Source: Planctomycetaceae bacterium
GTDB lineage: Bacteria > Planctomycetota > Planctomycetia > Planctomycetales > Planctomycetaceae
Length of the DNA stretch: 53,784 nucleotides
Assembly (NCBI GenBank): GCA_021732845.1
Contig: JAKFUF010000019.1
Span: forward strand, 1 to 53,784
Direction: 5' to 3'
Part shown: piece by piece, positions 1 through 53,784 of the stretch
Position numbering within the stretch: position 1 is the first letter of the stretch
Layout: each line of letters begins with the position of its first letter
Translations under genes and position numbers: made by a program
The notes under the pieces: model-generated
Told to the model about the DNA's origin: nothing
Seen by the model: only the letters and a program-made list of their open reading frames with translations
Database searches by the model: none

Positions 1-335
1 TCAAGCCGCTCGACTTCGTGGTAACGCCATTCGCGGCAGGGCGGCCGGCGTCTCGACGGTTGCGGCAGCGATTCTCGCAGGAAATCTGCCAAACGCAGCA
101 GAGCATTGCGGATCAGCATCGCAGGTCCCTTGGCCCCGGGGCGCGGTGATGAAGGAGTTGGTTTGCAGGTCGCAAGAATTCAGCGTCAGTCAGGTCGAAG
201 CCTAGCATCATATCGGTGCAAATCACCATTTGCAGCATGTTGTCGTGAAATCTACAGAACTGCCGCAAATCGTGTGGGTGCCGAGCGGATGTCGCCCGAC
301 AGACTGCATTAATCGCGTGGAGACTTCGTGTATCC
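1..335. other. spacer without a recognised gene
   Basis: I see no convincing gene here. A short open frame runs on the minus strand from an ATG near 119 to a stop at positions 1-3 (about 39 residues, Arg/Leu-rich), but nothing in it is recognisable. It may be debris of the same decayed locus that follows. Confidence 0.4.
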
Positions 336-802
336 TCATCCCCGCGGTGCCAGCAACCCGCGATAATCGTCGAAGACGCCGAGGACCCCTTCAAGGGTGA
401 GTTCCTTGATCTGGCCGCCCTTTGGGGACCAGACCATCCCGGTTGGTTCCCGTGTCACCTTGTTCCGGTGAACCGCAGACGGGCGGAGGATTCGCAGTTC
501 CTTTACGGCCGGCGGCGAAATCCAGTGCGTGCGCGTGCTGTCCGCGATGTTGGCCGTTCCCAGGCCGATCGTCATCGATTCGAGCACCTGCAGATCCTGA
601 GCGTAAAGTGGCGTCCACGAGGTTCCAGCCAGCAGGAATTCACCGGCGGCAGCCTCGCCTCCAACCTCGTACCAGAGTTGACGCTTCAGTTTGTCGGCAG
701 CCGGAGGATCATAGAATTCCTGGACCGCATGCTGGTCATCCAGCGACTTTGGCCAGAGCCGCTTGAGATGTCCGGTGCCATCCATCCAGTACAAATACAC
801 AT
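336..802 (-). pseudogene. remnant of a DUF4384-like protein, 5' end lost
   Basis: An open frame on the minus strand gives a protein-like stretch starting YVYLYWMDGTGHLKRLWP, followed by a WYEVGGEAAAGEFLLAG segment, and ends at 336. The pattern (hydrophobic strand YVYLYW, a 'G.LKRLWP' turn, a conserved Tyr-Glu-Val-Gly-Gly block) resembles DUF4384-type domains, which in planctomycetes often lie at the C-terminus of kinase or caspase-like proteins. The frame has no start of its own. Its upstream part is replaced at about 800 by transposase sequence in another frame, so I read it as the 3' end of a gene broken by an insertion followed by deletion. The DUF4384 link is from pattern memory and is weak; the broken state is clear from the missing start and the abrupt junction. 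Confidence 0.4.
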
Positions 803-1074
803 AGGATCGCCTCGCGCAGCCTCCGGGGCTCGGAGCATTCCCACACGCACAGCGCGTCCCAGGCGTCATGCCACCGTTGTCGCCAGACACCGACCTGCTG
901 CCGGTTGATCCCAACCTGCGGCGCGATCTCCTCGTTCAGCAGCCCCTGAAACGCCAGCAGCACGATCATGGCCCGCTGGACGACCGCCCTGGAAAACGTC
1001 CGCGACCGGCTCAGTTCATCCAGGACGACAAGCTGCTTTTCAGTGATCGTGACCTTCGATGCCTTCCCTGGCAT
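803..1074 (-). pseudogene. IS630-type transposase fragment (N-terminal HTH)
   Basis: From the ATG at 1074 the minus strand encodes MPGKASKVTITEKQ, then a helix-turn-helix with the words ILLAFQGLLNEEIAPQVGI and VGVWRQRWHDAWDAL, and then EPRRLREAIL. This is the typical N-terminal Tc1/IS630 transposase DNA-binding region. After REAIL the frame runs into unrelated DNA (junction about 800) and stops at 736, so the DDE catalytic domain is absent. Only about 90 of the roughly 340 residues usual for the family remain, so the fragment cannot transpose. I saw no clear terminal inverted repeat on either side. It marks a past insertion into the DUF4384-like gene next to it. Confidence 0.7.
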
Positions 1075-1502
1075 GGCTCGCCTCCCCCCTCGAAATTGAG
1101 GTTTGGGAAGAATAGGATGTGTCACACCAAGATGAAAGACTGTTTGAGATTCGTTGAACTAGAATCCTTCGAAAAAGCCGGATCGTCGGTTGCTCGCGGC
1201 TCTGGCTCTGGAGGACCAGAGCCGACCAGAGCCCTCCCGCCACGCCGATCGACAAATGGAAACAACCGGTTTGTCCCAGCGCATCACCGGACGGCTTGCG
1301 CCCTGCCGCTACTTTCAGGGTGCCCCGTGCCGGTCGTGCGACACCGCAACCCCACTGAGCCTTGCCTCAGTGGATTCGGGCATCGCGGGCGATTGGATCC
1401 ATTCTCGAAGTCATTCGTGATAATTCGCGGTTCCGCTTCTCGTTGACCGAGACCGGCCCTTAGTCAGCATCGTGAAACGCACGTCTATTCGTTGAACCGT
1501 CT
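1075..1502. other. spacer, ends in a dispersed repeat
   Basis: No coding region with recognisable content. The distal part (from about 1376) is one copy of a repeat that recurs at 19400-19542 (see the repeat entries). The proximal part may be the left remnant of the IS630-type insertion. Confidence 0.5.
1376..1500 (+). repeat. dispersed intergenic repeat B, copy 1
   Basis: The DNA around GGGCGATTGGATCC, then ATTCGTGATAATTCGCGG, GACCGGCCCTTAGTCAG and a closing TCTATTCGTTGAACCGT, is clearly related, same order and spacing, to 19400-19542. Both copies lie in spacers at gene 3' ends. No protein is implied. Confidence 0.7.
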
Positions 1503-2252
1503 TCAGCCCTCTGCCTCCGCGTCCCCGCTGCCCGCCGCCTTGGCGACGAATTTGTACCCCGCGCCGCGGATGGACAGAAAGTGGCAGGGGTTGGCCGGGT
1601 CGGCTTCAAAGTGATTCCGCAAGCGAACGATGAAGTTGTCCACCGTCCGCGTTGTCGGCGAGGAGTCGAGCCCCCAGACTTTGTCGAGGAGTTCGTTGCG
1701 CGTCAGCACCGCCCCCTCATTCTCCACAAAGCACTTGACCAGTTTGAATTCCAGAAACGTGAGTGCCTTGTCTTCGCCCCGCACCCGGACTTCGTGCCGT
1801 GTAAAATTGACCGTGGCTCCGTCAAACTCGTAGATGTCATCTCCAGTAACCGCCGGCTTCTGTGCGGTGGGACGGAACGAATTGTGCCGCGCGAGCAGAT
1901 TGCGGACCCGGCTGATCAGTTCGGGCAATTCGAACGGCTTCGTCAGGTATTGGTCGGCCCCGAGGTCGAAGCCACGCACCTTGTCTTCCGAGAGCGTGCG
2001 GGCGCTCAGAATCAGCACCGGGGTCTGCTCACCCGCGTTCCGCAGTTTTTCGAGCACGGCGTAGCCGCTCATGCCCGGAAGCATCAAATCCAGAATGATC
2101 AAATGAAAATGACCGGGCTGCTCGGCGAGGAGATTTACGGCCGAAGGCCCGTCAGCCACGAGCACCGCCTCGAACCCCTCGGCCTCACAGTTGAATTTCA
2201 GACCAATCCCAATGTGCCGTTCATCCTCGACGATCAGAATGCGTTTGGTCAT
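1503..2252 (-). CDS. OmpR/PhoB-family DNA-binding response regulator
   Basis: Predicted cytoplasmic transcription regulator of 249 residues. The receiver domain fills residues 3-120: acidic pocket E9/D10, phosphoacceptor D55 in ILDLMLPG, Thr/Ser switch at S83 and K105 in YLTKPFEL. An OmpR-type winged helix covers about 150-240 (LTFLEFKLVKCF, RTVDNFIVRLR, IRGAGYKFV). The start at 2252 is chosen because MTKRILIVEDE is the usual first strand; the frame stays open to 2513, but that extension does not look like protein. No cognate kinase gene adjoins it on the same strand. The gene is divergent from the RedB/hybrid-kinase operon, whose kinase could be a partner, though that kinase carries its own receiver. 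Target genes are unknown. Confidence 0.9.
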   Translation of the reverse strand: MTKRILIVEDERHIGIGLKFNCEAEGFEAVLVADGPSAVNLLAEQPGHFHLIILDLMLPGMSGYAVLEKLRNAGEQTPVLILSARTLSEDKVRGFDLGADQYLTKPFELPELISRVRNLLARHNSFRPTAQKPAVTGDDIYEFDGATVNFTRHEVRVRGEDKALTFLEFKLVKCFVENEGAVLTRNELLDKVWGLDSSPTTRTVDNFIVRLRNHFEADPANPCHFLSIRGAGYKFVAKAAGSGDAEAEG

Positions 2253-2618
2253 GACACTTCGCGGGACTGTGAGCGCACTGGGTTCCTGAATGAGGCGATC
2301 TTTGACGGTGAATTTTGCGCAAGGCACTGGCTGCGATGCAAGGAGGGAGAACGACAGGCCATCGTGGCTCATCGAACGGTACCGCTTGAGTGTGCCACTG
2401 GTCAGCTTGTCTGCCTGTTGCGGCAATGTCCTGAAGCGGCAGTTAACGCGGGCAGCTTGAATTTGCGTCAGGCAACTCACTGAAAATGCGGAATCTTGCG
2501 TTAAACCCCTCATTTGTCCGCAAATCGGACCTACGGTTGCCGGACGGTAATGTTGGATGGGGGGAATGGACCGCGAAGTTGTGGCTTCGTCGCTTCATGC
2601 CACATCAAGGGACGCTCG
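2253..2618. promoter_or_regulatory. divergent intergenic region with overlapping inverted repeats
   Basis: This 366-base spacer separates the response regulator from the RedB operon. It holds two overlapping, mutually exclusive inverted repeats: ATTTG-TCCG-CAAAT at 2512-2525 and GTCCG-CAAAT-CGGAC at 2516-2530. These are candidate operator or attenuator elements. I see no clear -35/-10 pair. Confidence 0.35.
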
Positions 2619-3275
2619 ATGATTCGTAATTTTCGCCGATTTCTGCAAATTCCGCAAAACCGGTGCAGCCCACCTGGAGTACTCCTGACTGTTTGTGGAG
2701 TCATCCTCTGGGGGGGGCTCCTGGCGGTCGGCTGGCTCCTGACAGCGCATTTTGATCACACCCCAGGCCCGAAAGGTTCCTCCCCCAGCCGGTGGCCAGA
2801 GTCATCCCAATTGACGCGGCATGCAGGGCGGATGACGCTTTTGCTTTTTGCGCACCCGCGGTGCCCCTGCACGCTGGCCAGTCTGAGCCAGTTGCAGTTG
2901 GTTCTATCACGGACCCAAGTGCCGATTGACTGTCATGTTGTCTTCATGGCTCCCCCTCACTTGAACGCGCAATGGGTTTCGAGTCCAAACGTCGTCAAGG
3001 CAGAGGCAATTTCCAAAGCTTCCGTCGTGTTGGATCGCTCTGCAGTCGAGACCCGCCGCTTTTCGGCGGCAACGTCCGGCCAAGTGTTGCTTTATGACGC
3101 GGCAGGGCGATTGTCCTTCAGTGGTGGGATCACGCCGTCACGCGGCCATGCGGCAGAATGTGCCGGGACGCATGCGCTCATTCAACTCCTCAATCACCGA
3201 CCGACCCGTACGGGCTTCGCCTCCACATTTGGTTGTCCTCTGTTCAAGAATCCATCCCCATGCCCGAACAACTGA
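2619..3275 (+). CDS. RedB-like membrane-anchored thioredoxin-fold protein
   Basis: 218 residues. A single membrane helix at about 20-42 ([20 protein letters not shown]) anchors a periplasmic domain. That domain starts with a strand and a CPC motif, [15 protein letters not shown] (C82, C84), at the position of the thioredoxin active site, and later has a [16 protein letters not shown] segment typical of planctomycete RedB-like proteins. The start at 2619 follows AAGGGA at a normal distance; an open extension upstream to 2514 lacks protein character. The 3' end overlaps the hybrid kinase gene by 16 bases, so the two are probably co-translated. CxC rather than CxxC makes classical disulfide exchange uncertain. 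Function of the family is, as far as I know, not established; a redox sensing or periplasmic partner role for the adjacent kinase is inference. Confidence 0.75.
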
Positions 3276-5587
3276 CCCTTTCAGGCTTGAAATCCGACTT
3301 GTCGGCAACGGGCAGCGTCCCGGAGCGGGCCGCCGAATTGTACTCAGTCCGTCGCGATGCCATGATGCGCTGGACTGACCGCTTTTTTTCTGGATTGATG
3401 GTTGCCCAGTGGCTTGCCTGCATAGTCGTGGCGGTTTGGATTTCTCCCCGCACCTGGATTGGCCTCCAGTCACAGGTTCACCCGCACCTGCTGGCGTCGA
3501 TCTTTTTTGGGGGAGCAATCACTTCGCTGCCGGTTTACCTGGCTTGGCGGCATCCTGGCAGGAATATCACCCGGCACGTGATCGCCATCGGACAAATGCT
3601 CATTGGCTCGCTGTTGATCCACCTCACGGGCGGGAGGATCGAATCGCACTTTCATGTGTTTGGTTCCCTGGCGTTTCTGGCGTTCTATCGCGACTGGCGC
3701 GTGCTGATCACAGGGACAATGGTTGTGACCGCGGATCACCTCGTGCGCGGACTGTGGTGGCCCCTCTCCATTTTCGGGAACGCCGAAGCGAGTTCGTGGA
3801 GATGGATCGAGCATGCAGGCTGGGTGCTGTTCATCGACACTTTTCTGGTGACTGTCGCGATTCGCGGTAATCGTGAACTGTGGGACATCGCGTTGCGGGA
3901 GGCCGAAATGGAAGCGATGCGGTCGGCCATTGAATCCACCGTCGTGGAGCGGACTCACGAACTCGCGGAGGCCAAGGCGATGGCAGACTCGGCCAACCAG
4001 TCGAAGAGCGAGTTCCTGGCAAATATGAGCCACGAAATTCGCACGCCCCTGACCGCCATCCTTGGATTCTGCGACCTGCTTCGCGATGAAGCGCTGTTCG
4101 AAAAGGCTCCGCCGCAGCGAATCCAGACAATTGAAACCATCCGCCGCGCGGGCGGTCACCTGCTGGATGTCATCAATGACATTCTGGATCTTTCCAAGAT
4201 CGAAGCTGGAAAGCTGGCCACGGAACAGGTCGAGACGCAACTGCCACGCATCCTTCATGAAATTGACAGCATGATGCGGCCGCGAGTGGCAGCCAAAGGG
4301 GTGGACTTGCGAGTGCTGCTGGAAACGGCAGTTCCCGACCGGATCACGAGCGATCCGACGCGGCTGCGGCAGATCCTGATGAACCTTGTGGGCAACGCCA
4401 CGAAGTTCACCGAAACGGGCACGATCCGGATCAAGACGCGGATTGATCAATCGAACGGTGAATGCAAACTGAAAATCGCGGTGGAAGATACCGGTGCGGG
4501 AATCACGGCAGGCCAGGCCGAATCGCTCTTTCGCCCGTTCACGCAGGCCGATATGTCCGTGACGCGCAAACATGGCGGTACCGGACTGGGACTGACGATT
4601 TGCCGACGGCTCGCGCACCTTATGGGTGGGGATGTCCGGCTGGACTTCTCAGAACCGGGCATTGGATCGCGGTTTGTGCTGGAACTGCCGTTTGTCGAGT
4701 TTCCGAACAGTCAACTGGTCCATGATTTGTGTGCGTTTTCCCCCAAAACTCAAAATGACGTCGATGAGGTCGCCGCGGCGTTGAACGGACGGATTCTGCT
4801 GGCGGAAGACAGTGAAGACAATCAGCAACTGATCTCATTCCATTTGCGGAGAGCCGGGGCGGAGGTCACCATCGCCGGAAATGGCCGGATTGCCCTGGAA
4901 GCACTGCAAGCCGCGGAAGAACAAGGACGTCCTTTCGATTTGCTCCTGACCGACATGCAAATGCCAGAAATGGACGGATACACACTCGCCAAGACGCTGC
5001 GTGCCCGCGGTCAACGGCAGCTTCCGATCGTGGCCCTGACCGCGCATGCCATGGCAGAAGATCGACAGAAATGCCTGGCTGCGGGATGCAATGACTTCTC
5101 CACCAAACCAATTCACAAAGCCGCTCTGATTGCCACCTGCGGAAAGTGGCTGACGCGCAAAAATGACCCGGGTTCCCCCGGCACCGAAGCCAACACCCCA
5201 TCATCCCTTGAAGCCCACGTTCGAACTGATTTTCTGGAGATTCTCCACAGCGACCTGGCGGACGACCCCGACATGGCACCACTGGTCAAAAAGTTCTTGT
5301 CGAACTTGACTCCCAAGGTGGCAAGCATGGAAGAATCTCTGTCAAGCGGCCGACGGGATGAACTCGGGCGGCTCGCGCATCAGCTCAAAGGGGCTGGAGG
5401 CGGCTACGGATTTCCCACGATCAGCGATGCCGCGCGATCTGTCGAGGAATGTGTCCGGGATGATGCCGATTTGCAGCAGTTGCAGCACGCCGTGAACGAT
5501 CTCAAACAACTCTGCGTTCGAGCCCTTGCCGGTCGGCAATCAGAGTCCATTCCTGAAAGTGCCACGCTCCAAGAGGCGATTGTATGA
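3260..5587 (+). CDS. hybrid histidine kinase (6TM-HisKA-HATPase-REC-Hpt)
   Basis: Membrane sensor kinase of 775 residues. About six membrane helices fill residues 40-215, with the His-rich signature [23 protein letters not shown] inside them, shared by a group of bacterial hybrid kinases. HisKA has the phosphoacceptor in SHEIRTPL (about H258). HATPase_c has an N box near 374 (NLVGNATKF), DTGAGI near 410 and GGTGLGL near 438. A receiver domain follows ([10 protein letters not shown] near 512, phosphoacceptor D near 563 in [12 protein letters not shown]), then an Hpt domain with HQLKGAGGG near 707. All catalytic residues are present, so a complete phosphorelay is encoded in one chain. The start at 3260 lies within the end of the RedB gene. 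The stop overlaps the next start as ATGA, so the REC-GGDEF protein is the likely downstream partner. Confidence 0.92.
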
Positions 5588-6693
5588 ATTCAATTCGGCC
5601 TGCCGCTCCCCCAAGCCGGATCCTGCTCGTTGACGACGACTCCGACATTCACGACCTCGTTGCCGGCCTGCTTGGCAGGCAGAGTGTTGAACTGCTGACG
5701 GCGTGTGATGGTGAACGGGCTCTCGATGTGGCCATTCGAGAATCACCGGACTTGATCCTGCTTGATTATGAGATGCCGGGAGCCTCCGGGTTGGAAGTCC
5801 TGAGCCAACTCCGCTCCGCCGGCGTCCCCTCCTCGACCGCGATTGTCATGGTCACCGGCAATGACAGCCACAAGGTATTGACCGCCTGCTTTCAGGCGGG
5901 TGCCGCCGATTACATCCGCAAACCATTCTGCGCCTCGGAATTTCGTGCCCGAGTCCGGTCGTGGCTCGATCGAAAGCAGATGCTGCAACAACTGGAGCGT
6001 TTGGCGCACCATGACGCGCTGACCGGCCTCTTCAATCGCGCATCGATCCACGCCTTGATTCAGGAAGCGATCGACCATGCACAGTCCCGCCACTACGCGC
6101 TGTTGTTTCTCGATTTCGACCGTTTCAAAATGGTCAACGACACCCTCGGCCACGACGCGGGGGATCAGTTGTTGAGAATGATCGCGGAGCGCCTGCGACG
6201 GGGGCTGCGCGGCGGCGATGGCATCGCCTTTGCCATCGGCGGTGACACTGCTGCCCGTCTGGGAGGCGACGAATTCGTCGTTCTGCTGAAGGACCTGGCT
6301 CAACCGATCGATGCGTTGATCGTGGCGGAGAGGCTGCTGGAAGCGCTTGCGCAACCCTACACCCTGGCCGGTCGTCAGATCCGTTCCACGGCCAGCATCG
6401 GCGTGGCGACGAGCGCGAAGGCTTATGCCACCCCCACCGAAATTCTGCGAGACGCCGATGCGGCCATGTATGCGGCAAAACTGGCAGGCAAAGGCTGTTA
6501 TGTGCTGTTCAATGAATCCATGCACGCCAGCGGGAGTCAGTCACGCGCGATCGAGAACGCGCAGTGCAGCGTGACAGGGTCCAGACGCTGGCAGGGGAAT
6601 GAAAGCTCGAAGGGCTTCAAGTCCGGTCTGCGATGGCAGCAGCCAATCCGGGGCTCAATCATGCCACCCGACTTCATCCCAATCGCTCAATAA
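5584..6693 (+). CDS. REC-GGDEF response regulator (diguanylate cyclase)
   Basis: 369 residues. Receiver domain at 10-130 ([11 protein letters not shown], phosphoacceptor D61 in [11 protein letters not shown] in YIRKPF). GGDEF domain at about 145-305 with an intact GGDEF signature at 227-231, so it should make c-di-GMP. The usual inhibitory RxxD five residues before GGDEF is replaced by IGGD; an RGGD lies further upstream behind a short insertion. After [20 protein letters not shown], where many relatives continue into an EAL domain, the sequence turns into about 50 low-complexity polar residues and stops, suggesting a lost EAL domain. ATGA overlap with the kinase gene shows co-translation. 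Phosphotransfer from that kinase's Hpt is the natural inference. Confidence 0.9.
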
Positions 6694-6876
6694 CGCTTCA
6701 ACGGCGGGTGTGGCACACACGCCGCAAAGGCAATGGCTGCGATGCAAGCCGTGAGCTTGCTCAGTCAGGACCCGGCATTGATGGATGGCCTGGGCACCTT
6801 TGTGGTCGCGGGAACTTTTTTCGGGCTCGGCTGTATAACCTCTCAACGAGAGTTGAATGCGGCAAGGCAGGGCCCA

Positions 6877-7419
6877 ATGAACGAGGACCTTGATGCGATC
6901 CAGCGCGTACTGGCGGACGACATCGAGGCGTTCCGCCGTCTCGTGGAGCGCTACCAGCGACCGCTGTTGACACTGGTCCGCAACCTGACGCCGCCCGACA
7001 CCGACCACGAGGGAGTCGCTCAGGATGTGTTCCTTGCCGCGTTCCGGTGCCTGGCGTCGTTTGACCCAAAGCGGTCGGCGTTCTCGACCTGGCTGTTCAC
7101 CATCGCCCGCAACCGCTGCCTCAACGAACTTGCCCGTCGGCGGCCGGTTGCGGGTGGCGAACTACCCGACGTCGCCGATCTACGATCGCCCGAGAGCGCG
7201 GCCTCGGAAGCGGAACTACTTCGCCAGCTCGACGCGGCCCTGGATGCCCTGCCATTCGAGCAGCGTTCCGCCTTCGTTCTGACGCAGTTGCAAGGCCTTT
7301 CCTACGAGGAAGTCGGTCGAATCGAAGGCGTTGGCGTGGGCACCGTGAAGTCTCGAATCGCCAGGGCCCGTGAAAAACTTCGTAATCTCCTCCGCCACAC
7401 AGTCGAGCCGCACTCATGA
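6877..7419 (+). CDS. ECF-type RNA polymerase sigma factor
   Basis: 180 residues. The sigma-2 region is at about 8-85 (EAFRRLVERYQRPLLTLV, then QDVFLAAFRCLASFDPKRSAFSTWLFTIARNRCLNELARRR). The sigma-4 helix-turn-helix is at about 120-172 (LDALPFEQRSAFVLTQLQGLSYEEVGRIEGVGVGTVKSRIARAREKL). There is no sigma-3 domain, as expected for ECF factors. The start at 6877 is the first Met that gives the standard N-terminus; the open frame upstream is not protein-like. The gene overlaps the following small membrane-protein gene as ATGA, the usual arrangement of an ECF factor with its anti-sigma factor. The target regulon cannot be told from this window. Confidence 0.92.
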   Translation: MNEDLDAIQRVLADDIEAFRRLVERYQRPLLTLVRNLTPPDTDHEGVAQDVFLAAFRCLASFDPKRSAFSTWLFTIARNRCLNELARRRPVAGGELPDVADLRSPESAASEAELLRQLDAALDALPFEQRSAFVLTQLQGLSYEEVGRIEGVGVGTVKSRIARAREKLRNLLRHTVEPHS

Positions 7420-7643
7420 ATGACAAACTTTACGATCTGTGGAGGCAACGGGCTGACGCCGAGGTGCCCGCAGATTTTGCCGACCGTGTCATGGACGCTG
7501 TCCGCCGCGAGCCACTGCCGTCCTCGAAGGGCGTCCGGGTCCTGCTGGATACACCAGCCGTGCGCGTCGCCGCCTGCATCTTGGCGTGCCTCGCCTGTGC
7601 CTGTCGCATGGCGGCCGTAATTGCCGTCTTTTTCGTCCGGTGA
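7416..7643 (+). CDS. small membrane protein, putative anti-sigma factor
   Basis: 75 residues. The N-terminal 45 residues are hydrophilic and helical (MNDKLYDLWRQRADAEVPADFADRVMDAVRR, reminiscent of short anti-sigma N-termini). A single hydrophobic stretch (VRVAACILACLACACRMAAVIAVFF) reaches the C-terminus. The ATGA overlap with the ECF gene, the length and the topology support an anti-sigma role. It has no zinc-binding HxxxCxxC and no periplasmic domain, so signal sensing would need another partner. A truncated anti-sigma gene is also possible. Confidence 0.6.
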   Translation: MNDKLYDLWRQRADAEVPADFADRVMDAVRREPLPSSKGVRVLLDTPAVRVAACILACLACACRMAAVIAVFFVR

Positions 7644-7667
7644 ACTCTGTGTTGAGGAGAACCTCAC

Positions 7668-8573
7668 TTGAGCATTCCAAACGCTTCCACCCGCAGTCCG
7701 CTGATCGCCGTGATTCTATCGCTCGCCGCCACGGGACTCGGGCAGATCTATTGCGGTCGTATCGCCCGCGGCCTCGTGATGTTTCTGGGCTCGCTGCTGT
7801 TCGCCCCGGCGATCGTGTTGGCGGCCCTGCTGCCGCCGGCAACGATTGTTCTGGTCGGTCTGCTCCTCGCACTGCTGACAGTGCTGGGGGTGTATGTCTT
7901 TGCGGTCGTGGACGCCTTCCGCCTTGCCCGCCGCGGCCGTCACGACTTCCATTCGATGGACTACAACCATCCGCTGGTCTACGCCCTGATTATTCTGGTA
8001 GGACTGACGTACTCGGCCGGGGGATTGTACTTCATCCGCAGCAGCGTCTTCGAGGCATTTTTGATTCCTACCGCCAGCGAGGTGCCGACACTCCTTCCCG
8101 GTGATCGGATCCTCGTGAACAAGATGACTTATCAGAGGCGATTGGTGCGGCGCGGTGACGAGGTGGTGTTTCGCGTGCCATCGCAGCCGGAGTTGCGCTG
8201 GGTCAAGCGTGTCATCGCGCTGTCCGGCGATACCGTCGAAGTGAAGGACAACGAGGTCTTCGTCAACGGGCAGCAATTGTCGCGCACGGCGGCACTCGGT
8301 GCAGCGGCGCAGGCCGTCAATGGGGAGCAGTTCGAGGAAACCAACGCCGGCCGCCGCTATCAAATTTTCCTGGCGGCAGACACCAAGCCGTCGCGGGACT
8401 ACCCCAAGGCGAAGGTGCCTGAAGGGATGTGTTTCATGCTGGGCGACAATCGGAACAATTCGCGCGACAGCCGCACGATGGGCTTCGTGGCCCTGGGGGA
8501 TGTGCTCGGCGACGTGCAGTACAGGCACTGGCCGGCCGCGACGTGGACCCGGTTCGGGTGTCTGACCGAATGA
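7668..8573 (+). CDS. lepB: signal peptidase I with extra N-terminal membrane domain
   Basis: 301 residues; cleaves signal peptides at the outer face of the membrane. Catalytic Ser is S137 in IPTASEVPTLLPGD and the Lys base is K180 in RWVKRVIALSGD; the last box is GDNRNNSRDSR (259-269). The first 125 residues carry about four membrane helices beginning with GLGQIYCGRIARGLVMFLG, which resembles the 'GxGQxYxGxxxKG' start of TM2-like domains, so the protein is a fusion rather than a plain two-helix LepB. The start is a TTG at 7668 behind GAGGAGA (7654-7660), a strong ribosome site that fixes the choice. It lies 24 bases after the putative anti-sigma gene, so it may be expressed with the ECF pair. 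Confidence 0.88.
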   Translation: MSIPNASTRSPLIAVILSLAATGLGQIYCGRIARGLVMFLGSLLFAPAIVLAALLPPATIVLVGLLLALLTVLGVYVFAVVDAFRLARRGRHDFHSMDYNHPLVYALIILVGLTYSAGGLYFIRSSVFEAFLIPTASEVPTLLPGDRILVNKMTYQRRLVRRGDEVVFRVPSQPELRWVKRVIALSGDTVEVKDNEVFVNGQQLSRTAALGAAAQAVNGEQFEETNAGRRYQIFLAADTKPSRDYPKAKVPEGMCFMLGDNRNNSRDSRTMGFVALGDVLGDVQYRHWPAATWTRFGCLTE

Positions 8574-8583
8574 ACACCACCCG

Positions 8584-8697
8584 CCACGGCAGGACTGCCT
8601 CCTTGCATTCCCGCTGGCGGAGCCGGCAAAGGCCGTGGCACACCACCATGCGATGCCTGTCGCCAGTGCCACAGTGCAACAGTGCCACACCCGCCGG
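8584..8697 (+). repeat. dispersed intergenic repeat A, copy 1
   Basis: Two modules lie side by side. Positions 8584-8670 (starting CCACGGCAGGACTGCCTCC) match 14329-14413 in the same orientation with few changes. Positions 8664-8697 (CAGTGCCACAGTGC ... ACACCCGCCGG) are the reverse complement, with one mismatch, of 14190-14223. A third partial trace, GGCGGGTGTGGCAC, is at about 6703. All are intergenic. Confidence 0.8.
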
Positions 8698-8709
8698 TCG
8701 GCTGATGCG

Positions 8710-10305
8710 TCACCTCCTTTGAAAACGCTCCACCCAGGCTGGCTCGATGCGCGATTGGACGGTGACGCGGTGCTTCTTAAGTCTGCGGGCGGTTTCGGCG
8801 ACATTGCCGGTCTGGGCATGGACCAGCGAGCAATACCGCACAATGACTTCGTCCAGCGTGAGGCTTCCCGCGCGGAACTCCGCCACGACCCGATCCAGAG
8901 TTGACGGCTCGACCGTGATTGGTTCGATTTGTCGCGATTTCCCTGCCCCCTGATGGCGCGGCTGCGGATGATATTCGCCGCGGACCATCACACTGCGGAC
9001 GCATTGTTCCAGCTCGCGAAAATTTCCTGGCCAGCCGTAGGCTTGTCCCATTGAAGGTGACTGCCCTATCCATCGAAGCGTCGATTGGGTGAGCCGCCCG
9101 ACGAACTCGGGGAGAGCCTTCTCGCCAAGACAGCGGCCGGCCACATGGGCGACGAGCGGGGCGATTTCCCCGGGTGACGCATCCAGTTGTTCGCGCAGTG
9201 TCGGCGTGCGAATGACATCGGAACAAAGGCGAAAATACAAGTCGGCGCGAAACGTTCCGTCCGCGATCAAGTCAGAGAGATCACGGTTGGTCGCAGCCAC
9301 GACGCGGCCGTCAAACCTGCGGGGTTCCACATCACCCACCCGGTAAAACTCACGATTCTGCAGGACCCGCAACAGCCTCACCTGGACGGACTCCGCCAAT
9401 TCGCCCAGTTCATCCAGGAAAACGGTGTGCCCCCGCTTGCATTTCTCGAACCAGCCCACCCTGTCCTTCGTCGCCCCCGTGAAGGCCCCGGCGACATGTC
9501 CAAACATTTCTGATTCGATCAGATCGCGGGGCATTGCGGAGAGGTTGATGGGATGAAACGCCCCCGCGAATGGTTCTACAAACCGTTCCCGTTTTGGGTC
9601 GAATTCCACAAACCGCGCCAGGCCAATGGCGGTGGCCACAAGTTCCTTGCCTGTGCCGGACGGTCCCAGAATCAATGTCGTGACTTCGTGCATCCGTTCG
9701 TAGAGGAGACTGCCGTAGAGCCGCAATTCGCGAGGAAATATCGAATGCCAGACGGCCGCGCGCAGCCTTGCGACCGGTCGCGACCGGCCTTGGATTAAAC
9801 TCTCCAGCAAAGCCAGCGCGAACCGGTATTGAAAGAACACGGCAAAGGTGTGTTCGGGCCTGGTGTAAAACGGGGAAAACGTCAGTGGGACATCCGTCCA
9901 ACGCTTCATGTCGTCATGCAGGTCACGGAACTGGGGGATCCGCTCTGCGCCTGCCGCAGCCGTGTTGACAATGTTTCCTGATGAGAAATGCCGCAGGTAC
10001 ACCGCCGCGACAATCAGATCCTCATATCGTTCCTGTTCCTCCTGCTGCAAATCGGTGTTCCGAGCCCGCAGCCGCGACTGAAGTTTGAGAAGGAGTGCTT
10101 CGACTCGCCGCGCATGTTCATCCGCGAACGGAAATTCGACTGGATTGTCGATCGGCGGGCGATTGCGCTCCTCTTCCGCGAGCCCAAGGTCAAATGCCGC
10201 CAAGTCTCGACGGACGGTTGTTTGTTCGTCCTCGTCAAACGGATTGGCATATGCCAGACGGTGAATGGCATCGGCGAAGCTTCGTTCGGTTTTGGTGAAG
10301 AGCAT
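8710..10305 (-). CDS. sigma-54-dependent transcriptional activator (bEBP)
   Basis: 531 residues. The N-terminal 190 residues form a domain I do not recognise; there is no receiver, GAF or PAS signature. The AAA+ sigma-54 activation domain follows: Walker A GPSGTGKE (214-221), the sigma-54-contacting loop GAFTGA (273-278), Walker B VFLDEL (295-300), and a sensor region around VVAATNRDL. A Fis-type helix-turn-helix ends the protein (about 499-519, GNVAETARRLKKHRVTVQSRI). All parts needed to open a sigma-54 promoter are present. The gene is divergent from the ceramidase-like gene, and a near-consensus sigma-54 promoter lies between them, which makes that gene its most likely target. The signal read by the N-terminal domain is unknown. 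Confidence 0.92.
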   Translation of the reverse strand: MLFTKTERSFADAIHRLAYANPFDEDEQTTVRRDLAAFDLGLAEEERNRPPIDNPVEFPFADEHARRVEALLLKLQSRLRARNTDLQQEEQERYEDLIVAAVYLRHFSSGNIVNTAAAGAERIPQFRDLHDDMKRWTDVPLTFSPFYTRPEHTFAVFFQYRFALALLESLIQGRSRPVARLRAAVWHSIFPRELRLYGSLLYERMHEVTTLILGPSGTGKELVATAIGLARFVEFDPKRERFVEPFAGAFHPINLSAMPRDLIESEMFGHVAGAFTGATKDRVGWFEKCKRGHTVFLDELGELAESVQVRLLRVLQNREFYRVGDVEPRRFDGRVVAATNRDLSDLIADGTFRADLYFRLCSDVIRTPTLREQLDASPGEIAPLVAHVAGRCLGEKALPEFVGRLTQSTLRWIGQSPSMGQAYGWPGNFRELEQCVRSVMVRGEYHPQPRHQGAGKSRQIEPITVEPSTLDRVVAEFRAGSLTLDEVIVRYCSLVHAQTGNVAETARRLKKHRVTVQSRIEPAWVERFQRR

Positions 10306-10386
10306 CTAACGAAGTGCCAAAAAATCACAGATGGATTGTCAATAAATGTTACCTCACTGCACTTTCTGGACGCTACTCAAAATCTA

Positions 10387-10417
10387 ATGTTTGGCGTTAA
10401 TATTTTATACCAAACAT
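10387..10417. promoter_or_regulatory. inverted repeat, candidate upstream activator site
   Basis: A perfect 8-base inverted repeat, ATGTTTGG at 10387-10394 and CCAAACAT at 10410-10417, with a 15-base AT-rich spacer. It lies about 20-50 bases upstream of the -24 element described next, in the divergent region of the sigma-54 activator. The position is close but reasonable for a bEBP binding site; binding is inferred. Confidence 0.5.
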
Positions 10418-10436
10418 GTTGCGCATCTTTCGAAAT

Positions 10437-10454
10437 TTGGAACAAAGTGTGCTA
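10437..10454 (+). promoter_or_regulatory. sigma-54 (-24/-12) promoter
   Basis: TTGGAACAAAGTGTGCTA keeps the invariant GG and GC dinucleotides ten bases apart and matches the consensus TTGGCACGnnnnTTGCTW at most fixed positions. Predicted transcription start is about 10463, some 50 bases before the ceramidase-like start codon. The spacer is unusually AT-rich for this window. Confidence 0.65.
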
Positions 10455-10513
10455 CGGACACATCAACAGTCGAAGTTTGACAAATCCAAGTGGCTGCCAG
10501 AGGACGAAATCCG

Positions 10514-11152
10514 ATGCAGAATCTGCTGAACATTTATCGAGAACGTGGCATCGATCCAAGCTTCTTGGCGGAGCCGATGAACGCATTCACGAATGCGTCA
10601 TTTCTGCTGGCCGCGCTTGCCGCGTGGTGTCTTGCCAGCCGAACGGGACTGCTGACTGAGAGCACGTGGCTCCTGATCGCGCTGGCGGCTTCGATTGGGT
10701 TTGGGAGCTTCCTGTTTCACACGTGCCCCACGCATGCGACAATGTGGCTGGATGTCATTCCGATCTCGCTGTTTCAAGTCGCCTTCCTCTGGTTGGCCGG
10801 CAGGCACATGCTGCAGCTTCCGGTCGTGGCGGCGATTGGGATGATTGTGGCCGTTGTTGGTCTCTCGTTCGCGGCGCTACCGTTCCACAAGCCACTGAAC
10901 GGTTCACTGTTCTATATCCCGGCCCTGCTGGCCATCGCCGGCATCGGGTTGGCCGTATTTTGCCAGCGCGGCCCGGAACCGTTGCTTTTGCCAATGGCCG
11001 CCGTGGTCTTCGCGATTGCCATCTTCGCCAGAACGATTGACTGGAGCGTGCCCTTTTCCGCCGGAACTCACTTTCTGTGGCACCTGCTGAATGGCCTCGT
11101 GCTCTATCTTTCCATGCGTGCGTGGATTGTCCATCTGGCATTCCGGGCTTGA
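10514..11152 (+). CDS. ceramidase-like (alkaline ceramidase/CREST-type) membrane protein
   Basis: 212 residues with about seven membrane helices. Conserved polar sites of the alkaline ceramidase-type family are visible: E in FLAEPMNAFTNASF near the first helix, SFLFHTCPTHATMWLDVIP in the middle (Ser, His, Asp metal ligands), and HFLWHLLNG near the C-terminus (two His). These match the Ser/Asp/three-His zinc site of the CREST superfamily, so hydrolysis of an amide-linked lipid is plausible; the substrate is not shown. The start at 10514 follows an AGAGGA at about ten bases. The gene stands alone, divergent from the sigma-54 activator and behind a sigma-54-type promoter, suggesting tightly conditional expression. 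Other CREST members (PAQR, Per1) are less likely given the signature words. Confidence 0.78.
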   Translation: MQNLLNIYRERGIDPSFLAEPMNAFTNASFLLAALAAWCLASRTGLLTESTWLLIALAASIGFGSFLFHTCPTHATMWLDVIPISLFQVAFLWLAGRHMLQLPVVAAIGMIVAVVGLSFAALPFHKPLNGSLFYIPALLAIAGIGLAVFCQRGPEPLLLPMAAVVFAIAIFARTIDWSVPFSAGTHFLWHLLNGLVLYLSMRAWIVHLAFRA

Positions 11153-11573
11153 TGCCGAACCGCTGGTCTGACCCTTTCCTCTGTGGCCCGTTCATACTGA
11201 TGCAAGTTGCCGAGTCACTCCGCGACTCGAATCTGGCTACAGGGTAACCAGTGCACAATGTGCCATTATCTGAATAAGCGCGCGAACTTTGATCCCACTC
11301 CCGATTTGCTGCGTCAATTCCCCAAGAACTGGATACAATTCAACGCGGCTGGCTGCACTGCTTCCGTCTTAAGCGGATGCTCGGGAGGATCGCACGGCGC
11401 ATGATGGCCCTGCTCCGCGTCAACACAAACTGTCCGACGCAATTGCAGACTGAACAATGAATTCGCCCTGCATCGGAACAAGCGTGAAGTTGGAACTGAT
11501 GACTTTGCGTACAGACATCAGAAGTACGTCTCCGCTCAAACTGCAATCACTCCGCCTAATCAGGGGACGCTCA
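11153..11573. other. spacer without a recognised gene
   Basis: No coding region stands out; open frames are short and not protein-like. Immediately before the next gene lies AGGGGACGCTC, nearly the same as the AAGGGACGCTC before the RedB-like start at 2619. Confidence 0.4.
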
Positions 11574-13997
11574 ATGAGCACTTTCGCGATTCTCGTCTTA
11601 CTCTCGTTCGCCGTCGAACAAGAAGCGTCAGCAGCGCCGCACGCCGGCCCCTCGCCAATGGCCACTCTTCCTGCAGGCATGAATTTTACGCGCATTCGGT
11701 TCAGTCCTGACGGCAAGACAATGGCTACCATTGAAGGACCGGCGACCTCCAACTTTCCCGGCGGTGTCAGTGATCAGCGGTATTCGTACAACGTCAGATT
11801 TTGGGACGTAGCTACTGGTGCGGAAAAGCTGGGCCTCCATGGTCATTTCGAGGGGTTCCAGTTCAGCCCTGATAGTAAAAAACTGATCGTCTGGACCAGC
11901 AAACAGGTGAATATCATGGAAGTCGCCACGGCCACAACCTTGGCAACGCTCGACCATGAAAACGTCCGATCTGTTTGTTTTTTGAGTGATGGCAATCAAC
12001 TGGTCACCAGTGCCGGCGCCACTGGTCTTTTCGACTATCGTCCGATCGAACAACACTTTTGGGACATGAAAACAGGTGCGCGAATCCACATGGGAGTCGA
12101 CCGCTTCACGCCCCTGTTCTATCCAATATTTTCGCCCGACGGCAAACTCCTGGCTGCATTTACCAGTCAAGCAGCGGATAACAGGCTGGTCCCCCACGAA
12201 CTGAAAATCTGGGAAGTAGCCACCGGCAAGGAATTGAAGGATCTGCCGTCCATCCGCGGGAGCAGTTCATGCCCGCTTGGGTTCACGCATGACGGCAAGG
12301 CGGTCGTACTTGGTCCTCTTTGGAGAGAAAAGAACAATGATCCACGCTCTGCGAGTCCGAATTATCTGGATTTAGCCAGCAAGCAGTTAGTCCAATTTCC
12401 GCAACACCTGAACCCGTACGAACACGTTCGATGGGATGGTTTGCAGCTATATGATCTTGGACAATATTTATCGCACATGAACATTATGGATCACTTGCCA
12501 AACCGGCGCCCGGACGAGAGCGGCGGCATCTTTCCACAGCGATCGATGACCAAGAGCGTTCGGCACATCGACAACAAATGGGTTGTCTGGGATGCGATCA
12601 AGGGCGGCAAGGCGGTCGAGTACGAGAATACGAGTGACATTCATCCAGGCCCAGGGGAGAGCATGCCCGTATTGCCCAATGACCTGATGGTGGCATACCA
12701 GGAGGCGCCGACGATGGGTGAAGCCAACCTATGGGACGTCAAATCGCGGAAACCAATCGGAAAGCTGGAGACGGGGCGCCCCATCCGTTGGATGACGCTT
12801 GCCCCCAATGGCACAACTCTCGCCGTCCTTAGCTGTGAACTCGGCGGGGACAACTCCCAGGTAACGGTTTGGAATCTGCAAAAGCGCAAGCTGATCTATA
12901 GCCTGAAAGGACACTTTAGAAAGGTTGGTTCCATAGCCTTCTCTCCGGATGGCAGATTCCTGACAACAGGGTCAGGTTCAGGTTCACCTGAGTACGACAT
13001 TGAAGAGCGAGGCTTTCTCTCAGGCGAGGTCAAGCTTTGGGATGCAAAAACAGGAAGCCTCGTTCGCACCCTTGTGGAACAAAGCAAACACCTATTCACA
13101 AAAATGGTGTTCCGCCCAGACGGGAAGCAGCTCGCCGCTGAAAATGCAGGGCACTTTTGTCTTTGGAATACCACGACTGGAGAATTGGAGCGAGAGCTTC
13201 ATATCGGTTTGAACAACTGCTTCGCCTACTCGCCTGACGGAAAGAACTTGGCTGTTTCGTCCGGCAGTCGTGGTCATAACGACGTTTCGCTGTGGGATCT
13301 GGACAAAGGCGAATGCACTCTGCGGTCAACTGAACAGGGCTCCATCACGTCGATTGAATTCTCCGCTGACGGGAAGTCGCTGATTCTGGGAGGCAGCCGC
13401 TTCCCCTTGTATCTGGCAGCCATGCGACCGCCAGGCCGAAGCGAAGCTCCCTACCCGCCACGGAGAATGAAAGAGCCAGACTGGGTTGGTCCTGACCACG
13501 GCTTCGGTGTGTCGGCACAAACCGACACCCTGCTGGCGATTCCTGAACGCGGTCTGGGGTATGCATACTTTCAGGGAGTGATTGGGTTGTGGGAGGCCGG
13601 CACGAGGAAGGCCAGCTATAGCCTGAAGACAACGACTGGCGAGATTCGCACGCTCTTGCTTACTCCCGACAAAAAAACACTGTTGGCGGGAGGTGATGCT
13701 CCGCGGACAAGCATGTTGAAGCTGATCGACCTCAACACCGGGGCCCAGGTGGCGATAGTGACCGACATCCTGCCTCCGTGTTTCAGTCCTGGCGGCGACT
13801 TGGTTGCAACGAGGGACATGATTACGGGCAATGACGAAGTGACGTTGCGGAAAAGTGTTACAGGAAAAATACTGGCGACGTTTTCGCACGCCGGCATGCA
13901 CAGTGTCCATTTCTCCCCAAATGGGAAAGTGCTGGCGACAGTGGGAGAATGGCACGTGAAGCTGTGGGATCTAGCGAAGTTCTCTGCGGCGCAATGA
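11574..13997 (+). CDS. secreted WD40-type beta-propeller protein
   Basis: 807 residues. A signal peptide is visible (MSTFAILVLLSFAVEQEASAAP), so the protein is exported. The rest is a run of WD40/propeller blades throughout: repeated 'FSPDGK' turns (RFSPDGKTMATIEG, FSPDGKLLAAF, FSPDGRFLTTGSG, YSPDGKNLAVSSG, FSADGKSLILGG, FSPNGKVLATVG) each followed by 'LWD' or 'WDVATG'-type strands, enough for about two propellers. No catalytic domain is seen. The start at 11574 follows AGGGGA; upstream open sequence to 11457 is not protein-like. GC and codon use look slightly lower than in neighbours. It appears monocistronic. A scaffold or binding role outside the cytoplasm is inference. Confidence 0.85.
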   Translation: MSTFAILVLLSFAVEQEASAAPHAGPSPMATLPAGMNFTRIRFSPDGKTMATIEGPATSNFPGGVSDQRYSYNVRFWDVATGAEKLGLHGHFEGFQFSPDSKKLIVWTSKQVNIMEVATATTLATLDHENVRSVCFLSDGNQLVTSAGATGLFDYRPIEQHFWDMKTGARIHMGVDRFTPLFYPIFSPDGKLLAAFTSQAADNRLVPHELKIWEVATGKELKDLPSIRGSSSCPLGFTHDGKAVVLGPLWREKNNDPRSASPNYLDLASKQLVQFPQHLNPYEHVRWDGLQLYDLGQYLSHMNIMDHLPNRRPDESGGIFPQRSMTKSVRHIDNKWVVWDAIKGGKAVEYENTSDIHPGPGESMPVLPNDLMVAYQEAPTMGEANLWDVKSRKPIGKLETGRPIRWMTLAPNGTTLAVLSCELGGDNSQVTVWNLQKRKLIYSLKGHFRKVGSIAFSPDGRFLTTGSGSGSPEYDIEERGFLSGEVKLWDAKTGSLVRTLVEQSKHLFTKMVFRPDGKQLAAENAGHFCLWNTTTGELERELHIGLNNCFAYSPDGKNLAVSSGSRGHNDVSLWDLDKGECTLRSTEQGSITSIEFSADGKSLILGGSRFPLYLAAMRPPGRSEAPYPPRRMKEPDWVGPDHGFGVSAQTDTLLAIPERGLGYAYFQGVIGLWEAGTRKASYSLKTTTGEIRTLLLTPDKKTLLAGGDAPRTSMLKLIDLNTGAQVAIVTDILPPCFSPGGDLVATRDMITGNDEVTLRKSVTGKILATFSHAGMHSVHFSPNGKVLATVGEWHVKLWDLAKFSAAQ

Positions 13998-14583
13998 GGA
14001 CGATGGTAACAGAGGCAGCGTCCGCTTCGCCGACCGTATGCGACCATTCCTAAAAAAAAGCGAGTGCCGGTTGAGAGGGAGCCAACTGCCAACTGGCAGG
14101 CAATCCTAACCGTACTGTCTGTTAGCTGCTCTGCAGGAAGTACTTTGCAGACATTGCAATTCAATGTCCGTTCCGGCTGCGGTGCTCCACCGGCGGGTGT
14201 GGCACTGTGGCACTGTGGCACTGTCCCACTGGCTTTGCCAGTGTTTCCGAACGGGAGGTGGCTCCAGCACGCGGGATGCACTGGCGGCACGCGGAAACTG
14301 ACAGGTGGGAACGGGCGAATTGCAATTCCCACGGCAGGACTGCCTCCTTGCATTCACGTTGGCGGAGCCGGCAAAGGCTGTGGCACCACCATGTGGTGCC
14401 TGTCGCCCGTGCCGTTCCCAGCCGCCACGCCATCGCCATCGGCATCTTCATTCTTTTCAGCCAGGCAGGCCAAATGTCATTCACCGGCCTGTTCGTGAGA
14501 ACAGGCGAATCATGAATTCTGAGATCTGAGACAGGTCTGAGGCTAGATCGGAAGTGGCATCCAAATGCTTGTTTGGCGGCGGT
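13998..14583. other. repeat-bearing spacer
   Basis: No gene seen. It carries the second copy of dispersed repeat A. It separates the WD40-type gene from the convergent GGEEF regulator gene. Confidence 0.5.
14190..14413 (+). repeat. dispersed intergenic repeat A, copy 2
   Basis: Module 14329-14413 matches 8584-8670 in the same orientation; module 14190-14223, containing GTGGCACTGTGGCACTG, matches 8664-8697 in reverse orientation. The module order and spacing differ from copy 1, so the modules move or recombine separately. Confidence 0.8.
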
Positions 14584-15597
14584 TCAATCCTGCGGTTGGG
14601 TGAGATCTGCCGAATGGAAGGCTCGATTGCGACCGGTCGCCTTGCAATGGTAAAGCGCTGCATCGGCTTCGCCAAGCAACGATTCGGAGTTGTTGATGTC
14701 CGGGTGCAGAGTGGACACGCCGATACTGACCGTGATCGGCTTTTTTTGCCATGGGCCTTCCGCGACAGCACGGCGGATCCGCTCGGCGGCAATCATTGCC
14801 CCTTCCCGGCCCGTGTTCGGCAGGATGATGGTGAACTCTTCGCCCCCGTATCGGCCCACGTTGTCGTTGCCGTGCGGGGGCAGGCCGAAATCCCGATCTC
14901 CGTGCCGGGCCAAAAAATCGGTGGAGCGCGCCGTTTTCTCAAGAATGCGGGCCAACTGCTTTAGAATGGCGTCTCCGGCCAGATGCCCGAAGGTGTCGTT
15001 GCAGCTCTTGAAATGGTCCACGTCCAGAATCAGCAGTGACAGGGGGATCGAGTAGCGTACTGCACGTCTGACCTCCTCGGCGAGCCGTTCCCCGAACGCG
15101 CGGCGGTTCTTCAGGCCGGTCAACTCATCGGTGGTCGACTGTTTCAAGAGTCGAGTATTGGCCTCGTCCAGCCGCCTCTCCATCTGGTGTTTGTACAGCG
15201 CCATCTCCACGGCGACGTGCAGTTCCCGTTCCTCGTAGGGCTTGAGAATGTAGCCAAAGGGCTCGGTCACCTTGGCCCGGTCCAGAACGTCCTGGTTCGA
15301 ATAGGCGGTGAGGTACACGACGGGGATGCGGAACTGCTCACGGATCAGTGCCGCCGCCTGCACCCCGTCGATCTCGTCCTCCAGACGGATGTCCATGAGC
15401 ACCAGATCCGGGCGCAACTCCCCGGCCTGGCTGACCGCCACCTCGCCGGACGATGTCACGCCGACGACCTCGTACCCCAACGCCTGCAACTGTTTGCGCA
15501 GACTCATCGCCACGATCCGCTCGTCCTCCACGACCAGGATGCGGGCGGAAGTCACCGTTGGATTCCCGACGTCGGGCAGCAATTCGACTGTTGTCAC
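14584..15597 (-). CDS. REC-GGEEF response regulator (diguanylate cyclase)
   Basis: 337 residues. Receiver domain at about 18-130 (ILVVEDERIVAMSL, phosphoacceptor D in DLVLMDIRLEDEIDGV, K in YILKPYEERELHVAVEMAL, the last part typical of receivers paired with HWE/HisKA_2 kinases). GGDEF domain at about 155-325 with signature YGGEEF, so cyclase activity is expected. Between the RSTD inhibitory-site motif and GGEEF there is a polar insertion of about 15 residues (HGDRDFGLPPHGNDNVG) that shifts the usual spacing. The start is GTG at 15597, four bases after the kinase stop, so the two are co-translated. The kinase directly upstream is the evident partner. Confidence 0.9.
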   Translation of the reverse strand: MTTVELLPDVGNPTVTSARILVVEDERIVAMSLRKQLQALGYEVVGVTSSGEVAVSQAGELRPDLVLMDIRLEDEIDGVQAAALIREQFRIPVVYLTAYSNQDVLDRAKVTEPFGYILKPYEERELHVAVEMALYKHQMERRLDEANTRLLKQSTTDELTGLKNRRAFGERLAEEVRRAVRYSIPLSLLILDVDHFKSCNDTFGHLAGDAILKQLARILEKTARSTDFLARHGDRDFGLPPHGNDNVGRYGGEEFTIILPNTGREGAMIAAERIRRAVAEGPWQKKPITVSIGVSTLHPDINNSESLLGEADAALYHCKATGRNRAFHSADLTQPQD

Positions 15598-15601
15598 TTT
15601 C

Positions 15602-17059
15602 TTATTTCACTCTCGGTACAGGGAATGTCAACCGCACGACCGTCCCAGTCTGGAGACCGATTTCGAGTCTGCCGTGAAGCTGTTTCGTCAGCGCCGCGAT
15701 CAACTGCATCCCAAAGGTTTCGGCGGTTTCAGGGTCCACGCTCAATGGCAGTCCCACTCCGTCGTCGCTGACGCACAGGAAAGCCTCGCCCTCGGCAACG
15801 GGGGCGAGTTCGACACGGATGCGCCCATTGTCCCGACCGTGGAAGGCGTGCTTCAGGCAGTTGGAAATCAATTCGTTGACAAGCAGGCCACACGGCACCG
15901 CGGCGTCGATGGGCAACGCGACCCCGCGGACTTCGACGTCCAGACTGATGCGGTCGGTACTCACGCGGTACGAGCGGAAGAGGTAGGTCGCCAGGCTCTC
16001 GATGTAATGCTTGAAATCCACATGCATGAAGTCCGCGGAGCGGTAAAGGCGCTCGTGGACCAGTGCAATCGACCGGACCCGGTGCTGACATTCTCGCAGC
16101 AACTCGACGCTGGCGGGATCCGACGCGTGCAGTGACTGAAGGTGCAGGAGGCTGGAGATCACCTGGAGATTGTTCTTGACACGGTGGTGAACCTCCTTGA
16201 GGAGTGTCTCCCGCTCCAAAAGCGCCACCTGGATGGCATTCTCGGCCTGCTTGCGTTCGGTGATGTCCACATCCACGCCGAGCATCCGCACCAGGGTGCC
16301 GTGTTGGTCAAAGAATGCCCGTCCTTTGGTCGCCGTCCACCGAACAGAACCGTCGGGACGGATCATGCGAAACTCGATCTGATAAGGCTTGCGTTGGTGA
16401 AACGCCTCGTCCAGGGCAGATGCGATCAGAGGACGGTCTTGAGGATGCACGAGGGCCTCAAAATCTTCGAAGGTGCCGCCAAATGTGCCAGGAGCCATCC
16501 CCAGATCGGATTCGAGGTTTCCAGACCAAACAACCTTCCCGCTGACGATGTCCCAATCCCAGGTGCTGGCCTGCGCTGCCTCCATCGCCAATCGCATGCG
16601 TTCCTCACTGAGGCGCAGTTGTTCCTCAGCCAAGAGTCGGTCGGTCACGTCGCGACCGACCGACTGAATCTCCAACAATTCACCGCCGGGGCTGAAGAAC
16701 CCCCGGTTGACAAACTCCATCCAGCGCACCCGGCCGCTGGCATCGAAAACCCGGTTTTGGACCCGGGCGACCGGGTGTTCCGGCGACAGCCTGGCGAGGT
16801 GGGCCTCGACGACCGGCACATCGTCTGGGTAGGCGACAGGAACCCAGCGTGTGCCCATCAGTTCATCCGCGGATTTGCCGAACATCCGACAATAAACCTC
16901 ATTGGCGAACAGGAATGTCCCGTCCGCCCGAAAGCGGCTGACCACCTCGGTCTGATCCTCCACGACAGCCCGGTAGCGTTCCTCGCTCGCCCGCAGCTTG
17001 GCTTCCGCAGTTCGGCGCTCCTCAACCTCGCGGTCCAGGTCGTGGTCGAGTTTCGTCAT
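15602..17059 (-). CDS. PAS-PAS sensor histidine kinase, HisKA_2 type
   Basis: 485 residues, no membrane helix, so cytoplasmic. A short coiled coil (1-30) leads into two PAS domains (about 24-145 and 150-275; PAC signatures GELLEIQSVGRDVTDR and GTLVRMLGVDVDITER). The HisKA_2 dimerisation box with phosphoacceptor is LLKEVHHRVKNNLQVISSLL (near residue 291). An HATPase_c follows: NELISNCLKHAF and VSDDGVGLP. The start at 17059 follows AGGGAG; the open frame continues upstream to 17338 but reads as spacer. The gene heads a two-gene operon with the REC-GGEEF protein four bases downstream, forming a cytosolic two-component route to c-di-GMP. The sensed ligand is unknown. Confidence 0.92.
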   Translation of the reverse strand: MTKLDHDLDREVEERRTAEAKLRASEERYRAVVEDQTEVVSRFRADGTFLFANEVYCRMFGKSADELMGTRWVPVAYPDDVPVVEAHLARLSPEHPVARVQNRVFDASGRVRWMEFVNRGFFSPGGELLEIQSVGRDVTDRLLAEEQLRLSEERMRLAMEAAQASTWDWDIVSGKVVWSGNLESDLGMAPGTFGGTFEDFEALVHPQDRPLIASALDEAFHQRKPYQIEFRMIRPDGSVRWTATKGRAFFDQHGTLVRMLGVDVDITERKQAENAIQVALLERETLLKEVHHRVKNNLQVISSLLHLQSLHASDPASVELLRECQHRVRSIALVHERLYRSADFMHVDFKHYIESLATYLFRSYRVSTDRISLDVEVRGVALPIDAAVPCGLLVNELISNCLKHAFHGRDNGRIRVELAPVAEGEAFLCVSDDGVGLPLSVDPETAETFGMQLIAALTKQLHGRLEIGLQTGTVVRLTFPVPRVK

Positions 17060-17407
17060 TGGGTCATCCACTCCCTGGATTTGATTTTCGGAGCGGTTGA
17101 GTCTGTCTGAGGACTGGAACGGATGTCTGGTCAATGTGGGCCTGCGGTGCACCATCGCGAGCATGCAGGTTCCCATCATACAACGACTTCGCGACTTCGT
17201 TAACAGAGCGGACAACGGCTTGAATGGCAGGCTTCTGATCCCACTTGGGCGAAAAGTTGTTCTTGATCCGGCCGTGGGCTTTCGACAGCCGGGGCGGACT
17301 GAAGGTGGCAAGGCGGCAATTGTGGTACAATTCGCCATCGCAATCTTTCCAACCCACGTTTTTCAGAGGCTGCAGGTTCAGCGCCCTCCCAGTTCCGAGA
17401 TGATTTG
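17060..17407. promoter_or_regulatory. divergent spacer between kinase and cyclase genes
   Basis: No gene seen. A short inverted repeat, AATTGT-GGT-ACAATT at 17318-17332, is a possible operator about 75 bases before the cyclase start. No convincing promoter hexamers were found. Confidence 0.3.
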
Positions 17408-19129
17408 ATGGGCCAGCCGGGTGCCACGAACACGCTGACGTACCAGTTGCATGGCGCTCCGCACGAGTTCGCCCTGACGGGGGACTCTGTCCGCCTGGGG
17501 CGGGCGGAAGACAGCGAGCTGGTTTTGCCGGCGGAAACTCAGGGCGTTTCCCGCCGGCATGCGACGCTGGTGTGGGAGGGCGGGAAGTGGGTCGTTGTCG
17601 ACAACAACAGTACCAACGGCACGTTCCTCAATGGCCGGCGAATTACCAGGGAACCCCTGACGAACGGCGATCTGCTCGAAGTCGGCGTGATCCGCTTTAC
17701 CTACCATGACCTGCGGCCGCCCTCCATTGAAGAGGATGTGCAGATCACCGATTCCGGCTCGGCCAAGGGCTCCATCTTCATGGAGCCCGCGGAAATGGAA
17801 CGCCTGCTGGGAGGCCTGGTGGACAGCCTGCCCGGAGCCGGTGCCGTCTGCTACGGCGAGGTGCAGTTTCAGCGGGCACGGGAGGTTGAGTTTCGCGGCG
17901 ATCAGACGACTCCCCAAGACCGCGATGGCCGGATCGGCCTCAACATGTTCACGCAGGTTGGCAAGGCCCTGCTGTCGACGGCCGACTTGAATACCATGTT
18001 CGAGCGCATCCTGGAGCTGGCGCTCAAGAACGTGCCCGCCCAGCGGGGCGTGATCTGCCTGTTTGATGAAGCCACGGGGCGGGTGAAGCCGAGCTGCTTT
18101 CGCTCGTCCTCGGGCGAGAGCCGCAAAATGCGGATCAGCCGGACGGTCATCAATGCCACGCTGCAGATGCGGCGGGCGCTGCTGGTGGCGGATGCTGGCG
18201 TCGACTCGAGGTTCGCCGAGGCGGCCAGTTTTAAGGCGCTCGCCATCCAGTCGGCCATGTGCGTGCCGCTCATTTGCAGCGGCAAGATCCTCGGCTTGAT
18301 CTACGTCGATACCGCCAACCGGCTCAAGCCGTTTGACGATGTGCATCTGGAGGTGCTGACCGGTCTGGCCATGTTCTCCGCCGTGGCTCTCGAACAGGCC
18401 CGGCTGCGTGACGAAGTCGCGCGGGAGCAGAAAATCCGCGCCAAGCTGTCGCGGTACCACTCCCCAGCGGTTGTCGATCAGATCTGTTCGTTTGCGACGG
18501 GCGGAGCCGCGGCGGGCGAAATGCTCGCCGAAGAGCGCAACGTGACGGTCGTGTTTTCGGATCTTTCCGGCTTCACCGCCGCCTCGGAAAAGCTCGCTCC
18601 GCCGGATGTCGTCAAGATGCTGAACCGTCTGTTCACGCGGCTGGCAGCGGCTGTGTTCAGCTACGGGGGCACGCTCGACAAGTTCATGGGCGACGGGATG
18701 CTGGCGTTCTTCGGGGCTCCCCTGCATTATCCCGACCATCAGGAGCGGGCGGTGCGCGCGGCGTTGATGATGCAGCAGTCCGTCGCGGAACTGAATGCCG
18801 ACGTTCCGCCGGAGCAGAAGATTCTGGTGCGGATCGGCATCAACTCGGGACCGGCCGTCGTGGGCGAAATGGGCAGCGCCGACCGCCACGACTACACCGT
18901 GATTGGCGACACCGTCAACCTCGCCAGCCGGCTGGAATCGTCCGTGGCCAAGCCTGGCCAGATCGTGCTCGGCCCGTTGATGGGCGAGCCCCTGGCCCAC
19001 CTGTTCCATCTGGTCAAACTCTCGGCGGTCAAGGTGAAGGGCAAGGAACTCCCCGTCGAACCGTGGCTCGTGATGGGTGCCCGCGATGAAAACCGCACCG
19101 CCTCGTCGACTTCGCTTCCGAAACCGTAG
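17408..19129 (+). CDS. FHA-GAF-class III adenylate/guanylate cyclase
   Basis: 573 residues. FHA domain at about 10-100 (VRLGRAEDSELVL, SRRHATL, NSTNGTFLNG: the phosphothreonine-binding Arg, Ser and Asn are present). GAF domain at about 190-345. Class III cyclase domain at about 365-550: VVFSDLSGFTAASE and DKFMGDGMLAFFG give the two metal Asp, and YTVIGDTVNLASRLES gives the transition-state Asn/Arg. Active synthesis of cAMP is expected; the Lys/Asp pair cannot fully exclude cGMP. A TTG sits directly before the ATG; I chose the ATG at 17408. FHA suggests docking to a protein phosphorylated by a Ser/Thr kinase, and GAF suggests a small ligand input. The gene stands alone, divergent from the PAS kinase operon. 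Confidence 0.93.
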   Translation: MGQPGATNTLTYQLHGAPHEFALTGDSVRLGRAEDSELVLPAETQGVSRRHATLVWEGGKWVVVDNNSTNGTFLNGRRITREPLTNGDLLEVGVIRFTYHDLRPPSIEEDVQITDSGSAKGSIFMEPAEMERLLGGLVDSLPGAGAVCYGEVQFQRAREVEFRGDQTTPQDRDGRIGLNMFTQVGKALLSTADLNTMFERILELALKNVPAQRGVICLFDEATGRVKPSCFRSSSGESRKMRISRTVINATLQMRRALLVADAGVDSRFAEAASFKALAIQSAMCVPLICSGKILGLIYVDTANRLKPFDDVHLEVLTGLAMFSAVALEQARLRDEVAREQKIRAKLSRYHSPAVVDQICSFATGGAAAGEMLAEERNVTVVFSDLSGFTAASEKLAPPDVVKMLNRLFTRLAAAVFSYGGTLDKFMGDGMLAFFGAPLHYPDHQERAVRAALMMQQSVAELNADVPPEQKILVRIGINSGPAVVGEMGSADRHDYTVIGDTVNLASRLESSVAKPGQIVLGPLMGEPLAHLFHLVKLSAVKVKGKELPVEPWLVMGARDENRTASSTSLPKP

Positions 19130-19270
19130 GGGGGCGACGGCGGCATTGAGTTTTGGCCAATGACTCAATGCCCAAATCCCAATGACCAATGGGTTCCCGC
19201 GTCATGTGCGACGCGCTGCTTGGAGAGTAAGGATCGCAGCAACAATCACCGTGACATTTGTCTCCCTATC

Positions 19271-19316
19271 CCGCAGCGAACGCCATCAGGGACAACGAAT
19301 GCATTTGTTGGTGAAG
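19271..19316 (+). repeat. dispersed repeat E, copy 1
   Basis: GCAGCGAACGCCATCAGG followed by ACAACGAAT matches, in reverse orientation and with a few changes, 32352-32398. Both are intergenic. Confidence 0.6.
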
Positions 19317-19399
19317 TCGACAGGCCTGGCCAGACCGTGCGGAAGTCGTACGGTCTTAAATTCACCACGAATTTTCACGAATTTCACGAATCAACCGGC

Positions 19400-19542
19400 A
19401 TGGCTTCCCGGGCGATGGAATCCTGCTCGTTGCCATTCGTGACATTCGTCTTATTCGTGAAAATTCGTGGTTCCCCCTTCGCGTTGCCTAAAACCGGCCT
19501 TCGGTCAGTATCTTGAAGCGTACTTTTATTCTTTGTTCGGTC
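19400..19542 (+). repeat. dispersed intergenic repeat B, copy 2
   Basis: Collinear with 1376-1500: GGGCGATGGAATCC, ATTCGTGAAAATTCGTGG, AACCGGCCTTCGGTCAG and a TTTTATTCTTTGTTCGGTC end. In this copy an upstream CACGAATTTTCACGAAT (about 19366) can pair with ATTCGTGAAAATTCGTG, so the RNA or single strand could form a long hairpin. Confidence 0.7.
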
Positions 19543-19559
19543 CTAAGAATCCAAGGTTG

Positions 19560-19854
19560 AGGTGTCCGACAAAAGCCAATTTCAAATCTCAAATTTCACA
19601 GTCTGTTCAGCCACACCGAACTGTCGACTGAGCTCAATGGTGCGAACGTAACTCTTGCCCCACAGTGTGGATGTCGCGAAAAAGTATTTTACAGTCTGTG
19701 CGACCACATCGAACGATCGGCCACGCCTCCACAGCGAAGTACGTAACTCTCGCCCGGAAGGCCAGATGTCGCGAAAAAGTATTTTACTGTGAAATTTGAA
19801 ATCTGAAATTTGAAATTGCGTTGAAACCAACAAATGGACTTTTGTCGGACACGT
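19560..19854. mobile_element. MITE-like non-autonomous element with TIRs and 8-bp direct repeats
   Basis: Terminal inverted repeats of 16 bases, AGGTGTCCGACAAAAG at 19560-19575 and CTTTTGTCGGACACGT at 19839-19854, differ at one base. Each is immediately flanked by the direct repeat CAAGGTTG (19552-19559 and 19855-19862), as expected for a target-site duplication. The 295-base body has no transposase and contains repeat family C. It lies about 130 bases before sppA. Confidence 0.75.
19579..19817. repeat. palindromic repeat family C, copy 1 (two units)
   Basis: The stretch is bounded by AAATTTCACAGT and its inverse ACTGTGAAATTTG, with extra AT-rich TTTGAAATCTGAAATTTGAA arms. Inside are two diverged tandem units, each ending in a 'GTAACTC..GCC ... 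ATGTCGCGAAAAAGTATTTTAC' block. A single-unit relative is at 21108-21253. Confidence 0.75.
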
Positions 19855-19982
19855 CAAGGTTGCAAAACTGGCGCGTTGGCATCCATTTCGGGAGTCGTTA
19901 ATCTCGACCATGCAGTCGCCAGTGCGTGTTCGCCCCGCGAATTCACCCGGCTGCTTTCTAAGTTTGAACGGAGTCTTACCGG

Positions 19983-21056
19983 ATGTCAGTCCCGCCATCA
20001 TCCCCCGCACCTTCATCGACTGCGAAGCCGGCCTCCGTGAAGGATGTTGAAGCCGAAGCGCGGCAGCCGATCGTGATTCAGCTTGCCGACACCAGCGTGC
20101 TCAGCCGCCTGCGGCTGTGGCTGCTGTACACGGTGCTGGGGATCTCGCTGATTGCCAACCTGGGGATGTACACCTCTTGGAAAGAGTACTTTGCCGGTGA
20201 AGAGGGACCGGCCGAGGTCTACTACCAGGGCGAAAAGATCTCTGCCGACAAGATCGCGGTGATTGAAGTCAGCGGCACTATCATGCCGCCCTACACCGCC
20301 CACACGCTGCAGGACATCAAGAAGGCGAAGGAGGACAGCGCGGTCAAGGGGGTGTTGCTGGTGGTGAACAGCCCCGGTGGCTTCGTCGGCGACAGCCACC
20401 AGATTTATCACAAACTCAAGGAACTCCGGGAGCAGACCAAGAAGCCAGTGTACGTGGCGATGCTCAACATGGCCGCCTCCGGCGGTTACTACATCTCGAT
20501 GGGAATTGGACCCGACGGCAAGATCTTTGCCGAGCCAACGACTTGGACTGGCTCCATCGGGGTCATCATTCCCCACTACGAAGTGCAGGGTTTGGCGGAA
20601 AAGGTGGGTGTCAAGGCGACGCCGATCACCACCGGCAAGTTCAAAGATTCGCTCAGCCCGTTCAAGGAGATCAGCCCCGACGACAAGGCGCTGTGGGACA
20701 ACATCATCGGCCAGTCGTTTGAACAGTTTCTCGCGGTCATCGACGAAGGCCGCGGCAACCTCACGCTGGAACAGATCCGGCCGCTGGCCACCGGCGAGGT
20801 GTTTACCGCGCGCGATGCCCAGGCGAAGGGGCTGATTGATGAGATCGGCTATGAGGAGGACGCGTTGGCGGCGCTCAAGAAGAAGCTCGGCCTGGAAAAG
20901 GTCCGCGTGGTGAAGTACCGGCACGCCACCAGCTACATCGACCTGCTGGGCTCCGTGAAGGCCAACGATCCGCGGGAACAGTTCAACGCCCTGCTGGAAG
21001 CCACGGTGCCGCGGGCGATGTTCTTCTGCTCGTGGGGAGCACCGTTTTCACGGTAG
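19983..21056 (+). CDS. sppA: signal peptide peptidase SppA-type serine protease
   Basis: 357 residues. A signal-anchor helix (about 43-65) follows a Pro/Ser-rich cytoplasmic tail; the protease domain lies outside. The Ser-Lys dyad of the S49 family is present: S166 in NMAASGGYYISMG and K219 in PITTGKFKDSLSPF. The substrate-channel strand is VKGVLLVVNSPGG. The length matches the single-domain (short) SppA, which works as an oligomer and degrades cleaved signal peptides. GGAG about 11 bases upstream supports the start at 19983. The gene is monocistronic with repeat-laden spacers on both sides (the MITE-like element upstream, repeat C downstream). Confusion with SohB or phage Clp-like proteins is unlikely given the dyad. 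Confidence 0.93.
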   Translation: MSVPPSSPAPSSTAKPASVKDVEAEARQPIVIQLADTSVLSRLRLWLLYTVLGISLIANLGMYTSWKEYFAGEEGPAEVYYQGEKISADKIAVIEVSGTIMPPYTAHTLQDIKKAKEDSAVKGVLLVVNSPGGFVGDSHQIYHKLKELREQTKKPVYVAMLNMAASGGYYISMGIGPDGKIFAEPTTWTGSIGVIIPHYEVQGLAEKVGVKATPITTGKFKDSLSPFKEISPDDKALWDNIIGQSFEQFLAVIDEGRGNLTLEQIRPLATGEVFTARDAQAKGLIDEIGYEEDALAALKKKLGLEKVRVVKYRHATSYIDLLGSVKANDPREQFNALLEATVPRAMFFCSWGAPFSR

Positions 21057-21107
21057 AGACTGTCGTGCCCTTGCGGAAAAATGGCATCCGGAATGTTAAT
21101 CGAAATA

Positions 21108-21253
21108 ATTTCAAATTTCAAATTTCACAGTCTGTGGTAGACGCATCGAACGGTAGGCACCATAGGACGTAACGCTTGCCAACGGTTGCCCCACAGATCG
21201 AATTTCGCAAAAAGGCATTTTACTGTGAAATTTGGAATCTGAAATTTGAAATT
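21108..21253. repeat. palindromic repeat family C, copy 2 (one unit)
   Basis: The same AATTTCACAGTCTGT ... ATTTTACTGTGAAATTTG boundaries and internal block as at 19579-19817, but one unit and without the outer 16-base terminal repeats. It fills the spacer between the convergent sppA and mutM genes and could serve as a bidirectional stem-loop. Confidence 0.75.
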
Positions 21254-21276
21254 CCTCAACCCCCGAGCGTTTTCCC

Positions 21277-22146
21277 TCACCCCTGGGGTGCCTTCTGGCA
21301 TTTCACGCAAAAGAATGTCGACCGCTGTGCCTGCACGATCCGCTGAATGGTTTGTCCACCGCAGGTGAAGCATTCGCGGCCCGCGCGGTCATAGACCTTG
21401 TGGGCGTTCTGATACGAACCGGACTCATTCAGGGCGTTGCGGTAGGTGCCATCGGACAGTGTTGAGCCCTCGTACCGGATCGCTTCTTCCAGCACCGCCA
21501 GCACGGCATTGGCCATGCGGGTGCGCTCGCGGGTTGTCAGGCTCGATGCCTTGCGTTCAGGGTGGATCCGGCTCAGGTGCAGGATCTCGCTGGCATACAG
21601 GTTGCCGATGCCGCCCACCTGCTTTTGATCCAGCAAAACCACCTTGATCGCCCGGTCAGTTGAGGTGCACACTCGCTTCCAATCGGCCAGGGTCATTTCC
21701 AACGCATCCGGGCCGATGCGGTCGGCGGAAAGAGCCTCGGCGAGCTGTTCGGGGCTGTACAGCCGCACGGTGCCCAAGCCACGCTGATCCCAAAACCAGA
21801 TGGAGTTTCCCGCTGCATCCGTGCTGTCACCAGGGGCTGGTGCAAACCGCCATTCCAGCCGCAGATGAGTGGTGTTGGGCGGATTTTCCAGCAACATCAG
21901 CCCCGTCATCCGGGGCTCGATCACGAACGCCGAACCACTGTCCAACTCCATGACAATCCGCTTTGCCCGGCGGCGAACGGCGATCACGGTGCGGCCGGTC
22001 ACGGTCCGCTGAATCACTTTGATTGCCGGATCGAGAGTGATCGGCCGGCAGGCGCACGGACAGGCCACGACTTCGCGCAGGACAAGGCCTTCCACAAACG
22101 GACGGATTCCCCGCACCATCGTTTCAACTTCAGGGAGTTCCGGCAT
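21277..22146 (-). CDS. mutM: formamidopyrimidine-DNA glycosylase
   Basis: 289 residues; removes 8-oxoguanine and ring-opened purines from DNA. The mature N-terminus PELPEVETMVRGI gives the catalytic Pro2 and Glu3. The lesion-proximal Lys is in RRRAKRIVMEL. The helix-two-turn-helix region holds QKQVGGIGNLYASEIL. The C-terminal zinc finger has four Cys (CFTCGG ... FFCVKCQ). Length and order are normal for the Fpg family; endonuclease VIII (Nei) would begin PEGPE. It is the last gene of a likely operon with DinB-like and Rdx-like genes (27 bases after the latter), suggesting a shared oxidative or genotoxic stress theme. Confidence 0.96.
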   Translation of the reverse strand: MPELPEVETMVRGIRPFVEGLVLREVVACPCACRPITLDPAIKVIQRTVTGRTVIAVRRRAKRIVMELDSGSAFVIEPRMTGLMLLENPPNTTHLRLEWRFAPAPGDSTDAAGNSIWFWDQRGLGTVRLYSPEQLAEALSADRIGPDALEMTLADWKRVCTSTDRAIKVVLLDQKQVGGIGNLYASEILHLSRIHPERKASSLTTRERTRMANAVLAVLEEAIRYEGSTLSDGTYRNALNESGSYQNAHKVYDRAGRECFTCGGQTIQRIVQAQRSTFFCVKCQKAPQG

Positions 22147-22173
22147 GGCTCGTGGCTCGTTTTTGCTTCGGAA

Positions 22174-22440
22174 TCACGCAAGGCGAGCCAGAAGCGGTCG
22201 CAGACGCTCGACGATTTCTTCCGGACGGGGTGTGGCTCCGAAGCCCAGGCGGCCGATCAGGCCGCGGTGCTTCCAGCGGTTAAAGATTTCACATCCCTGG
22301 TATTGGACCAGGAAGGTGCCCCAAAACCCCTTCCTCAGCTCACACTTCAGCCCGAACTGCTCCTCCAGGGCGGCGGCAATCGCCTCCGCGGGCTCCTGGA
22401 GGTGGCACAGTTCGCAGTACCAGATCGTCACATCCATCAT
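22174..22440 (-). CDS. Rdx/SelW-like thioredoxin-fold protein
   Basis: 88 residues. It starts with a strand and a CxxC redox motif, VTIWYCELCHLQEPA (C8, C11 by the ATG at 22440), then a helix, then the GTFLVQYQGCEIFNR strand-loop and a GFGATPRPEEIVERL helix typical of the Rdx (SelW/SelT/SelH-like) family. Here the second active-site residue is Cys, not selenocysteine. ATG at 22440 overlaps the TGA of the DinB-like gene (ATGA), so translation is coupled; a second ATG follows at once at 22437. It lies between DinB-like and mutM genes. A redox role is inferred from the fold; no bacterial substrate is established to my knowledge. Confidence 0.8.
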   Translation of the reverse strand: MMDVTIWYCELCHLQEPAEAIAAALEEQFGLKCELRKGFWGTFLVQYQGCEIFNRWKHRGLIGRLGFGATPRPEEIVERLRPLLARLA

Positions 22441-22931
22441 GCGGGGTGCGCTGCCTTGTACAGGTTGAGGGTGATGTGGGCCTGACCCTGGTGATGGGCC
22501 TCGTGCCACGCCAGAATCTGCAGGGCCTTGCCGATCGAGAGGCCACGCTCCTTGAGCGCGGCAGGAATTATGGCGAGATCAGCATCGGAAAAGGAACTCA
22601 TTGTCGCCCGCAGATGACTGCGACCGTTTTCGAGCACATCCCGAATCAGCCCCGCTTCCGGGATGTTGTCATCGGGCGTGCTTCCGCCACGAAAGCGTGG
22701 CACCAAGTCGGCATAGCCTGGCGTCGTGCCGAGGAACCGCTCGGTGGCGAACAGTTCTTCTGTCACACCGATGTGCATCAATTGCCATCCGATGTGGGCG
22801 CGGCCCGGACCCGGCCGCCAGCCGAGAACCGCCTGCGGATTGGGCATCGCTTCGATCGCCTTCAGGGTGCCCAGCGTGCGTTCGCGGTTCAGGTCCCAGA
22901 GCGCGAGGGTGATGTCGATCGTGCTGGACAT
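22437..22931 (-). CDS. DinB-family metal-binding protein
   Basis: 164 residues, all-helical. The three-His metal site of the DinB/YfiT fold is visible: H in IGWQLMHIGVTEELF, and two in LAWHEAHHQGQAHITL near the C-terminus. The start at 22931 is set by MSSTIDITLALWDLNRERTL; the open frame upstream passes through AT-rich repeats. The gene heads the run DinB-Rdx-mutM. Many DinB-fold proteins are thiol-dependent transferases (for example mycothiol- or bacillithiol-using), so a thiol link with the Rdx-like neighbour is a reasonable guess; the substrate is unknown. Confidence 0.85.
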   Translation of the reverse strand: MSSTIDITLALWDLNRERTLGTLKAIEAMPNPQAVLGWRPGPGRAHIGWQLMHIGVTEELFATERFLGTTPGYADLVPRFRGGSTPDDNIPEAGLIRDVLENGRSHLRATMSSFSDADLAIIPAALKERGLSIGKALQILAWHEAHHQGQAHITLNLYKAAHPA

Positions 22932-22933
22932 GG

Positions 22934-22972
22934 GGGATTTTCGATTTTCGATTGAAGATTTTCGATTTGATT
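22934..22972. repeat. short AT-rich direct repeat (GATTTTCGATT family)
   Basis: GATTTTCGATT and its variants occur three times in about 40 bases directly before the DinB-like start. Such tandem words are common in planctomycete spacers as I recall; here they may overlap the leader of the operon. Confidence 0.5.
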
Positions 22973-23004
22973 CGTTGGGATCGTGTACTAATTGGATTGA
23001 GGTC

Positions 23005-23571
23005 TTACTCGGCGGGCTTGGCTTTTTCCAGCTTCTCGATCTTGCCCCACATGTGTCCGCCGTGGTCGTCGTGCTGCCATGTGCCGGCATAGCGGTCGCC
23101 GTGGAACAGGAGCCGGCAGGAGAAGGTGCCCAGGCCCGGAATCGTCACCTTGTCCATCGTCAGCACGGGGGTGTCGCCGGACCAGATCACGCGCAACGGC
23201 AGGGGCAGCGGCAGTTCCCGCTTGCCGTACTTGATTCCGGAAAACAGCCACACGTCGCCATTCAGCTTGGTGACCGTCTTGATCTCGTAGCGGTCGAGAT
23301 TCGGGTCCTTGTCGCTGCCGTCCACGGTGAATTTGCCAACGAGCGCCACGCCGCTCAGGCTTTCCGAAAACAGCTTCTCCAATTCCGCGGAGTCCATCTT
23401 TTCAGTCTTTTCGCCGTCCTTTGAGTCCTCTTTCTTGCTCTCGTCTGGCTTCACTTCCTTCTTCTCACCCGCCTTCTTTTCGGCCTTCTCTTTGGGCGCA
23501 TCCTCCGCCCAGACGGGGGTGAGGACAAGCAGAGCGATGCAAAACAGCGACCAGCGGCCGAGTGCGGTCAT
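23005..23571 (-). CDS. secreted protein of unknown function
   Basis: 188 residues. A signal peptide (MTALGRWSLFCIALLVLTPVWA) is followed by a strongly charged, Lys/Glu-rich linker (about 24-60), then a compact domain with YEIKTVTKLNGDVWLFSGIKYG, VLTMDKVTIPGLGTFSCRLLFHGDRYAGTW and a final GGHMWGKIEK. The domain looks like a beta-rich fold seen in other planctomycete exported proteins, but I cannot name it. The start at 23571 is chosen for the signal peptide. It lies 73 bases upstream of the DinB-like operon on the same strand and may be a separate unit. Confidence 0.75.
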   Translation of the reverse strand: MTALGRWSLFCIALLVLTPVWAEDAPKEKAEKKAGEKKEVKPDESKKEDSKDGEKTEKMDSAELEKLFSESLSGVALVGKFTVDGSDKDPNLDRYEIKTVTKLNGDVWLFSGIKYGKRELPLPLPLRVIWSGDTPVLTMDKVTIPGLGTFSCRLLFHGDRYAGTWQHDDHGGHMWGKIEKLEKAKPAE

Positions 23572-23748
23572 GTTGAACTCCTGTTGTTCTGCTGGATGAT
23601 GTTTACGGGCAGCCAAGCAATGCACCCATCGCTCGCCAGCGGCCGATCATTCTCAAAACCAGATTACTTAACGAAATTCGTTCTCGCCAGCGATGTTCGG
23701 CATTGGAAGGATCGAAGCCGCGATTCTGATGTTCATGGCATCGGGAGT

Positions 23749-25143
23749 TCAGGTCAGAATATCCTGCACCACGTGCCCATGCACGTCCGTCAAGCGGTAG
23801 TCGCGGCCAGCGTGGCGGTAGGTGAGGCGGGTGTGGTCGAGGCCGAGCAGGTGGAGGATCGTGGCGTGAAAGTCGTGGACGTGGACGCCGTTCTCGGCCA
23901 CCGTGGCTCCCAGGTCATCCGTGGCTCCGTGGACCGTGCCGCCCTTCACGCCAGCCCCAGCGAGCCACGATGAGAAGCAGGCGCTGTGGTGGCCGCGGCC
24001 CTTGGCCCCGTCGACCCCGGGAGTGCGGCCGAATTCGGTGGTCCAGACGACGAGGGTGTCGTCCAGCATGCCGCGGGCCTTGAGGTCGCGGAGCAGGCCG
24101 GCCAGGGGCTGGTCGATCCGCTTGGCATGGCCGGCGTGTTCGGCCATGTCGCCATGCTGATCCCAATTGACGCGGCTGCTGCCGTCCACCAGTTCGATGA
24201 ACCGCACGCCGCATTCGGCCAATCGCCGGGCGACGAGACACTGCCAGCCAAAGCCCTCGCTCTGCCCGCGCTTCAGACCGTAAAGGGAAAGCGTGTCGTC
24301 GGACTCGCGGCCGACATCAAAGGCCTCCGGCGCGTCGGCCTGCATGTGGAAGGCGGTCTCGAAGCTTCTGATGCGGGCGGAGAGATCCGTGTCAGCGACC
24401 CGCGTGCTGAGATGCCGATTGTTCAGCACATCGGCCAGGCCAAGTTCAAGTTCCTGCAGGCCACGCTGTTTGGAGCGGCGTTCGAGATTGGCAATCGGCT
24501 CGGCACCACCTATCACACGTACGCCCTGATGATACGCGGGGAGAAAGTCATTGTTGAAGATCTGCGTACCGGCGTAGGGCATCTGCGGGGCGAGCGCGAT
24601 GAACGACGGCAGGTTGCTGTTGACCGTGCCCAGTCCATAGCTGACCCACGAACCGATGCTGGGCCGCGCGAAGAAGAACGAACCGGTGTGCATCCCCAGC
24701 GTGGCGTTGTAATGCTCGTTGTCGTTGCCGTTCAGCGAGCGAATGACGGCGATGTCGTCCATGCATTCCCGCAGGTGCGGGAACAGGTCGCTGACCAGGG
24801 TGCCGCAACGGCCGCCGGGTTTGAAGGCCCAGCCTGGTTTGAGCAGCACTCGTTGTTCGTTCGAGAGCCCGCCGCCGGAGCCGGTCTTCTTGCCGTCGGC
24901 CTTGAAGAGTTCCGGCTTGTGGTCAAACGTGTCCATGTGGGACACGCCGCCATTGGAGAACACGAAGATCACCCGGTTGGCGCGGGCCGGGGCATGCGGC
25001 GGGCGCGGTGCTAGGGGATCGGTTTGTGTCACGGCGGGAGTGCCGTCGGCCAGCAATTCCGACAGGATCCCCGGCATGAGCAGTGAGCCACCGGCGAGGG
25101 AGCGAAGAATGGCGCGGCGGTGTATTTGCGGGTGGGGATTCAT
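23749..25143 (-). CDS. DUF1501 protein (Tat-exported, sulfatase-fold-like)
   Basis: 464 residues. The N-terminus HRRAILRSLAGGSLLMPGIL looks like a twin-arginine signal. The body has the usual DUF1501 words: RVIFVFSNGGVSHMDTFDHKP, DDIAVIRSL, GSWVSYGLGT, GVRFIELVDG, DDTLVVWTTEFGRTPG, GRGHHSACFSSWLAGAGVKGG and HATILHLLGLDHTRLTY. These resemble the alkaline-phosphatase/sulfatase core, though the catalytic role is unproven. The gene follows the PSD1 gene by 18 bases; the two almost always travel together in planctomycetes. Function is unknown; links to polysaccharide breakdown have been suggested from context in other genomes. Confidence 0.93.
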   Translation of the reverse strand: MNPHPQIHRRAILRSLAGGSLLMPGILSELLADGTPAVTQTDPLAPRPPHAPARANRVIFVFSNGGVSHMDTFDHKPELFKADGKKTGSGGGLSNEQRVLLKPGWAFKPGGRCGTLVSDLFPHLRECMDDIAVIRSLNGNDNEHYNATLGMHTGSFFFARPSIGSWVSYGLGTVNSNLPSFIALAPQMPYAGTQIFNNDFLPAYHQGVRVIGGAEPIANLERRSKQRGLQELELGLADVLNNRHLSTRVADTDLSARIRSFETAFHMQADAPEAFDVGRESDDTLSLYGLKRGQSEGFGWQCLVARRLAECGVRFIELVDGSSRVNWDQHGDMAEHAGHAKRIDQPLAGLLRDLKARGMLDDTLVVWTTEFGRTPGVDGAKGRGHHSACFSSWLAGAGVKGGTVHGATDDLGATVAENGVHVHDFHATILHLLGLDHTRLTYRHAGRDYRLTDVHGHVVQDILT

Positions 25144-25161
25144 GGTTCAACCAGACGCGGA

Positions 25162-28080
25162 TCAGTCGAGGTAGACGAACTCGTTCAGGCGAAACAGCGA
25201 CCGGACATAGGCCTGCCACATTTCAGCTTCAATCTGGTCGGCGGGCGTGTCCGCCGCCAGCAACAGCGATCTGGCTTTAGCCAGAAAATTATGGGCGGTG
25301 CTCAGTTCCACATCAGCCGCAGGGCGGGCAAAGAGAAGTTGAGCGGCATATTGGAGGCGTGCATCATCCTGGCTGCCGTGAGCCACGATCCGGCTGGCAA
25401 CCAGTCTGGACTGCTCATGCACGAAAGGGTTGTTGAGCAGGTACAGCGCCTGAAGCGGGGTGGTGCTGGTCGCGCGGGCGGGCGTGCTGGTTGAGGGGTC
25501 GGCGCCGTCAAAGATGGCCAGGTAGGGATGCCGCTGAATCCGCTGGGTCATCAGGTACACGCTGCGATGCCGGCTGTCGTAGACTGCCTTGAAGGCTTGG
25601 TGCTGCGTGAAGTCCCAAGTGTGCTCCGGCGGGAACGGATGTGGCCCCGCGGGAGACAGGTCGAGATTCCCGCTCAAGCACAGCATGGTGTCACGAATGG
25701 ATTCGGCATCGAGCCGCCGGCGCGATTGACCCGCGAGCCACTCGTTGGCAGGGTCTTTGGCGACAGCTTCCGGATCGCGGCTGGCGGACTGCTGGTACGT
25801 CCGCGAGAGCATGATCTGCCGGTGCATCGCCTTGATCGACCAGCCACCGTTTCGAAACGCCGTGGCGAGGTGATCCAACAGTTCGGGATGCACAGGCGGT
25901 TTGCCCTGCTTTCCGAAATCATTGGGGGTGGGAACGAGACCGCGTCCGAAGTGATGCTGCCAGATGCGATTCACCATGACCCGCGCGGGCAAGGGATTCT
26001 CTGCGTCCAGGATCCATTCGGCAAGTTGTTCTCTGCCGCTGGAGTGCGAATTGGCGGAAAGTTCCGCGCCGCCCAAGACGGAAAGAAAGCGCCGCGGGAC
26101 GAGATCGCCGGGCCGCGTCGGGTCGCCTTTCAACTGAACGGGCACATCTTCGATGGTCGTGGCTTCCGCAACCGCGTAGGCAGTTTCAAACGGGGGTGGG
26201 GTCTTGCGCAATTCCGCGGCCACCTCCTCGGCCTGCTTCAACTGGTCCGCCAGCCCCTTCTTCTGGTCCTCGGGGGCCTTCCTGCGCGCTTCCCTGAGCC
26301 GGTTGACTTCGCCATCGAGCCGGGCCTGCTCCTGCTTTCGCGATTCGACGATCTTTTGAAAATGCACCAGTTCGCTGGGTGGCACGAGCGGCACGAAATC
26401 CCGCTGCCGTTTTTCGAGTTCGATGCCGGGCCACGGGTACCGCGTGCTGTGGAAAATTCCGTACAGCCCATAGTAATCCCGCGTGGTGATGGGGTCGAAT
26501 TTGTGATCGTGGCAGCGGGCACAACTGAGCGTCAGCCCGAGAAAGCAGCGACCGACATTGTCCAGCGTGTCTTCGATGGTCAAGTGCTGCGGATAGTCAT
26601 CGACTCGCGAGCCGAAACGCCGGGCATTGGCGATGTATCCCGTGGCGATGATCCGCTCATGCCTCTCGTCGTCAGTCTTTCCGCCACGCAGGTCGCCGGC
26701 GAGTTGATCGCGCACAAACTCGTCATAGGGCAGGTCGCGGTTGAAAGCCGCGATCACCCAGTCGCGGTAGCGGTGCATCTGCGGAATCGGGTAGTCGGAG
26801 TTGTCTCCCGCGGTGTCGGCATACCGCACCACATCCAGCCAGTGCCGCCCCCAGCGTTCGCCATATCGAGGCGAGGCAAGCAACCGATTGACCACGGTTT
26901 CGAACGCCTGCGGCGACTCGTCGGCGATGAAGGCTTCGACTTCCTCGGGCATCGGCGGCAGCCCGGTCAGGTCATGGGTCGCACGCCGGATCAGCGTGCG
27001 CTTGTCAGCCTCGTCCGCCGGCCGCAGTCCGTGTTCTTCCAGTTTTGCCACAATAAAGCGGTCGATGTCGCTGCGCGGCCACGTCGCGTACTTGACCTCG
27101 GGCACAGCCGGGTTGGTCAGCGGTCGCAATGACCAGAACTGCCGAGCGGTCGCCACGTCAATCTGCTTCCCGGCAAACTTCGTGGCCTTGATCCGTGGGT
27201 CGGGCGCGCCGATTTTGATCCAGCGCTCCAGGTCGGCTATCTCCGCGTCGGAGAGCTTGCCATCGGGCGGCATCTGCATGGCGTCAGTTTTATAGCGCAC
27301 GGCCGTGATCAGGAGGCTGTGTTCCAGATCGCCTGGCACAACCGCCGCGCCCGTGGCTCCGCCGCGGCGGGCCGCCGACTTGGAGTCGAGCAGAAGTTCC
27401 CCCTGCAGTTCCTTCGCTTCTGCGCTGTGGCACTCGTAACAATGCTTCACCAGCAGCGGCCGGATGCGGTTCTCGAAGAACACCAAGTCGTCGGGCGCGA
27501 TCGGTGGCTCTTCGCCTTCGTGTCGCCCGCGCCAGATTTCGATGCCGGAGAAATTCGCCGCGCCGCCCTGGCTGGTCAGCACAATCTGCGAATTGGCCAC
27601 CTCGACAAACCACGGCCCAAGTTTGTCCCAATGTCCAGCCTGGCCACTGTTGTGACGCCGCAGGACTTCGCGCCCATTGATCGAAACGCTGTAGGTCTCT
27701 GGATTGTTGTCTTCCCAGGCATGCAAGAACACGGTGATGGTGCCGTTGGGCAGCCCGGTCAGTTCGATGCGGTTTCCGCCCCAGCGGCTGGAGCGCAGCA
27801 TCTTGGCCCGCTCCTGGTCGGTGGATGGCACCAGGGGCACGGCCTGATTCTCAAACGCCCTGTCGTTGCAGACGTAGTGCTTCGAGTCCCGGCCCTCCCA
27901 CGCATTCCCGTCGATCACGACCGGCGGGCCATTGAGGTTCAGGCCGCGAAAGAAGCTGGGAGCCGGTTCGTCCGCGCGGCCCGCGACGACAAGGCAGACC
28001 GAGAGGAGCAGGCCACAAATTGCCTTTGGCGAGGCGGCCGACAGATCAGCGACCGCGCGACAACAGCAGTTGCTTGCCAT
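25162..28080 (-). CDS. PSD1-type protein with malectin-like, CxxCH, DUF1549 and DUF1553 domains
   Basis: 972 residues. Signal peptide at about 1-36. A carbohydrate-binding (malectin/NPCBM-like) region covers about 40-190 (FFRGLNLNGPPVVIDGNAWEG, FLHAWEDNNPETYSVSINGR). A planctomycete cytochrome c-like segment has one haem site, HCYECHSA (about 211-218), and DSKSAARRGG after it. DUF1549 lies at about 320-545 (DIDRFIVAKLEEHGLRPADEAD, RYGERWGRHWLDVVRYADT) and DUF1553 at about 680-940 (ARVMVNRIWQHHFGRGLV, SRTYQQSAS). A charged coiled coil separates the last two. The first 35 bases overlap the GntR gene end, so the two are coupled. With the DUF1501 gene it forms a typical planctomycete pair; the biochemical role is not established. 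Confidence 0.92.
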   Translation of the reverse strand: MASNCCCRAVADLSAASPKAICGLLLSVCLVVAGRADEPAPSFFRGLNLNGPPVVIDGNAWEGRDSKHYVCNDRAFENQAVPLVPSTDQERAKMLRSSRWGGNRIELTGLPNGTITVFLHAWEDNNPETYSVSINGREVLRRHNSGQAGHWDKLGPWFVEVANSQIVLTSQGGAANFSGIEIWRGRHEGEEPPIAPDDLVFFENRIRPLLVKHCYECHSAEAKELQGELLLDSKSAARRGGATGAAVVPGDLEHSLLITAVRYKTDAMQMPPDGKLSDAEIADLERWIKIGAPDPRIKATKFAGKQIDVATARQFWSLRPLTNPAVPEVKYATWPRSDIDRFIVAKLEEHGLRPADEADKRTLIRRATHDLTGLPPMPEEVEAFIADESPQAFETVVNRLLASPRYGERWGRHWLDVVRYADTAGDNSDYPIPQMHRYRDWVIAAFNRDLPYDEFVRDQLAGDLRGGKTDDERHERIIATGYIANARRFGSRVDDYPQHLTIEDTLDNVGRCFLGLTLSCARCHDHKFDPITTRDYYGLYGIFHSTRYPWPGIELEKRQRDFVPLVPPSELVHFQKIVESRKQEQARLDGEVNRLREARRKAPEDQKKGLADQLKQAEEVAAELRKTPPPFETAYAVAEATTIEDVPVQLKGDPTRPGDLVPRRFLSVLGGAELSANSHSSGREQLAEWILDAENPLPARVMVNRIWQHHFGRGLVPTPNDFGKQGKPPVHPELLDHLATAFRNGGWSIKAMHRQIMLSRTYQQSASRDPEAVAKDPANEWLAGQSRRRLDAESIRDTMLCLSGNLDLSPAGPHPFPPEHTWDFTQHQAFKAVYDSRHRSVYLMTQRIQRHPYLAIFDGADPSTSTPARATSTTPLQALYLLNNPFVHEQSRLVASRIVAHGSQDDARLQYAAQLLFARPAADVELSTAHNFLAKARSLLLAADTPADQIEAEMWQAYVRSLFRLNEFVYLD

Positions 28081-28747
28081 GGTTCAAATGCTCCTCCAGG
28101 GCGGCCACGGCCTGATCCGGCTGGCCGGCCAGCACCGCCTCGACGATCGCCAGATGTTCTTCAAAACTGCGAGCCAGCCGGTCCGCATGCTGTTGAAACA
28201 CGCGGGTCACCACCCGGTGCATCTTTTCCCGCAGTTGCAGCATCACACGGACAATCGCCTGGTTTCCAAAGAATTCACAAAATGTTGTGTGAAACTCCGA
28301 ATCCAGTCGCGCTGCCTGAGCCACATCCCGCCTCTTCACCGCCTGCTGTTGCAGGCGCAGTTGCTGTCGCAGCTTGGCAGCCCGCTCGTCGCTGAGTTTG
28401 CCAGAGATGCTCCGCAGGATGAACGATTCCAATGCCAGGCGGATCTCGAACTGGTCGGCAATCTCATGAATTGACAGGTCGCGAACCACAATGCCCTGCT
28501 GCGGCGAGACCGAAATGAACCCTTCCGCCTCCAGCCGCTCGAGGGCGGCCTTGACCGGAGTTTTGCTCATCCCCAACTGGGCTGCCAGTTGCCGCTCGGA
28601 GAGAAACGCCCCCGCCTCAAAGGTGGAGTTCTGAATCCGCTCTTTCAGACCCTCATACGCCCGCTGCTTCAACAGTGACTTATCGGGAGCGGGCGTGGGT
28701 TCGGTGTCCGTCGCAGACCGTTTTTGCACCGTGGTGCCATCCGCCAT
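28046..28747 (-). CDS. GntR-family (FadR/FCD-type) transcriptional regulator
   Basis: 233 residues from the chosen ATG at 28747 (a GAGG lies about ten bases before it; an ATG at 28831 is also open). The winged helix is at about 30-95: LKERIQNSTFEAGAFLSERQLAAQLGMSKTPVKAALERLEAEGFI. The C-terminal FCD effector domain has the metal-ligand pattern EFHTTFCEFFGNQAI and EEHLAIVEAVLAG...EEHLNHGK. FCD regulators bind small organic acids or sugars. The gene leads the PSD1/DUF1501 operon and overlaps PSD1 by 35 bases, so it probably controls that operon, giving a rare hint that the pair responds to a small metabolite. Confidence 0.9.
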   Translation of the reverse strand: MADGTTVQKRSATDTEPTPAPDKSLLKQRAYEGLKERIQNSTFEAGAFLSERQLAAQLGMSKTPVKAALERLEAEGFISVSPQQGIVVRDLSIHEIADQFEIRLALESFILRSISGKLSDERAAKLRQQLRLQQQAVKRRDVAQAARLDSEFHTTFCEFFGNQAIVRVMLQLREKMHRVVTRVFQQHADRLARSFEEHLAIVEAVLAGQPDQAVAALEEHLNHGKQLLLSRGR

Positions 28748-28866
28748 GAGGCCGCCTCGCAATTCTTGAGGGACGAACTCTTCATCTTCGTACGATGAAA
28801 ATCTAACTGAGATCTCAGATGACAGCAACAATCGCGGGCGGACATCACCGAATCGTCACGGCAGTG

Positions 28867-29463
28867 CTAATGCGCGGAGTCTTTGAAAAAGTCTTCGTGA
28901 GGCGACAGCGACGTGGCCGCCGCCTGCAGAATTTCTTCGGAGAGTGCGGCGTCGCTCACGGCGCGGGCGAGGACGATGGCGCCGACGAGCGTGGCACAGG
29001 CCGTCAGCGCTTTTTTCCGGGCGGCGGCTTTGGAGCGTCCGGGCATGATCCGCCCAAGCAGGTCGACCATGGCGCTGACAGCCTCGGTGAACACGCTTCG
29101 GATCGGCAGGGGCTGCCGCGCGACTTCCGGACCCAGCGCCGCCAGCATGCACCCACGTCCGGGATGATCGCGATGCGCTCTGGACAGATACAGCCGGGTC
29201 AGGGCCGCGAAGGGTTTGTGAGCCACGCGTTGCGCCAGCCCCTGCCAGCGTGAGACGGCTTCCGAGCGGGCCTGCGCGCAGGCTTCGGCCATCAGCTCTT
29301 CCTTCGATTCGAAATGCCCGTAGAAGCCACCGTGCGTCAGCCCGGCCTCATGCATCAAATCGGCCACACCAACGCCGTCGAAGCCGTGCTCCCGAAACAG
29401 CTTCGCCGCCACTTCGACGATCCGCTCGCGATTCCGCGCCGCCTGCTCACGGCTGACTTTCAT
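28867..29463 (-). CDS. TetR-family transcriptional repressor
   Basis: 198 residues. The N-terminal TetR helix-turn-helix is clear: RERIVEVAAKLFREHGFDGVGVADLMHEAGLTHGGFYGHFESKEEL. The C-terminal ligand domain continues with GRGCMLAALGPEVARQP, the pattern of the TetR_C type found near fatty-acid or quinone-related genes. The start at 29463 (MKVSREQAARN) is the usual one for this group; no strong ribosome site is seen. It is divergent from the ketoacyl synthase pair, with a 16-base palindrome in the spacer that fits as its operator. The inducer is unknown. Confidence 0.92.
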   Translation of the reverse strand: MKVSREQAARNRERIVEVAAKLFREHGFDGVGVADLMHEAGLTHGGFYGHFESKEELMAEACAQARSEAVSRWQGLAQRVAHKPFAALTRLYLSRAHRDHPGRGCMLAALGPEVARQPLPIRSVFTEAVSAMVDLLGRIMPGRSKAAARKKALTACATLVGAIVLARAVSDAALSEEILQAAATSLSPHEDFFKDSAH

Positions 29464-29490
29464 CGTAAGTTCCCGGAGGGAAATGAAATT

Positions 29491-29600
29491 AATGACCAAT
29501 GAAACAATGACCAATGCTTTTGGGTGACATTTTTCCCGAAAGCATCGCCGACATTAACGACTTCCGAACAAAAGCATTGGTCATTGTTTCCTTGGTCATT
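29491..29600. repeat. long imperfect inverted repeat (32-base arms)
   Basis: Arms 29491-29522 and 29569-29600 pair over 32 bases with one mismatch around a 46-base loop. Each arm contains the word AATGACCAAT twice (one variant). Related words occur at 19153-19190. It sits in the leader of the TetR gene and could form a strong cruciform or hairpin. Confidence 0.8.
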
Positions 29601-29625
29601 GAGTCATTGCCTCAGACATTCCCCC

Positions 29626-29655
29626 TTGACATTATAAATGATGATCATCATTAAT
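29626..29655 (+). promoter_or_regulatory. promoter with palindromic operator for ketoacyl synthase genes
   Basis: -35 TTGACA at 29626-29631 and -10-like ATTAAT at 29650-29655 are 18 bases apart. Between them lies the perfect 16-base palindrome AATGATGATCATCATT (29637-29652), which touches the -10 element. A repressor bound there would block RNA polymerase; the divergent TetR protein is the obvious candidate. Confidence 0.7.
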
Positions 29656-29709
29656 AGGAACGCCGATTTTTCAGGAGAGGGACCATTCCATGACACAAGG
29701 GATTGTTTG

Positions 29710-30945
29710 ATGACTCGCCGCGCCGTCATTACCGGACTGGGGACTGTGAACCCGTTGTCGGACAACGTTGCCGGCTTCTGGGAGCGGCTTTGTTCTGGTC
29801 ACAGTGGAGTCGGCCCGATTTCGCGGTTCGACGCGTCGGCCTTCAAGGTGCGTTTCGCCGGCGAGGTGCAGGGGTTCGCGCCTGAGACGCGCATGGATGG
29901 CAAACTCGCGCGGCGGATGGATCGGTTCGCCCAGTTCGCGATGGTCTCGGCGCTGGATGCCGTGGCCGACAGCGGGCTGGATTTCTCCCGTGAGGATCCC
30001 TTCCGTTGCGGAGTAATCCTGGGCAGCGGCACCGGTGGGATGTATGCCTTCGAGGAAGAGACGGCCAAGTATCAGCAGGTCGGACCTGGGCGGGTGAGTC
30101 CGTTTTTCATCCCCAAGATGATGGCGAATGCCGCGCCGGCCGCCATCTCAATCCACTACGGATTAAATGGCCCGAATACTTCGATTGTCTCCGCCTGCGC
30201 TTCGGCGGCAGACGCCATCGCTTTCGCCCTCGACAGCATTCGCCTTGGAAGGGCCGACGTGCTGATTTCCGGCGGCGCGGAAGCGGCGCTGACGCCGATG
30301 GGGCTGGCGGGGTTTTGCAGTGCCAAAGCCCTGTCGGAACGGAATGACAGCCCTGCGGAGGCCTGCCGCCCGTTCGATCGCGACCGCGATGGCTTCGTGC
30401 TGGGTGAAGGCGCGGGCGTGATCGTGATCGAAGAGTATGAGCATGCCCGCCGCCGCGGGGCGAACATCTACTGCGAACTGCTCGGCGCGGGGCAGAGTTC
30501 CGATGCCCACCATATCACGGCTCCTCATCCGGAGGGGCTGGGTGCCCTGCAGGCCATCAACCTGGCGCTGCACGATGCGCGGCTCGATCCGGGCGAGTTT
30601 CAGTACATCAACACGCATGCCACGGGCACGCCGCTGGGAGACAAGGCCGAGACGAAGGCGATCCGTTCGGCATTCGGCACGGCGGCCGACCGGCTCGTTG
30701 TGAGCAGCACCAAGAGCATGATCGGCCACTTGTGCGGGGCGAGTGGTGGGGTCGCGGCGATCGTCTGCGCCTTGACCATTCGCGACAACGTGGTGCATCC
30801 CACCATCAACTATGCCACGCCCGACCCCGACTGCGATCTGGACTGTGTGCCCAACGAAGCCCGGCAACAGCGTGTGAGCCACGCGCTGGCGACCAGTTTT
30901 GGTTTTGGCGGGCACAACTGCGGCCTGGTGTTTGGCAAGATCTGA
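29710..30945 (+). CDS. fabF: beta-ketoacyl-ACP synthase II-type enzyme
   Basis: 411 residues; elongates acyl-ACP by condensation with malonyl-ACP. The Cys-His-His triad is complete: C163 in SIVSACASAADA, H303 in YINTHATGTPLGD, H340 in STKSMIGHLCGASG. The C-terminal GFGGHNCGLVF loop is normal. The length is standard for FabF. The start at 29710 gives MTRRAVITGLG; the open region upstream is the promoter. It lies behind a TetR-type operator and 33 bases before a second synthase gene, so the two are probably one operon. A housekeeping FabF would usually sit with acpP/fabD, which are absent, so a specialised lipid or polyketide-like product is possible. Confidence 0.92.
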   Translation: MTRRAVITGLGTVNPLSDNVAGFWERLCSGHSGVGPISRFDASAFKVRFAGEVQGFAPETRMDGKLARRMDRFAQFAMVSALDAVADSGLDFSREDPFRCGVILGSGTGGMYAFEEETAKYQQVGPGRVSPFFIPKMMANAAPAAISIHYGLNGPNTSIVSACASAADAIAFALDSIRLGRADVLISGGAEAALTPMGLAGFCSAKALSERNDSPAEACRPFDRDRDGFVLGEGAGVIVIEEYEHARRRGANIYCELLGAGQSSDAHHITAPHPEGLGALQAINLALHDARLDPGEFQYINTHATGTPLGDKAETKAIRSAFGTAADRLVVSSTKSMIGHLCGASGGVAAIVCALTIRDNVVHPTINYATPDPDCDLDCVPNEARQQRVSHALATSFGFGGHNCGLVFGKI

Positions 30946-30978
30946 TCCGTTTTGTTGTCGATCAACAAGGGAATGACC

Positions 30979-32262
30979 ATGCAGCGGCGTGTCGTCGTCA
31001 CAGGGATCGGCTGTGTCTCTCCGGTGGGCAACGATCCATTGACCGCCTGGAAGGCGGTGCGCAACGGAGATTCAGGCGTCGCCCGCATCAGCCGGTTTGA
31101 TGCCACGAACTATCCCACGCAAATCGCCGCGGAAGTTCGCCACTTCGATCTTTCGCGCTGGATGGCCGATGTCGCGACATACTCCAAGTGCGGGGCGAAT
31201 GTCCGGTATGGCCTGGCGGCGTCCATCCAGGCCGTGGAGGATTCCGGCCTGGACCTGAACCACCTGCCCGACCCATCGCGATTCGGCGTGTATCTGGGTG
31301 GCGGCGAAGGTGCCCAGGATTTCAACCTGTTCATGGGACTCGTGGCTCAGTCGGCCGACGCGCAGGGCAACATCAATCTGCAACGGTTCACTGAAGCCGG
31401 AATGCATCAGTTGGATGCCGGCTTCGAGGCGGCCCAGGAACCCGGTGTGCTCGCCAGCCACGTCGCGGGCCTATTCGGTGCCGAAGGGCCGAACCTGAAC
31501 ACCCTGACCGCGTGTGCCGCCTCGGCCCAGGCAATCGGCGAGGGCAGCGAACTGATCCGCCGCGGTGCCGCCGACATCATGATTGTCGGTGGAGCCCACA
31601 GCATGATCCACCCGTTTGGCGTGACGGGGTTTTGCCTGTTGACCACGCTCTCCAAGCGGAACGACGCCCCGGAAATCGCCTCGCGGCCGTTTGACCGTGA
31701 ACGCGACGGCTTCGTGCTGGGTGAGGGAGCGGCGATGCTGGTCATTGAAGACTACGAACACGCACGGCAGCGAAAGGCCCGCATTTATGGCGAAATCCGT
31801 GGCTATGGTGTCGCCGCCGATGCCTATCGCATTACCGATATCCCTCCCGATGGCAGCGGAGTCGCCCGCGCGATGCGACTCTCACTGCGTCATGCGGGCT
31901 TGAATGCCAATGAGATTCAGTACGTCAACGCGCACGGCACCAGCACCAGCGCCAACGACCGCACGGAGACCGTGGCTCTCAAGTCCGTCTTCGGCGAGCA
32001 CGCCTACGGGATTCCGGTCTCCAGCACCAAGAGCACGACGGGCCACCTCGTCGCCGCCTGCGGCGGATTGGAGGCGATCTTCTGTTTGCTGGCGCTGAAT
32101 GACAAGACGATCCCGCCCACCTCCAACTACGAGTACCCCGACCCCGCGTGCGATCTGGATTACGTGCCCAACACGGCCCGCGAAACTCCGCTCAAGCACG
32201 TGATGTCCAACAATTCAGGCTTCGGTGGGCAGAACGTCTCGTTGATTTTTTCCCAGCTCTGA
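30979..32262 (+). CDS. second beta-ketoacyl-ACP synthase
   Basis: 427 residues, related to the preceding FabF but clearly diverged. The triad is intact: C179 in LTACAASAQAIGEG, H319 in YVNAHGTSTSANDRTE, H356 in STKSTTGHLVAACGG. It is therefore not a chain-length factor, which would lack the Cys. An insertion at about 115-150 distinguishes it from classical FabF. ATGs at 30973 and 30979 are both open; AAGGGA sits seven bases before the second, which I chose. The tandem pair under one TetR-type operator suggests cooperation or division by chain length. The product is unknown. Confidence 0.9.
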   Translation: MQRRVVVTGIGCVSPVGNDPLTAWKAVRNGDSGVARISRFDATNYPTQIAAEVRHFDLSRWMADVATYSKCGANVRYGLAASIQAVEDSGLDLNHLPDPSRFGVYLGGGEGAQDFNLFMGLVAQSADAQGNINLQRFTEAGMHQLDAGFEAAQEPGVLASHVAGLFGAEGPNLNTLTACAASAQAIGEGSELIRRGAADIMIVGGAHSMIHPFGVTGFCLLTTLSKRNDAPEIASRPFDRERDGFVLGEGAAMLVIEDYEHARQRKARIYGEIRGYGVAADAYRITDIPPDGSGVARAMRLSLRHAGLNANEIQYVNAHGTSTSANDRTETVALKSVFGEHAYGIPVSSTKSTTGHLVAACGGLEAIFCLLALNDKTIPPTSNYEYPDPACDLDYVPNTARETPLKHVMSNNSGFGGQNVSLIFSQL

Positions 32263-32607
32263 ACCAACTGACGAAATCAATTCGCGTGATTCCTGGACAC
32301 CTGTCGTGGAGCCACTCGCTGGCGCTCTGCCGCTCGTTCCGGCTTCACTGGCAACTTGACCAAAGTATTCGTTGTTCCTGATGGCGTGCGCTGCTGGAAA
32401 TGCACATCGGGCTGCTGCTGTCCTGGGGCTTCGTTGGTGTCGCCAACTTCACCCTGCGCTGTCACATCCTGCCCCTTTGGGCAGCTTTGATTGAATCGGC
32501 CTCTGCGGGGATCGCTTCCCGCTCGTCTCGCTTTCGCCACGCGGCACGGTTTCCTATTCTCGGCGGATCACCCGCATCAAAGGGATTTGAAACTCGCCGA
32601 GAACATC
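32263..32607. other. spacer with a dispersed repeat fragment
   Basis: No gene seen. Positions 32352-32398 match, in reverse, 19271-19316. No clear terminator follows the ketoacyl synthase gene. Confidence 0.45.
32352..32398 (-). repeat. dispersed repeat E, copy 2
   Basis: The reverse complement reads GCAGCGCACGCCATCAGG then ACAACGAAT, the same as the 19271-19316 copy with few changes. Confidence 0.6.
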
Positions 32608-34407
32608 ATGTCTGATCTTCTGTCATCCGCTAACGGCATTCACTGGGATCTGCGCGATCTGTACGCCGGAGCCACCGATCCGCAGATTGAAGCCGATCTG
32701 GCGGCCTGCTCGCAGCGCTGTGCCGCCTTCTCCGATGCCTATCGCCAACTGTTCAACGCACCGGGACCAACCGCTCCCGCACTGCTGAAGGCACTGCAGG
32801 AATACGAGCAGATCAGCATCGTGACGGGCAAGCTCGCCAGCTACACCGGGCTGATCACCAGCGTCGACACCGCCAACAGCGAATTTCAACGTCTGGATGA
32901 TCGGGTCAACCAAAAACTGGTCGAATTTGGCAATCAACTGACGTTCTTTGACCTCGGCTGGCTGGGTCTGGCCGAAGACGTGGCTCAGACGCTCATCGCC
33001 GACCCGCAACTGGCGAACTACACGCACTACCTCTCCAGTGCCCGGCGTTACAAACCCCACACGCTGACCGAACCGGAAGAACTGCTGCTGAACCAGAAGT
33101 CGCTGACGGCGCGGACGGCGTGGGTCAACTTGTTCGACGAGTTTGTCTCTTCGCTGCGGTATACGCTGGACTACAACGGGGAAGTCAAGACGCTGACGCA
33201 GCCACAGATTCTGTCGCTGTCGTATGATCCAGATCGTGCCAAGCGCAAGGCGGCCCAAGTCTGCCTGTACGGGGAATTGGAGAAGAACGAGCTGGTGCTG
33301 ACGAACATCTTCAACGCCCTGGCGCAAGACCATGGCTTGAACGATGAAATTCGCAGGTACTCGTCTCCGCTCGCCAGTCGGCACCTGGCCAATGAGATCG
33401 CCCCCGAAGTCGTCGACCGGATGTTGGAGGTTGCCGAAGCCAACTATCCCGTGGCTCATGAATACTACGCGCTAAAAACCAGGCTGCTCGGCCTGGACAA
33501 GATGGCGACCTACGACCAGTACGCTCCGGTCGCCACCAACATGCCCACCTGCCGCTACGAAGAGGGACGGGACACGGTGCTGGAGGCGTTCGGACGGTTC
33601 CACCCGCGGATGCGCGAAGTGGCCAGCGAGTTCTTCGAGAAGAACTGGATCGACGCCGAGGTGCGCCCCAACAAGCGGGGCGGGGCGTTCAGTGCCAGCA
33701 CGGTCAACACCGTGCATCCCTATATTTTGCTGAACTGGACGGACAAGATCCGCGATGTCTCCACCATGGCCCACGAGCTGGGACACGGCATCCATCAGTA
33801 TCTGTCCCGCAAGCAGAGCTACCTCAACTTCCATCACCCGCTGACGGTGGCCGAAACGGCAAGCGTCTTCGGCGAATTTTTGACATTCGACTACGTGATG
33901 GAAACGACGTCGGATCCAAAGGTCAAACTCGGGCTGTTGTGCAGCAAGATCGAAGATGCCTTCGCCACGGTCTTCCGGCAGAATGTGCTGACCCGCTTTG
34001 AGCAGCGGGCGCATGCCGCACGGCGGAAGGAAAAGCTGAGTTCCGACGAGCTGTGCGAGCATTGGTGGCAGGCGAACCATGCCCTGTACGGCAACGCCGT
34101 CGACATGCTGGAGCAGTACCGCTGGGGCTGGGCCTACATCCCGCACTTCATCCATACGCCGTTCTATTGCTACGCCTATGTCTTCGGCGAACTGCTGGTG
34201 CTGTCGCTCTACCGCATGTATCAGGAAGAGGGAAAGTCGTTTGTACCCCGCTATCTGGAACTGCTCGAGTCCGGCAGCAGCGCCGCCCCGGAAGTGCTGC
34301 TCAAACGGTTGGGTGCCGACATCCGCGACCCTGGCTTCTGGCAGAAGGGACTGGATGTGCTGAAAGACATGGTGCAGAAGGCCAAGGGGCTGGTGGAACA
34401 GGCCTGA
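32608..34407 (+). CDS. pepF: oligoendopeptidase F-type M3 metallopeptidase
   Basis: 599 residues; cytosolic zinc peptidase acting on short peptides. The zinc site is HELGH (389-393) in MAHELGHGIHQYLSRKQ, with the third ligand Glu about 25 residues on in VAETASVFGEF. The C-terminal FYCYAYVFGELLVLSLYRMY region with Tyr/His substrate contacts is as in PepF. Length and order match the PepF/pz-peptidase group rather than thimet oligopeptidase (about 680). The start at 32608 (MSDLLSSANGIHWDLRDLY) is the family norm; upstream open sequence is spacer. It is monocistronic and followed by a good terminator. Confidence 0.94.
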   Translation: MSDLLSSANGIHWDLRDLYAGATDPQIEADLAACSQRCAAFSDAYRQLFNAPGPTAPALLKALQEYEQISIVTGKLASYTGLITSVDTANSEFQRLDDRVNQKLVEFGNQLTFFDLGWLGLAEDVAQTLIADPQLANYTHYLSSARRYKPHTLTEPEELLLNQKSLTARTAWVNLFDEFVSSLRYTLDYNGEVKTLTQPQILSLSYDPDRAKRKAAQVCLYGELEKNELVLTNIFNALAQDHGLNDEIRRYSSPLASRHLANEIAPEVVDRMLEVAEANYPVAHEYYALKTRLLGLDKMATYDQYAPVATNMPTCRYEEGRDTVLEAFGRFHPRMREVASEFFEKNWIDAEVRPNKRGGAFSASTVNTVHPYILLNWTDKIRDVSTMAHELGHGIHQYLSRKQSYLNFHHPLTVAETASVFGEFLTFDYVMETTSDPKVKLGLLCSKIEDAFATVFRQNVLTRFEQRAHAARRKEKLSSDELCEHWWQANHALYGNAVDMLEQYRWGWAYIPHFIHTPFYCYAYVFGELLVLSLYRMYQEEGKSFVPRYLELLESGSSAAPEVLLKRLGADIRDPGFWQKGLDVLKDMVQKAKGLVEQA

Positions 34408-34721
34408 GCGAGAGGAGCCGCTCGGCACCCCGGGCCGCGAGTTGATTCGGGCGGCCCGCCTTTTGTGCCGGAAGTTCCGACAGCGACGATTCCGCAAATT
34501 GCGGGACGGAATCGATTGGTGGTGGACACGCGTCTGTGAACCGCCGATAATCTCCTTGCGCTCTCCGGCTTCCCTGCGCTAAGGGCCTTGCCGCGCACTG
34601 ATCTCCACCACCGCCAATTCAACTCTGTCGCACCTTCCCTGGCGGAAGGTTCGGTCGGCGTTGGCCTGGCGGCAGCCGTACATCCACGTACATCACCCTG
34701 GTCGGTTCGCAAGGTCTTCCC
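34408..34721. other. spacer with terminator
   Basis: Apart from the terminator, I see a 13-base palindrome CCGCAAATTGCGG at 34492-34504, a possible regulatory site before the transglutaminase gene. There is no gene. Confidence 0.4.
34431..34464 (+). terminator. Rho-independent terminator after pepF
   Basis: Perfect 8-base stem CGGGCCGC (34431-34438) / GCGGCCCG (34451-34458) with a 12-base loop, followed by CCTTTTG. It lies 24 bases after the pepF stop. Confidence 0.7.
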
Positions 34722-37700
34722 ATGTCGCTGCGCGTCGCGTTAAATCACAAGATGATCTATACGTACGACCGCCTGGTGGGCCTCGGCCCGCAGGTCGTGC
34801 GTCTGCGCCCCGCCCCGCATTCTCGAACTCCCATACTCAGCTACTCCCTCAAGGTCACCCCCCGCCACCATTTCCTGAACTGGCAGCAGGATCCACAGGG
34901 AAACTACCTGGCCCGGCTCGTTTTTCCGGAAAAGACTCAAGAGTTCCGGGTCGAAGTCGATCTGGTCGCCGAACTCACGGTCATCAATCCCTTCGATTTC
35001 TTCCTGGAGCCGGCCGCCGAAAAGTTCCCGTTCGTCTACGATGCCGCCATTGCCCGTGAACTGCGACCGTATCTGGAACTGCTTCCGGTGGGGCCGCGCC
35101 TGCAGGCGTGGCTCGACGCGTTCAGCCGCGAGCCACGGCGAATGATCGATGCGCTGGTTGAGATCAACCAGTCGCTGCAAAAGCAGATCGGCTATCTGAT
35201 TCGGATGGATCCGGGCGTGCAAACGCCGGAAGAGACGCTGACCAAGCTCAGCGGATCCTGCCGCGACACCTCGTGGCTCATGGTCCAGATCCTGCGCAAC
35301 CTGGGGCTCGCCGCCCGCTTCGTCTCTGGCTATTCGATCCAGCTTGTGCCCGACATAAAGGCCCTCGACGGTCCCTCGGGAGTCGCCAAAGACCTGACGG
35401 ACCTGCATGCCTGGGCAGAGGTCTATCTGCCGGGTGCGGGCTGGGTGGGTCTGGACCCCACTTCCGGACTGATGACCGGAGAAGGTCACATCCCGCTGGC
35501 GGCAACCCCCGACCCTGGCAGCGCCGCGCCAATCGCGGGTGGCGTCGATGAATCGAAGTCCACGTTTCAATATGAAATGTCGGTCGCGCGGATCCACGAA
35601 GAACCCCGCGTCACCAAGCCGTACACGGAAGACCAGTGGGCCGACATTCTCCGCGTGGGCGAGACCATTGACCGCGACCTTGTGGCGGGCGATGTGCGGC
35701 TCACGATGGGAGGCGAGCCGACCTTCGTTTCCATTGATGACATGGAAGGCGCCGAGTGGAACACGGCGGCCGTCGGCCCCACCAAACGCGGCCTGGGGGC
35801 AAAGCTGATGGACCGGCTGCGGACGCGGTTTGCCCCTGGTGGCCTGCTGCATTACGGCATGGGGAAATGGTATCCCGGAGAATCGCTTCCCCGCTGGGCG
35901 ATGGCTTGTTTCTGGCGCAAGGACGGAGTCGCCATCTGGGCCGACCCGGACCTGTTTGCTGCTGATGGCTGCAATTACGCGCACGGAGCCACAGATGCGC
36001 AACTGTTCCTGACGGAAGTTGCCGACCGGCTCAAATTGAAGACAGACTGCGTCAAGCCCGCCTATGAAGATGTCTGGCACTATCTGCGAAGGGAACGCAA
36101 GCTGCCGATCAATGTTGATCCGTTGAAGTCGAATCTGGCCGACAAGGAAGAACGCACACGGCTCGCGAAAATCTTCATGCAGGGGCTCAACTCCATCGTG
36201 GGTTACACGCTGCCTGTGCAGAAGATGGAGGCTGCTGGCGGCCCCCAATGGATGACGGGCAACTGGTTTTTGCGGGAAGAGCATCTGTATTTGATTCCCG
36301 GCGACTCGCCAATGGGCCTGCGTCTGCCGCTGGAATCTCTGCCGTGGCTGCCTCCGGAAGACTATCCTCACATCCACGCGCAGGATCCGTTGGCCGAACG
36401 CAGCACGCTGCCCAACTATGCGGCACAGCTCGCGGAAGCGACCGGCCTGGAACGGGCCGATGTGCAGCAGGTCTTCGAGCGTGGACCGGCCGAATGGCGC
36501 AGTCTGGGCGTCGTTGAACAGGTGCTGACGGCACAGCGCCGTTCGGCCCGTGCCGAGCAGGCAGAACGGACGCTCCACGGCAATGGCCTGGACAGTCTGT
36601 CGGCCGAGCGGCCCCACTCTGGTGCAGGTGCCGGCAATGGGTTCAACGGCAACGCTGCTGGCAATGGAAATGGAAATGGTGCCTCGCGGTATCTCGCCGA
36701 GGCGGCGCGACGCAATCGCGAGTTTTCCGACGATCCCTCGGTCAATCCGCGGGTGCGGACGGCACTGTGTGTTGAGCCACGCGAAGGACGGCTGCATGTC
36801 TTCATGCCACCCACGGAGACCGCCGAGGACTATCTCGAACTGATCGCCGTGATCGAAGACACGGCGAAGGATCAGCAGTGCCCGGTGGTGATCGAAGGCT
36901 ATTCGCCCCCGCATGACCACCGCATCACCAACATCAAGGTCACCCCCGACCCCGGCGTGATCGAGGTCAACGTGCATCCCTCCAGCAGTTGGAAGGAACT
37001 GGTCGACATCACGCTGGGTCTTTATGAAGACGCGCGGATCACCCGGCTGGGCACCGAAAAGTTCAATCTCGACGGGCGACACACAGGGACCGGCGGCGGC
37101 AACCATGTTGTTGTGGGAGGGGCCACCCCCGCAGACAGTCCGCTGCTGCGGCGTCCCGATCTGCTGCGGAGTCTGCTGGCCTACTGGAACAATCATCCGT
37201 CGTTGTCGTATTTGTTCTCGGGGCAGTTTATCGGCCCCACGAGCCAGGCCCCGCGGGTCGATGAGGCCCGCAACGACAGCCTGTACGAACTCGAGATCGC
37301 CTTCAACCAGTTGCCGAAAGACGGCCCAATTCAGCCGTGGCTCGTCGACCGGCTGTTCCGCAACCTGCTGATCGACAGCACCGGCAACACGCACCGCGCC
37401 GAGTTCTGCATCGACAAGATGTATTCGCCAGATTCCAGCACGGGGCGGCTCGGCCTGCTGGAACTGCGGGGATTCGAGATGCCGCCGCATGCGCAGATGA
37501 GTCTCGCGCAGCAACTGCTGCTGCGCGGCCTGATCGCCAAATTCTGGAACCAGCCCTACCAGCAGTCCCTCGTCCACTGGGGCACCGATCTGCACGACCG
37601 TTATCTGCTGCCGCATTTCGTCCAGCGGGATTTCTCCGATGTCATCGCCGACCTGCGGCAGGCAGGGTACGACTTGAAGGAGGAATGGTTTGCTTCACAC

Positions 37701-38249
37701 CAGGAATTCCGCTTCCCGTTGATTGGCGAGATCGTCCAACGGGACATTCGCGTCGAACTACGGAAGGCGATCGAGCCTTGGAACGTGCTGGGTGAAGAGC
37801 CGGCGGGTGGCGGCACCGCCCGATACGTTGATTCCTCACTGGAACGCGTGCAGGTTAAAGTTGAAGGCATGACAGACACGCGGCATGTGCTGACCTGCAA
37901 CGGCCGGCGGGTCCCACTGCATCCGACCGGAACGGGCGGCGAGAGTGTGGCGGGAATTCGCTACCGCGCCTGGCAGCCGCCAAGCTGCCTGCACCCGACC
38001 ATTCCGGTCCATGCTCCGTTGGTGTTCGACCTGGTCGACTCCTGGCAGGATCGTTCACTGGGCGGGTTCACTTATCACGTGGCTCACCCTGGCGGCCTGA
38101 GCTTTGCGACGTTCCCGGTCAATGCCTATGAGGCGGAAAGCCGCCGCGGCGCGCTGTTTCAAAAGCTCGGGCACACGGGCGGCAAGGTGGTTGCTCCGCC
38201 GGAAGAATGCAATTGCAAATTTCCGATGACGTTGGATTTGCGGCGGTGA
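34722..38249 (+). CDS. transglutaminase-like protease fused to DUF2126
   Basis: 1175 residues. The N-terminal beta-domain and transglutaminase core (about 1-275) carry the catalytic triad C180 (LSGSCRDTSWL), H229 (DLHAWAEVYL) and D245 (GLDPTSGL). Residues 300-1170 are DUF2126 (MGGEPTFVSIDDMEGAEWN, TGGGNHVVVGGATPADSPLLRRPDLLRSL, FRNLLIDSTGNTHRAEFCIDKMYSP). A Gly/Asn-rich low-complexity linker at about 636-656 splits DUF2126. In other bacteria such fusions sit beside DUF403 and circularly permuted ATP-grasp genes and are thought to act in peptide ligation or hydrolysis; those partners are absent here. No signal peptide, so cytosolic. It is flanked by a terminator upstream and stands alone. Confidence 0.93.
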   Translation: MSLRVALNHKMIYTYDRLVGLGPQVVRLRPAPHSRTPILSYSLKVTPRHHFLNWQQDPQGNYLARLVFPEKTQEFRVEVDLVAELTVINPFDFFLEPAAEKFPFVYDAAIARELRPYLELLPVGPRLQAWLDAFSREPRRMIDALVEINQSLQKQIGYLIRMDPGVQTPEETLTKLSGSCRDTSWLMVQILRNLGLAARFVSGYSIQLVPDIKALDGPSGVAKDLTDLHAWAEVYLPGAGWVGLDPTSGLMTGEGHIPLAATPDPGSAAPIAGGVDESKSTFQYEMSVARIHEEPRVTKPYTEDQWADILRVGETIDRDLVAGDVRLTMGGEPTFVSIDDMEGAEWNTAAVGPTKRGLGAKLMDRLRTRFAPGGLLHYGMGKWYPGESLPRWAMACFWRKDGVAIWADPDLFAADGCNYAHGATDAQLFLTEVADRLKLKTDCVKPAYEDVWHYLRRERKLPINVDPLKSNLADKEERTRLAKIFMQGLNSIVGYTLPVQKMEAAGGPQWMTGNWFLREEHLYLIPGDSPMGLRLPLESLPWLPPEDYPHIHAQDPLAERSTLPNYAAQLAEATGLERADVQQVFERGPAEWRSLGVVEQVLTAQRRSARAEQAERTLHGNGLDSLSAERPHSGAGAGNGFNGNAAGNGNGNGASRYLAEAARRNREFSDDPSVNPRVRTALCVEPREGRLHVFMPPTETAEDYLELIAVIEDTAKDQQCPVVIEGYSPPHDHRITNIKVTPDPGVIEVNVHPSSSWKELVDITLGLYEDARITRLGTEKFNLDGRHTGTGGGNHVVVGGATPADSPLLRRPDLLRSLLAYWNNHPSLSYLFSGQFIGPTSQAPRVDEARNDSLYELEIAFNQLPKDGPIQPWLVDRLFRNLLIDSTGNTHRAEFCIDKMYSPDSSTGRLGLLELRGFEMPPHAQMSLAQQLLLRGLIAKFWNQPYQQSLVHWGTDLHDRYLLPHFVQRDFSDVIADLRQAGYDLKEEWFASHQEFRFPLIGEIVQRDIRVELRKAIEPWNVLGEEPAGGGTARYVDSSLERVQVKVEGMTDTRHVLTCNGRRVPLHPTGTGGESVAGIRYRAWQPPSCLHPTIPVHAPLVFDLVDSWQDRSLGGFTYHVAHPGGLSFATFPVNAYEAESRRGALFQKLGHTGGKVVAPPEECNCKFPMTLDLRR

Positions 38250-38415
38250 TCTGCCATGTGACGATGGCGTCCGCAACAGCGTGTCGGTGCGAACAACTGC
38301 GCGCTTGTGACGGATCTTCGCAGCAGGGAAAACTGTTTCGGCAAGTCTCGCCGATCCAGATCCAACGGAATGCAGTGAGCTTGCCCAGCATTCCGAAGAC
38401 AATCTTAGACGGAGT

Positions 38416-39213
38416 GTGGTCCTCCCCCGGCATGGATCGAAAGGGCTCATTGGCGGCATTGTGGGCAATCATCGGCGGAAAGTGTTGACGCGGCTGCTTG
38501 CAGAGATGCAGACAGGGGACGCTGCGCCCGCGGAGACCGCACATGTCGAGTTTGCCGAGCCGTACAGCGAGTTTGTGGGAGCCACGAACGGTCGCGAAGC
38601 GTTTGAGGATCCAGTTGCCGACGATCCACTTGAGGATGATCTACCCTCTGAGCGACCGCAACACTCCGGGCCGATCCTCGTCTCCGCATCCGACCTGCTC
38701 TCGGCACCGCCTGTTCCTGCCAGCGATCCCTTGCAGAACCCGACGCCCAGCGGCGGCGGATGGATTGTCTCCGTCGCCTTCTGGCTCTTTCTGATCGTCG
38801 CGGCCGGACTGTATGCCGCCGCTGCCTTGGCCGCTCCGATGTTGGAGACGTTGGAGCTGGAGTCGCAGCAGCACGCTCAGCATCAGCGGCTTATCGCCAT
38901 GGAACAGCAGAACCAGCAGTTGCAGAAGACGATTCATGCCTTGAAGACCGATCCTCGTGTCGCCGAGGAACTGGCCCGCCAAGACTTTCACGCCCTGCGG
39001 GCCGAGTCGCCGATCGAACGGCTGCCGGTTGACGGCACGCTGGCACACGCCCCAGCCGGCAAGTCGCCTAAACTCTTTCTGGAGAGTCCGAGCCTGCCCT
39101 GGTATGCGCCGCTTCTGAAAGTGGCGGGCAAAAACCAAAGCATCAACACCTCACTGCTGATCTGCGCGGGCAGCTTGGTTTTATACGCGTTTGGATTCCT
39201 GCGGCCAAGCTGA
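38416..39213 (+). CDS. membrane coiled-coil protein, DivIC/FtsB-like
   Basis: About 265 residues from a GTG at 38416; the start is unsure (a later GTG/TTG near 38482 or ATG at 38506 would also fit). The layout is an acidic, Pro-rich N-terminal region (about 30-108), a membrane helix (about 110-137, WIVSVAFWLFLIVAAGLYAAAALAA), a coiled coil (142-185, with HQRLIAMEQQNQQLQKTIHALKTDP), and RVAEELARQDFHALRAESP, which closely follows the FtsB/DivIC pattern after the coiled coil. A second hydrophobic helix ends the protein (SLLICAGSLVLYAFGFL), which FtsB lacks. Planctomycetes mostly lack FtsZ, so a role in classical septation is doubtful. Confidence 0.65.
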   Translation: MVLPRHGSKGLIGGIVGNHRRKVLTRLLAEMQTGDAAPAETAHVEFAEPYSEFVGATNGREAFEDPVADDPLEDDLPSERPQHSGPILVSASDLLSAPPVPASDPLQNPTPSGGGWIVSVAFWLFLIVAAGLYAAAALAAPMLETLELESQQHAQHQRLIAMEQQNQQLQKTIHALKTDPRVAEELARQDFHALRAESPIERLPVDGTLAHAPAGKSPKLFLESPSLPWYAPLLKVAGKNQSINTSLLICAGSLVLYAFGFLRPS

Positions 39214-39583
39214 GGTGCCAGGATGCCAGGATGTCCGGCATGACTGCCATTGTCGCACCGTTGTTCGATGGGCAATCGTCTGCAATCAGGCAAAATACGG
39301 AAGCTCATCGCTACCCCTAGGGCGGTCCTTCTGATACCCTGATTCGGTTTTGACCGCCGGTTGATCGCGCTGAGCGTCCGCGCGAAACTTCGTAGAGGTG
39401 TGAATGGTCCAGCCACTCCGCCCTGCGAGTTCGCCTTCCCCTGAAAGCCGAGATGCGCAGGGGTAAATCGGGCGCAGCCACAATGGCTCACCAAGACGAC
39501 GAACTGTCTGAAGCTGCAGATCGAATGTCACAAATCTGCAGGCTTCTGGTATTGGTTTTCTTCCTCCCGGGCGAAGTTTCAAC
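39214..39583. other. spacer without a recognised gene
   Basis: Small direct repeat TGCCAGGA TGCCAGGA near 39216-39232; otherwise nothing recognised. It should contain the carB promoter, but I see no clear hexamers or pyrimidine-responsive hairpin. Confidence 0.4.
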
Positions 39584-42850
<3,267 letters not shown>

Positions 42851-42999
42851 ATGCTTGTGTGCCGCCAGATACTCACCGTGCCCAATGCGTGAACAATACG
42901 GCTTGTCCGTTCGCGGTCATCGCCGTAGCATAACTGGACAGAGGTGGTTGAAAGCCTTTTCACAAGCAGCCGATAGTTTCAAATGTGGTGAAAGTGACA

Positions 43000-43278
43000 A
43001 TGTCATCCGTCATCGAGCGCAGCGGAGACTTGAGGGCCATGTCCGAATTGGCGGAAAAGCTGCTGGGAATCGCCAGGGAGTGCATCGATCAAGGGCCCGG
43101 TTACGCTCAAGAACCAGTCGTGCTGAGGGAAGCAGCGGAGCAGTTGCAAATTCGTGACCTGAAAGAACAGCAGCGCCTGCTCACCACTTGGAACGATCTC
43201 TTTCGAGACGGATGGCTCGCCTGGGGTTACAATATCGACAATCCTTCATCGCCATTCTTTCACATCGCTGAAAGATGA
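43000..43278 (+). CDS. small winged-helix-like protein, partner of the kinase
   Basis: 92 residues (ATG at 43000; an in-frame GTG at 42985 is also open). The C-terminal half, LLTTWNDLFRDGWLAWGYNI followed by DNPSSPFFHIAER, strongly recalls the winged-helix module 'DLFRxGxLxWGxNLxNPxPPFxHxTE' at the N-terminus of various larger bacterial proteins; here the protein ends right after it. The first half is helical and Glu/Leu-rich. GC and codon use are lower than in the flanking genes, as in the kinase gene 43 bases downstream, and the two probably form one unit. DNA binding or adaptor function is inference. I recall the module from memory and could not search for it. Confidence 0.6.
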   Translation: MSSVIERSGDLRAMSELAEKLLGIARECIDQGPGYAQEPVVLREAAEQLQIRDLKEQQRLLTTWNDLFRDGWLAWGYNIDNPSSPFFHIAER

Positions 43279-43321
43279 ATGCGGCTGATTTGAGACGACC
43301 AGTTCGACTACGGAGGAATTC

Positions 43322-44233
43322 ATGGCCGACTCTTTCCACCTCAGCATCGGCCAGGGAATTCAATCTGAGACAGGAGTGTGGTATCGCAATCTCCAGATCT
43401 TGGGGATGGGTGGAAACGCTGTGACTTTTCTGGCGGTTGCCACATCTGGCCAGCATCGCGGCGTTCCCTTCGCAATAAAGGTTTTCAGGCGGCTGTCAAA
43501 GCCTGAGCGTCGCGGTAGCTTTTTGAGTGAAATGCAGTTTCTCAAAGACTGCAACCATCCCAGCATTCTGCGAATTTATGACGCCGGGATTTATCGCCAG
43601 AATCATCCGTTTTTCGTCGCCGAGTATCTCCCCAACACATTGCACAAGGAAATACGCGGTGGAAAGAACTCGGTCGTGGTAAGAATCAGCTACGCCTTGC
43701 AGCTCTTGTCCGCACTGGCATATTTGGAAGGGTTGGTGCCTGCAGCGGTCATTCATCGCGACATTAAGCCGCAGAATATTTTTATCAAAGGTATGTCATG
43801 TGTATTGGGCGACTTCGGACTGATGAAGTATGCCTATACCGATGAGGCTGATGATCAAGAATCTTTCAAAGAGAGCGTGGGATTCGGGATGCCCTTTGCC
43901 TACCGTACGCCCGATCAGGTTGCCTACCTGAACAACGAGTCGGCATTGACGCCAAAAAGCGACGTCTTTCAGCTTGGCCTTGTTTTGGCAGAGCTTTTTA
44001 CCGGTAGGAATCCAGAGCGGAGAGCCGCCGACTTCTCTGCGCCCGTGGAATTGGACCCTCTTGGGGCCATTCCAGGTTCCCTTTCAGAGAGCATCACGAG
44101 CGTATTGTCACGCATGCTCGTAATGGATCCGAACTCACGGGAAGTTGCGAGCCGATTTCTGGCACCTTGGGAAGGAATCTTTCAATCCGCGGTCAAGCAA
44201 GCACATGCCTTGGAAGGTCGAGCGATTTGGTAG
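43322..44233 (+). CDS. eukaryote-like Ser/Thr protein kinase
   Basis: 303 residues, a bare kinase domain with no membrane helix or sensor. Gly loop LGMGGNAVTFLA; ATP-binding Lys K53 in PFAIKVF; catalytic loop HRDIKPQN (145-152); metal site DFG (164-166); then MPFAYRTPDQ in place of the usual GTPxYxxPE; and SDVFQLGLVLAELFTGRNP in subdomain IX. All catalytic residues are present. Start at 43322 has an ideal GGAGGA site six bases ahead. It differs from the usual long, membrane-anchored planctomycete kinases in length and in lower GC, suggesting transfer. It is paired with the small winged-helix-like gene; it faces the coiled-coil gene tail to tail. Confidence 0.88.
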   Translation: MADSFHLSIGQGIQSETGVWYRNLQILGMGGNAVTFLAVATSGQHRGVPFAIKVFRRLSKPERRGSFLSEMQFLKDCNHPSILRIYDAGIYRQNHPFFVAEYLPNTLHKEIRGGKNSVVVRISYALQLLSALAYLEGLVPAAVIHRDIKPQNIFIKGMSCVLGDFGLMKYAYTDEADDQESFKESVGFGMPFAYRTPDQVAYLNNESALTPKSDVFQLGLVLAELFTGRNPERRAADFSAPVELDPLGAIPGSLSESITSVLSRMLVMDPNSREVASRFLAPWEGIFQSAVKQAHALEGRAIW

Positions 44234-44253
44234 CCGTTAGTCTCGACATGGCC

Positions 44254-45786
44254 CTACTTTTCCAATGTCCTGTTGACCGGAGCCACTGCATCCTGCTCGA
44301 CCTGTTCCAGCAGGGTGCGAATGGTTCGCTCGGCATCGAGCTTTTCCTGGATCCACTTTGCCGCCGCCAGCCGCATCTGTTCGTCGCGGCTGGTGATTGA
44401 ATTTCTTGCCGCGTCGAGTTCCGCGCGTTGCGCCGCGAGCGATTCTTCCTGCTGGCTGAGCCAGTTCTTGAGCGCGATCCGCTCCTGGCGCAGGTCATCC
44501 AGTTGTTGTTGCAGCCTGGTCTGTGACTGTTCCAATTCCAGCCGCTGCGCGGTCAGCCCGTCGCGGGTGTGGCGGTAGTACTCCGAGAGAATCTGCCGAG
44601 CTTCGTCGATCCGCTGCCGGGCCGCGTCGGCACCGGCCACTGTGGACAACTGGCTCGTGGCTTCTTCCACCGCCAGCCGCGACTCCAGGGTGACCCGGTT
44701 GGATTCTTCCAACTCGCCCCGCAGCTTGTCGAGCCGCACACGGCGGGCTTCCAGATTCTCGGCATGGAGCGCCAGCATGTCATGCTGGCGCTGCAGATCG
44801 GCCTGCTCCAGTTCACGGGTGCGCAGCCACTCTTCCTGTTGCTGCTCCAGGTCGCGGCGGTCGGCCCGTTGGGCCTCCTCCATCGCCCGGCGGGCCTTCT
44901 GCAGTTGGTGTGACTCGCGTTCCAGGGACTGTTCTCGCTGGTCCAGCAGTTCCCGCACATGCAGCAGTTGGCGCTGCCGGAGTTCCTGCAGCGTTGACCG
45001 TTGCATGGCATCGGTCCGGGCATGCTGCTGCTCGGCGCGAAACTCGGACTGGGCGGTCTCCAACTCGCGCCGCATGCGGCCGAGATGGTCCTCCTGAAAG
45101 CGAATGCGGCTTTCCAGAAGCGACCGGTCGTGTCGAAATTCCGCCTGAAGGTCTGCCCGTTCCAGTTCCAGCGTCTCGCGGTCCGTGACCAGCGCCAGGT
45201 CGTGGGCGCTCTTTTCCGCGGCGATGTCCGCCAGCGCCTGCTGACGTTCCACCTCGATCTGGTCGCGCAGCGTCCGCAGTTCAGATTCGTGGCGGAGGAG
45301 TGCCTCGCGACGCTGCTGCAGTTCCTCCTCGAAGGTGAGGCAGGCGGTCATCCGGGCCGTGCAGTCGGCCTCGCGTTTGGCGAGCGCGCCGTCGCGTTCA
45401 AAGATCTGTTCTTCCTGGGTGCTCGCCCACAACCGCACTGTGCGCCGCTCGTTGTCGAGCTGCGCCAAATGGGCATGCAGCCGCTGTTCGCGACGGTCAA
45501 TCTCCAGTGTCTGCTGCTTCAAATGTTCCGCAATCTGGCCGGCTTGAAGAAACCACTGGTCGGGGTCAACTCGTGGTTGCTTCTCACTCGCGACAGGCGG
45601 AACCGCGTGTGGGTTCGGAAAGTGTCCAGTCGAGGCGGGCTGGGGCGGCGCGCTGTTTTGGAGAAGATGCGGAGGGTCGACACGCAAGCCAGAATCGGAC
45701 AGGGGCACGGCCTCAGAGGGCAGCCGCGAGGCGCTCAACAGACGTTCAGACGCGCTCAACTGGCGCTCATCCGTCAACCGGCTCAT
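44254..45786 (-). CDS. long coiled-coil protein
   Basis: 510 residues. The first 95 are disordered, Pro/Ser-rich; residues 100-500 are nearly unbroken heptad-like, Gln/Arg/Glu/Leu-rich helix (for example QEEQIFERDGALAKREADC, RQRQLLHVRELLDQREQSL). No signal peptide, membrane helix or catalytic domain. The start at 45786 (MSRLTDERQLSASERLLSAS) is chosen over an upstream ATG at 45855, which would overlap the terminator of the thioredoxin gene. The gene follows thioredoxin on the same strand but is separated by that terminator. A structural or scaffolding role (filament, DNA or envelope related) is possible; I cannot assign one. Confidence 0.8.
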   Translation of the reverse strand: MSRLTDERQLSASERLLSASRLPSEAVPLSDSGLRVDPPHLLQNSAPPQPASTGHFPNPHAVPPVASEKQPRVDPDQWFLQAGQIAEHLKQQTLEIDRREQRLHAHLAQLDNERRTVRLWASTQEEQIFERDGALAKREADCTARMTACLTFEEELQQRREALLRHESELRTLRDQIEVERQQALADIAAEKSAHDLALVTDRETLELERADLQAEFRHDRSLLESRIRFQEDHLGRMRRELETAQSEFRAEQQHARTDAMQRSTLQELRQRQLLHVRELLDQREQSLERESHQLQKARRAMEEAQRADRRDLEQQQEEWLRTRELEQADLQRQHDMLALHAENLEARRVRLDKLRGELEESNRVTLESRLAVEEATSQLSTVAGADAARQRIDEARQILSEYYRHTRDGLTAQRLELEQSQTRLQQQLDDLRQERIALKNWLSQQEESLAAQRAELDAARNSITSRDEQMRLAAAKWIQEKLDAERTIRTLLEQVEQDAVAPVNRTLEK

Positions 45787-45853
45787 GCGGGATTCCTTTC
45801 CCTGACGAGCACACTCGCACTGCGTGGATTCTCTGCGAGATGACTGGTCTGTC

Positions 45854-45894
45854 AAAAACCCGATGTCGCGGGGGTTGAGCCACGCGACACGGGG
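45854..45894 (-). terminator. Rho-independent terminator after trxA
   Basis: On the minus strand CCC-CG-TGTCGCG pairs with CGCGACA-TC-GGG (12 positions, two mismatches) and is followed by TTTTTG. It lies 25 bases past the thioredoxin stop. The loop overlaps one copy of the GAGCCACG octamer. Confidence 0.7.
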
Positions 45895-45918
45895 AGCATT
45901 TCGAATTGAACAGCGACT

Positions 45919-46248
45919 TTAGATGTGGTTGTTGATGGCGGCGACCAGTTTGTCGCGTGGCACCAAGCCCACGAGTTTTTCGACCATTTGCCCGCCCTTG
46001 AACAGCATGACCGTGGGGATGCCACTGATGCTGTAAGATGAGGGAGTTTGTTGGTTGTCGTCCGTGTTCAGTTTGCCGACGGTCATGCGGCCGGCAAACT
46101 CGGTGGCCAGAGCGTCGATTGTCGGTCCGAGGCGGAGGCACGGCTGGCACCAGGGGGCCCAAAAGTCAACCAGCACCAGCTTGTCGCTTTCGAGCACGTC
46201 CTTTTGAAAGTTCGCGTCGGAAAAGGTCACGAGGTTTTCAGCAGCCAT
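45919..46248 (-). CDS. trxA: thioredoxin with WCQPC active site
   Basis: 109 residues, a single thioredoxin fold for cytosolic disulfide reduction. [14 protein letters not shown] holds the redox Cys pair; Gln replaces the Gly of the usual WCGPC. The buried Asp of the canonical fold is at LVLVDFW. The cis-Pro is in [12 protein letters not shown]. Length and start ([14 protein letters not shown]) are standard. GPC to QPC changes tend to shift redox potential, so it may be a specialised thioredoxin; that is inference. It is a single gene ending in a terminator. Confidence 0.94.
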
Positions 46249-46491
46249 GGCAGAATCTTTTCTTCAAACATTGAGAATGACGCCAGCCTCATCGCCAACG
46301 TCTGCGGAATTATAGGGAAGGGCGGTTCGGTGTCAATTTCAGGCCAACCGCACCAGTTTCCCGGACAGCATTGAATGGCGTGGCGCAGCCACGGTAGTTT
46401 CGGCAGAACAAGAGGGCTGTCTTCGCCTTGCGGCACCAATTCGCGAAGGGCAAAATGCGTGGAGAGCTTCATGTCTGCGGGAGAACTTCCG

Positions 46492-47433
46492 ATGGACGAG
46501 ACCTTTGAGACTGCCGAGGAAGGTTCGTACATCAAGCGTCCGGGGTTGCTGGTAATTCTTTCCGGGATCGGGACGTCGCTGGGAACACTGGCGGCACTGT
46601 ATGTTCTCGAGCAGATTGCACCCGAACTGAACGTGATGGGTTGGTATGCCAACTACATCATTCCGGTCGGTGCCATGCTGGTGGGCTTCCTGGCCGGCAG
46701 CGGGTACGGTTTGGCGTCGTGGCTCACTGGAGCCAAAATCGGCAAAGCACTGATGCTCCAGGTGCTGCTGCTCCAGGTCGCCTGCTACTTCCTGGCCCAG
46801 TACGTCAGTTTTCTGATGCTGAACCTTCCTCCGGGACCAACATTCTGGCAGTATTTTGACGCGGCGACCCGCTCTTTTGCCTGGAACAACCACGGGCAGC
46901 CCGGCGTTCCCTTCGGGATCTGGGGCTATGCCATACGGACACTGGAAATCGCAGGGTTCAGCCTCAGCGGGCTGTTCGCGCCGGCCATTTTATTCTCTGT
47001 GCCCTATTGCGACGCCTGTCAGGTCTACATGCGAACAAAGGATCTGGGCAGACTTCCCGTCGGCTGTGTTGTACGAAAGCCAAGAGAGACCGATCTGGTC
47101 GGCCAAGAGTCATCTCTCAACGAGGAGAAGACGGCGTTTGAAGCGGGCAAGAAGCTGATTGAAGACCTGCTACTGGCAGTGGCGAACAGGCAGCCACAGG
47201 CGGTAGCCGAGCTTTTGCACCATTTCGCACCGCGCCGAAAAGAGATCGATGCACACACCAGCCGCGTTGTGGTCTCCCTGCATCATTGCCCTGCGTGTCA
47301 GCGTGGCACATTCTTGTTGAAACAGCACTCTGGGTACGGAGACCAGGTTGTGATTACAGACCTGAGTCAATCTGCACTGGATCCGGAGTTTGTGCGAAGC
47401 TTGATGCTTCGCCGTGATGATTTGCGCACGTGA
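46492..47433 (+). CDS. four-helix membrane protein with two CxxC motifs
   Basis: 313 residues from ATG at 46492 (GGGAGA seven bases before; ATG at 46471 with GGAGAG is also possible). Four membrane helices at about 18-40, 50-75, 83-108 and 148-172. A cytosolic C-terminal part of about 140 residues carries YCDACQVYM right after the last helix and HHCPACQRGTF near 265, together able to bind one zinc or form a redox pair. Between them lies a helix-rich segment (LNEEKTAFEAGKKLIEDLLLAVANRQPQ). I do not recognise the family. The gene is 33 bases upstream of the RNase gene on the same strand, so the two may be co-transcribed. Confidence 0.75.
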   Translation: MDETFETAEEGSYIKRPGLLVILSGIGTSLGTLAALYVLEQIAPELNVMGWYANYIIPVGAMLVGFLAGSGYGLASWLTGAKIGKALMLQVLLLQVACYFLAQYVSFLMLNLPPGPTFWQYFDAATRSFAWNNHGQPGVPFGIWGYAIRTLEIAGFSLSGLFAPAILFSVPYCDACQVYMRTKDLGRLPVGCVVRKPRETDLVGQESSLNEEKTAFEAGKKLIEDLLLAVANRQPQAVAELLHHFAPRRKEIDAHTSRVVVSLHHCPACQRGTFLLKQHSGYGDQVVITDLSQSALDPEFVRSLMLRRDDLRT

Positions 47434-47466
47434 TAGCCCCTTTGCACGCCGCCGGAAGCCGACACC

Positions 47467-48042
47467 ATGCCCAACCATCAGAAGCCACCGTCCGCTCTGC
47501 GACTCCTGACGGCGCTGATCGCCATCGGCATGGGCGGCTATGCCTGGTATGTGAACGACGTCGCGGGGGAGAACCGGTCGCCCCCCAAGGCTCAATCGCC
47601 GGCTTCCCGCGATGGATCTCGGTCAAAGCGAAGTGAGAATCCGGCAGCGAACGCGAAAGAGGCCACACGTGACTCCAACCCGGAACAGAGCAAGTCGCCT
47701 TCCGCTCCGGCTCCCACCACCGTCATCAAGAACGTCACGATCAAGGATCAATCGGGCAAGATCGTTTACCGGGGCTCCATCGACCTGCAGCCCACCTTGG
47801 ACCGGATCGCCGCCGGCAAGAAACTCTCCTTCCGCAATGATGGGATTGTGTTTCAGAACCGCGAGGGTCGGCTGCCGAAAAAGGAGTCGGGCTTTTATCA
47901 CGAGTGGGTGCATCCCACGAAAGGCCTCGGCGGCCCTGGCCCGCAGCGTGTCGTGACGGGCAAGGGCGGCGAGATCTATTACACCCACGACCACTACCGG
48001 ACGTTTCAAAAGATCGCCGTGGCTGAGCCACGGGCACCGTGA
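47467..48042 (+). CDS. exported barnase/RNase T1-type ribonuclease
   Basis: 191 residues. A signal-anchor or signal peptide (ALRLLTALIAIGMGGYAWYV), a 60-residue disordered linker, then a compact RNase domain of about 95 residues: IDLQPTLDRIAAGKKLSF, FYHEWVHPTKGLGGPGPQRVV with the catalytic Glu, and EIYYTHDHYRTFQKI with the catalytic His. This is the microbial guanyl-specific ribonuclease (N1/T1, barnase, Sa) pattern. Such enzymes are secreted toxins or scavengers and usually have a cytosolic barstar inhibitor encoded nearby; I see none in this window. The anchor could keep it on the cell surface. The start at 47467 is the first Met with a normal export signal. Confidence 0.85.
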   Translation: MPNHQKPPSALRLLTALIAIGMGGYAWYVNDVAGENRSPPKAQSPASRDGSRSKRSENPAANAKEATRDSNPEQSKSPSAPAPTTVIKNVTIKDQSGKIVYRGSIDLQPTLDRIAAGKKLSFRNDGIVFQNREGRLPKKESGFYHEWVHPTKGLGGPGPQRVVTGKGGEIYYTHDHYRTFQKIAVAEPRAP

Positions 48043-48063
48043 GGGAGCAACCTGCCTTCAAGA

Positions 48064-49722
48064 TCAGGGAAACTGTTCGAGTTGCAAGACGTTGGCAATG
48101 TCGGCAGCGGCCTCCCAGCGGGATTCCTGGGCCTTGATGTAACCAATGTTGCTTTCCATCAGCGAACGCTGCGCCTGGAGCAGTCTGAGAAAATCGAATT
48201 CTCCCTGATCGAAACCCTTCTGGATGATCGTCCGGGCTTCTTGAGCCTCGGGAAGAATCCGCTGTTCGTACCGGTCCACGAGCTGCTGCGCCGCCTGGTA
48301 CCGGCCGATCATCTCGGCCAGGATCTGCGAGAGGCTGTTCTCGACCACGGAGAGATTCGCATTGGCGCGGGCAACATTCGCATTGGCGGCGGCAATGTTT
48401 CCCTGGTTGCGGTTCCAGACCGGGATGGGGATCGAGATGGTGATCAGTCCCTGCTTGTGCGGCTGGGAGACCTGGTATTGCGCACCGGCACCAACAGTCA
48501 GGTTGGGGTACGGATCGACCTGTTCGCGCCGCAACCGAATTTGCGTCCGTTCGATTTCGACGGCTGCCGACTGCACCAGCGCGTTCTGTCCGATGCTGCC
48601 GATGTGGGACTCAAGCGTGTAGATGGGCGTCTTCGCCAGCAGATCGCCATTGACTGTTCCAATGGGCATCCCGCGCATCCCGATTCGCGCGGCCAGTTGA
48701 GCGCGGGCGGAACGCAGCAGTGCTTCTGAGTTCTGCAGGTTCACTTCCGCGTTTTGCAGTTCAATGTCGAGCAGAAGGACATCGGTTCTGGCCCCTTCAC
48801 CCGCCTTAAGCAGGCGGTCGGCGGCATCCCGCGAACGGCGGAGGATGACCACGAGTTCATTGAGCACCTGCACACGCCGCTGGCCGGCGAGAACGGCGTA
48901 AAATCCCTGTCGGACGTTGGTCAGCAGGTCAAACCGGGCGCGGACCAGCGACAGTTGCGCCTGGGACACCTCGCGCATGGCCGCCGCGCGGCTCAGCTTC
49001 AGCTTGCCCCTCGTGATGAATTCCTGCGTCAACTGCGCCGAATACTGGCTGTCGGAGCCCGCCAACTGCGGGGTGAACAAGTCGAGACGGGGATTGGGGT
49101 ACAGGCCGACTTGTACGGCACCGCCCTCGGCCACTCCCACCGACGCCGCAGCCGCCTGTAGCGTCGGGCTGTTGGCCTCGGCCATGGCCACCAAATCGTC
49201 GAGAGTCATTCCACTTCCATCAGCAGCTTCAATTGTCGGCTCGTTCGTCCCGTCATAGGCCGTGATGACCGGCGCGAACGACTCGTCAGTCGTCGCGTTT
49301 CTCGAAACGTTCTGCTCTGTGACTGGTGCCGGGAGCGCGGTGCCCGGTCCCTCCACGATTGGCGGCGGCGCGTCGTCGCTGTGACTGGCCCGGCGGATTG
49401 ACGACGACACCGAAGATTTCTCCCGAGCCGGCGGGGCCAAACGGGTGGTGACAGCCGGCGATGTCGGCTTTCCGACTAATGTGCTGGCGGAACTGCCGGG
49501 TTTTTCCCACTGGCTCCGCGATGGACCGCTGGCGGCCCCTTTCGCGGCAGACTCACGAGTTTGGCGGACTTTCGACTGCCCAGTCACTGAGCGAGCGGCC
49601 TGGGAAGCGCGGGTCCAGTCGGGTGCCCCGGGCTTGTTTTGGGCGAGCAGTTCCCCGGAACTGTTTGCCAGAACGGCCAGTAACAGTCCGAAACCGCAAC
49701 CAGCAGACCGTCGAAGCCACAT
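48064..49722 (-). CDS. TolC/CzcC-type outer membrane efflux protein
   Basis: 552 residues. A signal peptide (MWLRRSAGCGFGLLLAVLANSSGELLAQ) is followed by an unusually long Ser/Pro/Ala-rich disordered region (about 30-170) and then the OEP repeats: TLDDLVAMAEANSPTLQAA, GLYPNPRLDL, GEGARTDVLLLDIELQNAEVN, a second helical half with RREQVDPYPNLTVGAG and FDFLRLLQAQRSLMES. This matches the trimeric outer-membrane channel fold of the CzcC type. The membrane-fusion and RND pump genes that usually follow are absent. The start at 49722 is chosen for the signal peptide. Its cargo is unknown. Confidence 0.9.
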   Translation of the reverse strand: MWLRRSAGCGFGLLLAVLANSSGELLAQNKPGAPDWTRASQAARSVTGQSKVRQTRESAAKGAASGPSRSQWEKPGSSASTLVGKPTSPAVTTRLAPPAREKSSVSSSIRRASHSDDAPPPIVEGPGTALPAPVTEQNVSRNATTDESFAPVITAYDGTNEPTIEAADGSGMTLDDLVAMAEANSPTLQAAAASVGVAEGGAVQVGLYPNPRLDLFTPQLAGSDSQYSAQLTQEFITRGKLKLSRAAAMREVSQAQLSLVRARFDLLTNVRQGFYAVLAGQRRVQVLNELVVILRRSRDAADRLLKAGEGARTDVLLLDIELQNAEVNLQNSEALLRSARAQLAARIGMRGMPIGTVNGDLLAKTPIYTLESHIGSIGQNALVQSAAVEIERTQIRLRREQVDPYPNLTVGAGAQYQVSQPHKQGLITISIPIPVWNRNQGNIAAANANVARANANLSVVENSLSQILAEMIGRYQAAQQLVDRYEQRILPEAQEARTIIQKGFDQGEFDFLRLLQAQRSLMESNIGYIKAQESRWEAAADIANVLQLEQFP

Positions 49723-50169
49723 ACGATAGTTTCCACAAGCGGAGAAAATGGCATCCGCGTGTCGTTCAACCGAACGACAGGGCGGGGCATGAGCGGAAGT
49801 CGGTGGTGTTGCTGTTGTGCGCGACAAAAGCGGGACAGCGCTTCAAAGTGCGATTTCAAGCACATGCCTTACAATCCTTCGACGCGTTCCCACGCGTCAA
49901 ACTAGAATTTCGGTGCTCACCGGCACGTTGTAACAGCGTTGTTACGCGTGTCGCGTCAGTGTTTCGGCAACCGGCGTCTACAGCACTGCCCGCAAATCAG
50001 CTACAGACCGCAAAGTCGGCCGTCCCTTGCTCGGAAGATCGCGTTCTAATCGACGCGACGCTGGACAGAGAACTTAAGGCGAACGGCTGGTGAACTGCGG
50101 GACTCGCGAATAGAGTACCGAGTCAGACGCTTTGTTAACGCAATCCACGTTGGACAATCAGGGGCAACC
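49723..50169. other. divergent spacer
   Basis: 447 bases between the divergent efflux and oxidoreductase genes, with no recognised gene. A GTAACAGCGTTGTTAC inverted repeat (GTAACA/TGTTAC, 49929-49944) is a candidate operator. No clear promoter hexamers. Confidence 0.4.
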
Positions 50170-51168
50170 ATGCCGCATCATGTTCTGGTCATCGGAGTTG
50201 GCTCAATCGGAGAGCGGCATCTGCGATGTTTCCAGAGCACCGGCCGGGCAACTGTGGCGCTCTGTGAGCCGAATGAGACGCTGCGAAAAACGGTTGTCGA
50301 CCGTTACCAGGCACCCGCCTTCGCCGATCTCGGGTCGGCCCTCAGTGGTCACGCGACGCTGGCGGTGGTCTGCACACCAGCTCCGCTGCATATCCCCCTT
50401 GCCCGGCAATGTGTCACCGCCGGCCTCGACGTGCTGATCGAAAAGCCGCTGAGCACCAGCCTCGACGGGATTACAGAACTCGGGCAACTGGCCGCCGAGC
50501 GGCAGGCCGTGCTCGGCGTGGCTTACGTGTACCGCTGCTTTCCGGTCTTCAAGGCCTTTCGCGAAGCCCTGGCCAGTGGAAAATTTGGCAGGCCCCTGCA
50601 GTTCACCTGTGTCTCTGGGCAGCATTTCCCTACGTATCGTCCCGCCTATCGCGAGATTTACTATGCCCGGCATGAATCGGGAGGCGGTGCCATTCAAGAC
50701 GCTTTGACGCATATTCTGAATGCCGGTGAATGGCTATTGGGTCCGATTGAACGCCTGGTGGCCGATGCCGGACACCTGGCCCTGCCGGATGTCGCCGTGG
50801 AAGACACCGTGCATCTGCTCGCACGGCACGGTGCGGGTGCAAGCAGCGTGCTGGCCAGTTACTCACTCAACCAACATCAGGCCCCCAACGAGATGACCTT
50901 GACGGCTGTTTGCGAGCGCGGAACGGTCCGCTGTGAACTGCCTGGCCATCGTCTGTCGTGGATGACCGCTCCAGGGGGCGCCTGGGAGCAGGAGGTGTTC
51001 AACACACCAGAGCGCGACATGCCGTTTATCGCCCAAGCCAACGCGTTTCTGGACGCGGTCGAAAATCGAACTGAGCCACCGTGTTCACTCGCCAGCGGCC
51101 TGCAAACGCTGCGCGTCAATCTGGCGGCGTTGAACAGCGTGCGGCAGGGGGCTTGGCAGACGATTTGA
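50170..51168 (+). CDS. Gfo/Idh/MocA-family NAD(P)-dependent oxidoreductase
   Basis: 332 residues. The N-terminal Rossmann fold begins HVLVIGVGSIGERHLRCF (GxGxxG) and ends with the LIEKPLS signature holding the catalytic Lys. The C-terminal substrate domain has the GGGAIQDALTHILNAGEWLLG helix, with His at the usual active-site place. Members oxidise or epimerise sugars, inositols or related polyols; the substrate cannot be told. The start at 50170 follows AGGGG. It is a single gene. Sugar-metabolic paralogues are very common in planctomycetes. Confidence 0.92.
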   Translation: MPHHVLVIGVGSIGERHLRCFQSTGRATVALCEPNETLRKTVVDRYQAPAFADLGSALSGHATLAVVCTPAPLHIPLARQCVTAGLDVLIEKPLSTSLDGITELGQLAAERQAVLGVAYVYRCFPVFKAFREALASGKFGRPLQFTCVSGQHFPTYRPAYREIYYARHESGGGAIQDALTHILNAGEWLLGPIERLVADAGHLALPDVAVEDTVHLLARHGAGASSVLASYSLNQHQAPNEMTLTAVCERGTVRCELPGHRLSWMTAPGGAWEQEVFNTPERDMPFIAQANAFLDAVENRTEPPCSLASGLQTLRVNLAALNSVRQGAWQTI

Positions 51169-51352
51169 GGGGTGAAGCTGTCAACCTGGTTTGCTGAGCC
51201 TTCCCCGATGCCGGGACAGAGTCGCGAGTGCGGTTGAAAAACAGGACTGTCTTGAGGCCGTCGTCCGTGCCCCGTTACGCGTGGCTCAAGGAAATCCTCT
51301 CGATCAGTCCGTGAAGCCGCAGCCACTTTTTCGGCAACGACGTGGACTGAAT

Positions 51353-53784
51353 TCATGGCGTCGAGTCGGCGGCATTCGTCTTCAGCGCCGGCGCGCGTTC
51401 GGCATCGGTGGCCGACAGGCGGAAGCGGCCCAGGTTGGCCCCGTCCCAAATCGACTCGTTACGCAGCGTGACGGAAATGGTCGAGCCTTCGCCGAGAGTG
51501 AGTGGCTCGGCCAAGTCGAGCACCAGCGTTTGATTTTGCAGTGGCCCGTCGCCTCGCCAGATCGCCCAACTCCCTTGCCCGGGAGTCGCGATACGAGTGG
51601 CATCGTGTCCGCCTTGGGAATGATCGGCGAATGATCGGCGCAGGGAGACTTGCCTCTCCGGTGCATTTGCGGCCGGCGCAAAGCGGACTTCGACTGCAGA
51701 CAAATGGAAAGTACCATTTTCGTGTCGACCGGGGCCGTTGTTGGGCAGGTTTTTGTCGCATAGCACATCGAGTCGCAGCGCGGTGACTCGCTTCAACGAA
51801 CTCTTGCCGACAACAGTATAGATCGACTTTGCCGGATTCGGCCCTTCGGCCAGCAACGACCCATCATCGAGCTGTCGAAGTGTCGTGCCGCCGTTCGCCG
51901 TGAGCTTGCTTGGCTCCAGCGGTTTCCATGTGACGGATGTGACTTGGCTTTCCCACAGTTCCTTTTGTTGCTCGGCGGTTAAGCCTTCGATCGCGCACAT
52001 CGGCAGCGCGGCTCTCAACTTCTCCACTCCCGCTGAACTAATTTTCGTTTCGCCGATTTCGAGCCACTTGAGATTCTTCAACCCTACCAAATGCTCGACG
52101 CTCGCATCGGTGATGGAGGTACGAATGAGGCGGAGAATCTTTAGATTTGGAAGCAGCGCCAAATGCTTCAGGTTTTCCTCCGTGACCGTCGAAGCACTCA
52201 AGAGCAGTTCTTCCAGCGATTCCAACTTGGTCAAATCGGTCAAGCCTGATCCGGTCAGTTTGGTCGCCGACAGATTCAGTACGCGCAACGATTTCAAGGG
52301 CGAGAGAAGTGCGATCCCGTCGTCGGTGATCGCAGCCCCGTGCAAATCCAGATGCGTCACCGACGGCAAGTGCTGACCGATGTGCTTGAGCGTCGCATCG
52401 GTGGAAGGGTAATTGTAGTTGAGGTCCAAATACTTCAGATTCGGCACATCAGTCAGATGCTGAAAGCCGGCGTCGCTGACTTGGCAATTGAACAGTCGCA
52501 GCCACCGCAGTTGCTGCAATCCGGCCAGCTTGTCGAGCTTCGCCGTCGCATCGAACTGCGCCGGATAGACGCTGATCTCCGTGATCTGCCAATCGCCGTC
52601 GGGAAGTTCGTCCCGCTTGGTGACGTGCCGATCGACCCCTTCGATGCTGACTCGCAACGTCCCGCCGATTCGCAAAATCCACTCGGCGGCTTTTTGGTCG
52701 CGTTCGAAACGATTCGCCGCGATAGGCATCGCGACTGGCTTCTTGGTTGGGTCAATCGCCTGCTGTAGTGCATCGACGGGTAACGCCACCCGAAGTCCGA
52801 AGTAATGGCGACGGGACGATGCGGCATCCGCATGGCGAAAAGACGAGCGGCAACCGGATGCGGCGTAGGGCCAAATTCCGCCGCGTACCACACGCTGAGC
52901 TCCGGCTACAAATGGAAAACTTGGATCAATGGCTGGCTTCGCTGCGAACTGTTCATAGTCAGTCGGGCTCCACGCATCTTGCGCCCACTCCCACACGTTT
53001 CCGTAGATGTCGAACAGCCCGAATGGATTGGCCTGCAACTCACCCACCGGATGCGTTTGGCCGCCGTTGTTTCCGAGCCAGATCGCTCGCGACAAGTCTT
53101 CGTCACTGACGTCGCCGACCCAGGATCGCGTTGTCGTGCCGGCGCGGCAGGCGAATTCCCATTCTGCTTCCGTCGGCAAGCGATAGCCGCTGCCCGCCAG
53201 CGATGTCACTGTCTCTCCGGTGCGGTCGTACTGCGGATTGAGCTTCTCGCTCAAACTGAGCTTTGCACAGAATTCCGCCGCGTCGTTCCAGTTCACGTTT
53301 TCGACGGGATGCTGCGACGTGTCGAAGTTCAAGCGGAAGGCCTCTTGCGGTCCGGTCTTCGAGTAGATCGACGGATTCGTCCCGATCATGGATTCGTAGT
53401 TCTTCTGCGTCACTTCATGCACGCCAAAATAGATCGGCTGCGTGAGGATCACCTTGTGCTGCGGGCCTTCGCTGTTCACGCACGCTTGGCCGTGTGCGTC
53501 GCCGTCGCGGAAGTTGAGCGCCCCCGCGATCTCTTCCGGCGTGCTCCCCATCAGGAACTCCCCCGGCGGAATCAGGCGGAATTTCATGCCAATGGAGTTC
53601 GTATACTCCACCGGCACGCCGAGATGTTTGGCCCAGGCTTCCTGGTGTTGCTTCGCTTGCTCGGCGTTGAACGGAGCAATGGCCGGCGGCGGGGTTTCTT
53701 TCGTGATCGTGAGTTCTTCAAACTGCACGCGTAGTTCGTCGGTGCTGCGGTTATTCACGGCGACGCCGACTTGTACCTTTCGCG
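51353..53784 (-). CDS. formylglycine-generating-enzyme-like domain with leucine-rich repeats (5' cut by window end)
   Basis: At least 810 residues; the frame is still open at the window edge (KVQVGVAVNNRSTDELRVQFEELTI, which looks like the end of a DUF1349-type beta-sandwich). The GTG at 53758 is therefore probably internal. FGE-sulfatase domain at about 60-336 of the visible part: NSIGMKFRLIPPGEFLMGS, EVTQKNYESMIGTNPS, NWNDAAEFCAKLS, YRLPTEAEWEFACRAGT, NPFGLFDIYGNVWEWAQD, RVVRGG. The Cys pair of true FGE is not evident. Leucine-rich repeats (about 408-600, with spaced LKYLDLNYN, LRVLNLSATKL, LKILRLIRTSI words) follow, then a C-terminal beta-rich domain. Upstream of the window a kinase domain is common in such planctomycete proteins; that is inference. 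Confidence 0.9.
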   Translation of the reverse strand, partial: RKVQVGVAVNNRSTDELRVQFEELTITKETPPPAIAPFNAEQAKQHQEAWAKHLGVPVEYTNSIGMKFRLIPPGEFLMGSTPEEIAGALNFRDGDAHGQACVNSEGPQHKVILTQPIYFGVHEVTQKNYESMIGTNPSIYSKTGPQEAFRLNFDTSQHPVENVNWNDAAEFCAKLSLSEKLNPQYDRTGETVTSLAGSGYRLPTEAEWEFACRAGTTTRSWVGDVSDEDLSRAIWLGNNGGQTHPVGELQANPFGLFDIYGNVWEWAQDAWSPTDYEQFAAKPAIDPSFPFVAGAQRVVRGGIWPYAASGCRSSFRHADAASSRRHYFGLRVALPVDALQQAIDPTKKPVAMPIAANRFERDQKAAEWILRIGGTLRVSIEGVDRHVTKRDELPDGDWQITEISVYPAQFDATAKLDKLAGLQQLRWLRLFNCQVSDAGFQHLTDVPNLKYLDLNYNYPSTDATLKHIGQHLPSVTHLDLHGAAITDDGIALLSPLKSLRVLNLSATKLTGSGLTDLTKLESLEELLLSASTVTEENLKHLALLPNLKILRLIRTSITDASVEHLVGLKNLKWLEIGETKISSAGVEKLRAALPMCAIEGLTAEQQKELWESQVTSVTWKPLEPSKLTANGGTTLRQLDDGSLLAEGPNPAKSIYTVVGKSSLKRVTALRLDVLCDKNLPNNGPGRHENGTFHLSAVEVRFAPAANAPERQVSLRRSFADHSQGGHDATRIATPGQGSWAIWRGDGPLQNQTLVLDLAEPLTLGEGSTISVTLRNESIWDGANLGRFRLSATDAERAPALKTNAADSTP

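Follow-up and report, generated by a model that had tools for sequence, protein, structure and literature searches.

What does an orphan sigma-54 activator control when it is encoded back to back with a putative membrane hydrolase of the ceramidase type? The question is raised by a 53,784-nt stretch of contig JAKFUF010000019.1 (hereafter the window) from a Planctomycetaceae bacterium, whose genome assembly comprises 9.25 Mb, is 95.7% complete and encodes RpoN. A 208-nt spacer (10306-10513) separates two divergent genes, one for a 531-aa sigma-54 activator (bEBP) on the minus strand (8710-10305) and one for a 212-aa hydrolase on the plus strand (10514-11152). The list of open reading frames starts the hydrolase at GTG 10490, but its likely start, judged from the sequence, is ATG 10514. 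This codon is preferred because a Shine-Dalgarno-like AGAGGA (10499-10504) lies 9 nt before it and because an ortholog aligns from the same methionine. To our knowledge, the control of membrane lipid composition has been little studied in Planctomycetota and their relatives.

Here we propose, with a probability of about 0.6, a circuit in which the divergent activator works through a sigma-54 promoter on a CREST hydrolase that cleaves a membrane acyl lipid. The helical N-terminal domain of the activator would sense a signal, and the protein would bind upstream DNA, perhaps at a dyad at 10387-10417. The GAFTGA loop of its AAA+ domain would open the RNA polymerase-sigma-54 complex at 10437-10453, and from this promoter the hydrolase, an intramembrane CREST enzyme of the zinc-amidase type, would be transcribed as a single-gene unit. 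It would in turn cleave a membrane lipid carrying an N-acyl (or other acyl) group, one output among those of a regulator family often found beside envelope-lipid or surface-protein genes. A dedicated sigma-54 circuit for the hydrolase had been suggested in an initial annotation of this DNA, and the inferences set out below support it.

The sigma-54 promoter consensus, with its -24 and -12 elements, is YTGGCACGNNNNTTGCW and has 13 specified letters. On the plus strand of the spacer, where a near-consensus promoter had been claimed, TTGGAACAAAGTGTGCT (10437-10453) agrees with 10 of these letters, the GG (10439-10440) and the GC (10451-10452) being separated by 10 nt (GG-N10-GC). Transcription is predicted to start near 10463-10465, about 50 nt before the hydrolase ATG. 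A site of equal quality in the same direction arises in 69 of 5000 dinucleotide shuffles of the spacer (1.4%), and both strands of the window together hold nine sites of this quality, this one included. Such numbers leave room for the pair being chance neighbours, with the activator acting elsewhere or on itself and the hydrolase transcribed from a sigma-70-type promoter; that the pair occurs in two genomes and that the dyad is weak point the same way. The site, modest when taken alone, becomes convincing through comparison with relatives.

Among 59 genomes, a match to the hydrolase was found in three (the window's own, G030 at 68% identity and the remote G051 at 32%), and the activator-hydrolase pair in two, again counting the window's own. 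G030 is the metagenome-assembled genome (MAG) Planctomycetaceae bacterium D1_Bin_8, which keeps the divergent pair (locus L040) with an activator 54-55% and a hydrolase 68-69% identical to those of the window. Its spacer holds GAGGCACGATTTCTGCT, which matches 10 of 13 letters in the correct direction (L040:5021-5037). The two spacers align poorly in MAFFT, which did not line up the promoters; both were located by the consensus scan. The test set beforehand, whether the promoter is present in orthologous loci that keep the pair, thus has one ortholog to draw on, and there pair and promoter occur together.

The promoter recurs more widely in relatives of the activator. The clade of the window's activator (SH-aLRT 98) comprises five loci, the window, L040, L041, L117 and L100, and all five carry a site, with 10, 10, 11, 10 and 12 of 13 letters; under shuffling the mean is 0.195 loci with a site and the maximum 3 (2000 rounds). 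We then extended the count to 107 distinct family loci, each with 250 nt or more of upstream DNA. Sites of at least 10 letters point away from the activator gene in 44 of them and lie on the reverse strand in 4 (shuffle mean 4.0, maximum 8). The corresponding counts are 26 and 1 at 11 letters or more (shuffle mean 0.6), and 6 and 0 at 12 or more. The other 63 loci have no site of at least 10 letters within 300 nt, and among these the nearest upstream open reading frame is sometimes not divergent. As sequence evidence, the promoter and its recurrence across the activator family are solid. The persistence of pair and promoter in G030 despite diverged spacer DNA, the sites in all five clade members and the strong strand asymmetry over 107 loci speak against mere adjacency, which we consider improbable. 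Sigma-54 very probably uses the promoter at 10437-10453, and its activation by the neighbouring activator is only slightly less probable.

Where might the activator bind? The inverted repeat that had been noted before the promoter is present and perfect: ATGTTTGG-N15-CCAAACAT spans 31 bp (10387-10417) with 8-bp arms and ends 19 nt before the promoter, which is close for an activator site. As stand-alone proof of such a site the repeat was rejected, as 178 of 2000 shuffles also hold a perfect 8-bp repeat with a spacer of up to 25. Of the 44 loci with a good promoter, nine contain such a perfect 8-bp repeat, against a mean of 2.95 and a maximum of 9 over 100 rounds of shuffling. Near-perfect 9-bp arms upstream of the relatives exceed shuffles across many spans, about 21-46 bp, so that no single span is singled out, the window's 31 bp included.

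Certain words are enriched near the activator start, although they were picked after the fact from the top of a list and compared with coding DNA, a stretch inside the activator gene. The word AATGTACA occurs in 20 of 108 loci against none in the control stretch, TGTACA in 42 against 5, and GTGCCA, the complement of the -24 element, in 34 against 4. Neither AATGTACA nor TGTACA was found in the window's upstream region. The window's site, if real, is thus a drifted one, and the 31-bp dyad may be this predicted site.

Among known systems, the regulator itself comes closest to the bacterial enhancer-binding proteins (NtrC/PspF class), and the description of it as a sigma-54 activator with GAFTGA holds. 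Its AAA+ sigma-54 interaction core (residues 206-361; 9223-9690, minus strand) matches PF00158 at 157.4 bits, with a Walker A motif GPSGTGK from residue 214 and GAFTGA at residues 273-278. With members of the class, including single-component ones such as NorR, PrpR and RtcR, it shares this core and both motifs, an HTH-like C-terminal end and a divergent target gene with a -24/-12 promoter. The helix-turn-helix had been called Fis-type, a reading that is borne out only in part. An HTH-like region is present at the C-terminus (residues 498-521; 8743-8814, minus strand) and lines up in five aligned sequences, the window's included, but it is not recognised as Fis-type, as the only HTH match up to E 0.1 is to HTH_30, at 17.4 bits below a cut-off of 27.

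Unlike those regulators, this activator carries an N-terminal domain (residues 1-205; 9691-10305, minus strand) without a listed Pfam, NCBIfam or PADLOC match. Residues 1-200 match no listed Pfam or NCBIfam family, in keeping with the earlier description of the domain as unrecognised, and no receiver domain was found in the protein. An RtcR/CARF identity, suggested by PADLOC, was rejected: the RtcR model NF038308 scores 183 bits against a cut-off of 650, and the best stretches of the PADLOC RtcR models lie in residues 206-451 and cover the AAA+ part. More generally, the ntrC, RtcR, NorR and other models have their best stretches in residues 201-451 and stay far under their curated cut-offs. 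AlphaFold2, run with 59 family sequences, predicts an all-helical N-terminal domain (mean pLDDT 88.5, pTM 0.84). A PDB fold search with this model gave no confident match; the best Foldseek E value was 0.69, and VIA-align reached at best Z 5.0, with assorted helical proteins. These weak matches are not evidence of a new fold.

The initial annotation had missed that this activator belongs to a widespread family which, where its neighbours can be recognised, often stands beside VIT/vWA proteins or enzymes that act on lipids. In a sample of 392 genomes from the phylum, a profile of the N-terminal domain finds matches in 46, for 13 of which the match covers just part of the domain; searching GTDB contigs for one peptide pattern gave 78 family loci. 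Carriers fall in Planctomycetota, Acidobacteriota, Verrucomicrobiota, Lentisphaerota, Methylomirabilota, Myxococcota and others, where single odd phyla may be binning errors because most carriers are MAGs. Two carriers with strain numbers are Cerasicoccus arenae KCTC 12870 (L168) and C. frondis NBRC 105381 (L160). Because distinctness was judged by exact identity of a DNA stretch, near-identical loci (such as L119, L121 and L133) and close relatives (L188 with L189, L108 with L115) may count more than once.

The most common recognisable neighbours are VIT/vWA proteins, which form one BLAST cluster of 26 among the 95 open reading frames reading away from the activator. Pfam confirms the assignment for L077 within the cluster and for L167 outside it. 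VIT/vWA proteins of this kind are known from the marine sortase target model TIGR03788, which the L077 protein matches at 243 bits against a cut-off of 551; while they are the commonest outgoing neighbour of the family, none stands beside the window's activator. Further loci with a VIT/vWA neighbour include L084, L089 and L157.

Next in frequency are enzymes that act on lipids: desaturases, acyltransferases, an OlsF-like synthase and P450s. Many of the non-VIT neighbours stand under good -24/-12 sites. Members of the fatty-acid-desaturase family adjoin the activator in L100 and L193, and a Lipid_desat protein in L101 (91 bits against the NCBIfam CarF model, cut-off 500). The OlsF-like synthase is found in L189 (393 bits, cut-off 620) and, by BLAST cluster, in L188. 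In both loci, which come from Opitutia genomes, it is followed by a protein of about 250 aa that by eye is a putative lipoprotein; the L189 copy has no Pfam match. Acyltransferases are represented by PlsC (L183) and MFS-PlsC (L143), and in L110 and L113 the gene after the neighbour encodes an Aas-like tri-domain protein (MFS-PlsC-AMP-binding). A P450 is the neighbour in L117 and the second gene in L100 and L041. Other neighbours are FadB-like (L181), alpha/beta hydrolases (L113, L119), B12 radical-SAM proteins (L108, L115) and FAD oxidases (L110, L112). All matched NCBIfam models stay below cut-off, so these neighbours are resemblances rather than named enzymes. Carotenoids may be among the targets, since the L100 desaturase-family protein has a single, weak NCBIfam match (CrtW, 26.5 bits) and the L117 P450 is similar both to plant carotenoid hydroxylases and to P450 BM3.

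Given the many neighbours of other kinds, the lipid theme amounts to a tendency. These include HemN-like (L039), WD40-like (L041), peptidase S9 (L092), BamE-like (L125) and ACT-domain (L168) proteins, together with the non-lipid or unassigned DUF2157 (L130) and DUF2339 (L079); no family was matched for the neighbours in L042, L095, L134, L142, L144 and L165. As a control we compared both sides of the activator at 50 non-VIT loci with 3.5 kb on either side, the VIT loci being left out by a hand-made list; outgoing genes were taken from the outgoing strand only and controls from either strand. The 70 outgoing proteins include seven with Acyltransferase PF01553, three with AMP-binding, two P450s and two with the OlsB-type Acetyltransf_5. 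None of these four families is among the best 25 of 166 families in the 95 control proteins from the other side, although these 25 extend to families with one member; the lipase-like Esterase PF00756 occurs in 2 of the 95. Calling genes as longest open reading frames lost real ones, such as PlsC of L183 and Lipid_desat of L101. By predicted family, some lipid enzymes are enriched beside the activators.

The two kinds of neighbour were also set against the phylogeny of the regulator. In a quick tree of 109 family members with three outgroup rows on long branches, the VIT and LIPID labels are clustered, with 8 changes each, a number as low being reached in none of 500 shuffles. The labels were set by hand, and 59 rows are unlabelled. 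VIT rows were assigned by BLAST cluster, Pfam (L167) or printed sequence and include the provisional L080 and L118. LIPID rows include borderline alpha/beta hydrolases (L113, L119, L121), FAD oxidases (L110, L112) and B12 radical-SAM genes (L108, L115); in the latter two loci the third gene was judged Aas-type by inspection rather than through Pfam. Neighbours in the window's own clade are ceramidase-like (L040), a P450 (L117), a fatty-acid-desaturase-family protein followed by a P450 (L100) and a WD40-like protein followed by a P450 (L041). None of the P450 homologs encoded elsewhere in the window's genome or in G030 could be assigned a well-placed promoter. L107-L115 and L193 form a separate activator branch of 10 rows (SH-aLRT 99), and the -24/-12 sites of L108, L110, L113 and L115 reach 12-13 of 13 letters.

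What would the window's target gene do? The alkaline-ceramidase-type signature ascribed to it is borne out: the protein matches the ceramidase family PF05875 at 34.8 bits (cut-off 32.5, E 1.5e-8), and the residues of the SxxxH-D-HxxxH pattern are all there. The putative catalytic residues S65, H69, D80, H186 and H190 correspond in kind and local spacing to S77, H81, D92, H217 and H221 of human ACER3 (PMC9436119). In ACER3, mutation of the His and Asp residues abolishes activity and substitution of the Ser strongly lowers it (PMC9436119). With the alkaline ceramidases (ACER1-3, YPC1/YDC1; CREST, PF05875) the hydrolase thus has in common SxxxH, the D at +11 and HxxxH. It differs from them in that it is only 212 aa long, its match stops about halfway along the profile (positions 19-138 of 259), its activity is putative and no serine palmitoyltransferase is seen in the window's genome.

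PF05875 is found in 26 of the 392 genomes of the phylum sample at E 0.001, and above the curated cut-off in 13. The complete pattern lies in one frame in 26 of the 27 PF05875 loci including the window's (25 of the 26 others); in the remaining locus, L219, SxxxH and D are followed by the end of the reading frame. PDB sequence searches with a two-sequence profile of the hydrolase and with its homolog L197 found nothing. A poor structure model built from two sequences (pLDDT 48.5) shows about seven long helices, where an alkaline ceramidase would have seven transmembrane ones, and the hydropathy segments overlap. An LplT-like transporter was considered as an operon partner: in L040 an MFS gene follows 402 nt after the hydrolase, and no MFS gene follows it in the window.

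Residues of this kind do not fix a substrate. CREST members have residues in common and differ in function, and two groups with bacterial members near the ceramidases are described as without substantial functional information (PMC3146951). Under the same sigma-54 control, the protein might therefore be phospholipase-like (Per1-like), receptor-like or hemolysin-III-like rather than an N-acyl-lipid amidase. The Pfam match, only just over cut-off, allows for this, and so do the PlsC-family acyltransferases, the commonest family among neighbours at the 50 non-VIT loci, because an enzyme producing lysophospholipids would need them. That the ceramidase family is the only Pfam match of the protein up to E 0.1 tells the other way, and we regard a CREST activity other than N-acyl-lipid cleavage as somewhat unlikely.

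The initial annotation had suggested turnover of a sphingolipid-like or N-acyl lipid. Cleavage on demand of the cell's own ceramide would suit the PF05875 match and the five alkaline-ceramidase residues. Bacterial ceramide synthase belongs to the FemAB_like family (PF04339), of which the genome has two matches, neither of them with a hit to any NCBIfam model at E 0.0001. Just one alpha-oxoamine synthase in the genome scores strongly, and it is BioF (461.8 bits, cut-off 426); the serine-palmitoyltransferase models reach 320, 313 and 243 bits, far below their cut-offs of 640, 500 and 670. A second alpha-oxoamine synthase match is weak (27 bits), and no serine palmitoyltransferase gene was found in this 95.7% complete genome. 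With BioF alone, de novo sphingolipid synthesis is unlikely unless the gene lies in the unassembled part, and turnover of a self-made sphingolipid is, in our judgement, highly improbable. Elsewhere in the phylum the pathway may be present: the Black Sea data set of one study holds 138 Planctomycetota MAGs with Spt-like proteins (PMC11334938), which lends the sphingolipid reading some background and means that sphingolipid capacity is not unreported in the phylum. Another membrane lipid fits the hydrolase better than a self-made sphingolipid, and other N-acyl lipids, phospholipids or imported ceramide are possible substrates; an OlsB-type PF13444 protein appears in the genome as one weak match (28.8 bits). 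We give somewhat better than even odds to a membrane lipid being the output of the proposed circuit.

Together, this family of regulators and the surface-protein and lipid genes beside it point to a little-known route to on-demand envelope remodelling. A broader proposal, which we hold tentatively and at a little under even odds when all of its parts are taken jointly, is that the family spans phyla, is defined by an undescribed all-helical N-terminal sensor domain and serves specifically to remodel the cell envelope. Each copy would be divergent from a target operon of its own, transcribed from a -24/-12 promoter, many acting via a AATGTACA-type site near the activator start, and the helical domain would sense the state of the membrane or its lipids. 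The target would be a surface protein of the VIT/vWA kind or else an enzyme that modifies lipids: a desaturase, a P450, an Aas-type LplT-PlsC-acyl-ACP synthetase, an OlsF-like aminolipid synthase, a plasmanyl-lipid desaturase or a ceramidase-like amidase. The window would be a variant with a CREST hydrolase as target and a drifted DNA site.

In the open-licence literature on sigma-54 with ceramidases, desaturases or VIT/vWA proteins, we found no report of the activator family; the one paper met for desaturases concerns a ppGpp transcriptome of Pseudomonas syringae. SphR of Pseudomonas is an AraC-type activator, and the ceramidase that it serves is of the neutral class. That sphingosine-responsive system resembles the window's in having a dedicated transcription regulator for a bacterial ceramidase, and differs, according to its abstract, in that its enzyme is secreted and induced by host sphingolipids (PMC5150637). 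The view of sigma-54 as a controller of the bacterial exterior likewise links it to envelope genes, with lipids named in the abstract; its main text lacks the terms 'planctomycet', 'desaturase', 'acyltransferase', 'ceramid' and 'von willebrand' (PMC3162934). A 2025 survey of sigma-54 regulons reports lipid genes as enriched in Clostridia and Bacilli, whereas the functions it ties to Planctomycetia include MscS channels, chaperones and secretion; its main text does not use 'desaturase', 'ceramid' or 'von willebrand' (PMC12316311). If the family governs lipid-acting operons, its promoters and neighbours would offer a direct genomic handle on membrane-remodelling enzymes. The N-terminal domain would then be a candidate new membrane-state sensor, and the bacterial CREST hydrolase would gain a regulatory context for finding its natural substrate.

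The surroundings of the pair show some further features. Just past the 3' end of the activator gene lie a signal peptidase I gene (7668-8573) and, beyond it, a gene for an ECF-type sigma factor of the sigma-70 family (6733-7419). A 58-nt element occurs in two copies that are 95% identical (8584-8641 and 14329-14386); the copies bracket the block of activator, hydrolase and WD40 gene and are possibly a dispersed repeat. A 50-nt repeat is present three times between 19646 and 21253, at 70-100% identity to the reference copy; its copies end in a AAAAAGTATTTTACTGT-like stretch, and two of them extend to 73 nt.
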